Source: Bacilli bacterium
GTDB taxonomy: Bacteria; Bacillota_I; Bacilli_A; RF39; UBA660
Reading direction: 5' to 3'
Assembly (NCBI GenBank): GCA_017934595.1
Contig: JAGBJG010000007.1
Span: 1 to 64,000 of the forward strand
DNA: 64,000 nt
Shown here: in pieces, positions 1 to 64,000 of the stretch
Position numbering within the stretch: position 1 is the first letter of the stretch
Layout: each line of letters begins with the position of its first letter
Position numbers and translations under genes: made by a program
Notes under the pieces: generated by a model
The model's input: the letters and a program-made list of their open reading frames with translations, nothing else
Told to the model about the DNA's origin: nothing
Databases searched by the model: none

Positions 1-1
1 T

Positions 2-130
2 GACGCGAAGAAAAAAGGACTTAAGAAATTCCAAAATAGATTAATTGCAGTTGCCTTATTACTTTTAGTTCCTTATATTGTAAAACTAATATTAAATATT
101 GCAGGTAAAGGAGGAAGTGACTGTCTATAG
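2..130 (+). CDS. C-terminal end of a small membrane protein (partial)
   Basis: Only the last 42 codons are inside the window; the frame is open from base 2 to a TAG at 128-130. The visible part is a lysine-rich stretch followed by one hydrophobic segment (about residues 14-34 of the fragment) and a short Gly/Lys/Cys tail. A basic stretch followed by a C-terminal membrane helix is seen in small TrbC/VirB2-like pilin proteins, but so little is present that this is only a guess. The stop codon lies in the loop of its own terminator hairpin. Confidence 0.55.
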   Translation, partial: DAKKKGLKKFQNRLIAVALLLLVPYIVKLILNIAGKGGSDCL

Positions 131-145
131 TTACTTCTTTTGTTT
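114..145 (+). terminator. Rho-independent terminator overlapping the stop codon
   Basis: GAAGTGACT pairs with AGTTACTTC (one G-U) around a six-base loop, followed by a T-rich tract. The stop of the partial upstream gene is in the 3' arm. Confidence 0.75.
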
Positions 146-196
146 ACATTTAATTATATATAAATTAATTTTTATTTTGTCCCAAATGGTAATTTG

Positions 197-205
197 TGTT
201 ATAAT
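197..205 (+). promoter_or_regulatory. Extended -10 promoter
   Basis: TGTTATAAT, 24 bases before the chosen ATG at 230. Only a weak -35 (TTGTCC, 178-183) is visible. It is the first of many TGnTATAAT elements in this window. Confidence 0.65.
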
Positions 206-229
206 AATTTTAGAAAGGATAGATGTGAT

Positions 230-1126
230 ATGAAAAAATGCTTAATAGCCGTTTTAATTATTGTTTTAGTTGCGGTAATTGGAATAGGAGGAGTATATTT
301 AGTTAAACCAGAATTAATTACTAATTTATTTAATAAACCTACTGAACCAGTTACACCTAATGTTACTGATGCAGTAGTAGTAACTGATACTAAAGTAACT
401 GATGCCATTAAATATGAAGTTAGTGCTTTATTATCAGGAGGAAAAAATAATAGTAATCCTACTAATAACTCTATTGGTTATTCATTCATTACATATGGTG
501 CATTCGATAAAGATACACTTAAACTTAGTGATGATAGTAAACGTGTAATCGCATTAAATCAATCTTTAGAATCAAGAAGTTTAATGACTGAAGAAATTGC
601 TTCAAAAATGAAAAATACATTAGAAGCAGTTTATGGTGTAGGTTATGAAACTAATGAAAAAATTAGTTCTCCAGTAGGACGTGATTATGTATTAGACGCT
701 AATAAAGTAGCAGCAGCATACTCTTCATTATTTGGTACTGAAATTAGTCATGCTGATATTAATCTTAACTGTCCATCTGCTAAATATGATAGTAATGCTA
801 AAATGTATTTATTATCATTCGCATGTGGTGGTGGAGATGGTGCTCCATTAGTAATGTATGGTATTAGAGACATTAAAAAATCTGGTGAATATCTAATTGC
901 TGATGTAGAAATAGGTACATATGCAGAAGCTGTTACATATGCAGGATATGGTTATAAAGATAGCTATACTAGTGCAGATATAGTAACTAGTGGAACAATT
1001 AATTTAGGCGAAGAAAATGATATTCTTGGAAAAATTGTTACATATGGTAAAAAATTCAAGAAATATCAAATGACTTTTAAAGAAGCAAATGATTCTTATT
1101 CATTTGTAGAAATGAAAGAAGCATAA
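230..1126 (+). CDS. Membrane-anchored extracellular protein of unknown function
   Basis: 298 residues. The start is ATG 230, preceded by AGAAAGG at 212-218; an upstream in-frame TTG at 194 overlaps the -10 box and is unlikely. The protein has one N-terminal hydrophobic segment (about residues 4-24), then a Pro/Thr/Val-rich linker and a soluble domain of about 240 residues facing outside. The segment has no lipobox cysteine, so it is probably an uncleaved anchor. I do not recognise the domain. It stands alone with its own promoter and terminator. Confidence 0.75.
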   Translation: MKKCLIAVLIIVLVAVIGIGGVYLVKPELITNLFNKPTEPVTPNVTDAVVVTDTKVTDAIKYEVSALLSGGKNNSNPTNNSIGYSFITYGAFDKDTLKLSDDSKRVIALNQSLESRSLMTEEIASKMKNTLEAVYGVGYETNEKISSPVGRDYVLDANKVAAAYSSLFGTEISHADINLNCPSAKYDSNAKMYLLSFACGGGDGAPLVMYGIRDIKKSGEYLIADVEIGTYAEAVTYAGYGYKDSYTSADIVTSGTINLGEENDILGKIVTYGKKFKKYQMTFKEANDSYSFVEMKEA

Positions 1127-1149
1127 AAGAGTAGAAATACTCTTTTTTT
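1126..1149 (+). terminator. Rho-independent terminator
   Basis: AAGAGTA-GAAA-TACTCTT followed by a run of T, directly after the stop of the preceding gene. Confidence 0.85.
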
Positions 1150-1206
1150 ATTATGTTCGCTTGAAAATGGAAGTATCAATATGGTATTATATATATTGGT
1201 GGTAGT

Positions 1207-4200
1207 ATGGATAAGAATATGGAAAAATTATTGAATAAAATTAATCTTTCTCCTGATTCAAGAAGTTATTTTAATAATGCTATCTTATCTAAAGTATTAT
1301 GCAATAAAAATGATAATAACTATTGTTTTATTATAGAAAATGACTCTATATTACCAGTAGATATATATAATGAATTTGTAACTAATTTAGAAGATGCTTA
1401 TAGTAATTTTAATGAAGTAATCGCATCTTTTAAAGTTAAAAATATTGATAAAGAATTAATTCATGATTATTATAAATATTTATTAAATAAATATAGTATT
1501 AAACATACATTAATTAATTTATATGCAGATAATAAAATAACATATGATGACGAATTAGTAATCGAAGTAGATAATGTAGCTGAAATGACTAAATTAGGTA
1601 CTATAGTAGACATGTTAGCTAGAGACTTAATGCATATAGGATTTGGTAAAGTTAAAATAAATATCATTATCAATGATGAATTCAGTAAAAAATTTGAAGA
1701 AGATATTAAAAGAAGTTTAGAAGAAATTAAAATTGAAGACAAGAAACCTGAACCAGTTAAAGAGGTTAAAAAATTTATAAGAAGAGGTAAAACTGAAGAA
1801 GGTTGTATTTTAGGTAAACATATTGAAGGACATATTGATAGTATATCAACTATTCAAGATGAAGAAGATAGTGTAACAATTGAGGCTACACCTTTTGGTA
1901 TCGAAGTCGTTGAAACTAAAAATGGTTTCAAAATAGCCACTATAAAAGTAACAGATTATACGGATAGTATAACTATGAAGATGTTTGCTAGAACTGATGA
2001 AGAATATGAAAATATCAAAAAAGTTAAAACTGGTAAATGGTATAGAATAAGAGGATATATTAAAGATGATCAATATTCACATGAATTAGTATTAAATCCT
2101 CGCGATATGGAAGAAATAGAAAAAGAAATAGAAAAAAGAAAAGATGATGAAGTTAATAAAAGAGTAGAGTTACATGCTCATACAATGATGAGTCAAATGG
2201 ACGGTGTATGTGATGAAGTTGCTTTAGTTAAAAAAGCTATGGAATTTGGTCACTCTGGTATAGCTATAACTGACCATGATTGTTGTCAAGCATTTCCTCA
2301 TGTATTTAGTGAAGTAACAAGTTTTAATAAAGGAAATAAAAAATCATTAAAAGCTAAAATAGAAGAAATAGAATCTAAGATAGAAGAAAATAAAAAGAAT
2401 AATATAGATACTTTAGAATTAGAAACAGATTTAGAAAAAGCTAAAGAGGATTTAAAAAATTATAAACCATTTAAAGCTTTATATGGTACAGAACTAGAAA
2501 TGACTGAATCATATTTAAATGTATGTTATAATCCGAATGATTCCAAATTAGAAGGTAATACCTTTGTTATATTCGATACCGAAACTACAGGTTTCAATCC
2601 TGGTTTAGGGGACTCTATGATTGAACTAGGTGCGGTTAAAATTCGTGATGGTGAAATACTAGATCGTTTTGATTATTTAATTAATCCAGGTCATCATATT
2701 GATGAAGCTATTACAGCTGTTACTGATATTTCTGATGATGATGTTAAAGATGCATTAAATGAAGAAGAAGTAACTAAGATGTTTAAAGAGTGGATTGGAG
2801 ATTTACCTTTAGTCGCTCATAATGCTACATTTGATAAAAATATGTTAGATATGGCATATTATAAATATAACTTAGGTAAACTTACAAATCCTATTATCGA
2901 TACATTAATGTTATCAAGAGTTATCAATAGAGATTTAAAGAAACATAGCTTAAAAGCATTAGGTAAATTCTATGGAATTGATACTGGTGAAGCTGATGAA
3001 GATGAAGAATCTAGTACAAGTAATAGTAGTGTTAGATTAGATGAAGTAGCTACTAATAATATTAAAGATGTATTAGTTAATGATGAATCTATCTATGCTA
3101 GAGAAGATAAAGATATATACTTAAGAATGAAACATATGGCTAGTAAAAGTGATAAAGCTGATATTAAGATTATCTTATTAGATGGCAATATTATTACTGA
3201 AGAAGTAGATTTACATCCAGCTTTAAATGAGATAGATATTAATTATAATTCATTTGATAGTATACGTATTAATATATATGTTGGTGAACACCATGGAGCT
3301 GATGTCGACTCTGAAAACACAGGATATATATTTATTAAAATGTTAAAGCAAATAAGTGGTGTTAATAAAATATCTGATTTAAATAATTTAGGATTATTAG
3401 AAGATACTATATTTACTAATGATCATAAATTAGCTGATAAAATAGATACATTATGTACATATAAAAATTACGTAAGAGAGTTAGCTGAAGATGAAGAAGC
3501 TTCTGAGGATAGAATGCCATTTATTAAATATGGTAATAAAAAATTTGTATGGAAGTATGAATGGTGTCATGATGATCACTTACAAATGTATGAAAATATT
3601 CCTTCTAAAACATTTAATGAAAATATAGCTAATATATATTCTAGAGGTAGCCATGTCACTTTCTTAGCTAAGAATATGACAGGCTTAAAAAATCTATTTA
3701 GAATAATTAGTTATGCTAATAGTAACTTCTTAGAAAGAAACGCTAGAATACCTAGAAGATTAATAGAAGAAAATAGAGAAGGACTACTTGTTGGTTCAGC
3801 TTGTTTAAATGGTGAAATATTTAATAAAGCTTTAACTAGAAGTGAACAAGATTTAATCAAATCTATGGAATTCTATGACTATATAGAAGTACAACCAATA
3901 GAAAACTATAAACATCTATTAAAGGGCCACGATATTAATAATATGGATGCTTTAGAAGATGCTTTAAAGAAAATTATTACTTGTGGGAAGAAAGCAGGTA
4001 AGATAGTAGTAGCTACTGGTGATGTTCATAATATTAATCCTGAAGATTTGATATCAAGAGAAATAATTGTTAATCAAAATGTTCCAGGTAAAGGAAGACA
4101 CCCTCTAACTAGATATTTAAGAGGAGAAGCTAAATCTAATATTAATAATGTTAATATAGATAAATTACTTAAGAAAACTACTTATTCACTTAATAGTGTT

Positions 4201-6900
4201 GATATTAAAGTATTAAAATATATTTATGCTTTATATAATATTAAGAATATTCCTATAACATTAGATAATATATCTTCTATATATGTAATAGATAAATCTA
4301 ATAAAGATGAAGATATGTTAAAAGTTAAAGGTGCAGATATTAAAAGTTATATTGAGACATCTCTAAGAAACTTAGAAGCTGCTGATATAATTATAGATTA
4401 TCGCCATGGTGAAGATACATTATATACATTTAGAGAAAACTTTAAATACTTTACTAAGACAGATGTACCTTCTATGGGTCATATTCCAAATCAATACTTT
4501 AGAACTACAAAAGAGATGAAAGATGCTTTCTTCTTCTTAGATGATGAAGAATTGGTAGAAGAAATAGTAGTTACTAATACTAATAAGATATTAGATATGG
4601 TTGAGGAATTAGAAGTAGTAATATATCCTGATAAACCATTCTCACCAATAATTGAACATTCACAAGAGACTTGTAGAGATTTAGTATTTGATAAAGCACA
4701 TAGTATGTATGGTGATCCTCTTCCTAGAATGATAGAGGAGCGTATTGCTCAAGAATTCTATGGAGATAAAATACTAGGTTTAGTAGAAGAAAAAGTAAGA
4801 TTAGATAATCCTACTTATGATGACGATAAAATAAATGAAATTTTCTCTTCTGAACTACATAAAGTTATCATGAGTGGATATGATGGAGTAGTTAACTTAT
4901 TAAAAGAAAAATTAATGAGAGAAGATTCTACATTAGATGAAGATAAAGCAAAAGAAGATGCGAAAGCAGGATTAGGTGGTATCATCGGTGGTGGTTTTGA
5001 CGTTATTTATTTAATTGCTCAAAAACTAGTTAAGCACTCTAATGACGATGGATATCTAGTTGGTTCCAGAGGTTCAGTTGGATCTAGTTTCGTTGCCTCA
5101 ATGATGGGTATTACTGAATGTAACGGACTTCCTCCACATTATTACTGTCCAAAATGTCAATATAGTAGTTTTACTGATGATGAAGGTAAAAGTTATACAG
5201 AAACTTATTCATCAGGTTATGACTTACCTAATAAAGATTGTCCAAAATGTGGAACATTAATGATTCACCAAGGAAATGATATGCCATTCGCGACATTCTT
5301 AGGATTTAATGCTGATAAAGTACCAGATATAGATCTTAACTTTAGTGGTGATAATCAAGCATCTGCTCATGAATATACAAAAGTATTATTTGGTACAGAT
5401 AACGTATATCGTGCTGGTACAATTGGTACAGTAGCAGATAAAACAGCTTATGGTTATGCATTAGGTTTCTATGAAGAAGAGATGTATAATGCACTTTATA
5501 TAGAAACATCTAGTTTAGGATTATCTATTCCTGGTAAAGATGATTTAAAGAAAAAGGGTATTATTAAATCAAGTAAAAGAGTACCTGAAGTAGAAAGGGT
5601 AGCTATAGGATGTACTGGTGTTAAAAGAACAACAGGTCAACATCCAGGTGGAATAGTAGTTGTTCCAGGTTATAAAGATGTATGGGATTTTACACCATTC
5701 CAATTTCCAGCTGATGATCCTACAGTACCTTGGAGAACAACACACTTTGATTACCACGCGATTGATGCAGACTTATTAAAACTAGATATACTTGGTCACG
5801 ATGATCCTACGGTACTTAAAATGTTACAAGATATGACTGGTATTGATGTAACAGCTATAGACTTAGGTGATTTAGATACTATGAAAATATTTACAGGTCC
5901 TGAAGTATTAGGCGTATCAAAAGATAGATTAAGAGGATATACAGGTAAAGATGGTAGAAAATACTGTCCAACAGGTACATTAGGTGTTCCTGAATTTGGT
6001 ACATCATTCTTACTTGGAATGTTAGAGGAAACTAAACCAACAACATTTGCTGAATTAATTAAGATATCAGGTCTTTCACATGGTACTGATGTATGGCTTG
6101 GTAATGCAAGAGATTTATGTACACCAGATGCTACAGGTAATATTAGAGTTCCGTTTAAAAACGTTATAGGTTGTCGTGATGATATCATGGTTAATCTTAT
6201 ACAGTGGGGTATGAAACCTGCTAAAGCATTTAAGATAATGGAATTTGTCCGTAAAGGAAAAGCTTCAAAAGATCCTGCTACTTGGGAAGGCTTTGCTAAA
6301 GAAATGAAGGAAGCTGGTATACCTGATTGGTATATAGGTTCTTGTCAAAAAATTAAATACATGTTCCCTAAGGCTCATGCGACTGCATATGTTACATCTG
6401 CATTTAGAATAGCTTGGTTTAAAGTACATATGCCAATATATTATTATGCTGCATATTTCTCAATTAGATGTAGTCAGTTTGATATCTTGACTATGATCCA
6501 AGGTGAAGATGCAATAAGAAGGAGAATAGATGAATTAGAAGAAAAGATAGCTACTAAGAAGGCAAGTAATAAAGAAGCTGAAATATGTGATACATTATAT
6601 TCTTGTCTTGAAATGACGGCTAGAGGATTCTATTTCAAAAACGTAGATGTCACTAAATCAGAAGCATCTAAGTTTACTGTTACTGAAGATGAAAAAGGAT
6701 TGTTAATTCCTTTCAGTGCGATAGATGGACTAGGTGATGCTGTTGCTAATAGTATCGTTAAAGAAAGAAACAAGGCTCCATTTATGAGTATTGAAGATTT
6801 AAAGAAAAGAACTTCAGTATCAGGTACAACAATTGATTATATGAAGATTAATAATATGTTAGGTGATATGCCTGAATCTAATCAATTAAGTTTATTTTAA
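1207..6900 (+). CDS. polC: DNA polymerase III alpha subunit, PolC type, with large insertions
   Basis: 1897 residues, against about 1440 for Bacillus subtilis PolC; the replicative polymerase with built-in proofreading. Order: N-terminal and OB-fold part (1-318), PHP domain (from 319), DEDDh exonuclease with DTE at D457, AHNATFD at D543 and the HxAxxD motif at H696/D701, then the polymerase with zinc cysteines C1314/C1317/C1345/C1348 and catalytic PDIDLNFSG (D1374, D1376), TTGQHPGG, and a C-terminal QLSLF that fits sliding-clamp binding. Extra segments compared with B. subtilis lie at about 372-418 (charged, coiled-coil-like, inside PHP), 605-690 (between exonuclease motifs), 972-1091 and 1183-1255. 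All catalytic motifs are intact. It has its own terminator. Confidence 0.97.
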   Translation: MDKNMEKLLNKINLSPDSRSYFNNAILSKVLCNKNDNNYCFIIENDSILPVDIYNEFVTNLEDAYSNFNEVIASFKVKNIDKELIHDYYKYLLNKYSIKHTLINLYADNKITYDDELVIEVDNVAEMTKLGTIVDMLARDLMHIGFGKVKINIIINDEFSKKFEEDIKRSLEEIKIEDKKPEPVKEVKKFIRRGKTEEGCILGKHIEGHIDSISTIQDEEDSVTIEATPFGIEVVETKNGFKIATIKVTDYTDSITMKMFARTDEEYENIKKVKTGKWYRIRGYIKDDQYSHELVLNPRDMEEIEKEIEKRKDDEVNKRVELHAHTMMSQMDGVCDEVALVKKAMEFGHSGIAITDHDCCQAFPHVFSEVTSFNKGNKKSLKAKIEEIESKIEENKKNNIDTLELETDLEKAKEDLKNYKPFKALYGTELEMTESYLNVCYNPNDSKLEGNTFVIFDTETTGFNPGLGDSMIELGAVKIRDGEILDRFDYLINPGHHIDEAITAVTDISDDDVKDALNEEEVTKMFKEWIGDLPLVAHNATFDKNMLDMAYYKYNLGKLTNPIIDTLMLSRVINRDLKKHSLKALGKFYGIDTGEADEDEESSTSNSSVRLDEVATNNIKDVLVNDESIYAREDKDIYLRMKHMASKSDKADIKIILLDGNIITEEVDLHPALNEIDINYNSFDSIRINIYVGEHHGADVDSENTGYIFIKMLKQISGVNKISDLNNLGLLEDTIFTNDHKLADKIDTLCTYKNYVRELAEDEEASEDRMPFIKYGNKKFVWKYEWCHDDHLQMYENIPSKTFNENIANIYSRGSHVTFLAKNMTGLKNLFRIISYANSNFLERNARIPRRLIEENREGLLVGSACLNGEIFNKALTRSEQDLIKSMEFYDYIEVQPIENYKHLLKGHDINNMDALEDALKKIITCGKKAGKIVVATGDVHNINPEDLISREIIVNQNVPGKGRHPLTRYLRGEAKSNINNVNIDKLLKKTTYSLNSVDIKVLKYIYALYNIKNIPITLDNISSIYVIDKSNKDEDMLKVKGADIKSYIETSLRNLEAADIIIDYRHGEDTLYTFRENFKYFTKTDVPSMGHIPNQYFRTTKEMKDAFFFLDDEELVEEIVVTNTNKILDMVEELEVVIYPDKPFSPIIEHSQETCRDLVFDKAHSMYGDPLPRMIEERIAQEFYGDKILGLVEEKVRLDNPTYDDDKINEIFSSELHKVIMSGYDGVVNLLKEKLMREDSTLDEDKAKEDAKAGLGGIIGGGFDVIYLIAQKLVKHSNDDGYLVGSRGSVGSSFVASMMGITECNGLPPHYYCPKCQYSSFTDDEGKSYTETYSSGYDLPNKDCPKCGTLMIHQGNDMPFATFLGFNADKVPDIDLNFSGDNQASAHEYTKVLFGTDNVYRAGTIGTVADKTAYGYALGFYEEEMYNALYIETSSLGLSIPGKDDLKKKGIIKSSKRVPEVERVAIGCTGVKRTTGQHPGGIVVVPGYKDVWDFTPFQFPADDPTVPWRTTHFDYHAIDADLLKLDILGHDDPTVLKMLQDMTGIDVTAIDLGDLDTMKIFTGPEVLGVSKDRLRGYTGKDGRKYCPTGTLGVPEFGTSFLLGMLEETKPTTFAELIKISGLSHGTDVWLGNARDLCTPDATGNIRVPFKNVIGCRDDIMVNLIQWGMKPAKAFKIMEFVRKGKASKDPATWEGFAKEMKEAGIPDWYIGSCQKIKYMFPKAHATAYVTSAFRIAWFKVHMPIYYYAAYFSIRCSQFDILTMIQGEDAIRRRIDELEEKIATKKASNKEAEICDTLYSCLEMTARGFYFKNVDVTKSEASKFTVTEDEKGLLIPFSAIDGLGDAVANSIVKERNKAPFMSIEDLKKRTSVSGTTIDYMKINNMLGDMPESNQLSLF

Positions 6901-6928
6901 AAACATTGTTTAAAAACAATGTTTTTTT
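6901..6928 (+). terminator. Rho-independent terminator of polC
   Basis: AAACATTGTT-TAAA-AACAATGTTT followed by T residues, directly after the polC stop. Confidence 0.9.
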
Positions 6929-6994
6929 AGAGGATATTTGAAAGTTATGTCATATTATATTAATAGGAGGCGCAAAATAAGAATTTACAAAAAA

Positions 6995-7008
6995 CGAACA
7001 AAATTTCG
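6995..7008 (+). promoter_or_regulatory. LexA (SOS) box upstream of recA
   Basis: CGAAC-AAAA-TTTCG matches the Gram-positive LexA/DinR operator CGAAC-N4-GTTCG at 9 of the 10 defined bases. It lies 9 bp upstream of the recA -35 box. SOS control of recA is established in Bacilli; the assignment here is inferred from sequence. Confidence 0.75.
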
Positions 7009-7017
7009 TAAAAAGTA

Positions 7018-7046
7018 TTGACATTGTAATTTTTATTATATATAAT
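7018..7046 (+). promoter_or_regulatory. recA sigma-A promoter
   Basis: TTGACA (7018-7023), 17-bp spacer, TATAAT (7041-7046): a consensus housekeeping promoter, unlike the -35-poor promoters of most neighbours. An AAGGAGA ribosome binding site follows at 7062-7068. Confidence 0.9.
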
Positions 7047-7073
7047 TAGATTGTAAGGTAGAAGGAGAACAAT

Positions 7074-8102
7074 ATGAAAGACAATAAAACATTAGACCAA
7101 GTATTAATGGATATAGAAAAACAATTTGGTAAAGGTGCTATTATGAAATTAGGAAGTAATGAGCATCAAAAAATAGAAGCTATACCTAGTGGTTCATTAG
7201 CACTAGATGTAGCATTAGGTATCGGTGGATATCCTAAAGGAAGAATTATAGAAATATATGGACCAGAATCTTCTGGTAAAACTACATTCGCACTTCATGC
7301 AATTGCTGAAGCACAAAAGTTAGGTGGTAAAGTAGCATTCATAGATGCAGAACATGCACTAGATCCTACTTATGCTGCTAAGATAGGCGTAAATACAGAT
7401 GAGTTATTATTATCTCAACCAGATAATGGTGAACAAGCATTAGAAATTTGTAGAGCTTTAGTTCAATCAGGAGCTATTAGTGTAATTGTAATTGATTCAG
7501 TTGCAGCATTAGTACCTAAAGAAGAAATTGAAGGTGAAATAGGTGATACTCATGTAGCTTTACAAGCTAGAATGATGTCTCAAGCATTAAGAAGTTTAGC
7601 TGCTACTATTAGTAAAACTAATACAATTGCAATATTTATTAACCAATTAAGAGAAAAAGTAGGAGTTATGTTTGGTAATCCAGAAGTAACTCCAGGTGGT
7701 AGAGCTTTAAAATTCTATTCATCAGTTAGATTAGAAGTTAGAAGAGCAGAAGCTATTAAAGATGGTGGAAATGTTATAGGTAATAAAACTAATATTAAAG
7801 TAGTTAAGAATAAAGTAGCACCTCCATTTAAAACTTGTGAAGTTGATATCATGTATGGTGTAGGTGTATCTAAAGCAGGTGAATTAGTAGACTTAGCCAG
7901 TGAAGCACATATCATTGAAAAAAGTGGTGCTTGGTATGCTTATAAGGGAGAAAAAATTGGTCAAGGTAAAGAAAACGCTGCTAATTACTTAAAAGAAAAT
8001 CCAAAAGTATACGCTGAAGTTGAAAAAGCAGTTAGAAAACATTTCGGTATTGAAGAAGATGAACCTGCAAAAGAAGAAAAGAAAACTAAGAAAGAAGCAT
8101 AA
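7074..8102 (+). CDS. recA: RecA recombinase
   Basis: 342 residues, normal length. RecA forms filaments on single-stranded DNA, catalyses strand exchange and triggers LexA self-cleavage. Visible are the Walker A motif GPESSGKTT near residue 63, the Walker B region ending [10 protein letters not shown], loop L1 ([17 protein letters not shown]), a FINQLREK motif and a lysine/glutamate-rich tail. It is a single gene with a strong promoter, a LexA-type box and its own terminator, which fits SOS induction. polC lies just upstream but is separated by a terminator. Confidence 0.98.
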
Positions 8103-8113
8103 GCTTCTTTTTA
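8091..8113 (+). terminator. Rho-independent terminator of recA
   Basis: AAAGAAGC-ATAA-GCTTCTTT with following T residues; the recA stop codon is in the loop. Confidence 0.85.
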
Positions 8114-8116
8114 TTA

Positions 8117-8125
8117 TGATATAAT
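8117..8125 (+). promoter_or_regulatory. Extended -10 promoter of alr
   Basis: TGATATAAT directly downstream of the recA terminator and 26 bases before the alr start; no -35 box is recognisable. Confidence 0.6.
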
Positions 8126-8151
8126 ATAATATATACATAGGAAGTGATAAT

Positions 8152-9192
8152 ATGTATCGAAATACATATGTGGAAATTAATTTAGAAAATATTAAATATA
8201 ATGTTAAGACATTAATTAATAAATACAAAGATTATAAATATTATTTTGGTGTAGTAAAAGCAGATTCATATGGGCATAATGATATATCCACAGTAAAAAC
8301 TATTATAGATGCAGGATGTAATTATCTTGCTGTAGCTACTTTAGATGAAGCAATGGAAATAAGAAACCATATCAAAGATATACCTATATTATGTCTAGGT
8401 ATAATTGATCCTAAATATATAGATGTTTGTATAGAAAATAATATTACTATAACTATAAGCAATCTAGACTATTTAAAAAAGATAGATGGTAACTTGAAAG
8501 TTCATATTAAAGTTAATACTGGTATGAATAGATTAGGTGTGAATAATAAGAGTGAATTTAATGAAATATATAAAATTATTAATGAAAAGGGAATGTATTT
8601 AGAAGGAATATATACACATATATATAATCCAGCTAATATAGATACCACTAATAAGCAATACAATATATTTGAATCTATTACTAGTGATATAAATTTAAAT
8701 AGTATTCCAATTATCCATGTAGGTGCGAGTGAAGCTACAGAATTTTTTAAGAAGAAAGATTATGCCAATGGATGTAGACTTGGTATAGCTATGTATGGAT
8801 TAGTTGATTATGATAATTTAAAATCAACATTTAGTCTATATAGTGAAGTAATTCAAATTAATGAAGTTACTGATGGAACAGTTGGTTATAATGGTAATTA
8901 TAAGGTAAATGGTACTGAAAGAATAGCAGTAGTACCAATAGGATATGCAGATGGTATTATAAGACATAATACAGGTAGATATGTTTATATTAATGATAAA
9001 GCATATAAAATAGTTGGTAATATATGTATGGATATGTTATTTTTAAAAGTTGATGATAATGTTAAAGTAGGGGATAAAGTAGTCATTATAAAAGATAATA
9101 AGCATATTAATGAAATTGCTAAACATTTAGATACAATTACATATGAAGTAATATGCTCAATTAGTAAAAGAGTACCAAGAATATATAAATAA
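8152..9192 (+). CDS. alr: Alanine racemase
   Basis: 346 residues; the PLP-dependent enzyme that converts L- to D-alanine for peptidoglycan, in the cytoplasm. The N-terminal barrel carries the PLP-lysine motif VVKADSYGHN (K36), followed by HIKVNTGMNRLG and the C-terminal beta domain with VVPIGYADG and GNICMDM. It is slightly shorter than the usual 370-390. ATG 8152 has GGAAGTGAT upstream. In Bacilli alr is often near acpS or a toxin-antitoxin operon; here it is alone, convergent with a minus-strand glycosyltransferase. Confidence 0.95.
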   Translation: MYRNTYVEINLENIKYNVKTLINKYKDYKYYFGVVKADSYGHNDISTVKTIIDAGCNYLAVATLDEAMEIRNHIKDIPILCLGIIDPKYIDVCIENNITITISNLDYLKKIDGNLKVHIKVNTGMNRLGVNNKSEFNEIYKIINEKGMYLEGIYTHIYNPANIDTTNKQYNIFESITSDINLNSIPIIHVGASEATEFFKKKDYANGCRLGIAMYGLVDYDNLKSTFSLYSEVIQINEVTDGTVGYNGNYKVNGTERIAVVPIGYADGIIRHNTGRYVYINDKAYKIVGNICMDMLFLKVDDNVKVGDKVVIIKDNKHINEIAKHLDTITYEVICSISKRVPRIYK

Positions 9193-9225
9193 AACACTAT
9201 TAAATATAATTAATATATTACAAAT

Positions 9226-9255
9226 AAAAACTCAATTCAGTGAATTGAGTTTTTA
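9226..9255. terminator. Bidirectional terminator between alr and the convergent gene
   Basis: AAAAACTCAATTCA is followed by its near-perfect reverse complement ending in TTTTT, with A-tract and T-tract on opposite sides, so it can serve both alr (+) and the gene at 9260-10942 (-). Confidence 0.9.
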
Positions 9256-9259
9256 TAAA

Positions 9260-10942
9260 CTATTTTGATATTTTATAATATGTAGCTTCAACATCAGTAT
9301 TAAGTGATAATAATACTTCATAATCAGTATAACCTGTACTAGTTAATACTTTATTCAATACTTCTTCTTGATTCAACCAATTTTTGATACATAAGATGAA
9401 TTCATTACTATTTCTTAATTTATCATTATTTAAAATGTCAAAATCATGAATGGTGTTATTTAATATGATACTTTCTTTATAAGTGGCAAATTCAGGCATA
9501 GAACTTAAATGTGTGAAATAATTATCAAATACGTATACAAAATATTTATCACTATTAGCTTTAGCTAATTCCATAACTTGTTTATTATCTTTATATAAAT
9601 AAGTTGGTGTATTATTTATGAATCCATTAATTGATAAAATAATTGAAAATAATAATGTTACAAGTAATGTATTTTTATTAAATATAAATGTAGACATATA
9701 TATTATGCTTATAGCTATTGTTGGGAATAAAATCATTATATAACGTGATGTATATTTTTCACCAAGGAATGGAGATATTTTACTCATAATTAGTATATAT
9801 ATGAATATTGGAATTATAAGTATTAACATTTTATATAATTGTTCTTTACTAATTTTTTGTAAATTTCTTTTAATTAATTTGAATATTAGAATAAACATTA
9901 AAATTGCAATTATAAATATTAATATATTTTTAAATCCAAACAATTCATATATTTGTGTGAAATAATAATTAATATTTTCCATAATTGTTTTAGTATGTTC
10001 ATTTGTGCCGCCAAGACCTCTATATGAGAAGAAGATATCTTCAATACTAAAAGGATAGAATATAATACCACTAATTGCAGGTATAATATGAACTCTTAAA
10101 TATTTAAACCATTTTTTAAATTGTTTGTTTAATAATAGATAGATGCTTATTAACATGAATATAATAGCGATATATACACAGAAATAATATTGAGTTAAAA
10201 ATCCTAATAAGATAGTAATTATCCACCATCTTTTCTTTTTGATTTCAAAATTATCGTTTATTAATTTTAATGTTAAACATAGATAACATAACCCAAAGAA
10301 CGTCATCATCATATACATTCTTTGAAACATAACAGTACTTATACATCCTATACTTGCTCCATAAAGTATCATAGCTGGAATGGTTAATTCATCATGTTTT
10401 AATTCTTTCATTATTTTTTTTATTATAAATAGGGATGATACAAAGAAAATTAAGTTAAGTATAAATATAATATATTTTGAAAATATTCCATAGAATAGAG
10501 ATGAAATAAAGTGAACAAGAAAGTAAAATAATGGGGGATGAACATCTCTAGCTTGATTATAGTAAACTGAAAAATAATTAAAAATATCATTTTTTTCAAT
10601 AACTAAATAACTTTTAGCTTCTTCTTTAGTACGGAATATTGGAATCTCTTTAGATAAATTTTCATCTTTTTGAAAAGAAGAATTATCTTTTATATATTTA
10701 GTGATATTAGATATTTTTTCTTTTAAATTGCCTTGTAATACTTGATTATATAAAATATCTTGATCAGCTTCCGCATATCCATACCATCTATATACATTAT
10801 CATATTTATAGTTACTAGAACCATAAGAGAAAATTTCATCTTCATGGAATCCGTTTTTTTGTGTAATAAAATAGCACATAATACTAACTAAAATAAGTAT
10901 AGTTAAAATAATATATTTGTTTCTTGATATAAAGTTTTTCAT
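9260..10942 (-). CDS. Polytopic GT-C-fold glycosyltransferase (YfhO/GT39-like)
   Basis: 560 residues with about 11-13 hydrophobic segments. An acidic pair after the first helix (FHEDEIFSYG) and the HPPLFYFLVHF motif in the large extracytoplasmic loop are hallmarks of polyprenyl-phosphate-sugar-dependent GT-C enzymes (PMT/ArnT/RgtA-like). Such enzymes transfer sugar from an undecaprenyl-phosphate carrier to an envelope acceptor outside the membrane. The divergent neighbours 11047 (GtrB-like) and 11966 (GtrA-like) supply carrier synthesis and flipping, so this is likely the third member of a GtrABC / CsbB-GtcA-YfhO system. The acceptor, perhaps teichoic acid, cannot be told from sequence. ATG 10942 has GGTGAT upstream. 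Confidence 0.8.
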   Translation of the reverse strand: MKNFISRNKYIILTILILVSIMCYFITQKNGFHEDEIFSYGSSNYKYDNVYRWYGYAEADQDILYNQVLQGNLKEKISNITKYIKDNSSFQKDENLSKEIPIFRTKEEAKSYLVIEKNDIFNYFSVYYNQARDVHPPLFYFLVHFISSLFYGIFSKYIIFILNLIFFVSSLFIIKKIMKELKHDELTIPAMILYGASIGCISTVMFQRMYMMMTFFGLCYLCLTLKLINDNFEIKKKRWWIITILLGFLTQYYFCVYIAIIFMLISIYLLLNKQFKKWFKYLRVHIIPAISGIIFYPFSIEDIFFSYRGLGGTNEHTKTIMENINYYFTQIYELFGFKNILIFIIAILMFILIFKLIKRNLQKISKEQLYKMLILIIPIFIYILIMSKISPFLGEKYTSRYIMILFPTIAISIIYMSTFIFNKNTLLVTLLFSIILSINGFINNTPTYLYKDNKQVMELAKANSDKYFVYVFDNYFTHLSSMPEFATYKESIILNNTIHDFDILNNDKLRNSNEFILCIKNWLNQEEVLNKVLTSTGYTDYEVLLSLNTDVEATYYKISK

Positions 10943-11020
10943 AACATCACCGATATTATTATATCATATTGAATTAATTTTTTTGTATTTATTATTTATA
11001 TATCAAAAACTATTTAAAAA

Positions 11021-11029
11021 TGTTATAAT
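11021..11029 (+). promoter_or_regulatory. Extended -10 promoter of the gtrB-gtrA pair
   Basis: TGTTATAAT, 17 bases before the ATG at 11047; the leader would be only about 10 nt and just includes the GAGGTGGG ribosome binding site. Confidence 0.6.
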
Positions 11030-11046
11030 TATATAGAGGTGGGAAA

Positions 11047-11976
11047 ATGATTAGTATAATTATTCCATGTTATAATGAGGAAGAATCAATACCCTTATTT
11101 TATGAAGAAATAAATAAAACTATTAAAGAAATGAAGAAAGTGCCATTTGAACTTATTTTTGTTAATGATGGTTCAAAAGATAGAACATTAGAAATATTAA
11201 GAGAATTAGCTAAAAAAGACAAGAAAGTTAGATATATATCTTTTTCAAGAAATTTTGGTAAAGAGGCTGGAATATTAGCTGGTTTAGAAGCCGCTAAGGG
11301 GGACTATGTTGCGATGATGGACGTTGATTTGCAAGATCCGCCATATTTACTAAAAGAAATGTATGAGTCATTACAAGATAAAGATTTAGATTGCGTAGCG
11401 ACTCGTAGTGTATCAAGAAATGGATATTCTTTCTTTAGAAAACTATTTACAAAATGGTATTATAAGATAATAAATAAAATAAGTAAAACTCCTATTGTTG
11501 ATGGAGCTAGAGATTTTAGATTAATGAAAAGGAAAATGGTTGATGCTATTTTATCTATGAGAGAGTATAACCGCTTTTCTAAAGGAATTTTTTCATGGGT
11601 AGGATTTAATACAAAATGGATTACTTTTGAAAATACTGAAAGGGTAGCAGGTACTACAAAGTGGAATTTCTGGAAGTTATTTGCTTATTCTATGGAAAGT
11701 ATTGTTGGATTTTCAACTACGCCACTTCTAATTTCATCAGTAATAGGTGTACTATTTTGTATAATTTCATTTATCATGATAATTGTTATTATTGTAAAAA
11801 CATTAATGTTTGGTGATCCTGTAGCTGGATGGCCAAGCGCGATATGTATTATATTCTTTGTAAGTGGAATTCAATTATTCTCTATTGGTATAATAGGTCA
11901 ATATTTAGCTAAAACATATTTAGAGGTAAAAAATAGACCAATTTACATTGTAAGGGAGACTGAAGATGATATTTAG
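11047..11976 (+). CDS. GtrB/CsbB-type undecaprenyl-phosphate glycosyltransferase (GT2)
   Basis: 309 residues. The N-terminal GT-A domain shows IIPCYNEEESIPLF, FVNDGSKDRT, SRNFGKEAGILAGLEAA and the metal-binding MDVDLQDPP; two membrane helices follow (about 235-260 and 270-290), the layout of GtrB/DPM1-like enzymes. It would load a sugar from an NDP donor onto undecaprenyl phosphate on the inner leaflet. Its end overlaps the gtrA-like gene by 11 bases, implying coupled translation. The sugar cannot be predicted. Confidence 0.9.
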   Translation: MISIIIPCYNEEESIPLFYEEINKTIKEMKKVPFELIFVNDGSKDRTLEILRELAKKDKKVRYISFSRNFGKEAGILAGLEAAKGDYVAMMDVDLQDPPYLLKEMYESLQDKDLDCVATRSVSRNGYSFFRKLFTKWYYKIINKISKTPIVDGARDFRLMKRKMVDAILSMREYNRFSKGIFSWVGFNTKWITFENTERVAGTTKWNFWKLFAYSMESIVGFSTTPLLISSVIGVLFCIISFIMIIVIIVKTLMFGDPVAGWPSAICIIFFVSGIQLFSIGIIGQYLAKTYLEVKNRPIYIVRETEDDI

Positions 11977-12364
11977 ACTATATAAAAAATATGATGAAAT
12001 TATAAAATATCTTATTTTTGGTATTTTAACTACAGTTGTATCTATTGCGAGTTATGCTTTATTTACTCGTATATGTCATATTGATATTTATATAAGTAAT
12101 ATATTATCTTGGATAGTTTCTGTTACATTCGCGTTTATAACAAATAAAATTTATGTTTTTAAATCTAAAAATAAGAAATTACTTACTGAAGCAGTTAAAT
12201 TTTATATATCAAGAGTTGCATCTTTAGTTATAGAACTTATTATAATGTATTTATTAGTTAATATAATGCATATTAATGATATGATAAGCAAAGTAATAGT
12301 TCAAGTAATTGTTATTATATTGAATTATGTATTTAGTAAAATATTTGTATTTAAAAATAAGTAA
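11966..12364 (+). CDS. GtrA-family polyprenyl-phosphate-sugar flippase
   Basis: 132 residues with four hydrophobic helices, the GtrA/GtcA fold, including the typical FGILTTVVSIASYALFTR start and two FxxNKIYVFKSK-type repeats (residues about 55 and 125). It is thought to move undecaprenyl-phosphate-sugar to the outer leaflet. It overlaps the preceding GtrB gene and ends in a strong terminator shared with the convergent toxin gene. Confidence 0.9.
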   Translation: MIFRLYKKYDEIIKYLIFGILTTVVSIASYALFTRICHIDIYISNILSWIVSVTFAFITNKIYVFKSKNKKLLTEAVKFYISRVASLVIELIIMYLLVNIMHINDMISKVIVQVIVIILNYVFSKIFVFKNK

Positions 12365-12392
12365 AACACTATTAAACATTAATAGTGTTTTC
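12363..12392. terminator. Bidirectional terminator between gtrA and the type III toxin gene
   Basis: AAAACACTATTA and TAATAGTGTTTT form a 12-bp perfect stem with a 5-base loop. It contains the stop of the minus-strand toxin gene and directly follows the gtrA stop. Confidence 0.9.
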
Positions 12393-12860
12393 TTCTAATA
12401 ATATATTTTTCATTTTTATAATATCATTAAATGCGATTTTGTGATACCTTTCTTCAGTTAATTTGATTAATTCTTTCGCGTATGATATTATTTTATTCTT
12501 TAACTCATAATTGATTTCAACGTCTTTCCTTTTATTGACATATTTACCTATAATATATTGTTCTGTAACAGGAAAGATATTTTGTATTAAAAAAGCTTTT
12601 TCTTCATTTAAGATATTCCCAAATACAAAATTTAGTACAGTTTTATGATTTTTCTTCTTTTGCTTATATAACAATTTGTATTTATCTACTTTGTGAGATA
12701 TTGGTATAAACCAAAGTATTATAGGATTTTTCTCGTCTCTAAAACATAGATAGCAAGGTCTTTTATTACCATTTTCTTTATTTTGCATTAAATGCTCATT
12801 TTTAAATAATTCAAAATATTTATCTTTTATAAAATATAATTTTCCTTCTTCAATTTTCAT
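12372..12860 (-). CDS. Type III toxin-antitoxin endoribonuclease (CptN/ToxN-like)
   Basis: 162 residues, within the ToxN/CptN/TenpN size range. The pattern is IKDKYF near residue 11, LMQNKENGNKRPCY, WFIPISHKVDKYK near 52 and FLIQNIFPVTEQY near 95; all four blocks recur in the homologue at 43316-43777. In this family the toxin is an endoribonuclease that cuts mRNAs and its own RNA antitoxin precursor and is held inactive by pseudoknotted repeats. The context is diagnostic: upstream on the same strand are two tandem repeats (12930-13023), then a hairpin terminator (12882-12914), then GGTGAT and the ATG at 12860. The CptN subfamily is my best guess; the type III class is well supported. Confidence 0.82.
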   Translation of the reverse strand: MKIEEGKLYFIKDKYFELFKNEHLMQNKENGNKRPCYLCFRDEKNPIILWFIPISHKVDKYKLLYKQKKKNHKTVLNFVFGNILNEEKAFLIQNIFPVTEQYIIGKYVNKRKDVEINYELKNKIISYAKELIKLTEERYHKIAFNDIIKMKNILLEENTINV

Positions 12861-12881
12861 AATTCATCACCTATATTTTAA

Positions 12882-12914
12882 CAAAAAAAGAGGAAGTTGC
12901 GTTATACAACTTCC
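12882..12914 (-). terminator. Attenuating terminator between antitoxin RNA and toxin gene
   Basis: Read on the minus strand, GGAAGTTG and CAACTTCC pair around a 7-base loop and are followed by a T-run. This position, between repeats and toxin gene, is where type III systems place the terminator that limits read-through into the toxin. Confidence 0.88.
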
Positions 12915-12929
12915 ATCCATAGTTTTTAT

Positions 12930-13023
12930 ACCTATATACTTATTACTCGCTATATAGGGTGCGAGAAACATTTCGTTCACCTATGCATTTATAACTCGCC
13001 ACATAGGGATGCGAGAAACTTTC
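12930..13023 (-). ncRNA. Type III antitoxin RNA, two tandem pseudoknot repeats
   Basis: Two imperfect tandem units on the minus strand: 13023-12979 (45 nt) and 12978-12930 (49 nt). Each has a CTCGC...GCGAG hairpin whose loop can pair with a downstream segment, giving an H-type pseudoknot. In the first unit CCTATG pairs with CATAGG; in the second CCTATATA pairs with TATATAGG. Both sides changed together, which is direct covariation support. The array begins 8 nt after the CCA of tRNA-Gly with no room for its own promoter, so it is probably made as a tRNA co-transcript and cut by the cognate toxin. Confidence 0.82.
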
Positions 13024-13031
13024 AAAAAAAA

Positions 13032-13105
13032 TGGAGCAGGTGATGGGAATCGGACCCACGTCAGGAGCTTGGAAGGCTCTTATTCTACCATTGAACTACA
13101 CCTGC
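13032..13105 (-). tRNA. tRNA-Gly (anticodon UCC)
   Basis: Minus-strand cloverleaf: acceptor GCAGGTG pairing with CACCTGC, discriminator T, encoded CCA, TTCGATT T-loop, and anticodon loop CTTCCAA giving UCC. The last base pair of the anticodon stem is an A-C mismatch. It is followed immediately by the type III antitoxin repeats. Confidence 0.95.
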
Positions 13106-13125
13106 AAAATTAGTAGGCACTTTTA

Positions 13126-13153
13126 ATTATACCTTATTTTGAGATAAAGTCAA
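13126..13153 (-). promoter_or_regulatory. Promoter of tRNA-Gly, probably also of the antitoxin-toxin unit
   Basis: On the minus strand: TTGACT, 16-bp spacer, TATAAT, with the tRNA 5' end about 20 bp downstream. It is the only recognisable promoter upstream of the tRNA, antitoxin and toxin. Confidence 0.8.
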
Positions 13154-13279
13154 GTATTCTTGATAAAAAAATATTATTAAATTTAAAAGAATATAATAAT
13201 ATAGTAATTGATTTGCTTTTTTTATAAATAAGTAGTAAAATTATTATGGTAATTTAATTACTAGAAGTGGAGTGCTCGT

Positions 13280-14515
13280 ATGGTAGTATTATATTATATT
13301 GTATTTTATTTATCGCTTACATATGGACTTTTCTTTTTAGTTACTGGTTTTTGGGGTTTTGCTAAGAATGGACGTAAACAAATTAAAGAACATGCTCCCA
13401 AAACTAGATTTGCTATTTTGATAGCTGCTAGAAATGAAGGTAAAGTAATAGGTAGTCTTATTGATAGTTTAAAGAAACAAGATTATCCTAAGAATTTATA
13501 TAAAATTTATGTAATTCCAAATAACTGTACAGATGATACAGAAGAAGTTGCTAAAAAAGCGGGAGCTAAGATTATATCTTGTGATATTCCTGTTAAAACT
13601 AAAGGTGAAGTATTAAAACATGTATTTGCTAAATTCATGGATAAAAAAGATTTTGATGCATTTGCTATATTCGATGCAGATAATATCGTTGATCCAAATT
13701 GGTTAAAAGAAATGAATAATACTTTATTATCAGGATTTAACGTTGCTGAAGGTAATAGAGATTCTAAAAATGTTTCTGATAACTGGTTAAGTGGTAGTTA
13801 CAGTTTATTCTATTACATGCAAAACTTATTCTTTAATAAAGCTCGTTTAAACTTAGGTTTATCAGCTGCTATTAATGGTACAGGTTTTGTTGTAAAGAAA
13901 AGTGTAATTGAAAAATATGGATTTGATCCTAAAACACTTACTGAAGATTCAGAATTTACCGCACAATGTTCACTTAATGGTGAGAGAATTGCTTACGTAG
14001 AAAAAGCTATTACATATGATGAACATCCAATTAGATTTAAAGATTCTTGGAATCAAAGAAAACGTTGGAGTAAAGGAACATTACAATGTTTAAGAATATA
14101 TGGTGGAAGATTATTCCTAAATATATTTAAGAATGGTAATATGACATCACTTGATATGTTAATGATGTTTATGGCACCAATCGTTCAAGTTATATCATTA
14201 ATACTATTCTTAGTATTAACTGAATTTAGATTCTTAGGAATTGAATTATTCGATTTATTCTCTTATTTATTCGCATCAGGAATTTTATTCTTTGTAGTAA
14301 CATATTTGATTGGTGTAGCTACTAATGTATTTGTATTTAAAATTAATCATCAAAAGATTAGTGAAGTACTAAGTAGTGTATTCTTATTTGTATTATTTAT
14401 ATTTACATGGATACCAATAAATATTGTATGTCTTGTCAAAAAAGATGTTACATGGAAACCAATCACACATACAAGAAATGTTGATGTTGATGCTTTATTA
14501 AATAAAAATAATTAA
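13280..14515 (+). CDS. Membrane-bound family 2 glycosyltransferase
   Basis: 411 residues: one N-terminal helix, a GT-A domain, then three to four C-terminal helices. Motifs are LIAARNEGKVIGSLIDSL, the FDADN metal motif, TEDSEF and QRKRW (Q-x-x-R-W), the set of processive inner-membrane GT2 enzymes such as IcaA-like and hyaluronan-synthase-like proteins. It probably makes or extends an extracellular polysaccharide, product unknown. The start at 13280 is preceded by AAGTGGAG. It is monocistronic, with a terminator just after the stop. Confidence 0.85.
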   Translation: MVVLYYIVFYLSLTYGLFFLVTGFWGFAKNGRKQIKEHAPKTRFAILIAARNEGKVIGSLIDSLKKQDYPKNLYKIYVIPNNCTDDTEEVAKKAGAKIISCDIPVKTKGEVLKHVFAKFMDKKDFDAFAIFDADNIVDPNWLKEMNNTLLSGFNVAEGNRDSKNVSDNWLSGSYSLFYYMQNLFFNKARLNLGLSAAINGTGFVVKKSVIEKYGFDPKTLTEDSEFTAQCSLNGERIAYVEKAITYDEHPIRFKDSWNQRKRWSKGTLQCLRIYGGRLFLNIFKNGNMTSLDMLMMFMAPIVQVISLILFLVLTEFRFLGIELFDLFSYLFASGILFFVVTYLIGVATNVFVFKINHQKISEVLSSVFLFVLFIFTWIPINIVCLVKKDVTWKPITHTRNVDVDALLNKNN

Positions 14516-14539
14516 TGTAGATTATATCTACATTTTTTT
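14514..14539 (+). terminator. Rho-independent terminator
   Basis: AATGTAGAT and ATCTACATT pair with a short loop, followed by seven T residues. Confidence 0.85.
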
Positions 14540-14591
14540 GTGTTAAAAAATAATTATAAACATATAGTTTAATATAGAAAGGAATGAGGTA

Positions 14592-14852
14592 ATGGAAACA
14601 TTAAAAGTCGGATCTAAATCTAATCCAAATTCAGTAGCAGGAGCTTTAGCTAATGTATTTAAAAATACTGATACTGTAGAAATTCAAGCTATAGGAGCAG
14701 GCGCACTTAACCAAGCTGTTAAAGCAGTAGCTATAGCTAGAGGATTTGTGGCTCCTTCTGGTATAAATTTAGTTTGTATTCCAGCATTTACTGATATTAC
14801 ATTAGATGGTGAAGAGAGAACTGCCATTAAATTAATTGTAGAGGCTTTATAG
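14592..14852 (+). CDS. spoVS: Stage V sporulation protein S
   Basis: 86 residues, the full length of SpoVS. The family core is clear: LKVGSKSNPNSVAGALANV, IGAGALNQAVKAVAIARG, and the acidic C-terminal DGEERTAIKLIVE. SpoVS is a small Alba-like protein that acts in cortex and coat stages in Bacillus, with homologues also in some non-sporulating bacteria. It is monocistronic, with GAAAGGAATGAGG upstream and a terminator overlapping its end. With spoIVFA/B, cse60 and yjcZ in the same window it supports a sporulating lineage. Confidence 0.93.
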   Translation: METLKVGSKSNPNSVAGALANVFKNTDTVEIQAIGAGALNQAVKAVAIARGFVAPSGINLVCIPAFTDITLDGEERTAIKLIVEAL

Positions 14853-14867
14853 TCTCTTTTCTTTTTT
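14840..14867 (+). terminator. Rho-independent terminator of spoVS
   Basis: AGAG...CTCT hairpin spanning the spoVS stop, followed by a T-rich tract. Confidence 0.7.
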
Positions 14868-14900
14868 GCTAATTTATTGTATACTTGAGTTGGTGGTTAT

Positions 14901-15320
14901 ATGGATAGTAATATGAAAAGAGAAATAATTTTAGATAATTATGAAAATCCTAGAAATAGAGGATTAATAGATAATAATGAATATGAAAAATCTGATATGA
15001 ATAATGAAAGTTGTATTGATCATGTTATTGTAGAAGCTAAAATAGAAGATAATATTTTAAAAGATGTTAGATTCGATGGTGAAGCTTGTGCTATATGTAC
15101 ATCATCCGCATCTATTATGACTGAAACATTAAAAGGAAAAGATGTTGATACTGCTAAAAAGATTGTTGATAACTTTGAAAAAATGATTAATGGTGAAGAA
15201 TTTGATAAAGATATATTAGAAGAAGCTTCAGTATATGAAGATATCAAAAATCAACCTAATAGAAAAAAATGTGCATGTCTATCTTGGTGGGGTATAGATA
15301 ACATTATAAATAAGAAGTAA
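14901..15320 (+). CDS. sufU: SufU-type Fe-S assembly scaffold / sulfur acceptor
   Basis: 139 residues. The NifU/IscU fold starts with LDNYENPRNRG and carries the three expected cysteines in ESCIDH (with the nearby Asp), ACAICTSSASIM and KKCACLSWWGI. SufU takes persulfide from SufS and is zinc-containing in Bacilli. A partner SufS lies at 34637-35827, but sufBCD are not in the window, so the usual suf operon is broken up here. The start is ATG 14901 after a GGTGGTTAT site; ATG 14913 is possible. Confidence 0.88.
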   Translation: MDSNMKREIILDNYENPRNRGLIDNNEYEKSDMNNESCIDHVIVEAKIEDNILKDVRFDGEACAICTSSASIMTETLKGKDVDTAKKIVDNFEKMINGEEFDKDILEEASVYEDIKNQPNRKKCACLSWWGIDNIINKK

Positions 15321-15373
15321 TTTGACAAAATGTATTATTTCTATATAATAAATATCAATTAAAGGGGGATATT

Positions 15374-16063
15374 ATGAGAAAGTTATATAGTTTAGTTAAA
15401 ATTAGTGAATCAAGAGTAGAAACTCCGATAGTTTTAGATGGTATATTAGAAATTAAGAATAGTTTAGATTTAATAGATAGGTTTACATCAAAATTTACTT
15501 ATGATGAACTATTCGCGAATTTAAATTTAGAAGAAGGTTCAAAATTATATATAAAATATGTATATAATAAAGAATATAAATATTTACCTATCATAACTAA
15601 AGAAAATGATAAATTCTTAATATTTACTAAAGAAAATTTAAATGATCAAGAAGAAAAAATATATACAGACGATTTTGATACATATATAAATAGAATTATA
15701 AAATTTGTGAGTGAACATTCAGATTGTAAATATCTTGATTACTTAGTTGATCACAAATATATAACGGCTCATGTTAAAGATAGGATATATGAATATATAG
15801 CTATAGAAGCTATGGAATATTATGGTTTAAAAGATTTAGATGATAAGATTCCTAATAAAGTCGCGATTATGATAAGCTTAAAAAAACATTTAGGTAGTTA
15901 TAAGCAATTAAGAGACTGGTACTTTGGTACAAAAGCTTTTATAGTAGGTGAAGAAAAAATCAATGGTAGATTAAGTGCATCTGAGTATCCTACACAGTAT
16001 GAAGAATGCTATCATCAATGTACAATTGATGAAACTTGTAAAAGTTTGAATCTTAAAAAATAA
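15374..16063 (+). CDS. Unknown protein, tandem paralogue 1
   Basis: 229 residues, no signal peptide or membrane segment, highly charged. A strong AAAGGGGG site precedes ATG 15374. It is a diverged paralogue of the next gene: both share an ID(R/K)(F/Y)T..F..EL block, an LYI.Y motif near residue 60, a (T)Y(I/V)N block mid-protein and a C-terminal YK.(L/I)R..Y.GTK motif. Six Cys residues include a C-terminal CYHQC...C group. I do not recognise the family; a structural or regulatory cytoplasmic role is all that can be suggested. Confidence 0.7.
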   Translation: MRKLYSLVKISESRVETPIVLDGILEIKNSLDLIDRFTSKFTYDELFANLNLEEGSKLYIKYVYNKEYKYLPIITKENDKFLIFTKENLNDQEEKIYTDDFDTYINRIIKFVSEHSDCKYLDYLVDHKYITAHVKDRIYEYIAIEAMEYYGLKDLDDKIPNKVAIMISLKKHLGSYKQLRDWYFGTKAFIVGEEKINGRLSASEYPTQYEECYHQCTIDETCKSLNLKK

Positions 16064-16085
16064 TTCCTTAATTGGAATTTTTTTG
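16062..16085 (+). terminator. Rho-independent terminator
   Basis: AATTCC-TTAATT-GGAATT followed by T residues, beginning in the stop codon. Confidence 0.8.
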
Positions 16086-16092
16086 TTATAAT
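16084..16092 (+). promoter_or_regulatory. Extended -10 promoter
   Basis: TGTTATAAT overlaps the T-run of the preceding terminator, 23 bases before the next start. Confidence 0.6.
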
Positions 16093-16115
16093 AATAATAG
16101 ATTGTAGGTGATGAC

Positions 16116-16808
16116 ATGCCAGGAAAATATAGAAGATATAGTATGATTGCTTTAGACCCTGAAACAAATTATAAAACTATATTTGGTGTGGATATTGATA
16201 AGCTAAATATTAAAGTTTTTAAAGGTGGTAAAACTACATTAGCTGAGATTGATAAATATACAATGCAATTTAATGATATAAATGAATTAGAACAAGATTT
16301 ATTTAATAGAGACATTATTGATGCTGATGTAATGCTTTATATTGAATATAAAGAGAAACATGTTGTAAATAATGTGACCATAGAAAATAGACAAACTGAT
16401 GTACTTTATGCAGGTGATAGTGAATTAAAACCATTTACTGATGAGTTATCAACATATGTAAATGAATTTAGTAGTCATTTTGGTAAGTTTTATAAGCAAG
16501 TCGTAGATAATAAAGATACTGAGTGGTGGAAATTTTTAAATAAGTATGGATATATAAGTGATACATTATATGGTTATCTTTTGGATGGAAGAAAATATAG
16601 GATTGATAGTCTTCTTCAAAGAGAATTAGTAAAACAACTTACTAATTATAAGACAATAAGAAATATTTATTTAGGTACTAAAAAATACAAAAATAATATT
16701 CATAAATATGAGGGAGAAATAACTGGAGAAGTTGGTACCAGAATTGCTGAACAAAATAGTGAGATAGATGATTTAATTGAATATGCACAAACAGGGCGTA
16801 TAAAATAA
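16116..16808 (+). CDS. Unknown protein, tandem paralogue 2
   Basis: 230 residues, soluble, starting at ATG 16116 with GGTGATGAC upstream. It is the partner of 15374-16063: same length and order of motifs, ending in YKTIRNIYLGTKKYK and an acidic tail. Unlike its paralogue it lacks the cysteine cluster, so the shared function probably does not need metal or disulfides. Each gene has its own terminator and promoter, so they are duplicated units and not one operon. No family recognised. Confidence 0.7.
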   Translation: MPGKYRRYSMIALDPETNYKTIFGVDIDKLNIKVFKGGKTTLAEIDKYTMQFNDINELEQDLFNRDIIDADVMLYIEYKEKHVVNNVTIENRQTDVLYAGDSELKPFTDELSTYVNEFSSHFGKFYKQVVDNKDTEWWKFLNKYGYISDTLYGYLLDGRKYRIDSLLQRELVKQLTNYKTIRNIYLGTKKYKNNIHKYEGEITGEVGTRIAEQNSEIDDLIEYAQTGRIK

Positions 16809-16827
16809 GAGGGTGACCTCTTTTTTC
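16807..16827 (+). terminator. Rho-independent terminator
   Basis: AAGAGG-GTGA-CCTCTT and a T-run, overlapping the stop codon. Confidence 0.9.
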
Positions 16828-16847
16828 TTGTCATATTTTATAAAAAT

Positions 16848-16856
16848 TGCTATAAT
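16848..16856 (+). promoter_or_regulatory. Extended -10 promoter
   Basis: TGCTATAAT, 23 bases before the pilin-like gene at 16880. Confidence 0.55.
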
Positions 16857-16879
16857 GAATATAGTTAGGATATGATATT

Positions 16880-17236
16880 ATGAAAAAAGGATTTACTTTA
16901 GTTGAATTATTAGCTACGTTAGCTGTACTTTCGATATTACTTGTAATAGGTACAAGTTCAGTAGCGAAAATAATAAAAGAACATAAACAAAATTTATATA
17001 ATGAACAAATTGAGTCATTTGAAGAATCTGCTAAATTATGGTCTTATAAAAATACTAGTTTATTACCTGAAGATGGTAGTTCACTTAAAATTACATTAGG
17101 AGAATTAGAAACTGCTAAATTTGTAAAAAGTGGTATCAAAAATCCTTTAACTGGTGAATATTTTGGTAAAGATAATTATGTTTGTATATTTAATAATAAT
17201 GAATCATATACATACGAATATAATGGTGGATGTTAA
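16880..17236 (+). CDS. Small type IV pilin-like protein (minimal form)
   Basis: 118 residues. The N-terminus KKGFTLVELLATLAVLSILLV is a class III (prepilin) signal: Lys-Lys-Gly, cleavage before Phe, Glu at mature position 5, then a hydrophobic helix. A short soluble head follows with conserved-looking ...PLTGEYFGKDNYVCIFNNN and one C-terminal Cys pair. It resembles minor pilins or ComG-type pseudopilins. No prepilin peptidase or assembly ATPase is nearby, so those must be elsewhere. It is the smallest of four proteins in this window with such an N-terminus. Confidence 0.82.
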   Translation: MKKGFTLVELLATLAVLSILLVIGTSSVAKIIKEHKQNLYNEQIESFEESAKLWSYKNTSLLPEDGSSLKITLGELETAKFVKSGIKNPLTGEYFGKDNYVCIFNNNESYTYEYNGGC

Positions 17237-17257
17237 AAAGACTATAAGTCTTTTTTA
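17235..17257 (+). terminator. Rho-independent terminator
   Basis: AAAGACT and AGTCTTT pair around a three-base loop, then a T-run; overlaps the stop codon. Confidence 0.8.
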
Positions 17258-17262
17258 TATTA

Positions 17263-17271
17263 TGATATAAT
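17263..17271 (+). promoter_or_regulatory. Extended -10 promoter of comN-relA operon
   Basis: TGATATAAT, 17 bases before the ATG at 17289, giving a leader of about 10 nt. Confidence 0.6.
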
Positions 17272-17288
17272 TGTTTATAGGTGATATT

Positions 17289-17528
17289 ATGGATTTTACT
17301 AATTTAAAAGATCTATATGATAGATTAACTCCAGCTTTAAAAAGTAAGAAAGAAGAACTTATTAGATTAGACTGTGATTATATAACAGAATTAGATATCT
17401 GGAATTACCTAAAAGATAAGAAATGGAAAAATTCATATAACTTACTTTTATATCAAATGGTAGATGATATATTAAATGTAGAGAATATAGTTATTATGGA
17501 TTATTATAAAAATAAAAAAAGTGAGTGA
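17289..17528 (+). CDS. ComN-like post-transcriptional regulator
   Basis: 79 residues. The motif order ...CDYITELDIWNYLKDKKWKN...LLYQMVDDILNVENIVIMDYY matches the short post-transcriptional regulator family (B. subtilis ComN/YrzD), which affects comER mRNA and polar localisation. In B. subtilis this gene lies in the same chromosomal region as relA, and here relA follows within 5 bp, which supports the call. The start is ATG 17289 with TAGGTGAT; an upstream TTG at 17271 is inside the promoter. Confidence 0.7.
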   Translation: MDFTNLKDLYDRLTPALKSKKEELIRLDCDYITELDIWNYLKDKKWKNSYNLLLYQMVDDILNVENIVIMDYYKNKKSE

Positions 17529-17533
17529 TTATT

Positions 17534-19672
17534 ATGGCATATAAAGATTTAAAAGCCAAACTAAAGACATACATGGATGAAGAAGATTTAAAACTTATTG
17601 ATGAAGCTTATGAATATGCTTCACAAAAACATTATGGTCAAAAAAGATTAACAGGAGAAGACTATATAAACCATCCTATTGAAGTAGCTTCTATTCTAGC
17701 TGGTATTAAAGCTGATAAAGAAACTATATGTGCAGGACTTTTACATGATGTTATAGAAGATACTGAAACAACTGCTGAAGAATTAGCTTCATCATTTGGT
17801 GAAGAAATTACTAATATAGTGTTAGGCGTTACTAAAATTAATAGTATTGCTTTTAAAGGTGGGGAAACTGAAGCATCATTAGCTAACCAAAGAAAAATAT
17901 TAGTAGGTCTTACGGAAGATGTAAGAGTAATTATTGTTAAACTTGCCGATAGACTTCATAATATGAGAACATTATGGGCTTTAGCTGAAGATAAACAAAA
18001 AGCTAAGGCTAGAGAAACATTAGATATCTTAATACCAATCGCCCATAGACTTGGTATGAATAATATTAAAAGTGAATTAGAAGAATTATGTTTAAGGTAT
18101 TTAAAACCAGATGTATATTTTGATATAGTTGAAAAATTAAATCAAAGTAAATCTGAAAGAGATGAATTAGTAGTTGAAATGAAAAACGAAGTATCTAATC
18201 TTTTAGATGCACATGGTATTAAACATGAAATAAAGGGTAGAGCTAAAAGTATTTATAGTATCTATAAAAAATTAGATACAGGTAGACGTTTTAGTGATAT
18301 CTATGATTTATTAGCGTTAAGAGTATATGTAGATACAGAGGCAGATTGTTATCAAGCACTTGGAATAGTTCATTCTAAATTTAAACCAATTCCAAAAAGA
18401 TTTAAAGATTATATAGCTATGCCTAAAACTAATATGTATCAATCTTTACATACAACAGTATTTGGTATAGATGGCCATTTATTTGAAATCCAAATAAGAA
18501 CATATGAGATGGATGAAATAGCTGAACATGGTATCGCGTCTCACTGGTCTTATAAAGAACATAAATCTATGAATTCTAAAGAGATGCAAAATGAAATGGA
18601 ACAAAAACTACAATTCTTTAGATCAATAATTGACTTAAAAAATGAAGAAGAAGATGATGAATCATTTATCAATTCTGTTAAGGAAGAATTTAATACAATA
18701 TATGTATTTACTCCTAAAGGAGACGTTATAGAGTTACCTAAGGGATCAACTCCAATAGATTTTGCTTATCGTGTTCACTCTAATGTAGGTGAAACTATGG
18801 TAGGGGCAATTGTAAATAATCAAATAGTTCCTTTGGATCATGAGCTTAAAGATAATGATATTATTAAGATTAATACAAATAAAAATTCAAGACCTAGTAG
18901 AGAATGGCTTAATATGGCTAAGACAGCGTCTGCTAAAAATAAGATTAAATCATACTTTAATAAAATAGATGCATCTGAATATGCTAAAAAAGGTGAAGAA
19001 TTATTAGTTAAAGAATTAAAGAAAAATCATATTAATTTAAGTGATTTCTTAACTGATGAAAATATTGATAAGATGACTTCTGATTTTAAATATGGTGATT
19101 TAAACGAAATATATATTGCTTTAGGAAGTAATAAAGTAACCGCTAAGGCATTAATTAATGATTTATATAAAGAAGAATCAAAAGAAGAAACTGTACTTAG
19201 AAAAGTAATTCATAAAGATGTAGAATTACCAAGTATTAAAAATGATGTTTTAGTTGCTGGCATAGATGAGATAAAAGTTAATATTGCATCTTGTTGTAAA
19301 CCAGTTCCTGGAGATAGAATAGTAGGATATATTACTAAAGGATATGGTATTAATATTCATAGAATGGTATGCCCAAATGTTAAAGAATTAGAAGAAAGAT
19401 TTGTAGATGTTCATTGGAATAATGAAATAACTAAAAGATATCCTACAACTATTATTGTACATACTCTAACTAAGAAAGATGTATTACTTGATATAGTATC
19501 TAAAGCTTCAAATACTAATGTATCGATTGAAAGTATTAATAATATGGTATCTAATAATGAATATACATATGAGATAACTATTGTAGTTGATAATAAAGCT
19601 GAATTAGTTAAATTTATGAATGATGTTAAATCAATACAAGAAGTAAAAGAAGTTGAAAGGAAAATACTATGA
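17534..19672 (+). CDS. relA: Bifunctional (p)ppGpp synthetase/hydrolase
   Basis: 712 residues, close to the usual 730. It makes and degrades (p)ppGpp in the stringent response. The HD hydrolase domain shows LLHDVIEDT (near 75) and the RLHNMRT motif; the synthetase domain has GRAKSIYSIYKKL and FKDYIAMPKTNMYQSLHTTV; TGS starts near VFTPKGDVIELPKGSTPIDFAY, and a zinc-finger/ACT region ends the protein (SCCKPVPGD). Both activities look intact. The start is ATG 17534 after GTGAGTGAT. Its stop overlaps the dtd start (ATGA), so it is co-transcribed with comN and dtd. Confidence 0.96.
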   Translation: MAYKDLKAKLKTYMDEEDLKLIDEAYEYASQKHYGQKRLTGEDYINHPIEVASILAGIKADKETICAGLLHDVIEDTETTAEELASSFGEEITNIVLGVTKINSIAFKGGETEASLANQRKILVGLTEDVRVIIVKLADRLHNMRTLWALAEDKQKAKARETLDILIPIAHRLGMNNIKSELEELCLRYLKPDVYFDIVEKLNQSKSERDELVVEMKNEVSNLLDAHGIKHEIKGRAKSIYSIYKKLDTGRRFSDIYDLLALRVYVDTEADCYQALGIVHSKFKPIPKRFKDYIAMPKTNMYQSLHTTVFGIDGHLFEIQIRTYEMDEIAEHGIASHWSYKEHKSMNSKEMQNEMEQKLQFFRSIIDLKNEEEDDESFINSVKEEFNTIYVFTPKGDVIELPKGSTPIDFAYRVHSNVGETMVGAIVNNQIVPLDHELKDNDIIKINTNKNSRPSREWLNMAKTASAKNKIKSYFNKIDASEYAKKGEELLVKELKKNHINLSDFLTDENIDKMTSDFKYGDLNEIYIALGSNKVTAKALINDLYKEESKEETVLRKVIHKDVELPSIKNDVLVAGIDEIKVNIASCCKPVPGDRIVGYITKGYGINIHRMVCPNVKELEERFVDVHWNNEITKRYPTTIIVHTLTKKDVLLDIVSKASNTNVSIESINNMVSNNEYTYEITIVVDNKAELVKFMNDVKSIQEVKEVERKIL

Positions 19673-20115
19673 AAGTTGTTATTCAAAGAAGTTTGGAAGC
19701 TAAAGTATCTGTTGATGGAAAAACAGTTGGCCAAATTGATAAAGGAATGGTTATTTTAGTAGGTTTCACATATAATGATACTATAGAAGATATAGATTAT
19801 ATGATTAATAAAATTATCAATATGAGAATATATGATGATGAAAATGGTGTTATGAATAAATCTATATTAGAAGTAGGGGGAAGTATTTTAAGTATTTCTC
19901 AGTTTACTTTGTATGCTGATCCATATAGTGGAAGAAGACCTTCTTATGTAGCTGCTTTAAAGGGTGATGAAGCAACTAAATTATATGATATCTTTAATGA
20001 AAGATTAAGTAATCATATTCATGTTGAAAAGGGTATCTTTGGAGCTGATATGAAAGTATCATTCACAAATGATGGGCCAGTTACAATTCTATTAGAAAGT
20101 AGGAAACATGCTTAG
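19669..20115 (+). CDS. dtd: D-aminoacyl-tRNA deacylase
   Basis: 148 residues, normal length. It hydrolyses D-amino acids wrongly attached to tRNA. Motifs: MKVVIQRSLEAKVSVDG, the catalytic SQFTLYAD (Ser-Gln) and the cross-subunit Gly-Pro motif in NDGPVTILLES. It overlaps relA by 4 bases and the next gene by 8, the relA-dtd order common in Firmicutes. Confidence 0.96.
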   Translation: MKVVIQRSLEAKVSVDGKTVGQIDKGMVILVGFTYNDTIEDIDYMINKIINMRIYDDENGVMNKSILEVGGSILSISQFTLYADPYSGRRPSYVAALKGDEATKLYDIFNERLSNHIHVEKGIFGADMKVSFTNDGPVTILLESRKHA

Positions 20116-21049
20116 AATAATAATATTAGTATTAATATATATTCTTTATAAAGTAGGTTTTATAGGTAAATTAGTAAATGCTAGTTTACCTTTTCTTTTG
20201 GCTTTTGTACTAGCCTATATATTTTATCCATTAGAATTAAAATTAAATAAGAAATTTCCTAAAATAATAAGTATATCAATAATTATACTTAGTATATTAT
20301 TATTTATATTTATACTCTTTAAAATAATGATACCTTTATTTATAAGTGAAAGTAGTACTTTAATAAATATATTAACCCAATATGTAAATAACTTATCTTA
20401 TAAATTTAATATTGATACTACAATGATATTAAAAAAAATAAATGGTTTAATAAATTATAATCATATAATTAATGGTATATCAATTTCTATTAATTTTATA
20501 ACAAAAACTATTATATGTTTTATAAGTTTTATATATATTTTATATGATATGGATAAGATAACTTTATATATAAGAAAAATAAAGATATTAAATTATTTAA
20601 TATATATAAATAAAGATATTAGTAAATATATAAGCAGTTTAATAAAGATAAGTATTATATCTTTTATTGAATATACATTGGTTTTCTTTATAATAAGACA
20701 TCCTAATCCTTTAATGGTAGGTATGTTAGCGGGTATACTTAATATGATTCCTTTTATAGGAGGTATTATAACTGTATTTATAACAATATTATTATCTCCA
20801 TCTATGATTATAAAAATAAGTATTACTTATATAGTACTAGGACTCTTAGATGGATATATCATAACTCCTTATGTATATGGTAAATATAATAAAATAAATC
20901 CATTATTAGGTTTAATTGCTTTATCTATAGGAGGAATATTTGGACCAATGGGAATAATATTATCTATACCAATATTAATAATAGTTATATCCACTTATAA
21001 ATACTTAAAAGATAATAATATAAATATTGTAAACATGATACAAATATAA
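20108..21049 (+). CDS. AI-2E family transporter (PerM/YdbI-like)
   Basis: 313 residues with about seven to eight membrane helices and a short soluble segment. The C-terminal block MVGMLAGILNMIPFIGGII ... LDGYIITPYVYGK ... NPLLGLIALSIGGIFGPMG is diagnostic of the AI-2E/PerM family. Known members include exporters of small molecules and Na/H antiporters; the substrate here is unknown. Its ATG lies inside dtd, so translation is probably coupled. It is somewhat shorter than typical (340-370). Confidence 0.85.
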   Translation: MLRIIILVLIYILYKVGFIGKLVNASLPFLLAFVLAYIFYPLELKLNKKFPKIISISIIILSILLFIFILFKIMIPLFISESSTLINILTQYVNNLSYKFNIDTTMILKKINGLINYNHIINGISISINFITKTIICFISFIYILYDMDKITLYIRKIKILNYLIYINKDISKYISSLIKISIISFIEYTLVFFIIRHPNPLMVGMLAGILNMIPFIGGIITVFITILLSPSMIIKISITYIVLGLLDGYIITPYVYGKYNKINPLLGLIALSIGGIFGPMGIILSIPILIIVISTYKYLKDNNINIVNMIQI

Positions 21050-21087
21050 TGTGGGGTAGTATTAATGTTATTAAAAAGTGTATTAAA

Positions 21088-21114
21088 TTAGTTATCCTTA
21101 TGGATAACTTTTTC
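21088..21114 (+). terminator. Rho-independent terminator
   Basis: AGTTATCC-TTAT-GGATAACT followed by T residues, ending the comN-relA-dtd operon. Confidence 0.9.
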
Positions 21115-21160
21115 TTTTATAATTTATAAAATATAGTATAATATGAGTAGAGGTGATACT

Positions 21161-22933
21161 ATGCTTAAAAATATTAAAGATAAATTATCTATACTTCCAA
21201 CTAGTCCTGGTTGCTATCTTATGAAAGATGAAGCAGGAGTAATTATATATGTTGGTAAAGCTAAAAATTTAAAAAGAAGAGTATCATCATACTTTAATAG
21301 GACTCATACAGGTAAAACAGCTAGATTAGTAAACGATATAAGAGATTTTGAATATATCGTTGTAGGTAGTAATACAGAATCGTTAGTATTAGAAATAAAT
21401 TTAATTAAAAAATATGATCCCAAATATAATATTTTACTTCGCGATGACAAAAGTTATCCTTATATTGAACTTACTAATGAAGCTTGTCCTAGACTTATGA
21501 TAGTAAGAAATATTAATTTAAGAAAAAATAATCGAAATAGAATGTATGGACCATATCCTAATGTAACTGCGGCTCGTGAAACAGTTAATTTACTTAATAG
21601 ATTATATCCATTAAGAAAATGTAAGACAATGCCTAAAAAACCATGTTTATATTATCATATCGGTGAGTGTTTAGGTTATTGCATGAAGGATATAGATAAA
21701 TCATTAATTAAAAATATGGAAGATGAAATAATAAGATTTTTGAAAGGCGATGCATCTTTAGTAATAAAAAAATTAGAAGATGAAATGGAAAAAGAATCTA
21801 GTTTATTACATTTTGAAAAAGCTAAAGAATTAAAAGAATTATTAGATTATATAAATATAACTTTAACTAAACAACAAGTTGAAATAAATGATACAAAAGA
21901 TATAGATGTATTTGGCTATTATATTGATAAAGGTTATTTATCAGTACAAGTATTTTTTATAAGAGGATCTAAAATAGTAGGTAGACATTCTAAGATATGG
22001 CCAATTATTGATGAAGTAGAGGAAGAATTAACTAAATATATAAGTTACTTCTATAATAAAGATGTATTACTTCCTAAAGAAATACTAGTTCCATCTATCG
22101 TTGATATAGATTTATTAAAAGAATATTTAAACGTTAATATATCAAGTCCATCTAGAGGGCTAAAAAAAAGAGTAATAGATATGGCTAATAACAATGCTAA
22201 AATATCTTTGGATGAAAAATTTGATTTAATAAGAAGAGATGAAGAAAGAACATATATTGCTAATCAAGAACTTAAAAATATTTTAGGATTATCTAAATTA
22301 GATAGAATAGAATTATTTGATAACTCACATTTATTTGGTAGTTTTAATGTATCTGGTATGGTTGTATTTATAGATGGATTGCCAGCTAAAAATGAGTATA
22401 GAAAATTTAAAATTACAAATGATACTAATGATGATTATGGAACAATGAGAGAAGCTATGTATAGAAGGTATTTTAGAGTACTAAAAGATAATCTAACCAA
22501 ACCTGATTTAATCATTGTAGATGGTGGTAAAGGCCAAATGACTATAGCTCACGAAGTAATAGATGGATTAAATCTAAATATACCTATTGTTGGTCTTAAA
22601 AAAGATGATAAACATAATACTAATACATTAATATATGATAAAGAAATTGAAATAGATAAAACAAGTAATTTATTTCATTATTTAACTAGAATGCAAGATG
22701 AAGTACATAACTTTACTATTAATTATCATAGAAAACTAAGAAGTAAAGGTGCTTTAGCTTCGATACTAGATAATATTGAAGGAATAGGTTCATCTAGAAG
22801 GGATGAATTATTAAAGAAATATAGAAGTACTAAGAAGATGAAAGAAGCATCTATTGAAGAATTAGATTTAATATTACCTCATAAAGTGTCAATTAATTTA
22901 CATGAATTTTTGAATTCTATGGATGAAAAATAA
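21161..22933 (+). CDS. uvrC: Excinuclease ABC subunit C
   Basis: 590 residues. UvrC makes both incisions in nucleotide excision repair. The N-terminal GIY-YIG domain reads GCYLMKDEAGVIIYVGKAKNLKRRV; the UVR (UvrB-binding) motif is near LHFEKAKELKELLDYI (about 215); the RNase H-like nuclease contains ELFDNSHLFGSFNVSGMVVF and IIVDGGKGQ; a helix-hairpin-helix ends the protein (IEGIGSSRRDELLKKY). The start is ATG 21161 with AGAGGTGAT; an upstream ATG at 21143 is next to the -10 box. uvrA and uvrB are not in the window. Confidence 0.97.
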   Translation: MLKNIKDKLSILPTSPGCYLMKDEAGVIIYVGKAKNLKRRVSSYFNRTHTGKTARLVNDIRDFEYIVVGSNTESLVLEINLIKKYDPKYNILLRDDKSYPYIELTNEACPRLMIVRNINLRKNNRNRMYGPYPNVTAARETVNLLNRLYPLRKCKTMPKKPCLYYHIGECLGYCMKDIDKSLIKNMEDEIIRFLKGDASLVIKKLEDEMEKESSLLHFEKAKELKELLDYINITLTKQQVEINDTKDIDVFGYYIDKGYLSVQVFFIRGSKIVGRHSKIWPIIDEVEEELTKYISYFYNKDVLLPKEILVPSIVDIDLLKEYLNVNISSPSRGLKKRVIDMANNNAKISLDEKFDLIRRDEERTYIANQELKNILGLSKLDRIELFDNSHLFGSFNVSGMVVFIDGLPAKNEYRKFKITNDTNDDYGTMREAMYRRYFRVLKDNLTKPDLIIVDGGKGQMTIAHEVIDGLNLNIPIVGLKKDDKHNTNTLIYDKEIEIDKTSNLFHYLTRMQDEVHNFTINYHRKLRSKGALASILDNIEGIGSSRRDELLKKYRSTKKMKEASIEELDLILPHKVSINLHEFLNSMDEK

Positions 22934-22995
22934 TAAAATATTTGTACTATAACTAAATATATGATATGATTAATGTATAAGATAGAGGTGTTTAT

Positions 22996-23319
22996 ATGGA
23001 AGGTTTATTAATGAGCCAATATGGTGGATTGGGACTTATCATTGCGTTTGGAGTATTAGTATTAGTACTATTTATAGTAGTAAGATTCTTCAAAATGATA
23101 TTCTCAAGTGCATTTATAGGATTTTTACTTTCATTATTTTCATATTTTGTATATGATTATATTTTCATAAAAGTTCCTTTAATTGCATGTATAGCATTCT
23201 TACTTTGTGTTACTGGATTTGCTAGTAGAGGATTTATTGGCAAGCTATTCGCTTTATTAGGCACAATATTCTCAGCATATTTAATATTAGGACATTTAGG
23301 AATATTCTTTACAATATAA
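22996..23319 (+). CDS. Small multi-pass membrane protein, unknown
   Basis: 107 residues with three to four hydrophobic helices and almost no soluble part; ATG 22996 has GAGGTG upstream. No motif recognised. It is followed after 14 bp by a 26-residue membrane peptide with a strong ribosome binding site, so the two are likely one transcript. Confidence 0.65.
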   Translation: MEGLLMSQYGGLGLIIAFGVLVLVLFIVVRFFKMIFSSAFIGFLLSLFSYFVYDYIFIKVPLIACIAFLLCVTGFASRGFIGKLFALLGTIFSAYLILGHLGIFFTI

Positions 23320-23333
23320 TATAGGAGGAATTT

Positions 23334-23414
23334 ATGATTTGGAATATAATTGTTATAGTATTTTTTATCATCGCGATTGCTATGTATGTAATCGTAGCTA
23401 ACAACAATAAGTAA
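23334..23414 (+). CDS. 26-residue single-pass membrane peptide
   Basis: A short frame with an excellent site (ATAGGAGG, 23321-23328) six bases before ATG 23334. The peptide is one hydrophobic helix (IIVIVFFIIAIAMYVIV) with a polar ANNNK tail. A terminator begins at its stop codon, so translation and transcription signals bracket it exactly. Such peptides are typically missed by gene finders; function unknown. Confidence 0.7.
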   Translation: MIWNIIVIVFFIIAIAMYVIVANNNK

Positions 23415-23437
23415 GAGACTAATTTAATTAGTCTTTT
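23414..23437 (+). terminator. Rho-independent terminator
   Basis: AGACTAA-TTTAA-TTAGTCT with following T residues. Confidence 0.85.
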
Positions 23438-23491
23438 AATTTGACAAGTTCATCTTTTTTGATAAAATAATATATCGAAGAAGGGGTTAAT

Positions 23492-24340
23492 ATGAGATAT
23501 AGTTGGAATGAAGAAAAAATACTTAAACTATTGAAAGAGGATGAAGAAAAAGTTAGTAAACAATCTAATCCCGAATTACGTTTAGAAATATATTCAATTA
23601 GAACAGCATTAAATATGCCAATTATAGATGAAGTAAAAGATAAGGATAATAATCAAAATTCATCAATCATTATATCTTCAGCTAGTTATATTTTTAAAAA
23701 GAAGTTGGTTTTTGATGCAACATCTTCTAAAAAAATATTAAGTAAAAAAGAAATAGTTAAAAAAGCACGTTCAACTATGGCGTTAAAAGATAAAAGATGT
23801 TTTTCTAAGACTGTTAGAAATGGCTTTTTCAATATGAGTAATAATAATTCTCAAACATTTTGTTTACCAGCAAAGAAGATGTCATTAATAAATGTTACTG
23901 ACCGTGGAATTCTTTCTGATGCTAGAAATATTGTCCATGAAGTAACGCATGCTAGTTATTTTAATGAACTTACATATAGTGAATTAGTAAATTATTATAA
24001 TAGTAATCTTAAAGAAACGTTACCTATACTTGGTGAAATGTTTTTTATAGATAGATTAGATAGTTATAAAGAAATATTAAATGAGCAAAGTATATTTTTA
24101 AATAATTTTTATAATTATAAGAATATCAAAGAAATTGATGCATATGCTCAATCATTTACTTTAGCAGAATATTTATTTATGTTATATAAAACAGACAAAT
24201 CTAAATTTAATGATAATTATTATGCTTTTAGTGAATTATTAAAAAACAAATCAGATAAAGAAATAATTCATAGATTGGCCATTGATCCTATAAGTTTGAT
24301 GTCTTCAAACGAAAAGTATATAAGGTTATATAGAAGATAG
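23492..24340 (+). CDS. Putative zinc metallopeptidase-like protein (HEVTH)
   Basis: 282 residues, no signal peptide. It contains the zinc-binding signature H149-E-V-T-H153 in a predicted helix (ARNIVHEVTHASYF), followed about 30 residues later by an ILGEMFFIDRL helix that could give the third ligand Glu, as in gluzincins, and a helical C-terminal half. It recalls the PepF/M3 active-site region on a smaller scale, but I cannot assign a family. The lysine-rich N-terminal third is unlike known peptidases. It has a GAAGAAGGGG site and is monocistronic. Confidence 0.6.
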   Translation: MRYSWNEEKILKLLKEDEEKVSKQSNPELRLEIYSIRTALNMPIIDEVKDKDNNQNSSIIISSASYIFKKKLVFDATSSKKILSKKEIVKKARSTMALKDKRCFSKTVRNGFFNMSNNNSQTFCLPAKKMSLINVTDRGILSDARNIVHEVTHASYFNELTYSELVNYYNSNLKETLPILGEMFFIDRLDSYKEILNEQSIFLNNFYNYKNIKEIDAYAQSFTLAEYLFMLYKTDKSKFNDNYYAFSELLKNKSDKEIIHRLAIDPISLMSSNEKYIRLYRR

Positions 24341-24358
24341 TACATAGTACTATTTTTT
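24337..24358 (+). terminator. Rho-independent terminator
   Basis: ATAGTAC-ATA-GTACTAT followed by T residues; overlaps the stop codon. Confidence 0.8.
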
Positions 24359-24370
24359 ATTTTTTAAAAA

Positions 24371-24397
24371 TTAGCACTCATATATTGACAATGCTAA
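24371..24397 (+). promoter_or_regulatory. CIRCE element 1 (HrcA operator)
   Basis: TTAGCACTC-N9-CAATGCTAA: left arm perfect, right arm 7 of 9 against the CIRCE consensus. The hrcA -35 box (24385-24390) lies inside it, so HrcA binding would block RNA polymerase. Confidence 0.85.
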
Positions 24398-24413
24398 CAT
24401 ATAATAGTATAAT
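24385..24413 (+). promoter_or_regulatory. hrcA operon promoter
   Basis: TTGACA, 17-bp spacer, TATAAT (24408-24413): a perfect sigma-A promoter placed between and within the two CIRCE elements. Confidence 0.9.
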
Positions 24414-24417
24414 GAGA

Positions 24418-24444
24418 TTAGCATTCAGGAAAATAGAGTGCCAA
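24418..24444 (+). promoter_or_regulatory. CIRCE element 2 (HrcA operator)
   Basis: TTAGCATTC-N9-GAGTGCCAA: 8 of 9 in each arm. It covers the transcription start region and ends 13 bases before the hrcA start codon. Confidence 0.8.
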
Positions 24445-24457
24445 AAGAGGTGATCTA

Positions 24458-25447
24458 GTGATAAGTAAAAGACAAGAAGAGTTGTTAAAACTTATTGTAG
24501 AAGAATATATTAAAACAGTTAAACCTGTTAGTTCTAAATCATTGTGTGATGCCTTAGATTGTTCATCCGCGACTATACGTAATGAAATGGGTATCTTAGA
24601 AGATTTGGGATTACTAGAAAAAACACATACATCATCTGGTAGAGTTCCATCAGAAAAAGGTTACAGATATTATGTTGATAATATTATGAAACCAAAAGAA
24701 TTGACTGGTGATGATATGTTAAAGCTTCAAACAGTATTTAAAAATAAATCATTAGCTTTAAGTGATGCAATTACTAAGAGTATGGAAATTATATCTGAAC
24801 TTACTAATTATACATGTGTAGTATTAGGTGATACTTCTAAAGTAAATAAAGTAAGTAAGATTGAAGCTGTACCTATAAGTGATAATAGCTTAATTGCTAT
24901 TGTTATAACTGATAAAGGTCATGTTGAAAATAAAAATATTGTTTTAGAAGAAAATGTTACAGTTGATGAAATAAAACAAACAGTAGATTTAATTAATAAA
25001 CTAATTATTGGTACGCCAATTGATGAAGTATCTAAAGTATTAGAATATGAAGTTAAACCTGTTATAGGTAAATATGTTCATCAACACGAAGTTTTATATA
25101 ATGCATTCTATAATGCGTTTACAGATTTTGCTGCTGATCCAATTATTAAAATGAGTGGTACTAAGAATATATTAATGCAACCGGAATTTGATGATGCTAG
25201 TAAGATAAGGGAAATAGTATCTAAATTCGATGATAAAGACATGGTATCAAATATTAAAGAAGATAAAAATGGTATAAATATATATATAGGTAGTGAATCT
25301 GAATTTGATGATGATGTATCTATTATTAAGACACATTATACATTAAATGGTGAAGAAGGTACAATTGCTTTGATAGGTCCTAAACGTATGGAATATGATA
25401 GAGCAATTACATTATTAAACTATATAATGGATAATTTAGACAGTTAG
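24458..25447 (+). CDS. hrcA: Heat-inducible transcription repressor HrcA
   Basis: 329 residues. HrcA represses the dnaK/groE regulons through CIRCE and depends on chaperones for activity. The N-terminal winged helix (RQEELLKLIVEEYIKTVKPVSSK ... CSSATIRNEMGILEDLGLLEKTHTSSGRVPSEKGYRYYVD) is very clear, followed by the GAF-like and dimerisation parts. The start is GTG 24458 with AAAAGAGGTGAT. It is the first gene of the operon and is preceded by two CIRCE elements, so it is autoregulated. Confidence 0.97.
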   Translation: MISKRQEELLKLIVEEYIKTVKPVSSKSLCDALDCSSATIRNEMGILEDLGLLEKTHTSSGRVPSEKGYRYYVDNIMKPKELTGDDMLKLQTVFKNKSLALSDAITKSMEIISELTNYTCVVLGDTSKVNKVSKIEAVPISDNSLIAIVITDKGHVENKNIVLEENVTVDEIKQTVDLINKLIIGTPIDEVSKVLEYEVKPVIGKYVHQHEVLYNAFYNAFTDFAADPIIKMSGTKNILMQPEFDDASKIREIVSKFDDKDMVSNIKEDKNGINIYIGSESEFDDDVSIIKTHYTLNGEEGTIALIGPKRMEYDRAITLLNYIMDNLDS

Positions 25448-25457
25448 GAGAATGCAA

Positions 25458-27844
<2,387 letters not shown>

Positions 27845-27847
27845 TAA

Positions 27848-27871
27848 AAAGTTCTAGGAAACTAGAACTTT
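27848..27871 (+). terminator. Hairpin after dnaK (attenuator or weak terminator)
   Basis: AAGTTCTAG-GAAA-CTAGAACTT, very stable, but followed by only two or three T and then CCC. It probably lowers or processes the transcript before pepF-dnaJ instead of ending it fully. Confidence 0.65.
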
Positions 27872-27892
27872 CCCTATTATAAAGGAGATTTT

Positions 27893-29680
27893 ATGGAAAA
27901 ATATAAAAGTAGAAATGATGTACCTTTAAAATATAGATGGGATTTATCTGATTTCTTTAAAGATGAAGCAGATTTCTTAGCTAACTATGATAAAGCGGTA
28001 GAAGATGTATCATCATTAGGTAAATATATAGGGTGTACAAAAAATAGTGATAAATTATATGAATTTTTAAAAAAAGATATTGAAGTTTGCTCAATGGTAT
28101 TAGACTTATATGTATATGCATATTTAATTAATGATCAAGAATTGGGAATTTCTGAATCAATGGAAAGAAAAGCTAAAACAGAAAAATTATATTCAGATTA
28201 TAGTAGCGCTGTTAGTTTCTTCGACCCAGAATTATTAGAGTTATCAAAAGAAGAATATACTAGTCTTTTTGAAAATGAAAAATTATTAGAATTTAAAAAT
28301 AATTTAGATAAGATATATAGAAATAAAGAACATATCCTATCTAAGAATGAAGAAGTAATAATTAATGAGCTTACATCTGCGATGAATCATTATGATGACA
28401 TGTCAGCAACAATGCTAAATCAAGAACATGATTATGGCAAAATAATTATTGATGGTAATGAAGAATTAATTACTACTACTAATTATAGAAAATTAATGAA
28501 AAATAATAATCGTGAAACAAGAAAAAAAATTAGATGTCAATTCTTAAAGGTATTAAATCAATACGCTGTAAGTTCGGCACAATTTTTGGATTCTTATGTT
28601 AAAATGAATGTCGCTGAATGTAAAATTAGAAAATACGATTCATGTTTTGATGCGAAATTATTTAGTTTAAATATGCCGAATGAAGTGTTCGAATCATTAA
28701 TAAATACTACTGAAAGTCATAATAGTTCATATCAAAAATATTTAAAATTATTCAAAAAAGTTCATAAACTAGATGAATTATATCCATATGATTTAAATCT
28801 TGATTTCGCTAAATCAGATAAAAAATATGAGATAGAAGAAGCACAAGAACTATGCTTAAAAGCAATAGAACCTTTAGGTAGTGAATACGTTAAGCTTTTT
28901 AAAAAAGTATTTGATAATAGATATATAGATTATGCGCAGTATAAAGGAAAATGCTCAGGTGGATATTCATTCGCTACATATGATAAAGATTCAAAAATAT
29001 TAATGAGTTTTAATGGTGATTTAGATTCTGTATCTACAATGATTCATGAAGGTGGTCATAATGTAAATCATCAAATTATGAATGAAAAAAATCCTATACA
29101 ATATCGTGACACTTCATCTATTGTAGCCGAAGTTGCTTCATTAACAAATGAGTGTTTATTATCTTCATACTTAGCTCAAAACGGTGAAACTAAAGAAGAA
29201 AAATTATCTGGCCTTGCGAATATAATAGGAGTAATAAATTCTAATTTATTTGGTGCAGTAAGAGAAGGTCATATGGAACAAGATTTTTATAAATATGTTT
29301 CAGATGGTGGAACTATAACAAAAGATTATATGATTAATCTTACTAATAAATATATGAACAATTTACAAGGAAACGAAGTAATAGAAGATGAATATTCAGG
29401 ATTATCATGGATTAATAGAAGCCACTATTATATGTCATTCTATTTATACTCTTATGCTATATGCATTTCAGTTGCTTCCTATATAGCAAGTGAAATATTA
29501 AATGGTAATGAAGATATCTTAGAAAAATATACTAAGTTTTTAGCTGTTGGTTCAGATGTATGGCCAATTGATGCATTCAAAGTACTTGGTGTAGATTTAA
29601 CTAAAAAAGATGTATATGAAAAAGCAATTAAATATTATGAAAGTTTATTGGAAAAATTTGATACAATATACAATAGTTAG
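27893..29680 (+). CDS. pepF: Oligoendopeptidase F (M3B family)
   Basis: 595 residues, normal length. A cytoplasmic zinc peptidase cutting oligopeptides. The zinc signature is H385-E-G-G-H389 in TMIHEGGHNVNHQ, followed by ligand Glu in IVAEVASLTNECLL; the N-terminal half has the LSDFFKDEADF start common to PepF. A clean AAAGGAG site precedes ATG 27893. Its place between dnaK and dnaJ is unusual and suggests coupling of peptide clearance to the heat-shock response, since no strong promoter is seen before it. Confidence 0.93.
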   Translation: MEKYKSRNDVPLKYRWDLSDFFKDEADFLANYDKAVEDVSSLGKYIGCTKNSDKLYEFLKKDIEVCSMVLDLYVYAYLINDQELGISESMERKAKTEKLYSDYSSAVSFFDPELLELSKEEYTSLFENEKLLEFKNNLDKIYRNKEHILSKNEEVIINELTSAMNHYDDMSATMLNQEHDYGKIIIDGNEELITTTNYRKLMKNNNRETRKKIRCQFLKVLNQYAVSSAQFLDSYVKMNVAECKIRKYDSCFDAKLFSLNMPNEVFESLINTTESHNSSYQKYLKLFKKVHKLDELYPYDLNLDFAKSDKKYEIEEAQELCLKAIEPLGSEYVKLFKKVFDNRYIDYAQYKGKCSGGYSFATYDKDSKILMSFNGDLDSVSTMIHEGGHNVNHQIMNEKNPIQYRDTSSIVAEVASLTNECLLSSYLAQNGETKEEKLSGLANIIGVINSNLFGAVREGHMEQDFYKYVSDGGTITKDYMINLTNKYMNNLQGNEVIEDEYSGLSWINRSHYYMSFYLYSYAICISVASYIASEILNGNEDILEKYTKFLAVGSDVWPIDAFKVLGVDLTKKDVYEKAIKYYESLLEKFDTIYNS

Positions 29681-29695
29681 AAGTAGGTGAATAAG

Positions 29696-30799
29696 TTGAA
29701 TAAAAAAGATTATTATGAGGTACTAGGAGTTAAGAAAGACGCTAGTCAAGATGAGATTAAATCAGCCTTTAGAAAATTAGCTAAAAAATATCACCCTGAT
29801 ATTAATCACGATGCTGATGCTCCTGAAAAATTTAAAGAAGCAGAAGAAGCTTATTCGGTATTGTCAGATGAAGGAAAAAGACGTCAATATGATCAATTTG
29901 GCCATGCAGCATTCCAAAATAATGGCGGTGGTGCATCTGGTGGATATGACTTTTCAGATTTTGATTTTTCCGATATATTTAGTGAAATATTTGGAGGAGG
30001 CTTTGGTGGAAACTTCAGTGGTGGAAGAAGGAATAGAGCTACTAAGGGTAGAGATACTCTAACTAAAATAAAGTTAACTTTTAAAGAAGCTGTCTTTGGA
30101 TGTACCAAAGAAATAGAAGTTGATACAGTAGAAAATTGCAAATACTGTGATGGTGAAGGTGGTACAGGTGAAAAAACTTGTCCTAGATGTCATGGTAGTG
30201 GAGTTGTTACAGCAGAACAAAGAACTATTTTAGGCTCATTCATGACTAGAACAACTTGTCCTGATTGTGGTGGTAAAGGTAGAACTTATGAAAATACATG
30301 TACACATTGTCATGGTAAAGGAAAAGTAAAAGTAACTAAAACTATTGAAGTTAAAATTCCTGCAGGAGTAGATAACGGTAATCAACTTCGTGTTCCAGGT
30401 AAAGGTGAAGCCGGTGCTAATGGTGGACCTAATGGAGATTTATATCTAGAATTTATTGTTCAAGATCATCCTATTTTTGATAGAGATGGTAAAGATATTT
30501 ATTTGACATTACCATTAACTATACCAGAAGCTGTATTAGGATGTAAAAAAGATATACCAACATTATATGGTAAGGTGACTTTAACTATTCCAGCAGGTAC
30601 ATCAGCTAATGATAAGATGCGATTAAAAGGTAAAGGTATAGAAGATCCTAATAGCTATGGTAAAGGTGATATGTATGTATTATTAGATATCAAAGTGCCA
30701 ACTAAACTTACTAGGGAACAAAAGAAATTATATGAAGCATTAGGTGATATTGAAAATAATGATTCATGGTTTAAAAAAATAAAAGATTTCTTAAAATAG
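29696..30799 (+). CDS. dnaJ: Chaperone DnaJ (Hsp40)
   Basis: 367 residues. J domain with KYHPDINHD (HPD motif), a Gly/Phe-rich linker, then four CxxCxGxG repeats ([32 protein letters not shown]) that bind two zinc ions, and two C-terminal beta domains. It stimulates DnaK ATPase. I placed the start at TTG 29696 ([10 protein letters not shown]), which is 5 bases after TAGGTGA; GTG 29687 would lie inside that site. It ends in a terminator. Confidence 0.97.
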
Positions 30800-30810
30800 A
30801 AATCTTTTTA
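30781..30810 (+). terminator. Rho-independent terminator of the heat-shock operon
   Basis: AAAAGATTTC and GAAATCTTTT pair across the dnaJ stop codon and are followed by T residues. Confidence 0.88.
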
Positions 30811-30824
30811 ATTTTATATATTTA

Positions 30825-30833
30825 TGATATAAT
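30825..30833 (+). promoter_or_regulatory. Extended -10 promoter
   Basis: TGATATAAT, 23 bases before the lipoprotein start at 30857. Confidence 0.6.
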
Positions 30834-30856
30834 TCATATAGAATAGGTGAGTGTAT

Positions 30857-31192
30857 ATGAAAAAATTAATTCCTTTAATTATACTATTATTTATTGTTAC
30901 AGGATGTAAAAATACTAAGAAAGATAGCATCATAGGTGAATGGGAAACCAATTATGAAGTTAGTGTGTTAGGTAGTATAGTAGATAAATACAATTTCAAA
31001 GAAAATAATGAATGTGAAAAAACTATTACATATGATTCTGATGTAAAAGTTACGTGTACATATGAATTTAATGATGATAAAACTCAAATTAAAATTTCAT
31101 GGGATGATAAGATGTTTGATGAATTCGTAACTTTTGAAAGAATTGATAAAACACATATCAAAATAGGAGAATATGTATATGAGAAGAAATAA
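30857..31192 (+). CDS. Small lipoprotein
   Basis: 111 residues. Signal peptide MKKLIPLIILLFIVTGC with a lipobox (VTGC), so lipid-anchored at Cys17. The rest is a small beta-rich domain (IIGEWETNYE ... VKVTCTYEFNDDKTQIKISWDD) resembling lipocalin-like domains of secreted Firmicute proteins. Its last 14 bases overlap the start of the pilin/tail-collar fusion, so the two are translated from one mRNA and may work together at the surface. Start ATG 30857, after AATAGGTGAG. Confidence 0.78.
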   Translation: MKKLIPLIILLFIVTGCKNTKKDSIIGEWETNYEVSVLGSIVDKYNFKENNECEKTITYDSDVKVTCTYEFNDDKTQIKISWDDKMFDEFVTFERIDKTHIKIGEYVYEKK

Positions 31193-32282
31193 TAAAGCAT
31201 TTACATTAATAGAGTTATTAGCAGTAATAGTAATATTAGCAATAGTAGCATTAATAATAACTCCAGTAATAAGTAACGTAATAGAAAGTGCCAGATTAGC
31301 GTCATTAAGAAGTAGTGCATATGGAATACTAGATGCATCAAAAATATATTATGCAAAAAATGAAATTAAAAGTACAGTAAGATTTGACTTTGAAAATTCT
31401 AATGTAACAAGTAATGATACAGAAGATTTAATAGAACTAAAAGGTGATGTTAAAAATGGTGCCTTATTAATAGATGGCAATGGTAAAACCACATTATGTA
31501 TTACAGATGGAAAAAGTTCAGCATATAAAAACTATACTGATGACATGGTATTAGTTTCAAATGAATCATGTTATGTACCAAATGATAGAACAGTAGTATT
31601 TTTATCAAATACAGGAGCTACAAGAACAGAATTAACAAATCAAGAATTAACAGATTTAGTTAGTGAATTACAAAATAAAATGTTATCATTAGAAACAGAA
31701 CTAAACAATACTAAACAGGAATTACAAGAGACACTTAATACAAAAGCAACTCAAACTGATTTAGAAACAGTAGCTACAATAGCTAGTTCAGCAACATTAG
31801 ATAAAATATATCCAATAGGAAGTATTTATATGAGTACAACAGAAGATACAGTAGAAAAAGTAGCAGAAAGATTTGGTGGATCTTGGGAGAAGATAGAAAA
31901 TAGATTTTTACTAGGAGCTGGTTCATCATATGCGATAAATACAACAGGAGGAGCATCATCAGTTTCATATACACCAGCAGGAACAAATACAGGTGGAGCA
32001 GTTGGAAATCATACTTTAACTGTAGCTGAAATGCCTGCGCATGAACATGCAATTGCTAATAATTATAGCGGTGCTACAGATCATGGTGGACCATATCAAC
32101 ATATTTTATCATTTGCAGGATATGGAACTACATACTATCAAGTATCAGGATATGCTGGAGTTGCAGGTGGTAATGGAGCTCATAATCATCCATTTACTAA
32201 TCCAACGTTTAATGGTACGACAGCTACAATAAATACAATGCCACCATATCAAACAGTATATATGTATAAAAGAGTTGGTTAA
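31179..32282 (+). CDS. Pilin-headed surface protein with phage tail-collar domain
   Basis: 367 residues. (1) Prepilin N-terminus NKAFTLIELLAVIVILAIV followed by the head module common to the proteins at 45510 and 52135 (ARLASLRSSAYGIL; LKGDVKNGALLIDG; CITDGK; NESC). (2) A coiled coil around residues 155-195 (LVSELQNKMLSLETEL). (3) A C-terminal domain from about 205 that looks like phage tail-collar/baseplate tips: YPIGSIYMSTTE, FGGSWEKIENRFLLGAG, HTLTVAEMPAHEHAI, AHNHPF and MPPYQTVYMYKR. No phage genes lie around it. I read it as a pilus-type anchor carrying a receptor-binding tip. Start ATG 31179 (9 bases after AGGAG). Confidence 0.82.
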   Translation: MRRNNKAFTLIELLAVIVILAIVALIITPVISNVIESARLASLRSSAYGILDASKIYYAKNEIKSTVRFDFENSNVTSNDTEDLIELKGDVKNGALLIDGNGKTTLCITDGKSSAYKNYTDDMVLVSNESCYVPNDRTVVFLSNTGATRTELTNQELTDLVSELQNKMLSLETELNNTKQELQETLNTKATQTDLETVATIASSATLDKIYPIGSIYMSTTEDTVEKVAERFGGSWEKIENRFLLGAGSSYAINTTGGASSVSYTPAGTNTGGAVGNHTLTVAEMPAHEHAIANNYSGATDHGGPYQHILSFAGYGTTYYQVSGYAGVAGGNGAHNHPFTNPTFNGTTATINTMPPYQTVYMYKRVG

Positions 32283-32307
32283 AAGGTTTCATAAAGAAAC
32301 CTTTTTT
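32281..32307 (+). terminator. Rho-independent terminator
   Basis: AAAAGGTTTC-ATAAA-GAAACCTTTT with extra T residues. Confidence 0.92.
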
Positions 32308-32333
32308 ATGTTAAAATAAATATGGTGATTTAT

Positions 32334-33023
32334 ATGCTTAAAAGTGATAAATATTATATTGAAAAAGAACTAGATAAATTTAATAAGTTAGGTCATACAG
32401 GATTTTTAAATGGTAATGAATCTAATAGTATTAAAAATATACTTAATAAAATGCATATAAAATATGAAATATATGAATCATTTATAGAATGTGATAGGGT
32501 AATTATATATAGAGAAATACCTGATATAACTTGTTTTAAGATTATCACTAATAACATATTAAAACATTCTGATATAATGGGAGCATTATATAATTTTAAT
32601 ATAGATGAAGATATAATAGGTGATATTATCGTTAAAGATGATGAATATTACTTTATAATTTTATCCAATATGAAAGATTATTTTATTAATAATTTTGATA
32701 TGGTTGGAAGATTTAGTATTAGATTGATAGAATCAGATATTCCTATTAAAGAAAGAGATTATATTGATTTAGAATTTATAGTAAGTAGTGAAAGAATTGA
32801 TACAGTTATATCGAAAATTATAAATACTAATAGAAAATATGTTGAAGATATGATATCTAATAAAGATGTAATATTAAATTATAATACCTTAACTAATAAA
32901 AGTTATATTTTAAAAGAAAATGATATTTTTTCTATAAGAAGATATGGAAAATTTAAATATGTTGGTATTAAAAGAAGAACAAAAAAGGATAACTTTATTA
33001 TAGAATTAAAAAAATATAATTAA
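32334..33023 (+). CDS. ylmH: YlmH-like S4-domain RNA-binding protein
   Basis: 229 residues. The N-terminal and middle parts match YlmH (LNGNESNSIKNIL; SDIMGALYNFNIDEDIIGDIIVKDDEYYFII; VGRFSIRLIE), and the C-terminal 70 residues form the S4 RNA-binding fold (RIDTVISKII ... VEDMISNKDVILNYNTLTNKSYILKENDIFSIRRYGKF). YlmH belongs to the cell-division cluster in B. subtilis and binds ribosome/tRNA complexes. Here it is away from ftsZ/sepF. Start ATG 32334 after GGTGAT. Confidence 0.85.
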   Translation: MLKSDKYYIEKELDKFNKLGHTGFLNGNESNSIKNILNKMHIKYEIYESFIECDRVIIYREIPDITCFKIITNNILKHSDIMGALYNFNIDEDIIGDIIVKDDEYYFIILSNMKDYFINNFDMVGRFSIRLIESDIPIKERDYIDLEFIVSSERIDTVISKIINTNRKYVEDMISNKDVILNYNTLTNKSYILKENDIFSIRRYGKFKYVGIKRRTKKDNFIIELKKYN

Positions 33024-33049
33024 AAAGAAACAGAATCTTATCTGTTTCC
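33022..33049 (-). terminator. Terminator of the yjcZ-like gene
   Basis: On the minus strand GAAACAG and CTGTTTC pair across the stop codon and are followed by TTTTTAATT. On the plus strand it lacks a T tract, so ylmH itself has no clear terminator. Confidence 0.7.
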
Positions 33050-33208
33050 TTGATTACCAAATGCGCGTGTTCCAATAACAATAACTAATAATATAAATAA
33101 TACTAAAATGATAGATGCTCCATATCCTCCGCCATATCCACCAACAGGGTAACCGTAGTTAGGACAACAAGAATTACCATATCCTGAGTATCCTCCGTAG
33201 TAATACAT
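33038..33208 (-). CDS. YjcZ-family small protein
   Basis: 56 residues: Tyr/Gly-rich N-terminal half (YYYGGYSGYG, GGYGGGYG) with a Cys-Cys pair, then a single hydrophobic helix (ASIILVLFILLVIVIG) and a polar tail. This is the layout of the YjcZ sporulation protein family found in Bacilli. The start at 33208 has AAAGGTGGG seven bases upstream, better placed than the ATG at 33226. Of the plausible genes here it is one of only three on the minus strand. Confidence 0.75.
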   Translation of the reverse strand: MYYYGGYSGYGNSCCPNYGYPVGGYGGGYGASIILVLFILLVIVIGTRAFGNQGNR

Positions 33209-33321
33209 AATTTTCCCACCTTTCATTATATTTTATTATTTAATAACTAAAATGTTTAATATAAAAGTCTATATTTATTATTTAAAATATGGTATTATAA
33301 TTATATAAGGTAGGTGACAAT

Positions 33322-34485
33322 ATGAACATAAAAAGAGCATTAAAAAATATGGATAAACCTTTACTTTTTTTAACTATTTTTATGTTAGGCTTTGGTTTAC
33401 TTAATATTGTTACTTCATCAAGTAGGGAAGCTGTTTTAGTTAATAAAGCAGGTGTATATTATTATTTCTATAGACAAATGGGAATATTAGTTGCATCAAC
33501 TATAGCAGCAGGATTAGTATTTGCGTTTCCCACAAAAACATATAAAGTATTTTTGCCAATTGCATATGTTGTTGTTTTAGGGCTATGTGTGGTGTGTTTT
33601 TATCAATCTGCAAAACGTGGTGCGAATAACTGGATTGTTATTGGTGGTTTTCAATTTCAACCTTCAGAACTGTCTAAGCCGGTTATTATAGCTAGTTTGG
33701 CTTTATTATTTGATCAGTTTTATGATAAACTTTCTGATAAAATACTGAATAATGAAGGGAAAGTAATATTAACGTTAGTTATGTTTACTGGATTTTTAAT
33801 ACCTGCTTTAGTATTTTTACAAAAAGATTTAGGTACAGCATCTATTATAGTTGGTATAGTATTTGTAATGTTAGTATTTAGTCCAATAGCTAAAGCTACT
33901 AAACAGAAATTATTTACATTTTTAATTATCTTAGGATTAGTAGGAGCGTTAACACTTAAAGTAGCTAAAGGTTCAATCTTATCAGAAGCGCAACTTTCTA
34001 GATTTGATTATATAAATCCATGTAGTAAATATGAGAAAAATGGATATCAAGTATGTAATGCTTATATAGCCTTTAATGATGGTGGTATGTTTGGTTTAGG
34101 AATAGGAAAAAGTAAACAAAAGTATTCATATATACCAGAACCTCATACAGATAGTATCTTCGCGATTATAGGTGAAGAATGGGGTGTACTTGCTTCTTTG
34201 GCATTTGTATTTATCCCATTATTAGTAATACTATATCGTATTATGATTATTGCTTCTAAAGCTAGTACAGTAAGAGGAAGATTTATTTCTTTAGGTGTAG
34301 GGGTAGGTATATTTTTACACATATTAATTAATTTAGGTGGATTACTTGGTATATTACCACTTACAGGTGTACCATTACCATTTTTATCTTATGGTGGTAG
34401 TTATACATTAGGACTTATGATTTCACTTGCTATGGTACAGAGAGTAGCAGCTGAAACAAAAATGAAAAAGATTAAAGTAAGCTAG
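33322..34485 (+). CDS. SEDS peptidoglycan polymerase (RodA/FtsW/SpoVE type)
   Basis: 387 residues with about ten membrane helices. SEDS motifs: FQFQPSELSKPVIIASLAL, FLQKDLGTASII, SKQKYSYIPEPHTDSIFAIIGEEWG and PLTGVPLPFLSYGGSYTLG. These enzymes polymerise lipid II. The Arg/Ser signatures do not let me separate RodA from FtsW or SpoVE with confidence. It is monocistronic, AGGTAGGTGAC upstream, with no penicillin-binding protein partner nearby. Confidence 0.92.
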   Translation: MNIKRALKNMDKPLLFLTIFMLGFGLLNIVTSSSREAVLVNKAGVYYYFYRQMGILVASTIAAGLVFAFPTKTYKVFLPIAYVVVLGLCVVCFYQSAKRGANNWIVIGGFQFQPSELSKPVIIASLALLFDQFYDKLSDKILNNEGKVILTLVMFTGFLIPALVFLQKDLGTASIIVGIVFVMLVFSPIAKATKQKLFTFLIILGLVGALTLKVAKGSILSEAQLSRFDYINPCSKYEKNGYQVCNAYIAFNDGGMFGLGIGKSKQKYSYIPEPHTDSIFAIIGEEWGVLASLAFVFIPLLVILYRIMIIASKASTVRGRFISLGVGVGIFLHILINLGGLLGILPLTGVPLPFLSYGGSYTLGLMISLAMVQRVAAETKMKKIKVS

Positions 34486-34498
34486 ACGCTTACTTTTT
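34474..34498 (+). terminator. Rho-independent terminator
   Basis: AAAGTAAGC-TAGAC-GCTTACTTT with T residues. Confidence 0.9.
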
Positions 34499-34636
34499 AG
34501 ATATTTAAATAAAATTATACAAAATGGGAAAAATAATGTATAATATAAAAGAAATTTAATCCAATTTAGTAATTGTGATTAAGGGGTATTTAGATATCTG
34601 AATAGAATATATTAGATATATTTGGAGGTGATACTT

Positions 34637-35827
34637 ATGCATAGAGAAGATTTTAATATGTTATTAACTGATACTATTTATTTTGATAATGGGGCGACAG
34701 CTTTAAAACCAAAAGTATTATCAGAAGTTATCAGTGATTATTATAATAATTATTCGGTTAATTCTCATAGGGGTGATTATGATCTAAGTTTAAAGGTTGA
34801 TATGGCTATAGATCGTGTAAGAGAATTAGTTCGTGATTTTATTAATGCTGATTCAGTTAAAGAAATAGCTTTTACAGCCGGTACAACTGCATCATTAAAT
34901 CAAATTATATTTGGTTATTATAGTTATTCTATGCATTCTGGTGATGAAGTAATTATTACTGAAGCTGAACATGCATCTAATGTTTTACCTTGGTTTGAAC
35001 TTAGAAATAGTAAAGGCATTGTTATTAAGTCTATTCCATTAGATAATAATAAAGTTACATTAGATAATGTTAAAAAAGTTATAACTGATAGAACTAAAGT
35101 TATATCAATAGCTATGGTAACTAATACATTAGGTGATTTAAGGCCTATAAAAGAAATAGTTAAATATGCACATGAAAGAAATATTTCTGTAATTATAGAT
35201 GGAGCTCAAGCTGTACCACATATGAAGGTAGATGTAAAAGATTTAGACTGTGATTTTATGGCATTTTCTGCTCATAAGATGTGTGGCCCTACAGGAGTAG
35301 GTATATTATACGCGAAAAAAAATTATATGAATGATATGTATCCGACTGAGTTTGGTGGAGGAATGAATTCTTACTTTGAATTAGACGGAAGTAGAATGTA
35401 TAGTAATATTCCAACTAGATTTGAAGCAGGTACATTGAATATAGCTGGTATTATAGGATTTGGTTCTGTCATCGAATATTTAAATAAGATAGGTATGGAT
35501 AATATTCATAAATATGAATTAGAATTAAAAGATTATGCATTATCTAGACTAAAGGAAATAGATAATATTAAAATCTATAATGAAAATACTGATAGTGGAA
35601 TAATTATATTTAACTTAGGTGATATATTTGCTCAAGACTTAGCGGTTTATTTAAATAAATATAATATATGTGTAAGAGCTGGTAATCACTGTGCTAAAAT
35701 GGTACATGATATTATAGATGTAAATAATACAGTTAGAGTATCTTTATATTTCTATAATACTAAAGAAGAAATAGATAAATTAGTGGAAGTTTTAAAGAAT
35801 CCTAATATAAAAAATGAAATAATATAG
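34637..35827 (+). CDS. sufS: SufS-type cysteine desulfurase
   Basis: 396 residues, PLP enzyme that passes sulfur from cysteine to SufU. Motifs: IYFDNGATALKPK, AEHASNVLPW, IDGAQAVPHM, PLP lysine in FSAHKMCGPTG, RFEAGTLN, and the catalytic Cys in CVRAGNHCAK. Start ATG 34637 after a strong GGAGGTGAT. A TATAAT at about 34540 gives a leader near 90 nt, longer than for neighbours, so post-transcriptional control is possible but I recognise no riboswitch. sufU is 20 kb away (14901). Confidence 0.92.
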   Translation: MHREDFNMLLTDTIYFDNGATALKPKVLSEVISDYYNNYSVNSHRGDYDLSLKVDMAIDRVRELVRDFINADSVKEIAFTAGTTASLNQIIFGYYSYSMHSGDEVIITEAEHASNVLPWFELRNSKGIVIKSIPLDNNKVTLDNVKKVITDRTKVISIAMVTNTLGDLRPIKEIVKYAHERNISVIIDGAQAVPHMKVDVKDLDCDFMAFSAHKMCGPTGVGILYAKKNYMNDMYPTEFGGGMNSYFELDGSRMYSNIPTRFEAGTLNIAGIIGFGSVIEYLNKIGMDNIHKYELELKDYALSRLKEIDNIKIYNENTDSGIIIFNLGDIFAQDLAVYLNKYNICVRAGNHCAKMVHDIIDVNNTVRVSLYFYNTKEEIDKLVEVLKNPNIKNEII

Positions 35828-35868
35828 ACTAGTTTTATGCTAGTCTTTTTGATATAATTAATATGTGA
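35825..35868 (+). repeat. 44-bp direct repeat, left copy
   Basis: Perfectly identical to 36525-36568, exactly 700 bp away. It contains the sufS terminator (AGACTAG...CTAGTCT) and a TGATATAAT promoter. The two copies bracket the 656-bp cassette with the gene at 35929-36450. This is what an insertion with a long target duplication would leave. Confidence 0.95.
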
Positions 35869-35928
35869 AGATTAAATCTTCCTTGTAGTATGATGTATGA
35901 ATTATGTTATTACTAGAAAGGAGGATTT

Positions 35929-36450
35929 ATGGTAGTTGATAAATACTATCCTGAAATTGTCGTTTCAACAAAAGATATATCAATTTATAATATTAAAAAT
36001 TATGAATATATACCTGAAGTTATAAACAAAATATTAATAAAACTTAAAGATAAATATTTATCCTCACAAAATTGTTCTAAACCAATAATTAATATTGCTA
36101 CCGGAATGAAAATTGAGGTGTGGAAGAGCAGTGTATTGGAGACATTTAGCAATGCAAAATATTATCGAGTATTATCATTACAACATAAGAAAGCTAAAAT
36201 AGCCACTATGAAATATTTAGCTAAAATGATTAAATATGGTAAGGTTAGATCTAAACCTGCTAATAATAATCATAATTCCAACAGTCCAGCTATATACTAT
36301 TATTTAAAGAATCCAATTATAATTGATGGAGTTAATTATATAGTTAATATTGATATAAGAAAGGTACCAAATGAAAACGGTAGATTTTATATTCATTCTT
36401 TGCAAACAAAAAAATTGGAGCAGTTGGAAACCTATAAGATCGCCAATTAG
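35929..36450 (+). CDS. Candidate BECR-fold nuclease toxin in a direct-repeat cassette
   Basis: 173 residues, cytoplasmic, basic. The C-terminal part, AIYYYLKNPIIIDGVNYIVNIDIRKV...GRFYIHSL, resembles the beta-sheet core of phage-associated barnase/EndoU/colicin E5-D/RelE-like (PBECR) nucleases, with an upstream basic helix and a histidine/serine segment (NNNHNSNS). This is a fold-level impression only. The gene has a perfect AAAGGAGG site, a leader hairpin (GAAGAT...ATCTTC) and a long hairpin over its stop. It lies alone between two 44-bp direct repeats, so it is probably acquired. No partner antitoxin frame is visible. Confidence 0.5.
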   Translation: MVVDKYYPEIVVSTKDISIYNIKNYEYIPEVINKILIKLKDKYLSSQNCSKPIINIATGMKIEVWKSSVLETFSNAKYYRVLSLQHKKAKIATMKYLAKMIKYGKVRSKPANNNHNSNSPAIYYYLKNPIIIDGVNYIVNIDIRKVPNENGRFYIHSLQTKKLEQLETYKIAN

Positions 36451-36462
36451 TCGCTCCAATTT
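36412..36462 (+). terminator. Long hairpin over the end of the cassette gene
   Basis: AAATTGGAGC (36412-36421) and GCTCCAATTT (36453-36462) pair, with an inner TTGG/CCAA stem. The stop codon is in the loop region. There is only a short T tract, so it may be an RNA stabiliser or a cassette-end structure. Confidence 0.6.
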
Positions 36463-36471
36463 CTAATAATA

Positions 36472-36503
36472 TATCATATACTGACGTTTCTGTCAATTAT
36501 GAT
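36472..36503 (+). other. Second hairpin near the cassette right end
   Basis: ATCATA and TATGAT enclose a TGAC...GTCA inner stem. It lies between the terminator-like hairpin and the right direct repeat; role unknown. Confidence 0.45.
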
Positions 36504-36524
36504 ACACTATTATTATATTAAACT

Positions 36525-36568
36525 TAGACTAGTTTTATGCTAGTCTTTTTGATATAATTAATATGTGA
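36525..36568 (+). repeat. 44-bp direct repeat, right copy
   Basis: Identical to 35825-35868. It again holds a terminator hairpin (36526-36551) and TGATATAAT (36550-36558), which now serve the cassette and vanZ. Confidence 0.95.
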
Positions 36569-36573
36569 TAAAT

Positions 36574-36978
36574 ATGAAGAAGTTAAGTGTTATTTTAGTT
36601 ATAATATGGATGATAGTAATATTCATGTTTTCATCTTATAATGGTAATATTTCTAGTATGCAAAGTGATGGTATAGTAGTTATGTTAGCTAGATTAATTC
36701 ATTATACTGGTGATATAGATATATTAAGAGTTATAGTAAGAAAGATGGCTCATTTTACGGAATACTTAATATTAGGAATATTAGTTATAAATGCATGTAA
36801 ATATAATAGTATAAAAGATATGATAAAATTATCAATACTTATATGTATTTTATATGCATGTACAGATGAAATCCATCAGTTATTTATACAAGGTAGAGGT
36901 GGAAGAATATTTGATGTACTAATTGATACATTAGGTAGTTTAACAGGAATATTTACTTATAAAGTTTTAAGGAAGTGA
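36574..36978 (+). CDS. VanZ-like membrane protein
   Basis: 134 residues with four hydrophobic helices and the VanZ-like signature RKMAHFTEYLILGIL ... ACTDEIHQLFIQGRGGRIFDVLIDTLGSLTG. VanZ relatives are linked to glycopeptide tolerance or envelope processes; biochemical role unknown. The -10 box ends at 36558, so the transcript probably begins around 36565 and the start ATG 36574 has only about 9 nt of leader. mutL follows after 4 bp. Confidence 0.82.
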   Translation: MKKLSVILVIIWMIVIFMFSSYNGNISSMQSDGIVVMLARLIHYTGDIDILRVIVRKMAHFTEYLILGILVINACKYNSIKDMIKLSILICILYACTDEIHQLFIQGRGGRIFDVLIDTLGSLTGIFTYKVLRK

Positions 36979-36982
36979 AGTT

Positions 36983-38749
36983 ATGTCAATAATTAAACAA
37001 ATGGATGAAATACTTGCTAATAAAATAGCAGCAGGTGAAGTAGTAGAAAGATGTGCTTCTGTTGTAAAAGAACTAGTTGAAAACGCAATTGATGCTAAAG
37101 CTACAGAAATAACTGTTGAAGTATTAGAAGCAGGTACTAAAGAAATTAAAGTTACTGATAATGGTATAGGTATGGATAGAGAAGATGCAGTTAACTGTTT
37201 TAATAGACATGCTACATCTAAATTAATAGATGAAGAAGATTTATATCATATAAATACTTTAGGATTCCGTGGTGAAGCATTAGCCTCTATCGCATCAGTA
37301 TCTAAAGTAGAATTAAAAACAAGTCAAGGTGAAGTTGGAACTATAGTAAAAATAGAAGGTGGCAAAGTAATAGATGTAATTAACGGTGATGCTAGACGTG
37401 GTACTATTATTACTGTAAAAGATTTATTCTATAATACACCTGCTAGACTTAAATATATGAAAAGTATGTATACAGAATTATCTAGTATTACAGAATATCT
37501 AGATAAGATTGCTTTATCATATCCTAATATTAGAATATCTTTATACAATGAAGGAAATAATATTATAAAGACAGATGGATCTGGCGATTTACTTAAAACA
37601 ATTAAAGAAATATATGGTGTAGAAGTAGCTAAGAAAATGATTCCTATTAAAGGAGAAAATTCAGATTATGAAATAGAAGGTTATATTAGTATGCCAGAAA
37701 TTCATAGAAGTAATAGAAATAATATGACACTATTTGTTAATGGTAGAGTTATAAGAAATAGTTATATCAATACAGTAATAAACGATAGCTATAGTAATTA
37801 TAAACCTGATACAAGATTTCCTATAACAGTAATAAATATTAAATGTGATCCATCATTAATAGATGTTAATATCCATCCTACTAAAATGGATGTAAAATTT
37901 TCTAAGATGGAAGCGTTAGAAGAATTAGTATCAAGTGTTATAGTAGAAGCTATTAAGCATAAAACTTTAATACCAGAAAGAGAAGTTGTTAAAGTAAAGC
38001 AACAACCTATATACACATCTTTATATGTTAATAAAGTTCAAGAATCTTTAGATTTAGAAAGAGAATCTATAGTTAGTGAAGATGTATCTGATTATATAGT
38101 TAATGATGATTTAGTAGTAGAAAAGGAAGATATAAAACCTATCGAAGACCATGTAGATGAAGAAAAAATACCCGAATTATATCCAGTAGGTTTAGTATGG
38201 GGAACATTTATTATATGCCAAAATGAAAAAGGAATGTATTTAATAGATGAACATGCCGCAAAAGAAAGAGTTAATTATGAAATATTTAAAGAGAAAATGA
38301 ATAATCCAGATCATAAGCAAAATGCACTAATAATTCCTATAACTATTGAATATACAGCAAGTGAATTTATGATAATTAAAAATCATTTTGATGTTTTAAA
38401 GAATATTGGTTATGAAATAGATGAATTTGGTGTTAACTCTATTATCATTAAAGCTACACCTGCATGGCTTAAAGGTGATGATGAAGTAATAGTAAGAAGT
38501 ATTATTGATATATTAATTGATGAAGGTGACCATTTTGATATGGCGAAGTTTATGGAACATGCATGTGCCACAGCAGCTTGTAAAGCATCAATTAAAGCTA
38601 ATACAAATATTACTATTGAAGAAATGGAAAACTTAATTAATGATTTAAGAAAGTGCAAAAATCCATTTCACTGTCCACATGGTAGACCAACTATCATATG
38701 TTATACAAAAGAAGATTTAGAAAGACAATTCAAAAGAAGTGGTTTTTAA
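36983..38749 (+). CDS. mutL: DNA mismatch repair protein MutL
   Basis: 588 residues. The N-terminal GHKL ATPase shows IAAGEVVERCASVVKELVENAIDA, DNGIGM, RHATSK and LGFRGEAL. The C-terminal endonuclease half has the DxHA-x2-E-x4-E metal motif (DEHAAKERVNYE) and CPHGRPT, so it is an incising MutL, as in bacteria lacking MutH. It is in an operon with vanZ; mutS is not next to it, unlike the usual mutSL pair. Confidence 0.96.
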   Translation: MSIIKQMDEILANKIAAGEVVERCASVVKELVENAIDAKATEITVEVLEAGTKEIKVTDNGIGMDREDAVNCFNRHATSKLIDEEDLYHINTLGFRGEALASIASVSKVELKTSQGEVGTIVKIEGGKVIDVINGDARRGTIITVKDLFYNTPARLKYMKSMYTELSSITEYLDKIALSYPNIRISLYNEGNNIIKTDGSGDLLKTIKEIYGVEVAKKMIPIKGENSDYEIEGYISMPEIHRSNRNNMTLFVNGRVIRNSYINTVINDSYSNYKPDTRFPITVINIKCDPSLIDVNIHPTKMDVKFSKMEALEELVSSVIVEAIKHKTLIPEREVVKVKQQPIYTSLYVNKVQESLDLERESIVSEDVSDYIVNDDLVVEKEDIKPIEDHVDEEKIPELYPVGLVWGTFIICQNEKGMYLIDEHAAKERVNYEIFKEKMNNPDHKQNALIIPITIEYTASEFMIIKNHFDVLKNIGYEIDEFGVNSIIIKATPAWLKGDDEVIVRSIIDILIDEGDHFDMAKFMEHACATAACKASIKANTNITIEEMENLINDLRKCKNPFHCPHGRPTIICYTKEDLERQFKRSGF

Positions 38750-38761
38750 ACTTCTTTTTTC
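38732..38761 (+). terminator. Rho-independent terminator of mutL
   Basis: AAAAGAAG and CTTCTTTT pair across the stop codon with an inner TTT/AAA, then T residues. Confidence 0.8.
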
Positions 38762-38762
38762 T

Positions 38763-38789
38763 TTCGACAAGATTCGACATTATTCGACA
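38763..38789 (+). promoter_or_regulatory. Three tandem Spo0A-box-like repeats
   Basis: TTCGACA occurs at 38763, 38773 and 38783, exactly 10 bp apart. This is the reverse complement of the Spo0A box TGTCGAA. The third copy covers the -35 position of the promoter whose TATAAT is at 38806-38811 (17-bp spacing), as in Spo0A-activated sigma-A promoters. Spo0A control of the following gene is inferred. Confidence 0.72.
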
Positions 38790-38821
38790 ATAATATATGC
38801 TAAAGTATAATTGGTGATGAT

Positions 38822-39259
38822 ATGAAAAAATATATAATTTTAACAGTAGTATCAGTAGTATTATCTTATTTAATGGCTAAAATAATATTTATGGAATATA
38901 AAAGTGATAAAGTAATCGCATTATCAAAAACTGGTGATAAATATTATTTTTTACAATTAGGAGTATATAGTAGTTATGATTCGATGTTAGATAATTCAAG
39001 TAAACTATCTAATTATATATATACAAATAATGATGATAAATATTATGTATTTACATGTATTAGTAAGAATAAAGAAAATATGAATAAAATGGAATCATAT
39101 TATAAAGAATCAGGATTTGATACATATGTTAAAGAATTTATTTTAGATGATAATGAACTTTCTAATACAGTTTCTAAAGTAGATTTATTACTAAGTGAAA
39201 CAACTGAAGGTATAGGTGAATTATGTAAAAAAAGTATAGAAAAGTATAAGGAGGGATAA
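38822..39259 (+). CDS. SpoIIB-like membrane protein with SPOR-like domain
   Basis: 145 residues: one N-terminal membrane helix (residues 4-22), then a region resembling a SPOR peptidoglycan-binding domain (YYFLQLGVYSSYDSMLDNSSKLSNY ... YKESGFDTYVKEF). It is located just before radC, where B. subtilis carries spoIIB (spoIIB-maf-radC), and is followed by spoIVFA/spoIVFB as in that cluster. Together with the Spo0A boxes this supports a SpoIIB-type role at the sporulation septum. Sequence evidence alone would be weak. GGTGATGAT precedes the ATG. Confidence 0.68.
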   Translation: MKKYIILTVVSVVLSYLMAKIIFMEYKSDKVIALSKTGDKYYFLQLGVYSSYDSMLDNSSKLSNYIYTNNDDKYYVFTCISKNKENMNKMESYYKESGFDTYVKEFILDDNELSNTVSKVDLLLSETTEGIGELCKKSIEKYKEG

Positions 39260-39260
39260 T

Positions 39261-39938
39261 ATTAAAATAAAAGATATTAGTCTTTCAGAAAGACCTAGAG
39301 AAAGATTAATTAATAACGGAGTAAATAGTTTATCTAATGAAGAATTAATTTCATGTATTTTAAAAGATGGAACTAGGAATATAAATGTTAAAGAAATATC
39401 TAATATGATTATAAGTAGTGTATCAAATATCCAAGAATTAAGATATCTTAATTATGAAGATTTAGTTAAAATAAAAGGAGTAGGTATATCTAAAGCATGT
39501 AGTCTACTTGCAGCTATAGAATTAGGTAACAGAATAAATACAAAAATAAATAGTTTAAATAATATTAAATTTGAAGATGTGTCTATTGTATATGAATATT
39601 ATAAAAATAAGATAGGATATTTAAAACAAGAAGTATTTTGTGTAGTATATTTAGATTCTAAAAATATGATTATTAAAGAAAAAGAATTATTTAAAGGAAC
39701 ACTTAATTTTAGTATGGTCCATCCAAGAGAAATATTTAAAGAAGCTTATATAGTAGATGCAGTATCAATAATATTAATTCATAATCATCCGAGTGGTAAA
39801 GTATTTCCTAGTAAAGAAGATATGAATTTGACTAAAAGAATAATTGAAGTAGGCAACATAATGGGAATAAAAGTATTAGATCATTTAATTATAGGAACTA
39901 ATAAGTATTATAGTTTTTTAGAAAATGGTGATATTTAA
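39261..39938 (+). CDS. radC: RadC-family JAB/MPN protein, apparent ATT start
   Basis: 225 residues. Conserved N-terminal IKDISLSERPRERLINNGVNSLSNEELI, a helix-hairpin-helix (IKGVGISKACSLLAAIELG) and the JAMM metal motif HNHPSGKVFPSKED. RadC is widespread but its function is unresolved. The conserved N-terminus has no in-frame ATG, GTG or TTG between the stop at 39237-39239 and the ATG at 39405, which would delete 48 residues. AAGGAGGG at 39248-39255 points to ATT 39261 as initiation codon, one base after the preceding stop. Confidence 0.85.
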   Translation: MKIKDISLSERPRERLINNGVNSLSNEELISCILKDGTRNINVKEISNMIISSVSNIQELRYLNYEDLVKIKGVGISKACSLLAAIELGNRINTKINSLNNIKFEDVSIVYEYYKNKIGYLKQEVFCVVYLDSKNMIIKEKELFKGTLNFSMVHPREIFKEAYIVDAVSIILIHNHPSGKVFPSKEDMNLTKRIIEVGNIMGIKVLDHLIIGTNKYYSFLENGDI

Positions 39939-39971
39939 ATAATTTATATCATATGATTTACTGGTGATGAT

Positions 39972-40502
39972 ATGAAAATAAGTAACTTTATTTCTAAAGT
40001 ATTAATAACTTTAATAATTGTATTAGTAGTATTAATTGGCAGTAGGAAAAGTACAAGTTTTAAGATGAATATATATAAAAATGTATATGATGATACCATA
40101 TCATTTGCTTATTTAAATACTTTATATAATAAATACTTTGGTAATATACTTCCTTTTAAATTAGATTTAGGTGTAACACCTGTATTTAATGAAACATTAA
40201 AATATAAAAATAAGGAACCATATTTAGATGGAGTTAAATTAGAAGTGGATACCAATTATTTAGTTCCATCTATAAATAGTGGTTTAGTTATTTTTGTAGG
40301 TGAAAAAGAAGACTTGGGTAATACTGTAATTATATTAGGTGATACAGGTGTAGAAGTATGGTATAGTAATATATCTAATAGTATTAAACTATATGATTAT
40401 GTTACATCAGGCACATATATAGGTGATACTATAGATAATAATTTATATTTAACATTTAAACAAAATGGAGATATTCTAAATTATGAAGAATATATTAACT
40501 AA
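39972..40502 (+). CDS. spoIVFA: SpoIVFA-like M23-domain membrane protein
   Basis: 176 residues: N-terminal membrane helix (about 8-25), then an inactive-looking M23 (LytM) domain (LVPSINSGLVIFVGEKEDLGNTVIILGDTGVEVWYSNI ... YDYVTSGTYIGDT). SpoIVFA holds and inhibits the intramembrane protease SpoIVFB in the outer forespore membrane. The pairing with the overlapping spoIVFB gene makes the call. It is shorter than the B. subtilis protein (264 residues), with a reduced N-terminal part. Confidence 0.8.
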   Translation: MKISNFISKVLITLIIVLVVLIGSRKSTSFKMNIYKNVYDDTISFAYLNTLYNKYFGNILPFKLDLGVTPVFNETLKYKNKEPYLDGVKLEVDTNYLVPSINSGLVIFVGEKEDLGNTVIILGDTGVEVWYSNISNSIKLYDYVTSGTYIGDTIDNNLYLTFKQNGDILNYEEYIN

Positions 40503-41205
40503 AATATATATACATCCTTTTACGTATATCGTGTTATTAATATCTTTAGTAACTGGGTTATTTAAAGAATTAATAACTTTTTTATTTATTATAATTATTC
40601 ATGAGATAGGCCACATAAGTGCTTCTATATTATTTAAATGGAAAATAGATAAAGTATCAATTATGCCTTTTGGATGTATTACTATATTTAGTGAATTAAT
40701 AAATAAACCCTTAATAGAAGAGTTTATAATACTTATATCAGGCCCGTTATTTCAATTTATAAATTATCTAATCTTTAAAGATATAACACCTTATTTTAAC
40801 TATTATAATTATGGACTTTTTATATTTAATATCTTACCCATATATCCTTTAGATGGATATAAATTATATAGTATTATTTTAAATAAAATTATACCTTTCA
40901 AATATACATTGAAGATTATGCTTATTGTATCGATGTTATCTTTAATATTGTTCATAAGAAAAGATTTAATTTATATAGTGATATTACTATTACTTTTAAA
41001 TGGGATAATTAAAGAAATTAAAAATATCAATTATATATATAATAAATTTTTATATGAAAGGTATAGGTATAATTTATATTTTAAAAAAAGAAAAATTATT
41101 AGGAATATTAATAATATGTATAAGGATAAGATACATATCTTTAAGACTAATGATAGATATATTAGTGAAAGAGAAATTTTAGAAAAAAGATTCAAATATC
41201 ATTAA
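40483..41205 (+). CDS. spoIVFB: SpoIVFB-like site-2 intramembrane metalloprotease
   Basis: 240 residues. The zinc motif HEIGHISAS lies in the second helix (near residue 38) and the partner motif NILPIYPLDGYKL provides the third ligand Asp. Five to six hydrophobic segments and a basic C-terminal tail follow. SpoIVFB activates pro-sigma-K in the mother cell. It overlaps spoIVFA by 20 bases, so the inhibitor and protease are made together. CBS domain absent or very short at the C-terminus. Confidence 0.88.
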   Translation: MKNILTKIYIHPFTYIVLLISLVTGLFKELITFLFIIIIHEIGHISASILFKWKIDKVSIMPFGCITIFSELINKPLIEEFIILISGPLFQFINYLIFKDITPYFNYYNYGLFIFNILPIYPLDGYKLYSIILNKIIPFKYTLKIMLIVSMLSLILFIRKDLIYIVILLLLLNGIIKEIKNINYIYNKFLYERYRYNLYFKKRKIIRNINNMYKDKIHIFKTNDRYISEREILEKRFKYH

Positions 41206-41240
41206 ATGATATCTTTTTTGTTTAAAATGATTTTAAAATA

Positions 41241-41249
41241 TGATACAAT
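41241..41249 (+). promoter_or_regulatory. Extended -10 promoter (near-consensus)
   Basis: TGATACAAT, 19 bases before the tagA start at 41269. Confidence 0.5.
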
Positions 41250-41268
41250 TATTTATGAGGATGATGGT

Positions 41269-41979
41269 ATGAGAAAATTATTTGACAAGATGTATAAAGA
41301 AGATTGTGAAGGATTTTACAAAATTTTAAAAAACAATTTAAAAAAAGAAAAGAAAATGTTTGTTGTAACAGCTAATCCTGAAACATTTATGATGTCAGAA
41401 AAAGATGAAGATTTAAAAAATATGTTAGAAGATGATGAAACTACATTAGTACCTGATGGAATAGGTGTGGTTAAAGCTGGTAGAAGTATTAAATATGATA
41501 TAAAGATGAGAATTACAGGTATTGATATTGCATATAAATTACTTGAATATGGTAATGAACTTAAAAAATCAATATATTTATTTGGATCAAAACAAGAAGT
41601 TTTAGATATGATGAAAGATGTCTTAGATAAGAATTATCCTAATCTTAAGATAGCTGGTATGACTAATGGATATGTTAAAGATAAGGATAAAGAATATAAA
41701 AAAATCAGCAAGTTAAATCCAGATATTGTTTTGGTAGCTTTAGGAATTCCTGCTCAAGAAAAATTAATATACAAACATTTAAAAGAATTTAAAAAAGGTA
41801 TTTTTGTAGGTGTTGGTGGTTCTTTTGATGTTATAAGTGGTAGTAAAAAAAGAGCTCCTAAATTTTTCATTAAGTGTAATTTAGAATGGTTATATAGAAT
41901 TGTTAAAGAGCCAAGTAGACTAAAAAGATTTTATAATAGTAATATAAAATTTTTACATGTAGTAAGAAAATATAAGTAG
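41269..41979 (+). CDS. tagA: TagA/WecG/CpsF-family glycosyltransferase (GT26)
   Basis: 236 residues. Family motifs: VTANPETFMMS, LVPDGIGVV, RITGIDIAYKLLE, KSIYLFGSK, NPDIVLVALGIPAQEKLI, GVGGSFDVISGSKKRAPKFF and NLEWLYRI..EPSR. TagA transfers ManNAc to undecaprenyl-PP-GlcNAc, making the wall teichoic acid linkage unit; the UDP-ManNAc-forming epimerase follows 7 bp downstream. Start ATG 41269 with GAGGATGAT. Confidence 0.9.
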   Translation: MRKLFDKMYKEDCEGFYKILKNNLKKEKKMFVVTANPETFMMSEKDEDLKNMLEDDETTLVPDGIGVVKAGRSIKYDIKMRITGIDIAYKLLEYGNELKKSIYLFGSKQEVLDMMKDVLDKNYPNLKIAGMTNGYVKDKDKEYKKISKLNPDIVLVALGIPAQEKLIYKHLKEFKKGIFVGVGGSFDVISGSKKRAPKFFIKCNLEWLYRIVKEPSRLKRFYNSNIKFLHVVRKYK

Positions 41980-41986
41980 GTGGGTT

Positions 41987-43108
41987 ATGGAAAAAATAAA
42001 AGTAATGAGTGTTTTTGGTACAAGACCAGAAGCTATAAAAATGGCTCCTTTAGTTAAGGAATTAGAAAAAAGAGAAAGTATTGAATCTGTGGTATGTGTT
42101 ACTGCTCAACATAGACAAATGTTAGATCAAGTATTACATACATTTAAAATAGTACCTGATTATGATTTAAATATTATGAAACCAGGTCAAACATTAAGTG
42201 AAATTACAACTAATGCTTTACTTGGATTAGAAAAAGTTATTAAAGAGGTAAAACCTGATATTGTATTAGTCCATGGTGATACAACAACTGCACTTGCCGG
42301 TGCGATGGCTGCTTTCTATAATCAAGTAGATATTGGACATGTTGAGGCAGGTTTAAGGACTTATGATAAATATTCACCATTTCCAGAAGAAATGAATAGA
42401 CAAATGATAGATTGTATGGCAGATATGATGTTCGCGCCAACTAACTTAAGTAAGAGTAATCTACTTTCTGAAGGAAAAGATGAAAAGAAAATATATGTAA
42501 CAGGTAATACAGCTATTGACGCTATGTCTACTACAGTAGATTCAAATTATGAACATGAAGTATTCGATTGGATAGGAAATGATAGAATGATTCTTTTAAC
42601 TGCTCATAGAAGAGAGAATCTAGGTGAACCAATGATTAGAATCTTTAAAGCAATTAATAGAGTATTACAAGAACATAAAGATGTAAAAGTAGTATATCCT
42701 ATTCATTTAAATCCAAAAGTTAGAGAAGCTGCAAACTTAGTATTTAAAGATAATGATAGAGTTAGATTAATTGAACCTTTGGATGTATTTGATTTCCATA
42801 ATTTTCAAAATAAGAGTTACATTATCTTAACTGATTCAGGTGGTATTCAAGAAGAAGCACCATCATTAGGTAAACCAGTATTAGTATTACGCGATACTAC
42901 AGAAAGACCTGAAGGTATTGAAGCTGGTACTTTAAAACTTGCTGGTACAAAAGAAGAAGATATATATAAACTTACTAGTGAATTATTAGATGACAAAAAA
43001 ATATATGAATCAATGAGTAAAGCATCCAATCCATATGGTGATGGACATGCAAGTGAATATATAGTTGATGCTATTGAAGAAAAATACAAAGTAAAGAAAA
43101 AAGATTAA
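41987..43108 (+). CDS. mnaA: UDP-N-acetylglucosamine 2-epimerase (non-hydrolysing)
   Basis: 373 residues, GT-B-like fold. Motifs: SVFGTRPEAIKMAPLVKELE, CVTAQHRQMLDQ, VHGDTTTALAGAMAAFY, VGHVEAGLRTYDKYSPFPEEMNR, TAHRRENLG and LTDSGGIQEEAPSLGKPVLVLRDTTERPEG. It converts UDP-GlcNAc to UDP-ManNAc, the donor for the adjacent TagA. Both genes are one operon. It ends directly at the promoter of the second type III unit. Confidence 0.95.
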   Translation: MEKIKVMSVFGTRPEAIKMAPLVKELEKRESIESVVCVTAQHRQMLDQVLHTFKIVPDYDLNIMKPGQTLSEITTNALLGLEKVIKEVKPDIVLVHGDTTTALAGAMAAFYNQVDIGHVEAGLRTYDKYSPFPEEMNRQMIDCMADMMFAPTNLSKSNLLSEGKDEKKIYVTGNTAIDAMSTTVDSNYEHEVFDWIGNDRMILLTAHRRENLGEPMIRIFKAINRVLQEHKDVKVVYPIHLNPKVREAANLVFKDNDRVRLIEPLDVFDFHNFQNKSYIILTDSGGIQEEAPSLGKPVLVLRDTTERPEGIEAGTLKLAGTKEEDIYKLTSELLDDKKIYESMSKASNPYGDGHASEYIVDAIEEKYKVKKKD

Positions 43109-43141
43109 TTGACATATATAACTATTTGTGATAAATTATAT
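43108..43141 (+). promoter_or_regulatory. Promoter of type III unit 2; left copy of a duplicated proS promoter
   Basis: TTGACA (43109-43114), 17-bp spacer, TAAATT (43132-43137). The 34-bp segment matches 43773-43806 with two mismatches. Transcription would begin near 43144, at the first antitoxin repeat. Confidence 0.85.
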
Positions 43142-43143
43142 AT

Positions 43144-43268
43144 GTACTCGAAACACAGGTATGCCACGAGTAGAAATGTGGGATATAAAAATTCTACTTA
43201 TGAAATTTTCTCGCTCTGCAGATTATGCGAGTAATAAGGTCTGTATGTGTTTGTTGTATGTTTTATGT
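43144..43268 (+). ncRNA. Type III antitoxin RNA 2, two pseudoknot-like units
   Basis: Unit 1 has TACTCG/CGAGTA (43145-43150 / 43167-43172) with loop CACA able to pair with TGTG at 43177-43180. Unit 2 has CTCGC/GCGAG (43210-43214 / 43227-43231) with loop GCAGATT able to pair with GGTCTGT at 43238-43244, allowing G-U. The scaffold CTCGC...GCGAGTAATAAG is shared with the antitoxin at 12930-13023 while the pseudoknot strands differ, the expected look of a homologous antitoxin with another specificity. An open frame at 43128-43313 crosses it but is not a believable gene. Confidence 0.75.
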
Positions 43269-43294
43269 AAGAAGGTTTTATACCTTCTTTTTTT
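43269..43294 (+). terminator. Attenuating terminator before toxin 2
   Basis: GAAGGT and ACCTTC pair around a short loop and are followed by eight T, between the antitoxin RNA and the toxin gene, as in unit 1. Confidence 0.88.
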
Positions 43295-43315
43295 GATATG
43301 CGAGGAGGTGTAGTG

Positions 43316-43777
43316 GTGATAATATTAGGCTGCTTATATCATATAAAAGATGAATTTTTTAATTTGGTTAATGATAAGTATTTAATGTTGAATCACGAAG
43401 ATGGTCATTCTAGACCAAATTATTTTATTTTGAAAGAAGAAAAATTTTATTGGGCGATACCATTGTCTTCAAAGGCGGAGAAATATAAAAATATACTTTT
43501 AAAACGTGGGAAAAAGTTTTGTAAAACAATTATAATTACAAAAGTTGGTACATTTAATAATGCAATACTTCTTCAAAATGCTTTTCCAGTAACTGAAGGA
43601 TATGTAAAAAGTGTTCATATATATAGTGGTAAACAATTGATTTTAGATAAAAGTGTTGAAGATGAAATATTAAAAAATTTCAAAAAGATGCTTTCATTAA
43701 AGAAAAATGGTATTAATTTATTTTATCCCAATGTAGATAGGATAAAAATGATTTTAGAAAAAGAATTGGTGCATTGA
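43316..43777 (+). CDS. Type III toxin-antitoxin endoribonuclease 2 (CptN/ToxN-like)
   Basis: 153 residues, clear homologue of the toxin at 12372-12860: shared LY.IKD.(Y/F)F, LM.N.E.G..RP.Y, W.IP(I/L)S.K..KYK, and L(I/L)QN.FPVTE.Y. I chose GTG 43316 (6 bases after AGGAGGT at 43303-43309), which aligns with the other toxin's N-terminus; ATG 43298 lies upstream of that site. The order promoter, RNA repeats, terminator, toxin is complete. Its TGA stop sits inside the -35 box of the proS promoter. Confidence 0.82.
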   Translation: MIILGCLYHIKDEFFNLVNDKYLMLNHEDGHSRPNYFILKEEKFYWAIPLSSKAEKYKNILLKRGKKFCKTIIITKVGTFNNAILLQNAFPVTEGYVKSVHIYSGKQLILDKSVEDEILKNFKKMLSLKKNGINLFYPNVDRIKMILEKELVH

Positions 43778-43806
43778 CATATATAAATATTTATGATAAA
43801 TTATAT
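43773..43806 (+). promoter_or_regulatory. proS promoter; right copy of the duplicated promoter
   Basis: TTGACA (43774-43779), 17-bp spacer, TAAATT (43797-43802). It matches 43108-43141 at 32 of 34 positions and is 665 bp from it. Confidence 0.85.
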
Positions 43807-43808
43807 CT

Positions 43809-43999
43809 AGAAATCAGTGATATAGGACATAATTATTGATAAGTTATATATAGAAAGTTAGTGGTTGATGGAAACTAATTATAACATTAATAATTCCTAC
43901 CTATTAGAGGAGTTAATCACTCCCGGTGAAAGCCGTTATTTAAATTAAGTGAAACAAAGGATGGTATAGTCTAAGGACTCCTTAAAACCATCTTTTTTT
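43809..43999 (+). promoter_or_regulatory. Proline T-box leader of proS
   Basis: Stem I carries the distal GGTTGATGGAA loop also seen in the leuS leader, and the specifier position reads CCT (43896-43898, Pro). The antiterminator is AAGG (bulge with TGGTAT) AGTC-TAAG-GACT-CCTT at 43957-43983, and the competing terminator pairs GATGGT (43960-43965) with ACCATC (43987-43992) followed by seven T. The normally near-invariant TGGNACC reads TGGTATA here. Uncharged tRNA-Pro would favour read-through. Confidence 0.8.
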
Positions 44000-44018
44000 G
44001 TTTAGAAAGAGGGATATT

Positions 44019-45434
44019 ATGAATAAAGCAATAACAAGTAGAGATGTTGATTTCGCAAAATGGTATACTGACGTTGTAAGAGCTGCTCATTTAGCTGATT
44101 ATACATCAGTAAAAGGTTGTATCGCGATTGAACCAAACGGATATGCAATATGGGAAAAAATCCAAGAAATAATGGATAAAAAATTTAAAGAATTAGGACA
44201 TGTTAATGTTCAAATGCCACTTTTAATACCTGAAAGCTTATTTAACCAGGAAAAGGAATTAATTGAAGGATTTGCTCCTGAACTTGTATGGGCTACAGAA
44301 GCCGGCGATAAAAAGTTTGATGAAAGATATGCCATTAGATCAACATCAGAAACTGTATTCTGCGATTATTATAAAAAACATATTATGTCTTATAAAGATT
44401 TACCTAAATTATATAATCAATGGTGTAATGTTTTTAGATATGAAAAAGAAACTAGGCCATTCTTAAGAAGTAGGGAATTCTTATGGCAAGAAGGACATAC
44501 AGTTCACGCAACTGCAGAAGAAGCTATGGAAGAAACTAATAGAATGATGGAAGTATATAAATGGTTTAATCATGAAATACTTGCTATACCATCTATTACT
44601 GGTAAGAAAACAGAAAAAGAAAAATTTGCAGGTGCAGAATATACATTAACAAATGAAGATTTAATGTATAATGGTGTATGTTTACAAGATGGAACAAGTC
44701 ATTATTTTGGTCAAAAATTTAGTAAAGCATATGATGTTAAATTTACTAATAAAGAAAATAAAGAAGAATATGCATACTATACAACATGGGGTAAAGCAAC
44801 ACGTGCAATAGCAGCTATTATAATGGTACATGGTGATGATGATGGATTAGTATTACCACCAAGAATCGCGCCTACACCAGTAATAATTATACCTATTGGT
44901 AAGAGTGAGGCAGTATCTAATTTAGTTGACAAATACTATAATGAATTAAAAGAAAAATATAATGTTAAAGTTGATAATTCTGAAAAATCTCCAGGATTTA
45001 AGTTTGCTGAAGCAGAAGTAAATGGTATTCCATTACGTATTGAAATTGGTGAAAGAGACTTAGAAAATAATAATATTACTTTAGCTAGAAGAGATACTAA
45101 AGAAAGAATAACTGTATCTAAGGATATTGATATTTTAAAAACTGTAGAAGAAATGTTAGAAACAATTCAAAATGATATGTATAAAAGAGCAGTAGAAAGA
45201 AGAGATGCTTTAACATTTACTGCTAAAGATATGAAAGATATGGAAAATATTTTAAATACACAACCAGGATTTATTCATGCTGATTGGTGTGGAAATGTTG
45301 AATGTGAAAATAAAATTAAAGAAATTAAAGGATGTAAGTCTAGATGTATAACAGATGAACCATTAATTACAGGTAAATGTGTATGTTGTGGTAAAGAAGC
45401 TAAACATCATGTTATTTGGGGTATCCAATATTAG
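44019..45434 (+). CDS. proS: Prolyl-tRNA synthetase (ProS type 3, archaeal/eukaryotic-like)
   Basis: 471 residues. Short class II enzyme without the bacterial editing insertion. Motif 2 region FRYEKETRPFLRSREFLWQEGHT, motif 3 TRAIAAIIMVHGDDDGLVLPPRIAP, anticodon-binding domain and a C-terminal zinc-binding-like tail (CGNVECENKIKEIKGCKSRC ... GKCVCCGKEA). Start ATG 44019 with AAAGAGGG. Control by the proline T-box just upstream agrees with the product. Confidence 0.95.
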   Translation: MNKAITSRDVDFAKWYTDVVRAAHLADYTSVKGCIAIEPNGYAIWEKIQEIMDKKFKELGHVNVQMPLLIPESLFNQEKELIEGFAPELVWATEAGDKKFDERYAIRSTSETVFCDYYKKHIMSYKDLPKLYNQWCNVFRYEKETRPFLRSREFLWQEGHTVHATAEEAMEETNRMMEVYKWFNHEILAIPSITGKKTEKEKFAGAEYTLTNEDLMYNGVCLQDGTSHYFGQKFSKAYDVKFTNKENKEEYAYYTTWGKATRAIAAIIMVHGDDDGLVLPPRIAPTPVIIIPIGKSEAVSNLVDKYYNELKEKYNVKVDNSEKSPGFKFAEAEVNGIPLRIEIGERDLENNNITLARRDTKERITVSKDIDILKTVEEMLETIQNDMYKRAVERRDALTFTAKDMKDMENILNTQPGFIHADWCGNVECENKIKEIKGCKSRCITDEPLITGKCVCCGKEAKHHVIWGIQY

Positions 45435-45456
45435 AGATAGTTAACTATCTCTTTTT
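45433..45456 (+). terminator. Rho-independent terminator of proS
   Basis: AGAGATAG-TTAA-CTATCTCT and a T-run. Confidence 0.92.
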
Positions 45457-45477
45457 ATTGCTAAAAATCATGTGATG

Positions 45478-45486
45478 TGCTATAAT
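45478..45486 (+). promoter_or_regulatory. Extended -10 promoter
   Basis: TGCTATAAT, 23 bases before the pilin-headed gene at 45510. Confidence 0.6.
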
Positions 45487-45509
45487 TTTTTTATGATAGG
45501 AAGTATAGT

Positions 45510-48092
45510 ATGAAGAAAAAAGGGTTTACATTAATTGAATTATTAGCGGTTGTAGTATTATTAACGGTATTAGCTCTTGTATTAATACCTGTAGTTACAG
45601 GTATAATAGATAATGCAAGAAAATCATCACTTAGAACAAGTGTCACTGGATTAGTTAAAGCTAGTGAATTATATTATCATTCTTATATGAATGAAGAAAG
45701 TGATTTTAGGTTACTAGAATTTGATAATAACGTACAAATCGATTCTTATGATAAATTAGATTATAAAGGATCAGTAAATCATGGCTTCATAGGAATAGCA
45801 TCAGAAAGTGAAATAGCTGTATGTATAGATAATAATAAGTATTATGCATCAAAGGCATTGAATGGTGACGATATAGTTGTGGATGAAGGAACATGTACAA
45901 ATGAATTTGATCCAGATGTATATGCGTTTGTTACTGTTGGAACAGCAAATTATACAGGATTAAGATTAAATGTAAAGCAATATACTAATGTATCTAATCT
46001 GCCTAATAAAGCAGCTGAAGGTACCGTTGGTGTTATTACTGATAATAAAGTAACTGGATATTATGTTGGTAAAAATGCACCTAGTAATCCAAAAGAAGGT
46101 ACTGTATGGATTATTTTAAACAATGATTCGAACTTTTATATTAAAACTAAAACTAGTGAAATAGGTGTGGCTTATGTCACTCAATATGTAGATGGAAATT
46201 GGTCTTTAAAAGAGGCATATTCATATAACGATGGATGGGATCAATTAACTGATTTTGATAATCAAATATATGAATGGGATTATTCTTATAGTGGAGAATA
46301 TGAAACATTTACTGCGCCTTATTCAGGATATTATACAGTAGAACTTTGGGGAGCATCAGGTGGTGATTATAGTACAACATATATGGGTGGAAATGGTGCT
46401 TATACTAAAGGTGATATATATTTAAGTGCTGGTGAAACAATTTATGTATACGTCGGACAAGAAGGACAAAAAAATAGTACTGGATGGAATGGCGGAGGAA
46501 AAGGATTTAACAACAATGGATATGGTGGCGGTGGAGCTACTGATGTTCGTTTAGTTCCTACATCTTCTAATACTGCTTGGTATGAAATAGAAAGTTTAAG
46601 AACACGTATTATGGTTGCTGCAGGTGGTGGTGGATCATCATTTTATAGTAGTGCAGTTTGGGGAGCTGGCGGTGGAGCCGGTGGTGGGCTTATAAGTTAT
46701 GTAGGTACAGGTGGTGCTAGTTCAACTACTTATGAGGCTACAGCTGCAACTCAAATAACTGCTGGTTTAAATAGTAGAGCTAATGGGAACGTAGGTGTTG
46801 ATGGCTCATTTGGTAAAGGTGGAGATGGTTATCAAGCTTCATATCATAGTGGCGGCGGCGGTGGCGGCTGGTATGGCGGTGGCGGTGGAGCTCATGCTGG
46901 TGGTAATACATCAGGTGGTTCATCATATATCTCAGGTCAACGTGGATGCGTAGCTGTTGATAGTTCTTTATATGTAAATGGTACTAATCTATCTTATACT
47001 GGCAAATATTTTATTAATACATTAATGATTGATGGCGAAGGCTATAAATGGACTAATAAAAAGAGTTATTATAGTGGTATGCCTAATTATACAGATGGAA
47101 GTACTATGGTAGGTAATGATGGCAATGGACATGCACATATTAGTTTCAAAAAGTTTGATGCAATATCTCCTAGTGACTATGCTAATATTGGAGCTAGTTT
47201 ACAAAATGAATGGTTATATGATTACATGGGATATTATCAGGTATTTACTGCACCAAAAGCTGGTACTTATAAAATAGAGTTATGGGGTGCACAAGGTGGT
47301 ACTCATAGTACTTATATTGGTGGATTAGGTGCTTATACATCTGGTGAAATATATTTATCAAAAGATCAAGTATTATATGTATATGTCGGACAAGAAGGAC
47401 AAAAAAATAGTACTGGATGGAATGGTGGCGGAAAAGGATTTAACAATAGTGGATATGGTGGCGGTGGAGCTACTGATGTTCGTTTAGTTCCAACATCATC
47501 ATTAACTGGTTGGGGTGAAATAGATTCATTAAAATCTAGAATCATGGTTGCTGGTGCTGGTGGTGGTTCATCAATTTATAGTAGTGCAGCTTGGGGTCAA
47601 TCAGGCGGTGAAGCAGGAGGCCTTGTTAGTTATGTAGGTACAGGTGGTGCTAGTTCAACTACTTATGCTGCAACTGAGGCTACCCAAACATCAGGTGGTA
47701 CTGCTAGTAGAGCTAATGGAAACGTAGGTACTGATGGTGGCTTTGGATATGGTGGGGATGGCTATCAAGCTTCATATAACAGTGGCGGCGGAGGCGGCGG
47801 CTGGTATGGCGGCGGCGGTGGATCACATGCTGGTGGTATAACATCAGGTGGTACTTCATATATATCTGGTCACAATGGATCAATTGGTATGAATGAAGAT
47901 ACAACTATGAAGGAAAATGATTCAGTATCTTATACTGGCTATAGTTTTAATAATACATCGATGATAGATGGCCAAGGTTATAAATGGACTACATCCAAAG
48001 GTAGCCAAAAGAAAATGCCAACATATGATGGTGAAACATTAATGATTGGTAACGAAGGTAATGGATACGCCAAAATAACATTTATTAGATAA
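45510..48092 (+). CDS. Pilin-headed giant surface protein with two glycine-rich domains
   Basis: 860 residues. Prepilin signal KKKGFTLIELLAVVVLLTVLA, then the shared head module (NARKSSLRTSVTGLVKASELYY; LDYKGSVNHGFIGI; VCIDNNKYY; EGTC). After a linker of about 110 residues come two copies of a roughly 300-residue glycine-rich domain, with a DNA period of 933 bp: EYETFTAPYSGYYTVELWGA, YVGQEGQKNSTGWNGGGKGF, GGGGATDVRLVPTSS, RIMVAAGGGGSS and SYISG. This matches the ALK/LTK-like glycine-rich family (PF12810 type) found in bacterial adhesins. I infer a cell-surface display protein anchored or assembled by the pilin part. Confidence 0.85.
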   Translation: MKKKGFTLIELLAVVVLLTVLALVLIPVVTGIIDNARKSSLRTSVTGLVKASELYYHSYMNEESDFRLLEFDNNVQIDSYDKLDYKGSVNHGFIGIASESEIAVCIDNNKYYASKALNGDDIVVDEGTCTNEFDPDVYAFVTVGTANYTGLRLNVKQYTNVSNLPNKAAEGTVGVITDNKVTGYYVGKNAPSNPKEGTVWIILNNDSNFYIKTKTSEIGVAYVTQYVDGNWSLKEAYSYNDGWDQLTDFDNQIYEWDYSYSGEYETFTAPYSGYYTVELWGASGGDYSTTYMGGNGAYTKGDIYLSAGETIYVYVGQEGQKNSTGWNGGGKGFNNNGYGGGGATDVRLVPTSSNTAWYEIESLRTRIMVAAGGGGSSFYSSAVWGAGGGAGGGLISYVGTGGASSTTYEATAATQITAGLNSRANGNVGVDGSFGKGGDGYQASYHSGGGGGGWYGGGGGAHAGGNTSGGSSYISGQRGCVAVDSSLYVNGTNLSYTGKYFINTLMIDGEGYKWTNKKSYYSGMPNYTDGSTMVGNDGNGHAHISFKKFDAISPSDYANIGASLQNEWLYDYMGYYQVFTAPKAGTYKIELWGAQGGTHSTYIGGLGAYTSGEIYLSKDQVLYVYVGQEGQKNSTGWNGGGKGFNNSGYGGGGATDVRLVPTSSLTGWGEIDSLKSRIMVAGAGGGSSIYSSAAWGQSGGEAGGLVSYVGTGGASSTTYAATEATQTSGGTASRANGNVGTDGGFGYGGDGYQASYNSGGGGGGWYGGGGGSHAGGITSGGTSYISGHNGSIGMNEDTTMKENDSVSYTGYSFNNTSMIDGQGYKWTTSKGSQKKMPTYDGETLMIGNEGNGYAKITFIR
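46250..48082 (+). repeat. Coding tandem duplication, period 933 bp
   Basis: The segment with GTCGGACAAGAAGGACAAAA at 46452 recurs at 47385 nearly unchanged over more than 100 bp; the surrounding repeat units (about 46250-47182 and 47183-48082) encode the two glycine-rich domains. The high DNA identity suggests a recent duplication or gene conversion. Confidence 0.85.
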
Positions 48093-48124
48093 AAGTAAGT
48101 ATATAAAAATACTTACTTTTTTTA
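48091..48124 (+). terminator. Rho-independent terminator
   Basis: AAAAGTAAGTAT and ATACTTACTTTT pair, then T residues. Confidence 0.92.
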
Positions 48125-48149
48125 GACTTTTAGTATATAATATTCTTGT

Positions 48150-48226
48150 GTCCCCGTAGCTCAGTAGGATAGAGCAATCGCCTCCTAAGCGATAGGTCGT
48201 TGGTTCGATTCCAATCGAGGACGCCA
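48150..48226 (+). tRNA. tRNA-Arg (anticodon CCU)
   Basis: Cloverleaf with GTCCCCG acceptor 5' arm, anticodon stem ATCGC/GCGAT around loop CTCCTAA (CCU), GGTTCGATTCC T-arm and an encoded CCA at 48224-48226. The fifth acceptor pair is C-A. A TATAAT at 48136-48141 provides its promoter; the transcript would start at or next to the tRNA 5' end. Confidence 0.95.
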
Positions 48227-48235
48227 GAGATAATT

Positions 48236-48264
48236 ACAGGTTTCTATTGAAATCTGTTTTTATT
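48236..48264 (+). terminator. Rho-independent terminator of tRNA-Arg
   Basis: ACAGGTTTC-TATT-GAAATCTGT (one G-U) followed by T residues. Confidence 0.85.
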
Positions 48265-48293
48265 TTTTGTTATAATTAATATAGGGTGGTTCT

Positions 48294-49313
48294 ATGGAAA
48301 TGAAGAAAATAAATATTGATAAGATTAATAAGAAATTAATAGATATGGGCGGTTCTCCAATTATTCTTGTAAGAGATACTTATCCTGAGATAAAAATTAA
48401 TAAAGAAGGTACTAGTTTAGTTGATCAATATGGAAATCCTATTGGTACTAAAGGAGATATGTATCATAAATTAATTTTAGATAAAATATTAACTAGTACT
48501 GAAAGATCACTAGATATAAACCCAAGACCTAAATATATAGATGGTACACCAGCTCATTCTATAAGTCTTAATCATGGTGCTCTTAATGTAATTGTTACAT
48601 ATGATTTAACTAAAGGTGAATTTCCTATTACAACACTAAGACCAATTGCTTATAAAAAAAGTATCGGTGAAATATTGTGGATTTATAGGGATCAATCAAC
48701 TAATTTAGATTTACTAAAAGAAAAATATGGTGTAACATGGTGGGATGAATGGGATATAGGTGATCGTACAATTGGACAAACTTATGGTGCGATTATTAAA
48801 AGACATGATTTAGTTAATAAACTTTTAAATGGTATAATTGCTGATCCGGATGGTAGAAGACACATGATTAATATGTGGCAAGAAGAAGATTTTAGTGAAA
48901 AGCATGGACTTAAACCTTGTGCATTCTTAACTAACTGGAATGTACGTCATGGTGAAGATGAAATAGATTATCTAGACTTAATGCTTACACAGAGATCTTC
49001 AGATTTTCAAACAGCAGGAGCTATTAATCAAGTACAATATGTTGCTTTACAATATATGTTTGCTAAACATTTAGGGTTAACACCAGGAAGATTTACATGG
49101 AGTCTTGATAACGTTCAAATATATGATAGGCATGTAAATAACGCAATTGAATTATTAAATCGTGAACCAGTAAATTGTAATCCTCATTTTATAGTTAAGG
49201 ATAATATTACTAATTTCTATGACTTTGAAGTAGATGATGTTAAACTTGTAGATTATCCTAGAAAAGATATAGAAGAAAAAAATAAACAATTGATATATGA
49301 AATTGCAGCATAA
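48294..49313 (+). CDS. thyA: Thymidylate synthase, divergent active-site form
   Basis: 339 residues. dUMP methylation to dTMP. Recognisable: TTLRPIAYKKSIGEILWIYRDQST, WWDEWDIGDRTIGQTYG, the catalytic-Cys motif as KPCAFLTNWNV, QRSSDFQTAGAINQVQYVAL and the dUMP-binding DNVQIYDRH. The usual PCH of ThyA is PCA and the following Gln-Phe is altered; similar variants occur in gut Firmicutes. The N-terminal 40 residues are an extension compared with E. coli ThyA. Promoter TGTTATAAT at 48268-48276; GGGTGG site before ATG 48294. dfrA is not adjacent. Confidence 0.88.
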   Translation: MEMKKINIDKINKKLIDMGGSPIILVRDTYPEIKINKEGTSLVDQYGNPIGTKGDMYHKLILDKILTSTERSLDINPRPKYIDGTPAHSISLNHGALNVIVTYDLTKGEFPITTLRPIAYKKSIGEILWIYRDQSTNLDLLKEKYGVTWWDEWDIGDRTIGQTYGAIIKRHDLVNKLLNGIIADPDGRRHMINMWQEEDFSEKHGLKPCAFLTNWNVRHGEDEIDYLDLMLTQRSSDFQTAGAINQVQYVALQYMFAKHLGLTPGRFTWSLDNVQIYDRHVNNAIELLNREPVNCNPHFIVKDNITNFYDFEVDDVKLVDYPRKDIEEKNKQLIYEIAA

Positions 49314-49334
49314 CTCCTTTAATAGGAGTTTTTT
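49312..49334 (+). terminator. Rho-independent terminator of thyA
   Basis: AACTCCT-TTAAT-AGGAGTT with T residues. Confidence 0.9.
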
Positions 49335-49400
49335 ACTAGCATTTTTTTAATATATAGTTTATAATTAAATTAAGATGAAAATAAAAAAGGGTGATAACAT

Positions 49401-50141
49401 ATGAATGAAGCAATGCAAGAATTTGTTAGATATGCTAAATTATTTGATTTAAAAAATCCTGATATAATGAGAAAATTTCACCATACATTTAGAGTAGTAG
49501 AATATGCAAAGGATATAGCTAGAAGTGAAGGACTATCTGATAGAGATGTTATTTTAGCTATGAAATGTGCTTTATTACATGATGTTGCCAGATTTAGACA
49601 ATTTAAAATGTATAATACATACGTTGATGCTAAATCATTTGATCATGGTGATGAAGGAGCTCGTATATTAGGTACTAATAAATTTGTAAATAGATATACA
49701 AAAGATGCTGATGAGCAAAAGATAATTATTAAAGCTACTAGGAATCATAATAAATTTCAAGTGGAAGATGGACTAACTGAAAGAGAATTATTATTTACTA
49801 ATATTGTTCGTGATGCTGATAAATTAGATATAATGATGGAACAAGGAAATACTATAAATGGTAAATTTATATTAAATCCATTATATCTTAGACCTTTCCA
49901 AGAAAAGAGATTATATAAAAATAAGGCTGTTACAGGTGAATATGAAGTTACTATGCGTACAATGGCATTTATATATGATATGAATTTTAAATATTCATAT
50001 GAATTTATAAAAGAAAATAATATTATAAATGACAAAGTGGAATTATTAATGAGCCATAGTACTAGTTTAGGTATATTTGAATACTTAGCTAAGATATGTA
50101 ATGAATATGTAGATGAAAGAATAGAAGAATTATCAAAATAA
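49401..50141 (+). CDS. HD-domain phosphohydrolase, unknown substrate
   Basis: 246 residues. The metal-binding HD pattern is present: FHHTFRVVEYAKDIA, then CALLHDVARFRQF (HD pair), HGDEGARIL and RDADKLDIM (second Asp). Such proteins hydrolyse nucleotides or related phosphates; the substrate is unknown. Monocistronic with GGGTGAT upstream. Confidence 0.82.
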   Translation: MNEAMQEFVRYAKLFDLKNPDIMRKFHHTFRVVEYAKDIARSEGLSDRDVILAMKCALLHDVARFRQFKMYNTYVDAKSFDHGDEGARILGTNKFVNRYTKDADEQKIIIKATRNHNKFQVEDGLTERELLFTNIVRDADKLDIMMEQGNTINGKFILNPLYLRPFQEKRLYKNKAVTGEYEVTMRTMAFIYDMNFKYSYEFIKENNIINDKVELLMSHSTSLGIFEYLAKICNEYVDERIEELSK

Positions 50142-50149
50142 TTCTTTTT
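50125..50149 (+). terminator. Rho-independent terminator
   Basis: AAGAATTAT-CAAA-ATAATTCTT with following T residues, across the stop codon. Confidence 0.88.
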
Positions 50150-50164
50150 ATTTATGTTATAGTA

Positions 50165-50173
50165 TGTTATAAT
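50165..50173 (+). promoter_or_regulatory. Extended -10 promoter
   Basis: TGTTATAAT, 23 bases before the gene at 50197. Confidence 0.6.
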
Positions 50174-50196
50174 ATTAACAATTTATGGAGGTTTTT

Positions 50197-50595
50197 ATGA
50201 TAGTACCAAAAACAAAATTGAAAGATTATCTACATGTTGATAATTTAACTGATGTTGTACAAATTGATGATACTTGGAAAATTCAAGAAATAAAAAATGA
50301 AGGTGATTTTTCATCTTATGTTTTAACAAATACTTCAACTGATTATACTTATGTATTTAATTGTGTATTTGGGCTAGAACAAATTTCAAAAGATGAATTT
50401 GTCGCGTTTAAAAGATACGGATATATGGAAACATATGGTGGATACTGTTATGAATTATTAAAATATCATCTTGATGAATATACAATTAGTGTTTCAGAAA
50501 GATTACCTGAAAAATACGGATGGACTCTAGCGGATGGTGATTATAGTTACACTATAGTTGATGCTACTCATAAAAAAAAGAAACTGACAAACTAG
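50197..50595 (+). CDS. Small soluble protein of unknown function
   Basis: 132 residues, start ATG 50197 with GGAGG six bases upstream (an earlier ATG at 50185 overlaps that site). No signal peptide, no membrane helix, rich in aromatic residues (KRYGYMETYGGYCYELLKYH). No family recognised. It stands between an HD protein and rnhB with its own promoter and terminator. Confidence 0.65.
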   Translation: MIVPKTKLKDYLHVDNLTDVVQIDDTWKIQEIKNEGDFSSYVLTNTSTDYTYVFNCVFGLEQISKDEFVAFKRYGYMETYGGYCYELLKYHLDEYTISVSERLPEKYGWTLADGDYSYTIVDATHKKKKLTN

Positions 50596-50612
50596 TGTGA
50601 ACTAGTTTTTTT
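50589..50612 (+). terminator. Rho-independent terminator
   Basis: AAACTAG-TGTGAA-CTAGTTT followed by T residues; overlaps the stop codon. Confidence 0.85.
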
Positions 50613-50613
50613 G

Positions 50614-50622
50614 TGTTATAAT
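50614..50622 (+). promoter_or_regulatory. Extended -10 promoter of rnhB
   Basis: TGTTATAAT, only 15 bases before the chosen ATG at 50638, so the rnhB mRNA has almost no leader. Confidence 0.6.
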
Positions 50623-50637
50623 ATAATTGTGATGAAT

Positions 50638-51243
50638 ATGATAGATTTATATAAATATGAAAATGAATTATATAGTGAAGGTATTAAATATATAGGTGGA
50701 GTAGATGAAGTTGGAAGGGGACCATTAATAGGACCTGTAGTCGCGTGTTGTTGTGTACTACCTAAGGGATTTAAATTAGAAGGATTAACTGATTCTAAAA
50801 AATTAACAGAGAAAAAAAGAGATGAATATTATGAATATTTAATTCAAAATACTATATATGGATTAGGTATAATAGATGCAGAGAAAATAGATGAAGTAAA
50901 TATTTATGAAGCTACTAAGTTAGCTATGTATGAAGCTATTAATAACGTAAGGAAACAAATTGATTTAGAATATGTATTAATAGATGCAATGCCACTTAAT
51001 TTGGATATTCCAACTAATTCAATAATAAAAGGTGATGCAAAAAGTATATCTATTGCAGCTGCCTCTGTTATAGCTAAAGTAACAAGAGATAGAATGATGA
51101 TAGAATTAGATAAAAAATATCCAATGTATGGGTATGCTAAACATAAAGGTTATCCCACTAAAGCACATATAGAAGCTATGCATAAATATGGACTTATAGA
51201 TGGATATAGAAAAAGTTATGGACCAGTAAAGGAGATGTTATAA
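50638..51243 (+). CDS. rnhB: Ribonuclease HII
   Basis: 201 residues. Removes RNA from RNA-DNA hybrids, including single ribonucleotides. Motifs: YIGGVDEVGRGPLIGPVVA (catalytic DE near the start), LTDSKKLTEKKRDEYYEYL, YVLIDAM and the SIAAASVIAKVTRDRMM/YGYAKHKGYPTKAH block. Start codon ATG 50638 or 50632; both lie about 10-16 bases after the -10 box. Its stop overlaps the next ATG. Confidence 0.95.
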   Translation: MIDLYKYENELYSEGIKYIGGVDEVGRGPLIGPVVACCCVLPKGFKLEGLTDSKKLTEKKRDEYYEYLIQNTIYGLGIIDAEKIDEVNIYEATKLAMYEAINNVRKQIDLEYVLIDAMPLNLDIPTNSIIKGDAKSISIAAASVIAKVTRDRMMIELDKKYPMYGYAKHKGYPTKAHIEAMHKYGLIDGYRKSYGPVKEML

Positions 51244-51548
51244 TGTTTGATAATCCATTTAAACCACAGGATGTAAATTTAGTTAATTATCATCCTGAAC
51301 ATATGGAAGCCAATAAATTAAAAAATATAAGTGAGAATGTTAATAGTGTTAGAAATACCACATATGAAAAACCAGTTCCTAAAACACCACAAGTAAAAAC
51401 ATTTAAAGATGCAGTACCATTACCTAAAAGTTATGGGGATGTATATAAACCTGACCATTATAGTGATCATATAGATACTAATCAAGATAATAAACAAAAC
51501 AATAATCAAAATTTCTTTAGAGGATTTAATGGATTTAAAAATAATTAA
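51243..51548 (+). CDS. Small disordered protein of unknown function
   Basis: 101 residues, overlapping rnhB at its start and the MBL gene at its end by 20 bases. The composition is rich in Asn, Pro, Lys and His with an NQDNKQNNNQNFFRGFNGF tail, and no predicted secondary structure. No family recognised. The tight coupling on both sides suggests it is translated. Confidence 0.6.
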   Translation: MFDNPFKPQDVNLVNYHPEHMEANKLKNISENVNSVRNTTYEKPVPKTPQVKTFKDAVPLPKSYGDVYKPDHYSDHIDTNQDNKQNNNQNFFRGFNGFKNN

Positions 51549-52065
51549 AGTAGGTTCATTAGAAGAAAATTGTTATATCATATCTAATGATAAGACGATT
51601 GTGATTGATCCTGGTGATGAAGCAAATAAAATTATATCTTATTTAAAAGATAATAATTTAGATTTAGATAGTATATTAATTACACATCATCACTTTGATC
51701 ATGTAGGTGCTTTAGAAGATTTATTAAATTATAAAAAAGTAAAAGTATATGATATATCTAATTTAGAAGAAAAGAATTATAATATATCTGGTTTTAATAT
51801 AGAAGTTATTTATACTAAAGGACATACTGATGATTCAGTAACTTATTACTTTAAAGATTATAATATGATGTTTGTGGGTGACTTTATTTTTGAAGGTAGT
51901 ATTGGTAGGACTGATTTAGGTGGTAATACTAGTGATATGATTAACAGTTTAAAAAAAATTAAGAAGTATAACAAGAATATAAATATATATCCTGGTCATG
52001 GTAATTCGACTACTTTAAAAAATGAAGTAGATAATAATTATTATTTTAAGTATTTTAATATATAA
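51529..52065 (+). CDS. Metallo-beta-lactamase-fold hydrolase (glyoxalase II-like)
   Basis: 178 residues. The metal motif THHHFDHVG (HxHxDH), the following GHTDDS histidine, VGDFIFEGSIGRTDLGG aspartate and the last ligand in YPGHGNSTT are all present. The small, single-domain form resembles YcbL/GloB2-type hydrolases acting on thioesters such as S-lactoyl compounds; the substrate is unproven. It is translationally coupled to the preceding gene. Confidence 0.88.
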   Translation: MDLKIIKVGSLEENCYIISNDKTIVIDPGDEANKIISYLKDNNLDLDSILITHHHFDHVGALEDLLNYKKVKVYDISNLEEKNYNISGFNIEVIYTKGHTDDSVTYYFKDYNMMFVGDFIFEGSIGRTDLGGNTSDMINSLKKIKKYNKNINIYPGHGNSTTLKNEVDNNYYFKYFNI

Positions 52066-52087
52066 GAAAGAGTTTAAACTCTTTTTA
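52066..52087 (+). terminator. Rho-independent terminator
   Basis: AAAGAGT-TTAA-ACTCTTT with T residues. Confidence 0.88.
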
Positions 52088-52101
52088 TTTTATTATTTTC
52101 A

Positions 52102-52110
52102 TGTTATAAT
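52102..52110 (+). promoter_or_regulatory. Extended -10 promoter
   Basis: TGTTATAAT, 24 bases before the pilin-headed gene at 52135. Confidence 0.6.
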
Positions 52111-52134
52111 TTTATAGAGAATAGGAAGTGTCTT

Positions 52135-53358
52135 ATGAAGAAAAAGGGATTTACATTAATAGAGTTACTTGCTGTATTAGTAATACTAGCTATTATAGTT
52201 TTAATAATAGTACCAGTAATAAGTAATGTAATAGATTCATCAAGAAAGGCAGCGTTTAAAGAATCGGTAAATGGAATAATAGATTCTACAAATAATTATG
52301 TAAGTGATTATGTAATAAAGAATAAAGATGAATTAAAAGAATATCCAGTAGTATTTACATGCAATGGAGAAACTTGTACAAATGGAGAATATACTTTAGA
52401 ATTTAAAGGAACAGTTCCAAAAGGTGGAAATGTAATTATAGATGAAACTGGAATATTATCTTCTTATATAACAGATGGTAAATACTGTGCATATGGATAT
52501 AAATGGGATATGCAAGTTGGACATAATTGTGGTGATGTAGATGTTACTTCTCCATCTATACCAACAAGTGGAACGATAGGTGATGTATCAGGCTCTAATA
52601 GACACGCAACTATCCAAACTCCAGCATCAGGCTCAACAGATGATATTAGTGATGTTGTATATAAATATTTAGTAACAAATGATAGTAATATGCCAGATAA
52701 AAATGATGCGAGATTCACAGTCTCAAGGGATTTTACTAGAAATTGTGGTACAACATATTATGCATGGGCTATAGCGGAAGATTTATCTGGAAATAGAAGT
52801 GAAGTTTGTGCTTTAGGTAGTACTAGCGATGCGCCAGATTCATATAGCGATTGGTCACAATGTTCAAAAGAATGTGGTGGTGGAACTAGAACTAGAACAA
52901 ATACATGCTCATTAGTAACTGAAAATCTATCAGAAGCTTGTAATACACATGGATGTTCTTATGATGCTACTGATACTACTTATAATGCTAGTCCAGCATG
53001 TTCAAATGGTAGAACATTATCAAATGGAAACTGTACATATTATTATTCATCTAATTCAAGCCAATGTGGTACAGAAAGTTGTAATTGTTCATGTAATTCA
53101 TGGTATTGTCTTGATTACGGTAAATTACGTTGTGAAGCAGGCGTTAACAATGGTGAATGTTTCTACGATGCAAACTGGTGTAATGTAAATGCATGTGGAA
53201 GTCAATCATGTAGTACTTGTGCTAAATCATGTACTAAAACAGAAAATGATTATAGATACTATACATGTAATGATGGTGATGTAGTAAGTGGTACAACATG
53301 TCATCATTACACTTGTCCACAAGGTGGAACATTAAGTGGAACAACTTGTGTAAGATAA
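52135..53358 (+). CDS. Pilin-headed surface protein with TSP1-like and Cys-rich domains
   Basis: 407 residues. Prepilin signal KKKGFTLIELLAVLVILAII, head module (SSRKAAFKESVNGII; LEFKGTVPKGGNVII; YITDGKYCAY; HNC). An Ig/FN3-like segment follows (about 140-230), then a thrombospondin type 1 repeat at residues 239-274: YSDWSQCSKECGGGTRTRTNTC with the Trp, CxxxCGGG and six-Cys pattern. The last 130 residues are a second Cys-rich region (about 20 Cys). So many cysteines imply an oxidising extracellular location. TSP1 repeats are mainly known from animals and apicomplexans and bind glycans and matrix; adhesion to host or diet material is an inference. Confidence 0.82.
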   Translation: MKKKGFTLIELLAVLVILAIIVLIIVPVISNVIDSSRKAAFKESVNGIIDSTNNYVSDYVIKNKDELKEYPVVFTCNGETCTNGEYTLEFKGTVPKGGNVIIDETGILSSYITDGKYCAYGYKWDMQVGHNCGDVDVTSPSIPTSGTIGDVSGSNRHATIQTPASGSTDDISDVVYKYLVTNDSNMPDKNDARFTVSRDFTRNCGTTYYAWAIAEDLSGNRSEVCALGSTSDAPDSYSDWSQCSKECGGGTRTRTNTCSLVTENLSEACNTHGCSYDATDTTYNASPACSNGRTLSNGNCTYYYSSNSSQCGTESCNCSCNSWYCLDYGKLRCEAGVNNGECFYDANWCNVNACGSQSCSTCAKSCTKTENDYRYYTCNDGDVVSGTTCHHYTCPQGGTLSGTTCVR

Positions 53359-53381
53359 AAGTTAATCTTTTATCTTTTTTC
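53353..53381 (+). terminator. Rho-independent terminator
   Basis: AGATAAAAG-TTAAT-CTTTTATCT with T residues. Confidence 0.92.
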
Positions 53382-53391
53382 TTTTAATATA

Positions 53392-53420
53392 TTGTTTTAA
53401 TTTTAAAAATATACTATAAT
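53392..53420 (+). promoter_or_regulatory. Promoter of the leuS T-box operon
   Basis: TTGTTT, 17-bp spacer, TATAAT (53415-53420); transcription would begin near 53427, just before stem I of the T-box. Confidence 0.65.
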
Positions 53421-53426
53421 ATAAGA

Positions 53427-53625
53427 GATATTTCAAAAGCGATGAAGAAGAGTAGTAGTAATGATACTATTTATAGAAAGAATACGGTTGATGGAAGTAT
53501 TCAATAGTTAGTTATGAACTTGCTTTGGAGTTTTATACGTTTTCCGCGTTAAGGATTAAGTGCATAGATATCTATGAAATAAGGTGGTACCGCGTTAACT
53601 CGTCCTTATATCATAGGTATTTTTT
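53427..53625 (+). promoter_or_regulatory. Leucine T-box riboswitch
   Basis: Canonical layout: GATGAAGAAGAGTAGTA at the stem I base, GGTTGATGGAAG distal loop, specifier CTT (53519-53521, Leu) in ATGAACTTGC, and T-box AGGTGGTACCGCG at 53582-53594. The terminator pairs ATCTATGA...ATAAGG with CCTTAT...TCATAG, followed by seven T. Uncharged tRNA-Leu would allow transcription of the membrane gene and leuS. Confidence 0.93.
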
Positions 53626-53639
53626 TATTAGGAGGATTT

Positions 53640-53981
53640 ATGAAAATATTAATATCATATGTAATTTATTTTGTAGTAATTTATTTATTTTATTTACTTA
53701 CTGTTGTTTTAAATAAGAAGAAACATGAAAAGTATAAAAGAAGTAAACAAGTTATGATGTTTGTAAGAAGATATAATTTAGATTTTAAAAAGATATCACT
53801 TGTTAAATTTTTAAATATAATTGCTATTACTAATTCATTTATAATGAGTACAACTATCATGTTATTAGAATATGTACCAAATTTATTTTTGAAATTAGTT
53901 GTTGCTTTTGTTGCTTTAATGGCACTTATATTATCATGTTATAAATTAATAGGTATATATATAGAAAGAAGGAATAAATAA
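53640..53981 (+). CDS. Small membrane protein co-transcribed with leuS
   Basis: 113 residues with about three helices (near 1-22, 55-77, 82-104) and a basic loop KKKHEKYKRSKQ. It begins right after the T-box with a TTAGGAGG site and overlaps leuS by one base, so it is under leucine T-box control. A few Firmicutes have a similar unknown membrane gene next to tRNA synthetases; a link to leucine transport is possible but unsupported. Confidence 0.7.
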   Translation: MKILISYVIYFVVIYLFYLLTVVLNKKKHEKYKRSKQVMMFVRRYNLDFKKISLVKFLNIIAITNSFIMSTTIMLLEYVPNLFLKLVVAFVALMALILSCYKLIGIYIERRNK

Positions 53982-56383
53982 TGTATAATCATAAAAAAAT
54001 AGAAAAGAAATGGCAAGAATATTGGGCTGAACATAAAACATTTAAAGCAGAAAATAATGGAGCTAATCCATACTATATCTTAGTTGAATTTCCTTATCCT
54101 TCAGGAGCAGGATTACATGTAGGTCATGTTAGAAGTTATACTGCTCAAGATGCTTTAGCTAGAATGAAGAGAATGCAAGGATATAATGTATTATATCCAA
54201 TGGGATATGATGCTTTTGGTGCTCCTGCTGAAGAATATGCAATTAAAACACATCAACATCCTAAGAATGTTGTAAAACAAAATATAGAAGTATTTGGTAA
54301 TCAAATGAAATCTATAGGTTTCTCATTTGACTGGGATAGAGCTTTTTCAACAACTGATCCAGAATATTATAAATGGACACAATGGCAATTTATAAAGTTC
54401 TTTGAACATGATATGGCATATAAAGCTGTAACTAAAGTTAACTGGTGTCCAAATTGTAAGATGGTACTTTCTAATGAGGATGCAGCTGGTGGAACATGTG
54501 AAAGATGTGGTGCTACAGTAGAGCAAAGAGAAAAATCACAATGGATGCTTAGAATGTCTGATTATTCAGAAGATTTATTAAAAGGATTAGATGATACAAA
54601 TTTTGCTGAAAAAGTTAAATTAGGTCAAATTAACTGGATAGGTAAATCAACTGGTGTTGAAATGGATGTAGATATTGTAGGTGGTGGTAAATTTTCTATA
54701 TTTACTACTTGTATTGAAACAGTATATGGTATTACATTCTTTGTTATCGCACCAGATGGTAAATTAATTAGGGAATTAATGCCTAGAGTTGAAAATAAAG
54801 AAGAAGTAGAAGCTTATATTAAAGAAACATCACTAAAATCTGCTATGGATAGAACTGAACTTAATAAAGGTAAATCAGGTGTAGAAGTAAAAGGTGTTAA
54901 AGCTATTAACCCAATTAATGGTAAAGAAGTACCTATCTTCTTAGGCGATTTCGTATTAGGTGATTATGGTACAGGTGCTGTTATGGCTGTTCCTGCTCAT
55001 GATCAAAGAGACTACGAATATGCAAAAGAACATAACTTAGATATAGTTCAAGTTATTGAAGGCGATATATCTACATGTGCATTTGAAAAACATGATTATT
55101 TAGGTAAAGGTATCAAGTTAATGAATTCAGAAGAATTTACAGGTATGACTGTAGAAGAAGCTAAAGAAGCTATAACTGATATGTTAGAGAAAAAAGGTAT
55201 CGCAAGAAGAGTTAATAATTACAAAATGAGAGATTGGGTATTTGGTAGACAAAGATTCTGGGGAGAACCAATTCCAATGATAAACTGTCCAAAATGTGGA
55301 TGGGTACCAGTTCCTGAAAAGGATTTACCAGTATTGTTACCAGATGTAACTGAATATGAACCAACTGATACAGGTGAGTCTCCACTTGCTAAGATAGATG
55401 AATTTGTTAACTGTAAATGTCCAAAATGTGGTGGAGACGCTAAAAGAGAAACAGATACAATGCCACAATGGGCTGGTTCTTCTTGGTATTTCTTAAGATT
55501 TATGGATCCACATAATACTAAAGAATTTGCTTCAATGGATGCAATGAAATATTGGAATAAAGTAGATTGGTATAATGGTGGTATGGAACATACTGCACGT
55601 CACTTATTATATGCAAGATTCTGGGTACAATTTTTATATAACATTGGATTAGTCCCTAATAAAGAAATGATTTGGACAAGAGTAAGTCATGGTATGATTT
55701 TAGGTTCAGATAATCAAAAAATGTCTAAATCAAAAGGTAACGTAATTAATCCAGATGATATAGTAAATGAATATGGTGCAGATACATTAAGACTTTATGA
55801 GATGTTCATGGGTGATTATCAAATGGATGCACCTTGGAATACAGATTCATTAAAAGGTTGTGAGAGATTTATAAATAGAGTTATCAAATTAGGTGAAAAA
55901 CTAAATGATAAATCTGGTTATACAAATGAATCATTAGTTCATAAGACAATCAAAAAAGTTACTGAAGATACACAAACATTAAAATATAATACAGCTGTTT
56001 CTTCAATGATGATTATGTTAAATGAATTAGAAAAACAAGATAGTGTTACTAAAGATGAATATAGAATCTTATTAACATTATTAAATCCATATATTCCACA
56101 TATTACAGAGGAATTAAATGAACAATATAATTTAGGTAAAGCAATATGTGAATCAACTTGGCCAGAATATGATGATAGTAAAACAGCAGATGAATCATTT
56201 GAAATGGTAGTTCAAGTTAATGGTAAAGTAAGAGGTAAGATTACTGTATCAAGTAATACTACTGAAGACGAAATGAAAAAGTTAGCTATGGATATTGAAA
56301 ATGTTAAGACATATGTAGAAGGACATGAAATAGTTAAAGTAATTACTATACCTAAAAAATTAGTAAGTATTGTTATTAAATAA
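53981..56383 (+). CDS. leuS: Leucyl-tRNA synthetase
   Basis: 800 residues, typical bacterial length. HIGH-like motif PYPSGAGLHVGHVR at residues about 39-52, zinc-finger-like cysteines CPNCKMVLSNEDAAGGTCERCGA and CPKCGW...CKCPKCGG, the CP1 editing domain between them (with GTGAVMAVPAHDQRD), KMSKSKGN and the anticodon/C-terminal domain. Regulation by the CTT-specifier T-box upstream fits the product exactly. Confidence 0.97.
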   Translation: MYNHKKIEKKWQEYWAEHKTFKAENNGANPYYILVEFPYPSGAGLHVGHVRSYTAQDALARMKRMQGYNVLYPMGYDAFGAPAEEYAIKTHQHPKNVVKQNIEVFGNQMKSIGFSFDWDRAFSTTDPEYYKWTQWQFIKFFEHDMAYKAVTKVNWCPNCKMVLSNEDAAGGTCERCGATVEQREKSQWMLRMSDYSEDLLKGLDDTNFAEKVKLGQINWIGKSTGVEMDVDIVGGGKFSIFTTCIETVYGITFFVIAPDGKLIRELMPRVENKEEVEAYIKETSLKSAMDRTELNKGKSGVEVKGVKAINPINGKEVPIFLGDFVLGDYGTGAVMAVPAHDQRDYEYAKEHNLDIVQVIEGDISTCAFEKHDYLGKGIKLMNSEEFTGMTVEEAKEAITDMLEKKGIARRVNNYKMRDWVFGRQRFWGEPIPMINCPKCGWVPVPEKDLPVLLPDVTEYEPTDTGESPLAKIDEFVNCKCPKCGGDAKRETDTMPQWAGSSWYFLRFMDPHNTKEFASMDAMKYWNKVDWYNGGMEHTARHLLYARFWVQFLYNIGLVPNKEMIWTRVSHGMILGSDNQKMSKSKGNVINPDDIVNEYGADTLRLYEMFMGDYQMDAPWNTDSLKGCERFINRVIKLGEKLNDKSGYTNESLVHKTIKKVTEDTQTLKYNTAVSSMMIMLNELEKQDSVTKDEYRILLTLLNPYIPHITEELNEQYNLGKAICESTWPEYDDSKTADESFEMVVQVNGKVRGKITVSSNTTEDEMKKLAMDIENVKTYVEGHEIVKVITIPKKLVSIVIK

Positions 56384-56385
56384 TA

Positions 56386-56416
56386 AAAAATAGGTTTTAC
56401 ATACCTATTTTTTTTG
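56386..56416 (+). terminator. Rho-independent terminator of leuS
   Basis: AATAGGT and ACCTATT pair, followed by T residues that run into the next promoter. Confidence 0.88.
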
Positions 56417-56423
56417 ATATAAT
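56415..56423 (+). promoter_or_regulatory. Extended -10 promoter
   Basis: TGATATAAT begins in the T-run of the leuS terminator, 17 bases before the next start. Confidence 0.6.
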
Positions 56424-56440
56424 GATTATAGAGGTGTAGT

Positions 56441-58117
56441 ATGAAAAGAATAAAATATTTTGTATTCTCATTATTCGTAGTTTTATTTGGCTTGGCAGGA
56501 GTTAAAGCTGATAAAACTTATAGTATTGATGTTACTATGACACTAGATAGTAACGGTAATGCTAAAGTAGTGGAAAAATGGGATTTCAAAGCTGATAGTG
56601 GTACAGAAATTTATAAACCAATCGGTGAACTTGGTAATAGTCAAATTACTAATTTTAAGGCATCAATGGATGGGGCTGATTTTACTTTTGAACCTAGTTG
56701 GGATGTAGATGCATCATTAAGTGAAAAGGCTTATAAAAATGGTATTAATTATACCGATGACGGTATAGAACTATGTGTAGGCAAAACTGAATATGGAAGA
56801 CATATATATACATTAAGTTATGATGTTAGTAATGTTATATATAATGTAGAAGATGCACAAATATTATATTGGAAGTTTATCAATGATAATATGGGTAATC
56901 CACCAGAAAAATTTAGTGTAGTAGTATCCGGACCAACTCTATATAGTGATGAATTACCTGTATGGGGATATGGTTATACTAGTGGTTATGCATATGTATA
57001 TGATGGCCAAATAGAAATGGTTAAAGAAAGTGGATTTAGATCAAGTGAATATGCAGTATTATTAGCTAAATTTCCAATTGGTACATTTAATATAGACAAT
57101 ACATGGTATAGATTTAAAACATTTGATGATGTTGAAACACTAGCTAGTACTGGAAGTTTCAAAATGACTTTCTGGGAAAAAGTAGCGGCGTTTTTTATGG
57201 CAACAGCATGGATATTCATAATAGTGATTATTTATATCGCGATTTATATAGGAAGTAAAAGTAATAGTTATGCTAAAAACAAAATTAAAGAAAGTGAAGT
57301 AAATGCATTTAGAGATATACCTTGTAATAAAGATATATTAAATGCTTATTTCTTAGCTAAGGTATATAACGTATCTAAAAAGAAAGAAGATTTATTCGGA
57401 GCTGCTTTACTTAAATGGTTACTTGATGGAGTAGTAAGTATAAGAGAAGAAGAAAAACAAGGTGTATTTAAAGCTAAAACAATTACATCAATTGATATGA
57501 CAAAAGATTATACTGATGATACGCCATTAGGTAAACTATATAAAATACTTAAAGACGCTTCAAAAGATGGTATCTTAGAAAGTGATGAATTAACTAAATG
57601 GTGTAGTAGTAATTATAATAAATTATATTCTTGGTTTGATGAAGTTGAAACTTTTGTTAAAGATAGATATATGGAAAAGAATCAAATTGTAAAAGAAAAG
57701 AATGGTAAATTATTAAAATATACACAATTTAGAATTACAGCTGAATTAGAAGAAGAAGCAATACATTTAGTAGGATTAAAGAAATTCTTAAAAGAATTTT
57801 CTGAAATGCATAAAAAACAAGCTATTGAAGTTAACTTATGGGAATACTATTTAATGTATGCACAAATATTTGGTATGGCTAAAGAAGTAGCTAAACAATT
57901 TAAAAATTTATATCCTGAAATTGTTACAAATATGGAAGAAGCAGGAATTGATTATACAAATGTTGTGTTGATGAATAATTTCTCAACAGCAACAGTAAAT
58001 GCGGCATCAGCTGCCAAAGTGAAAGCTGAAAGTTATTCATCTGGCGGCGGCGGAGGATCATTCGGTGGCGGCGGTGGTGGTTCCTTCGGTGGTGGCTCTG
58101 GTGGCGGCGGAAGATAG
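56441..58117 (+). CDS. DUF2207-family membrane protein with glycine-rich tail
   Basis: 558 residues. Cleavable signal peptide (about 1-23, ...GLAGVKA), an extracellular DUF2207 beta domain (KTYSIDVTMTLDSNGNAKVVEKWDF ... Y.YDVSNVIYNVEDAQILYWKFI), a membrane helix near 255-275, a cytoplasmic domain with FLAKVYNVSKKKEDLFGAALLKWLLDGVVSI, and a terminal Gly/Ser/Phe tail (GGGGSFGGGGGG type). In other Firmicutes such genes often neighbour LemA; here a small unknown gene follows instead. Function unknown, probably envelope related. Confidence 0.85.
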   Translation: MKRIKYFVFSLFVVLFGLAGVKADKTYSIDVTMTLDSNGNAKVVEKWDFKADSGTEIYKPIGELGNSQITNFKASMDGADFTFEPSWDVDASLSEKAYKNGINYTDDGIELCVGKTEYGRHIYTLSYDVSNVIYNVEDAQILYWKFINDNMGNPPEKFSVVVSGPTLYSDELPVWGYGYTSGYAYVYDGQIEMVKESGFRSSEYAVLLAKFPIGTFNIDNTWYRFKTFDDVETLASTGSFKMTFWEKVAAFFMATAWIFIIVIIYIAIYIGSKSNSYAKNKIKESEVNAFRDIPCNKDILNAYFLAKVYNVSKKKEDLFGAALLKWLLDGVVSIREEEKQGVFKAKTITSIDMTKDYTDDTPLGKLYKILKDASKDGILESDELTKWCSSNYNKLYSWFDEVETFVKDRYMEKNQIVKEKNGKLLKYTQFRITAELEEEAIHLVGLKKFLKEFSEMHKKQAIEVNLWEYYLMYAQIFGMAKEVAKQFKNLYPEIVTNMEEAGIDYTNVVLMNNFSTATVNAASAAKVKAESYSSGGGGGSFGGGGGGSFGGGSGGGGR

Positions 58118-58128
58118 GAGGTATTTAA

Positions 58129-58497
58129 ATGAATTTAGATATTATGTTACAAGCATTATTAGATCAAGTAGATGATATATATACAAGGACTAAAAGCGGG
58201 GAAATAACTAGTGTTGAAGATATGAATCAAAACGTTGTAGGTGCGCCTGGTTTTTATATCATAGCTGAACCAGCTATTGATCCTGCTTTCTACAATTATG
58301 TAACTGATGAATTAAATATCAGATTATCCAAATTTAATTTATTAGATGAAACTGTTATTTATGAGCACGAAGTTGGTATTCCTTATAAAAAATTAAACGC
58401 TTATAGAAGTAGTGAAAAAATAAAAAATAGTATTATTAATAATATTTCAATATTAGAAGATATTAAGAACATACAAACTGGAAGAGGTTCAAGATAA
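58129..58497 (+). CDS. Small soluble protein, partner of the DUF2207 gene
   Basis: 122 residues, no membrane segment. It begins 11 bp after the DUF2207 gene with TAGGAGG upstream, so it is in the same operon. Mixed alpha/beta prediction, motif GAPGFYIIAEPAIDPAFYNYVTDELNIRLSKF; no family recognised. It ends in a terminator. Confidence 0.65.
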   Translation: MNLDIMLQALLDQVDDIYTRTKSGEITSVEDMNQNVVGAPGFYIIAEPAIDPAFYNYVTDELNIRLSKFNLLDETVIYEHEVGIPYKKLNAYRSSEKIKNSIINNISILEDIKNIQTGRGSR

Positions 58498-58511
58498 TCC
58501 TCTTCTTTTTT
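58479..58511 (+). terminator. Rho-independent terminator
   Basis: GAAGAGG (58481-58487) and CCTCTTC (58499-58505) pair across the stop codon, then T residues. Confidence 0.85.
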
Positions 58512-58522
58512 ATGTCTAAATA

Positions 58523-58531
58523 TGGTATAAT
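58523..58531 (+). promoter_or_regulatory. Extended -10 promoter
   Basis: TGGTATAAT ends 14 bases before the ATG at 58546; no ribosome binding site is visible in the remaining leader. Confidence 0.6.
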
Positions 58532-58545
58532 TAAATAGATGTTAT

Positions 58546-59181
58546 ATGGTATATGAAATAGATGGAATAAATTACAATGTAATAATAGAAAGAAAGAATA
58601 ATAAGAATACATATATTAGGATAAAAGATGATTTATCTATATATGTTACAACTAATTATTTTACTAGTGAAAGAGATATTATAAAATTATTAAATGATAA
58701 TTATAATTATTTATCTAAGATGATTCAAAGAAAGAAAAAGCATATTGAAAAAGATAATGCATTCTATTTATTTGGTAAAAAATATGATATAATTATAGAT
58801 AGTAGTGTAGATAAGATATATCTAAGTGGTAATAAGATATATGTATCTGACATGAATAAATTTAACAAATGGTTAAAGAAAGAAACATTAAAATTATATA
58901 AAGAACATTTGGATAAAATTTATAATGAATTTGAAGAAAACATTCCATATCCTAAACTTAAAATAAGAGATATGAAAACAAGATGGGGAGTAAACAATAA
59001 ACGTGATAATTCAGTTACTTTGAATAGTAAATTAATTACTTTTGATTTAAGTAAACTTGATTATGTTATTGTTCATGAATTAGCCCATTTTGTACATTTT
59101 GATCACTCCAAAGCATTTTGGGAAGTAGTTAGTAAATATTATCCAAATTATAAAGAAGTTAGAAAAGAGATGAAAGAATAA
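58546..59181 (+). CDS. YgjP/WssC-type zinc peptidase (M48-like, DUF45)
   Basis: 211 residues. Domain pattern of the YgjP family: N-terminal beta part (YEIDGINYNVIIERKNNKNTYIRI), LKIRDMKTRWGVNN, and the zinc site VIVHELAHFVHFDHSKAFWEVV (HELAH plus the downstream His). Probable cytoplasmic metallopeptidase of unknown substrate. The short leader (about 8 nt) without a Shine-Dalgarno suggests near-leaderless translation. The M23 gene follows after 1 bp. Confidence 0.88.
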   Translation: MVYEIDGINYNVIIERKNNKNTYIRIKDDLSIYVTTNYFTSERDIIKLLNDNYNYLSKMIQRKKKHIEKDNAFYLFGKKYDIIIDSSVDKIYLSGNKIYVSDMNKFNKWLKKETLKLYKEHLDKIYNEFEENIPYPKLKIRDMKTRWGVNNKRDNSVTLNSKLITFDLSKLDYVIVHELAHFVHFDHSKAFWEVVSKYYPNYKEVRKEMKE

Positions 59182-59182
59182 T

Positions 59183-60394
59183 ATGAAAAAGGCGTTTAAT
59201 ATATTTTTAATATTAATTTTGTTATCTGTATCTTTTGTATGTCCATCATATAGAGTTAAAGCTAAGACTATAGCAGATATGAAAAAGGAATTAACAGCTA
59301 AAGAAGAAGAATATAAAAAGGCTAAAGAGGCTAAAAATTTAACAGAACAAGAAAGAAAAGAAATTCAAGCTAAGATAAAAGCTAATGAAGATAAAGTATT
59401 AGAATTATTAAAAGAAAATGAGAAACTTACTGATGAAATAGCTGAATTAAATATTTCAATAGAAGCTAAATATAAAGAAATTAAAAAGATAATTAATAAT
59501 AAACAAGTAATGAGTGGGGAATCAAGCTATTTAGAATATATCTTTGGTGCATCTACATTTACTGACTTTATATATCGTGCATCAGTAGCAGAACAATTAT
59601 CTAAGTATAATAAAGATTTAACAGATCAAATGGAAGCTGATATAAAAGCTAGAGAAGCTAAACAAAAAGAAATAGCTGAAAAACAAGATGAAATAGCTAG
59701 TATACAACAAACATTAAAAAATGAATACGCTAAATTAGGTGAAAAAGTAAAAGCTTTATCAGAAGAAATGACTAACGAAGAAGATGATATTAGATTACTT
59801 AAAGATAACATTTCTGAATTACAAAATACATATAACTGTAGTGAGGATGAAGATATAGAAGAATGTAAAGAAAGAGCTAGAAGAGCTACTTATATACCGG
59901 CTTCAACTGGTGCGTTTAAAAGACCTATCAATCATGCAGTAGTAACAGCTGATTATGGTTATTATAATCCGTTTGGATATTGGCAATGGCATGCTGCTAT
60001 GGATTTAGCAGGGGACCCAGGTGCTAGAATATATGCAGCTGCTCCAGGTAGAGTAGTAGATGTTCACACAGCCTCATGTGGTAATCATATTGTATATATT
60101 GTACATAATATTAATGGTACTAGATATACTACAGGATATTGGCATATGAGAACTGCTTATGTATCTGTAGGCGATTTAGTAGGCTATGATACTGTAATAG
60201 GTATTCAAGGTGGAGCTTCTTGGGAAGATTCATGTTCAACAGGTCAACACTTAGATTTCGTATTAACATTAGGTGCTTATAAAACAGATTACTTTGTTAA
60301 TCCAAGATCTATTTCAGTAAATCCAAGAAATTACTTATCATTCCCACCATATGATCCGGTAACTGAAAGAAGTGCTGAATGGCATGAAAGATAA
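59183..60394 (+). CDS. Secreted coiled-coil M23 peptidase-like protein (EnvC/CwlO-like)
   Basis: 403 residues. Signal peptide ending near YRVKA (about residue 28), a long coiled coil (about 30-215, KELTAKEEEYKKAKEAKN ...), then a C-terminal LytM/M23 domain from about 250. Zinc-site residues HAAMD and the WHM histidine are in place, but the usual HLHF motif is GQHLDF, so the third metal-ligand His is Asp. It may have altered metal use or be a non-catalytic activator like EnvC. Extracellular cell-wall role likely. Only 1 bp from the upstream peptidase gene. Confidence 0.88.
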   Translation: MKKAFNIFLILILLSVSFVCPSYRVKAKTIADMKKELTAKEEEYKKAKEAKNLTEQERKEIQAKIKANEDKVLELLKENEKLTDEIAELNISIEAKYKEIKKIINNKQVMSGESSYLEYIFGASTFTDFIYRASVAEQLSKYNKDLTDQMEADIKAREAKQKEIAEKQDEIASIQQTLKNEYAKLGEKVKALSEEMTNEEDDIRLLKDNISELQNTYNCSEDEDIEECKERARRATYIPASTGAFKRPINHAVVTADYGYYNPFGYWQWHAAMDLAGDPGARIYAAAPGRVVDVHTASCGNHIVYIVHNINGTRYTTGYWHMRTAYVSVGDLVGYDTVIGIQGGASWEDSCSTGQHLDFVLTLGAYKTDYFVNPRSISVNPRNYLSFPPYDPVTERSAEWHER

Positions 60395-60420
60395 AACACT
60401 ATTTATTAGTGTTTTTCTTT
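60393..60420 (+). terminator. Rho-independent terminator
   Basis: AAAACACTA and TAGTGTTTT pair with a short loop, then T residues. Confidence 0.85.
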
Positions 60421-60499
60421 TAAAAAAAATATATCTGTGATAAAATATTATTAGACAATATTTGATATAATTACATGATATTATATATATGGTGATTAT

Positions 60500-60664
60500 A
60501 TGAAAGTTAAGATATTTGATATGGATCATGAACTTGATTTAGAAGAAGAAATAAATAATTTTATTAAAGATAAAGAAGTTATTGATATCAAATATAATGT
60601 AGCAATAGAAGCTATAGGCGAAGACCAAATATATTGTTATTCAGCAATGGTTATATATATGTAG
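60500..60664 (+). CDS. Cse60-like sporulation protein
   Basis: 54 residues, too short for many gene finders. VKIFDMDHELDLEEEINNFIKD ... VIDIKYNVAIEA ... QIYCYSAMVIY fits the Cse60 family (B. subtilis Cse60, a small sigma-E-controlled sporulation protein). GGTGAT lies six bases before ATG 60500. Its stop TAG is within the ribosome binding site of the flippase gene, so the two are one transcript. Confidence 0.72.
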   Translation: MKVKIFDMDHELDLEEEINNFIKDKEVIDIKYNVAIEAIGEDQIYCYSAMVIYM

Positions 60665-60672
60665 GAGTATTT

Positions 60673-62310
60673 ATGAAGAAACAAGGTTTTATTGAAGGTA
60701 CAATGGTAGGAACAATCGCGACTATAATATGTAAGGTATTAGGTCTTTTATACGTTATACCATTTAGAGCTATTGTAGGTGCTCAAGGTGGTGCTTTATA
60801 TGGTTATGGTTATAATATATATATGGTATTTTTATCTTTAGCTACATCAGGTATACCAATAGCTATGTCTAAGATAATATCTGAATATAATACAATGGAA
60901 ATGCATTATGCTAAAAATAGGGCTTATAAAATAGGTTCTAGATTAATCGTAGGATTAGGATTTATTTCTTTCTTAGTTGTATTCATATTTGCTCGTAGTT
61001 TAGCTTATTTAATTATTGGTGATAATCTAGGTGGTAATACTATTGAAGGTGTTACATTAGTAATTAGAGTTGTATCAACTGCTTTATTAATAGTACCAAT
61101 TCAAAGTGTTAAAAAAGGATATTTACAAGGACATAAATATATGACAGTTCCACAATCTGCTAATGTAATAGAACAAGTAGTAAGAGTAATCGTAATTATA
61201 TTTGGTTCTTATATCACATATAAGGTATTACATAGATCATTAGATTTATCTGTCTCAGTAGCGGTATTTGGTGCTACTTTAGGAGCAATTGTATCATATA
61301 GTTTCATATCTATAATGATGAATAAAAACAAAGAAAAATTCAATGTAGATACTAAGGCTATTAAGGAAGAAAAAAAATTAACTGACAAAGTTATACTTAA
61401 GAAAATTGTAATGTATGCTTTGCCATTTATACTAATTGATTTAATAAAATCAGCTTATAACACTATCGATATGTTTACAGTAGTAAGAACTATGACTAAC
61501 ATGGGATTTGATATTAATTTAGCTGAAGAAGTTTTAGCTGATTTAACTACATGGGGTTCTAAACTTAATATGATAGTTACATCTTTAGTAGTAGGTTTAT
61601 CAGCAGCTTTAGTACCTAATATTATGAGTAGTTTCGTTAAGAAAGATTATAAAGATGTTAATAAGAAAATTAATCAATCTTTAGAAATATTATTAATATC
61701 AGCTATACCATTAACTTTAGGATTATCGTTTATGGGGGATGCTATATGGACAGTATTCTATGGAACTGATCCATTAGGCGCGACTATATTTAAAGTACAA
61801 ATCTTTACTGCTTTAACATTAACTTTCCATTCTGTATTAATAGATGCCACTCAAACGTTAAATGATTCTAAGATGAGTATAGGAATGTTACTGTTATCTT
61901 TTGTATTAAAAACAATATTAAATATTCCATCAATGTATTTATTTAAGATGATGGGATTAGAACCATATTACGGAACAGTTGCTGTAACATTACTTACTCA
62001 AGGTATGGTAATTGTTGTATTATTATATGATCTATATAAGAAATTTAGTGTTAATTATAGTAAATCATTTACTGTATTATGGAAAACAATATTAGCTAAT
62101 TTGATTATGTTTATAGTACTATATATATTAAAATTATTTATACCATTTAATGATTTAGGTAGAGGATTATCATTAGTAATGGTAATAGTATACGGCGGAG
62201 TAGGTGTATTTATATACCTTATAACTACTATAAGATTACATATATATGATGATATATTTAGTGAAAAGGCTAAGAATGAAATACTTAAAAAGTTGCATAT
62301 AAAAGGATAG
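60673..62310 (+). CDS. MOP-superfamily flippase (SpoVB/MurJ/YtgP-like)
   Basis: 545 residues with about 14 helices. The start FIEGTMVGTIATIICKVLGLLYVIPFRAIVGAQGGALYGYGYNIYM and the GIPIAMSKIISEYN motif are those of the SpoVB/YtgP polysaccharide flippase family, which includes the lipid II flippase MurJ and the spore-cortex factor SpoVB. I cannot decide between them. Start ATG 60673 after TAGGAG. The cse60-like gene just upstream would favour a spore-cortex role. Confidence 0.9.
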   Translation: MKKQGFIEGTMVGTIATIICKVLGLLYVIPFRAIVGAQGGALYGYGYNIYMVFLSLATSGIPIAMSKIISEYNTMEMHYAKNRAYKIGSRLIVGLGFISFLVVFIFARSLAYLIIGDNLGGNTIEGVTLVIRVVSTALLIVPIQSVKKGYLQGHKYMTVPQSANVIEQVVRVIVIIFGSYITYKVLHRSLDLSVSVAVFGATLGAIVSYSFISIMMNKNKEKFNVDTKAIKEEKKLTDKVILKKIVMYALPFILIDLIKSAYNTIDMFTVVRTMTNMGFDINLAEEVLADLTTWGSKLNMIVTSLVVGLSAALVPNIMSSFVKKDYKDVNKKINQSLEILLISAIPLTLGLSFMGDAIWTVFYGTDPLGATIFKVQIFTALTLTFHSVLIDATQTLNDSKMSIGMLLLSFVLKTILNIPSMYLFKMMGLEPYYGTVAVTLLTQGMVIVVLLYDLYKKFSVNYSKSFTVLWKTILANLIMFIVLYILKLFIPFNDLGRGLSLVMVIVYGGVGVFIYLITTIRLHIYDDIFSEKAKNEILKKLHIKG

Positions 62311-62327
62311 ATAACTATCCTTTTTTC
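62301..62327 (+). terminator. Rho-independent terminator
   Basis: AAAAGGATAG-ATAA-CTATCCTTTT with T residues, across the stop codon. Confidence 0.92.
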
Positions 62328-62328
62328 A

Positions 62329-62337
62329 TGGTATAAT
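62329..62337 (+). promoter_or_regulatory. Extended -10 promoter
   Basis: TGGTATAAT immediately after the preceding terminator, 25 bases before the ABC gene. Confidence 0.6.
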
Positions 62338-62362
62338 AGATATATGACTATAGGAGGATATT

Positions 62363-64000
62363 ATGATTGAACTAAAGAATGTATCAAAATTTTATTATCA
62401 AAATGGTATAATCGCTTCCGGATTTACTAAAGTTAATTTAAAACTTAATATAGGTGAATTCGTAGTTATAACTGGTGAATCAGGTTCAGGTAAATCGACT
62501 TTACTAAATGTTATTTCAGGACTTGATACATATGAAGAAGGAGAAATGTATATCAATGGTGAGGAAACAAGCCATTATAGAGAAGTAGATTTTGAAGATT
62601 ATCGAAGAAAATATATCGGAAATATATTTCAAAACTTTAATCTAGTAAATAGTTATACTGTATATCAAAATGTTGAATTAGTACTTTTATTAAATGGATC
62701 TTCTAAAAAAGATATCAAAGATAAAGTATTAGATATAATTGATACAGTAGGATTAAAAAGATATAAAAATACTAAAGTATCAAAATTATCAGGTGGTCAA
62801 AAACAAAGAGTAGCAATCGCAAGAGCTTTAGCCAAAGAGACACCTATTATTGTTGCAGATGAACCAACAGGTAATTTGGATACTAAATCAGCTAAACAAA
62901 TTATGAAGTTATTACATGAAGTATCTAAAGATAAATTAGTCATTATTGTAACTCATAATAAAGAACAAGTAGAAGAATACGCGACTAGATTAATTCAAAT
63001 GCATGATGGTAAAATACTTGAAGATAAAGTAATAGAAAAAGTAAAAAATGATAATGAAATAGAAATAAAAGAATATAAAAATATAACTATCTTAAATAGA
63101 TTAAGATTAGGTTTCAGAAATACATTTAATATATTTACTAAATTTATACTTATATTGTTTGTCTTCTTCTTTATATCAGAAGTATTGTTATTTGAATATA
63201 CAAGTTTAAGAAAACGTTCTAAGGATTTAGATTTAACTGGAGCTAATGTATTATTTACTAATAGTGATACAAAAAGAATAGTTATTAAGAAAAATGATAA
63301 TAGTGAAATAAGTAAATCAGACTTAGAAGAACTAGGTAAGATTGACCATGTTAAAAGAGTAGTAGAAGATGATGTATTATTAGATACTAATATTACTTTA
63401 CGTGATAATGAATACTATTATTATCTTGATGGTAATGTCGATAGTATTTCTTCATACGAAGGTGATTTAACTTACGGTAGGATGCCAGAAAAAGATAATG
63501 AAGTAATTGCTTTAGCAGCTGAATATGATTGGTATTTGACTGACGATTATGAAAATGTATTAGAAACAGAATTTAATCTAACTGATGCATACGGTGTTAA
63601 AACAGCTACAAAGATTAGAATTGTTGGTATTAAAATAAGTGACACTTATAGAGATAGATCAATTTATTATGTATCTGATAAATTACTTAACAATTTGAGA
63701 TTCGCGAACAACGAAGAATACAGTAATGTTACATTATTCTTTGAAGGTAAGTATTACACATCTGAATCTTATAATAGACATATAGTTCCATCTAATAATG
63801 TACCATCAGGTTATGCTTATGTATCAGATATGATGGAAGTTTTATGCCCATATTATGATTGTGTTAATAGACCATTAAAAATAAGTGTTTCAAATATTTA
63901 TTACAGTCAAGACCTTAATATAACCGTATCTAAAGAATACACTAAAAATAATTTTAAAAATATTTTAAATACAGATATTAACTATGAAGATACATTTGAA
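62363..64000 (+). CDS. ABC transporter, fused ATPase-permease (MacB-like), cut at window end
   Basis: 546 codons visible, open at the right edge. The ATPase half (1-230) has Walker A GESGSGKST, the LSGGQKQRVAIARAL signature, Walker B IIVADEPTGNLD and the His switch in VTHNK, in the LolD/MacB class. A linker and a membrane helix (near 265-285) follow, then a large extracellular domain with a Cys pair (CPYYDC); the remaining helices are beyond the window. Fused MacB-type proteins in Firmicutes handle peptides or antimicrobials, not classical transport. TAGGAGG site before ATG 62363. Confidence 0.88.
   Translation, partial: MIELKNVSKFYYQNGIIASGFTKVNLKLNIGEFVVITGESGSGKSTLLNVISGLDTYEEGEMYINGEETSHYREVDFEDYRRKYIGNIFQNFNLVNSYTVYQNVELVLLLNGSSKKDIKDKVLDIIDTVGLKRYKNTKVSKLSGGQKQRVAIARALAKETPIIVADEPTGNLDTKSAKQIMKLLHEVSKDKLVIIVTHNKEQVEEYATRLIQMHDGKILEDKVIEKVKNDNEIEIKEYKNITILNRLRLGFRNTFNIFTKFILILFVFFFISEVLLFEYTSLRKRSKDLDLTGANVLFTNSDTKRIVIKKNDNSEISKSDLEELGKIDHVKRVVEDDVLLDTNITLRDNEYYYYLDGNVDSISSYEGDLTYGRMPEKDNEVIALAAEYDWYLTDDYENVLETEFNLTDAYGVKTATKIRIVGIKISDTYRDRSIYYVSDKLLNNLRFANNEEYSNVTLFFEGKYYTSESYNRHIVPSNNVPSGYAYVSDMMEVLCPYYDCVNRPLKISVSNIYYSQDLNITVSKEYTKNNFKNILNTDINYEDTFE

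Follow-up and report, generated by a model that had tools for sequence, protein, structure and literature searches.

Type III antitoxins are RNAs that bind a toxic RNase directly. Here we asked which promoter supplies the antitoxin RNA of a type III unit that lies directly behind a tRNA gene. The unit is part of the window, the whole 64,000-nucleotide stretch analysed (positions 1-64,000, forward strand, of contig JAGBJG010000007.1, assembly GCA_017934595.1, from a Bacilli bacterium of RF39; UBA660), which belongs to a draft genome of 18 contigs that is 86% complete. Along the minus strand, the sequence contains a promoter, tRNA-Gly(UCC), a tract of eight T (T8), two pseudoknot repeats, an intrinsic terminator, and the gene for a 162-aa toxin. 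The order of tRNA-Gly, repeats, terminator and toxin given in the initial annotation, with its 8-nt gap, is borne out, and its coordinates were accurate to a base or two. The features are:

13126..13153, minus strand: sigma-A-type promoter of the tRNA, TTGACT-16-TATAAT, 11/12 consensus; hexamers and spacer are the same in the same-genus genome
13032..13105, minus strand: tRNA-Gly(UCC) with encoded CCA (ARAGORN; Rfam RF00005, 64.2 bits)
13024..13031, minus strand: T8 spacer from the tRNA CCA end to the first CptI repeat, from the sequence
12973..13023, minus strand: CptI repeat 1 (S1 13015-13011/12999-12995, S2 13007-13001/12986-12980)
12922..12972, minus strand: CptI repeat 2, with a putative 3' boundary (S1 12965-12961/12950-12946, S2 12958-12952/12937-12931)
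12884..12914, minus strand: intrinsic terminator in the antitoxin/toxin interval, a 9-bp stem (12914-12892) and a T-rich tail
12372..12860, minus strand: cptN toxin gene, 162 aa, intact ORF (NF047359, 4rmo, AF2/Foldseek)

We propose that this is a promoterless CptIN system placed behind the sole tRNA-Gly(UCC) gene, and that tRNA and antitoxin probably share a joint transcript that is cut by CptN, with the antitoxin following tRNA transcription.

The toxin is CptN and the locus is therefore a CptIN type III toxin-antitoxin system; type III families are defined through toxin sequence similarity, according to the available text of PMC4627078. The protein scored 158.4 bits against the NCBIfam equivalog NF047359 (cut-off 90), matched 4RMO, the CptN of Eubacterium rectale, by phmmer (E=1.5e-15), and matched a profile of 30 relatives at 1.3e-36. 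Its AF2 model (pLDDT 87.9) has 4rmo_A as the best Foldseek match (E=6.1e-11, TM 0.80), followed by MazF and CcdB, which places it in a ToxN/Kid-like fold. For the same ORF, Pfam gave no match and PADLOC a chance-level match at most. The NF047359 and 4rmo matches, together with the fold, thus confirm the initial assignment to type III and narrow it to CptIN.

The CptN active site is a triad, [Ser]-[Ser/Thr]-[Arg], as described in the accessible part of PMC4627078, and this triad is a conserved trait of CptN, separate from the naming criterion. Here S55 is kept, His stands at position 56, and the third residue is K57, with K likewise present in 89 of 145 aligned toxins. Position 56 is Ser/Thr in 139 of the 145; His occurs only in the CptN described here, and the other five have R, K or A. 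His56 could weaken the toxin or act in acid-base catalysis. Because His56 is unique and the toxin branch is long, toxin activity, and hence CptN processing, may be altered. Asp81 and Ser85 help E. rectale CptN to specify adenine (PMC4627078, available text), and in our reading of the 4rmo sequence alignment their counterparts are seemingly not conserved.

The same genome has two further CptN genes, one of them in the window at 43328-43759(+), and ToxN-type (PF13958) genes, one open and one broken, at G000:C13:52561-53049 and C16:88096-88571. The second CptIN of the window, at 43111-43830, has a TTGACA-type stretch at its start, and a near copy of this starting stretch (TTGACATATATAA...GATAAATTATAT) was seen by eye after the toxin, at about 43775. 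CptN-like matches in frames of 274-279 codons, below the CptN cut-off and on a very distant branch, were found in L170, L171 and L172 (f13 genomes), and these three genomes also have ToxN matches elsewhere.

Both repeats can be written as H-type pseudoknots, repeat 1 as CTCGC-ATC-CCTATGT-G-GCGAG-TTATAAAT-GCATAGG and repeat 2 as CTCGC-AC-CCTATAT-A-GCGAG-TAATAAGT-ATATAGG, with a start-to-start spacing of 50. S1 is CTCGC/GCGAG in both, and S2 is CCTATGT/GCATAGG in the first and CCTATAT/ATATAGG in the second, differing by one two-sided compensatory change and one one-sided change. Not one of 1000 dinucleotide shuffles of the 110-nt stretch gave even a single unit matching the score of the weaker repeat. 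Nested folding of the 162 nt 3' of the tRNA, a method blind to pseudoknots, gave a modest signal (z -1.81, 6/200 shuffles as good), and a permissive Rfam search of the repeat region returned nothing above chance except the tRNA. In a pseudoknot scan of CptN loci, 41 of 150 had a spaced unit pair; the pair types counted in it were pre-selected for pairing, so the count is no covariation test. The L2 loop is 8 nt long here and 11 nt in 66 of the 83 units picked by the scan from relatives.

CptIN of E. rectale (4RMO), as presented in the available text of PMC4627078, has the same toxin family and fold and two tandem H-type pseudoknot repeats, likewise with S1, S2, an A-rich L2 (9 nt there), a GA^AAG-like repeat boundary, and the order repeats, terminator, toxin. 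Its CptI is a 45-nt pseudoknot from two genetic repeats, its last A bears a cyclic phosphate, and GA was added 5' and AAG 3' of the unit to permit CptN processing (same source). By eye, the repeats here have the same GA^AA context: the first starts at TTTTTTTTGA^AAGTTTCTCGC and the second at GA^AATGTTTCTCGC. Our locus differs from that of E. rectale in the tRNA gene and promoter upstream and in the second triad residue, His.

A consensus scan of the minus strand from 13126 to the toxin start found no further promoter-like site (9/12 or better). The best site before the repeats, TTTTGC-16-TAGAAT, reaches 7/12 and ends within the tRNA. The yardstick was a set of 154 distinct CptN loci whose upstream sequence is 200 nt or longer; a clear tandem repeat is seen in 146 of them, counting the window's locus. 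Within 110 nt upstream of the repeat, 129/146 have a site of 10/12 or better and 138/146 one of 9/12 or better, with the -10 mostly 18-34 nt from the repeat. The 10/12 count is the fairer one, since 9/12 sites arise by chance in AT-rich DNA (14 found in 1.2 kb, both strands, versus 10.2 expected). Seven other loci also score below 9/12 within 110 nt. With longer upstream sequence L116 reaches 12/12 and L212 10/12; L010 and L232 have a 9/12 site farther away, the upstream sequences of L142 and L179 are truncated at a contig edge, and L143 gets no better than 7/12. The usual layout of the survey, a promoter directly before the repeats, is thus absent from the window's locus, and for this reason we call it a CptIN variant. 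Type III antitoxin and toxin are transcribed from a single promoter, according to the accessible text of PMC5086642. Here there is one promoter-like site upstream of both, placed before the tRNA.

The genome has 29 distinct tRNA genes, 14 of them run-ending, that is, with no same-strand tRNA after them in 1.5 kb. A terminator lies 9-36 nt past the CCA in 13 of these 14. Gly(TCC) has none within 100 nt of its CCA, and the first terminator after it is that of CptI. Among the other 15 tRNAs, tRNA-Lys(TTT) has a terminator, and two show matches inside the next tRNA gene (by eye) that we took as chance. The next tRNA after tRNA-Lys(CTT) is 92 nt away, with no terminator between, and the remaining 13 inter-tRNA spacers measure 1-25 nt; that between tRNA-Thr(TGT) and tRNA-Tyr is also T8. 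T8 therefore need not stop transcription and, with no terminator after Gly(TCC) and a spacer like those of tRNA runs, CptI occupies the place of a run's next tRNA. When leader, tRNA, CptI and terminator are folded together, the minimum-free-energy structure retains the cloverleaf.

Gly(UCC) is present as a single copy among the 29 tRNAs, and as the genome is 86% complete there may be a second. In the one other genome available for the genus, the promoter has the same hexamers and spacer, promoter plus tRNA are 93% alike, and collinearity extends to the neighbouring genes on the far side. The similarity ends at most 2 bases from the CCA, and no CptIN lies behind tRNA-Gly(TCC) in that genome. 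Since promoter and tRNA are conserved there without CptIN, the promoter goes with the tRNA. We also inspected 31 tRNA-Gly genes of relatives by eye; most have a terminator within about 100 nt, where CptI sits here, a few precede another tRNA, and none has CptI behind it. The leader between the -10 and tRNA-Gly(TCC), at 13106-13125, holds GTGCCTACT, and the same sequence or a close variant stands before tRNA-Gly in several family relatives (by eye).

Four other readings of the locus were weighed. CptI might have its own promoter, which would lie within the tRNA gene or escape the scans by its type, with the tRNA a mere neighbour; sigma-A consensus scans do overlook other promoter types, and the weak 7/12 site ends inside the tRNA. 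We regard this as very unlikely, given that no site from the tRNA promoter to the toxin reaches 9/12, that most other CptIN loci have clear sigma-A-type sites, and that the tRNA sequence is similar in relatives without CptIN behind it. It is improbable to the same degree that T8 terminates tRNA transcription and CptI is made weakly or not at all. The transcript would have an eight-U tract 4 nt past the acceptor stem, but an intrinsic terminator is a U tract adjoining a short hairpin, the scans find no terminator at T8, and the same tract lies between tRNA-Thr and tRNA-Tyr, 8 nt apart.

An assembly error at the junction is hardly credible. Synteny with the sister genome does break beside the tRNA end, and the genome is a draft in 18 contigs, but the 299-base stretch from the promoter to the CptI terminator has a single match in the genome, and low-complexity sequence at the joint is confined to T8, shorter than usual assembly overlaps; misassembly is unlikely for these reasons. 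The remaining reading is decay: the module landed promoterless behind the tRNA and its toxin activity is being lost. His56 in place of Ser/Thr (1/145), a branch of 1.86 against a median end branch of 0.1, and the presence of the unit in one of the two genomes of the genus all fit such a course. Against it stand a full-length ORF whose 158 bits fall within the range of full-length relatives, two intact pseudoknots with a compensatory change, and an intact terminator, and we see decay as possible but doubtful.

The initial annotation had the antitoxin made from the tRNA promoter, and this is well supported by sequence and comparison, through the signal scans, the same-genus genome, and the survey of CptN loci. 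Co-transcription of CptI with the tRNA is likewise a well supported prediction, and the RNA antitoxin is probably made whenever tRNA-Gly(UCC) is made. The sequence itself shows the parts and their order, the family, the conserved promoter and tRNA, and the lack of any other recognisable signal; the single transcript, its cut sites, its regulation and the direction of transfer are what we infer. Transcription would start near 13119, pass through the tRNA, T8, and both CptI pseudoknots, and mostly end at the CptI terminator, which would double as the tRNA terminator; some read-through would yield the toxin mRNA. RNase P would trim the tRNA 5' end, and CptN would cut GA^AA at 13022/13021 and 12973/12972 to give CptI monomers that hold the toxin. 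The leftover tRNA trailer, about 10 nt, would be trimmed by 3' exonucleases. With a joint transcript, antitoxin supply would follow tRNA transcription, which depends on growth; the supply line here thus appears to be tRNA transcription itself.

The initial annotation also attributed the antitoxin 5' end to tRNA 3' processing by RNase Z or by exonucleases. This part is not supported, because 3'-5' exonucleases are unable to create the 5' end of a downstream RNA and CCA is encoded in 29/29 tRNAs of the genome. In B. subtilis, RNase Z processes almost all tRNAs without encoded CCA and RNase PH processes CCA-containing precursors (PMC8097732, available text), and on this basis RNase Z was rejected for this step. 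The known CptI maturation enzyme is CptN itself, according to the accessible part of PMC4627078, and CptN cutting at GA^AA is the likelier source of the 5' end.

CptN could also be the endonuclease releasing the only tRNA-Gly(UCC) from its precursor, the GA^AA cut severing the terminator-capped CptI tail and exonucleases finishing the CCA end. CptN is a candidate tRNA-processing enzyme because a 3'-5' exonuclease could reach the tRNA most simply once the pseudoknots and the terminator hairpin have been taken off by an endonuclease. We consider this extension unlikely. If true, the cell would make toxin, antitoxin, and a needed tRNA in a constant ratio, each dependent on the others, and for that reason would be unable simply to delete the toxin-antitoxin unit; the toxin would be free once tRNA transcription stops.

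A search of related genomes for tRNA-antitoxin adjacency, proposed in the initial annotation, found it at the window's locus and at none of the other 153 CptN loci surveyed (tRNA directly before the repeats, 1/154). The survey began with 178 candidate loci, 175 of which had an N-terminal hit (L173, L013 and L017, with none, were dropped), and became 154 on removal of L009, L015 and L019 (second fetches of their own loci), 8 with less than 200 nt upstream, and 10 duplicates. Broken-toxin loci were kept, and 136 of the 154 have more than 700 nt upstream. Coverage is partial, with 80 of 377 relatives from genome contigs and 70 places from the family search. Any tRNA within 700 nt upstream of the toxin start is present at 5/154 loci (L001, L160, L164, L166 and L175), L001 being the window's. 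In L160, L166 and L175, a same-strand tRNA ends 286, 448 and 387 nt before the toxin start, respectively, with a terminator-like hairpin after it, and L160 also has a promoter-like site before the repeats (by eye). The tRNA upstream in L164 is on the opposite strand. A wider class of tRNA-linked type III systems was thus not found among the 154 CptN loci, the window's being the one case. Of the 30 loci obtained with the ToxN model, a single one has a tRNA in the sequence retrieved, some 500 nt upstream and on the same strand.

No tRNA lies in the sequence retrieved from two viral contigs that carry CptN, and the exact tRNA-CptI junction had no match in viral contigs. No CptN was found in phage records; plasmids gave 6 records, 2 of which entered the survey. 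A single-protein search of genome contigs returned no match.

In line with the initial annotation, which knew of no described type III system within a tRNA transcript, we found no description of a type III antitoxin inside one among the open-licence PMC papers listed in our searches. The common plan of ToxIN and TenpIN, as given in the available text of PMC5086642, is one promoter, RNA repeats, a Rho-independent terminator, and an endoribonuclease toxin, and the toxin families differ from CptN. A functional small RNA as the 3' tail of a tRNA precursor is known from the 3'ETS of E. coli glyW-cysT-leuZ (PMC7154689, accessible text), and the signals and comparison here support a predicted CptI RNA in the same transcript 3' of the tRNA. 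The 3'ETS is a sponge for small RNAs and has no toxin (same source), whereas the predicted tail here is a putative protein-binding antitoxin followed by a toxin gene. The placement of CptIN behind a tRNA is unusual; the CptIN system itself is already known. The locus would be a natural fusion of a tRNA and a protein-binding RNA, and it illustrates how a toxin-antitoxin unit with no promoter of its own can become established in a genome. Its weight is limited, since only one case is known and the genome is a draft.

The CptIN unit was probably acquired horizontally, and the sequences of relatives favour its arrival here over its loss in the same-genus genome. A tree of 143 toxins places the window's CptN beside six Clostridia sequences (100/88) and, one fork deeper, two plasmid copies (100/99), while its two same-genome paralogs lie apart. 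Its branch of 1.86 is long, the bootstrap had not settled, and the program warns of false long-branch joining. Identity to the six Clostridia toxins is 39-47%, and to a further Clostridium group 51-53% over the first 103 residues. Site-specific integration at the tRNA 3' end was also considered and rejected. The window contains the final 20 nt of the tRNA a single time (at most 3 mismatches), so no attachment-site duplicate was seen in it, and no integrase was noticed by eye among the ORFs at 9000-17000.

The search of relatives also turned up a conserved 3'-trailer element: many stable RNAs of this family carry, immediately behind their CCA, approximately TTGACGAATCT and then a hairpin GTTCGAA-CTA/CTT-TTCGAAC. 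Examples are G001:C3:33791-33808(-), in L051 of the same genus, and L275-L313; in G001 the element takes the place held by CptIN in the window. The window's own genome has no match to it. CCA plus the element (at most 3 mismatches) is present in 150/291 family genomes, and a reversed-pattern control gave 1 hit (G596). Of 39 trailer loci read, two of them repeat fetches, 22 abut an ARAGORN tRNA (Gly, Thr, Leu, Ala, Arg) or tmRNA. The other 17 follow a CCA that ARAGORN did not assign, L278 among them, where a contig end truncates the tRNA. Rfam gave no family at the element in 6 loci. A perfect 6-7-bp stem is present in 22 of 25 distinct trailers, with a few two-sided changes, and the element could serve these RNAs as a common module for processing or termination. 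In L275, L276, L277, L281 and L284, the CCA-ended sequences before the trailer are unrecognised by ARAGORN and Rfam; they are possibly odd tRNAs or another CCA-ended RNA.

Follow-up and report, generated by a model that had tools for sequence, protein, structure and literature searches.

Introduction

In Bacillus subtilis, the spoIIG and spoIIE promoters carry a TTGACA-like sequence 21–22 bp from the –10 element, with Spo0A boxes lying over the –35 region. The same organism has the gene order spoIIB-maf-radC-mreBCD-minCD-spoIVFA-spoIVFB. In the structure 1LQ1, two Spo0A molecules reportedly occupy tandem boxes. The core of the 0A box is TGTCGAA, in which Spo0A contacts G2, C4, and G5 (PMC3485338). 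At B. subtilis comK, a 0A box overlapping the –35 represses transcription (PMC3297582), and in a model Spo0A acts on its own gene mainly as a repressor (PMC12090719). For RF39-type Bacilli, sporulation with a reduced gene set is predicted, and the sporulation of uncultured small-genome gut Bacilli has so far been predicted from gene lists only (PMC10868615).

Here we analyzed a 64-kb stretch of DNA (hereafter the window) from a genome that probably belongs to RF39; its family comprises over 100 genera, with genomes of about 1 Mb. In the window, three tandem 0A boxes precede a SPOR-radC gene cluster. The same arrangement recurs across the genome to which the window belongs (hereafter the own genome) and across uncultured gut relatives, which argues for a real genetic switch and against a chance repeat. 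Judged from these comparisons, the array appears to be an instance of a Spo0A promoter module that is used throughout the family and varies on a known type.

Results

Sequence analysis revealed that positions 38763–38789 of the window consist of three exact TTCGACA heptads on the + strand (box 1, 38763–38769; box 2, 38773–38779; box 3, 38783–38789), which are joined by the 3-bp linkers AGA and TTA. The helical spacing proposed in an earlier note on this DNA is thus borne out as an exact 10-bp period. Read on the – strand, each copy is the 0A box TGTCGAA, and the contacted bases G2, C4, and G5 are kept in all three. The heptad occurs three times in the window, always inside the array, with 1.94 copies expected; genome-wide, the single heptad is not enriched (46 copies vs 118 for the reversed control). 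Arranged in tandem, the copies go far beyond what chance would produce. With up to three mismatches allowed, the triple pattern matched the own genome 10 times, with some of the matches overlapping, vs none for the reversed-pattern control, and it was matched in 49 of 117 genomes of the family, where the reversed control yielded two matches, both in one genome. Three perfect boxes in a row, which the earlier note called unusual, are indeed so in general, whereas among the arrays of the own genome triple boxes are the rule.

A single Spo0A is encoded in the own genome (1.0 Mb, 86% complete), at G000:C16:51697, and the gene on whose presence the earlier proposal hinged is there. The protein scores 250.8 bits against TIGR02875 (cut-off 200), and its Spo0A_C domain scores 133.1 bits against PF08769 (cut-off 25). 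We assigned Spo0A by REC and Spo0A_C domains above the curated cut-offs together with a conserved recognition-helix region, all of which this protein has. Its DNA-binding domain shares 62 of 113 residues with the Bacillus domain in 1LQ1 and keeps the segment SRVERAxRHAIEV, which we take to be the recognition-helix region (SRVERAMRHAIEV). Also encoded are a SigF/G-like factor with a STAS-like protein ahead of it, another small sigma factor, SigK, and SigA, the last named by eye. The sigK gene is split on the – strand into a 119-aa N-terminal part and a C-terminal part about 15 kb apart (L206, 4010–4414 and 19336–19695; G000:C17, about 148010–163695), and the intervening element carries a gene for a 587-aa large serine recombinase-like protein beside the C-terminal part. 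A split sigK with a recombinase-like gene resembles the skin elements.

Alignment of 52 arrays placed the –10 element at a fixed distance from the boxes. TATAAT-like hexamers are concentrated at an offset of 11 bp past box 3, with a mean of 4.54 matches out of 6, compared with 3.38 at the second-best offset and 2.92 for the highest shuffle mean. One base ahead of this consensus –10, a TG is frequent (T in 43 and G in 31 of the 52 arrays at the respective positions). The offset is constant across unrelated targets, including comK, kinase, dinD, and nuclease genes. In the consensus geometry, box 3 lies at about –30 to –24 and box 2 at about –40 to –34; the TCGACA of box 2, which matches TTGACA at five of six positions, ends 21 bp upstream of the consensus –10. 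A –10 at an offset of 14–16 bp had also been considered and was dropped once the multi-genus comparison placed it at 11 bp.

In the window, the position 11 bp downstream of box 3 holds TGC-TAAAGT (38798–38806, + strand), a probable Spo0A-dependent extended –10 with a weak hexamer (4/6). A perfect TATAAT (38806–38811, + strand; 6/6) starts 5 bp downstream of the start of this TAAAGT, and may belong to a second or basal promoter. The earlier note had taken that TATAAT as the –10 and the last box as overlapping a –35 17 bp away. The hexamer is present, and the spacing from the TCGACA of box 3 counts as 16 bp; given that the –10 is conserved at 11 bp over many genes, the overlap of box 3 with a –35 is probably not the operative arrangement.

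The same overlap is the basis of an alternative in which the array is a Spo0A operator of the opposite sign, with Spo0A~P covering the promoter and silencing a vegetative SPOR-radC transcript from TCGACA-16-TATAAT. This combination is the top promoter match (11/12) in the scanned interval 38500–43600, and box 3 overlaps its –35. As the –35-overlapping box R1 of B. subtilis comK is repressive (PMC3297582), the sign here could be opposite as well, in line with the mainly repressive effects modelled for spo0A itself (PMC12090719). We nevertheless consider repression unlikely. A repressor does not require a fixed spacing from the –10, but the offset of 11 bp is kept across unrelated genes. Moreover, the conserved –10 has no –35-like hexamer 17 bp away, and the promoter would thus be weak unless activated; among the targets are spo0A and candidate kinases of sporulation.

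The genes behind the array form a co-directional cluster on the + strand. At the end of mutL, between that gene and the array promoter, lies a terminator-like hairpin (38732–38758, + strand; –7.6 kcal/mol, z –2.66) with a T-rich stretch after it; the consensus terminator scan did not list this hairpin. The first gene past the array (38822–39259) encodes a SPOR-domain, SpoIIB-like membrane protein. This assignment holds at the level of the protein family, which combines a hydrophobic N-terminal membrane segment, a SPOR domain (14 of 21 members match PF05036, best 3.1e-7), and an adjoining radC; the window member alone has no Pfam match. A PDB profile search with the protein family gave weak matches only, among them the SPOR proteins 1X60 and 2LFV (E 0.3–0.7), and a scan of the genome contigs with the window protein gave no matches.

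The second gene is radC (39261–39938; PF04002, 2.5e-44, on residues from 39405). Its frame is open from an ATT at 39261 just behind a GGAGG, and its first listed ATG is at 39405. A RadC-like N-terminus begins at the ATT codon (IKIKDISLSERPRERL), and the segment 39261–39404 is explained either by translation from this rare start codon or by an error in the sequence. On a contig assigned to Patescibacteria (Yes71-31), there is a RadC with 48% identity to that of the window, possibly as the result of a binning error. Further downstream are an M23-type peptidase-like gene, SpoIVFA-like by position (39972–40502; PF01551, 7.1e-10), and an M50 site-2-type protease gene, SpoIVFB-like (40483–41205; PF02163, 2e-12). 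The spoIIB-like/radC/spoIVF identity suggested for this region is thereby supported. Two more co-directional genes follow with gaps of 0 and 7 bp (41206–41979 and 41987–43108, + strand); by eye they are WecG/TagA-like and UDP-GlcNAc 2-epimerase-like, and they possibly form the end of the operon. The next intergenic terminator-like site is at 43269–43289.

A scan for more TGTCGAA arrays, as the earlier note had suggested, found eight besides that of the window. The own genome therefore holds about nine arrays with a 10-bp period, each on the same strand as the next gene. Four precede dispersed DinD paralogs (C15:70892, C17:108654, C17:182126, and C16:98258), and others precede a short HisKA-HATPase kinase (C13:103869), an MgtE-like gene named by eye (C17:176927), MscL (C10:38639, with two boxes further upstream), and spo0A itself (C16:51161, with one exact and one degenerate box). 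The own genome has six DinD paralogs (NF008573), four of which share the triple-box promoter and a near-identical downstream segment; the triple-box promoter is absent from the other two. Three more dinD genes with arrays, one of them truncated, are found in another species of the genus (G296). In the same genus, the SPOR-radC ortholog L224 is preceded by just a single exact box and a degenerate one.

Comparison across genera showed that the boxes are kept at orthologous loci. Of 27 genera, 21 have an exact 0A box upstream of spo0A (0.5% by chance). For the SPOR gene, 30 genomes besides that of the window were compared; 13 of them have an exact box upstream of it (0.4% by chance), and 22 have a box with up to one mismatch (9% by chance). 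None of the exact boxes upstream of spo0A (27 genera) or SPOR-radC (30 genomes) is in the opposite orientation. Some relatives have one recognizable box only, or none, and SPOR and radC are adjacent in all 30 sampled genomes besides the window's own. In other genera of the family, triple arrays precede spo0A, a membrane histidine kinase of about 410 aa, short HisKA kinases, ComK homologs (PF06338, 141.7 bits for one representative), and, in two genera (G112 and G048) at 165–245 bp, AgrB (116.5 bits). Further targets are an MvaI/BcnI-type endonuclease and PD-(D/E)XK transposase-like proteins. The ComK homologs behind arrays in many genera suggest direct Spo0A control of competence, and the arrays at agrB may connect Spo0A with peptide signalling. 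Two genomes, G097 and G092, have 13–15 array sites each. In G097, several sites with near-identical flanks lie near contig ends ahead of transposase-like genes; arrays may thus travel with repeated elements.

Across a class sample of 198 genomes, 65 of them with Spo0A, triple arrays are present in 19 of the 65 genomes with Spo0A vs 1 of the 133 without it (Fisher p = 1.3e-9). Without the own family, the counts are 10 of 42 vs 1 of 131 (p = 2.6e-6). As the genomes are mutually related, both p-values are optimistic, and the contrast still spans several families. Within the own family, triple sites are still found in 2 of the 9 genomes lacking Spo0A, several of the nine being incomplete, so the class-level comparison is the better test. 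The two are G032 and G047, both incomplete and without a detected Spo0A; the site of G047 is perfect, and in both cases the lack of Spo0A is probably due to missing contigs.

These data also bear on the idea that the repeats bind another regulator, for example one responding to DNA damage, given that arrays precede radC and, in the own genome, four dinD paralogs. As a negative control, the dinD genes of other genera carry exact boxes in none of 22 cases, so DinD control is confined to the window's genus in our sample. Elsewhere, most targets are spo0A, comK, kinases, and agrB; in addition, array presence tracks Spo0A across the class and the array sequence is the exact 0A core. Another regulator is thus very improbable, and a DNA-damage operator based on the dinD and radC targets was rejected on the control. 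A LexA/SOS operator of the type CGAACN4GTTCG was likewise discarded on inspection, the array being a direct repeat and not a palindrome; no such palindrome was seen in the array promoters of the own genome inspected by eye. A chance repeat or functionless local tandem duplication, conceivable as slippage of a 10-bp unit, has a negligible probability. The comparisons have refuted it as the principal explanation: the linkers differ, in-register copies of the heptad turn up at further loci and in other genera but hardly at all in controls, and the array positions relative to the gene are conserved.

Discussion

The evidence makes it highly probable that the array is a Spo0A operator, and direct binding by Spo0A is very likely. 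We further regard it as likely that the array acts as a Spo0A~P-activated sigma-A promoter of the SPOR-radC-M23-M50 operon, activation being the sign of regulation that we infer. In this putative model, a three-site Spo0A operator is built into a sigma-A promoter and would drive the SPOR (SpoIIB-like), radC, M23, and M50 (SpoIVFA/SpoIVFB-like) genes. Spo0A~P would fill the three same-face boxes, presumably in a cooperative manner, from about –50 to –24. The promoter would have no normally spaced –35; instead, box 2 would provide a TTGACA-like sequence 21 bp from the extended –10. Bound Spo0A would then position RNA polymerase, and the operon would be turned on, presumably at sporulation entry.

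More tentatively, three boxes at 10 bp, an 11-bp spacing, and TGnTATAAT might constitute a standardized, portable Spo0A promoter cassette in this lineage, which might have moved onto lineage-specific genes (the four DinD paralogs here, nuclease and transposase genes elsewhere); we hold this combined proposal to be possible, somewhat short of probable. If it is true, competence, kinases, quorum sensing, and DNA-damage-type proteins would be joined in one hard-wired Spo0A regulon of a 1-Mb genome. The operator would tie spore entry to competence through comK, to candidate Spo0A kinases, and to agrB, and in the window's genus also to DinD. With a readable operator, the genes that Spo0A controls could be predicted from sequence for an entire uncultured family, and the array may offer a strong synthetic Spo0A reporter.

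The locus can be compared with four systems of B. subtilis. As in the spoIIB–spoIVFB region, SPOR, RadC, M23-like, and M50 protease genes stand in the same order, whereas no maf, mre, or min genes lie in between and cell-surface sugar genes, identified by eye, seem to come next. With abrB and 1LQ1 it shares the heptad core and a homologous DNA-binding domain, in which SRVERA-RHAIEV is identical. However, abrB has one perfect box and others that are degenerate, compared with three perfect boxes here, and the array sits 5' of the –10, unlike the known repressor site of abrB. The long-spacer arrangement of spoIIG and spoIIE may be matched by box 2, 21 bp from the consensus –10 of the 52 arrays; in the window, that position holds the weak TAAAGT, with the perfect TATAAT starting 5 bp later. 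In contrast to the weak boxes of those promoters, three perfect ones stand in a row here, the arrays mostly come with the TG of an extended –10, and the gene controlled in the window would be SPOR-radC. Finally, as at B. subtilis comK (PMC3297582), Spo0A boxes are found at comK homologs in many of the family's genera, where the separate, imperfect activation and repression boxes of B. subtilis are replaced by a compact array.
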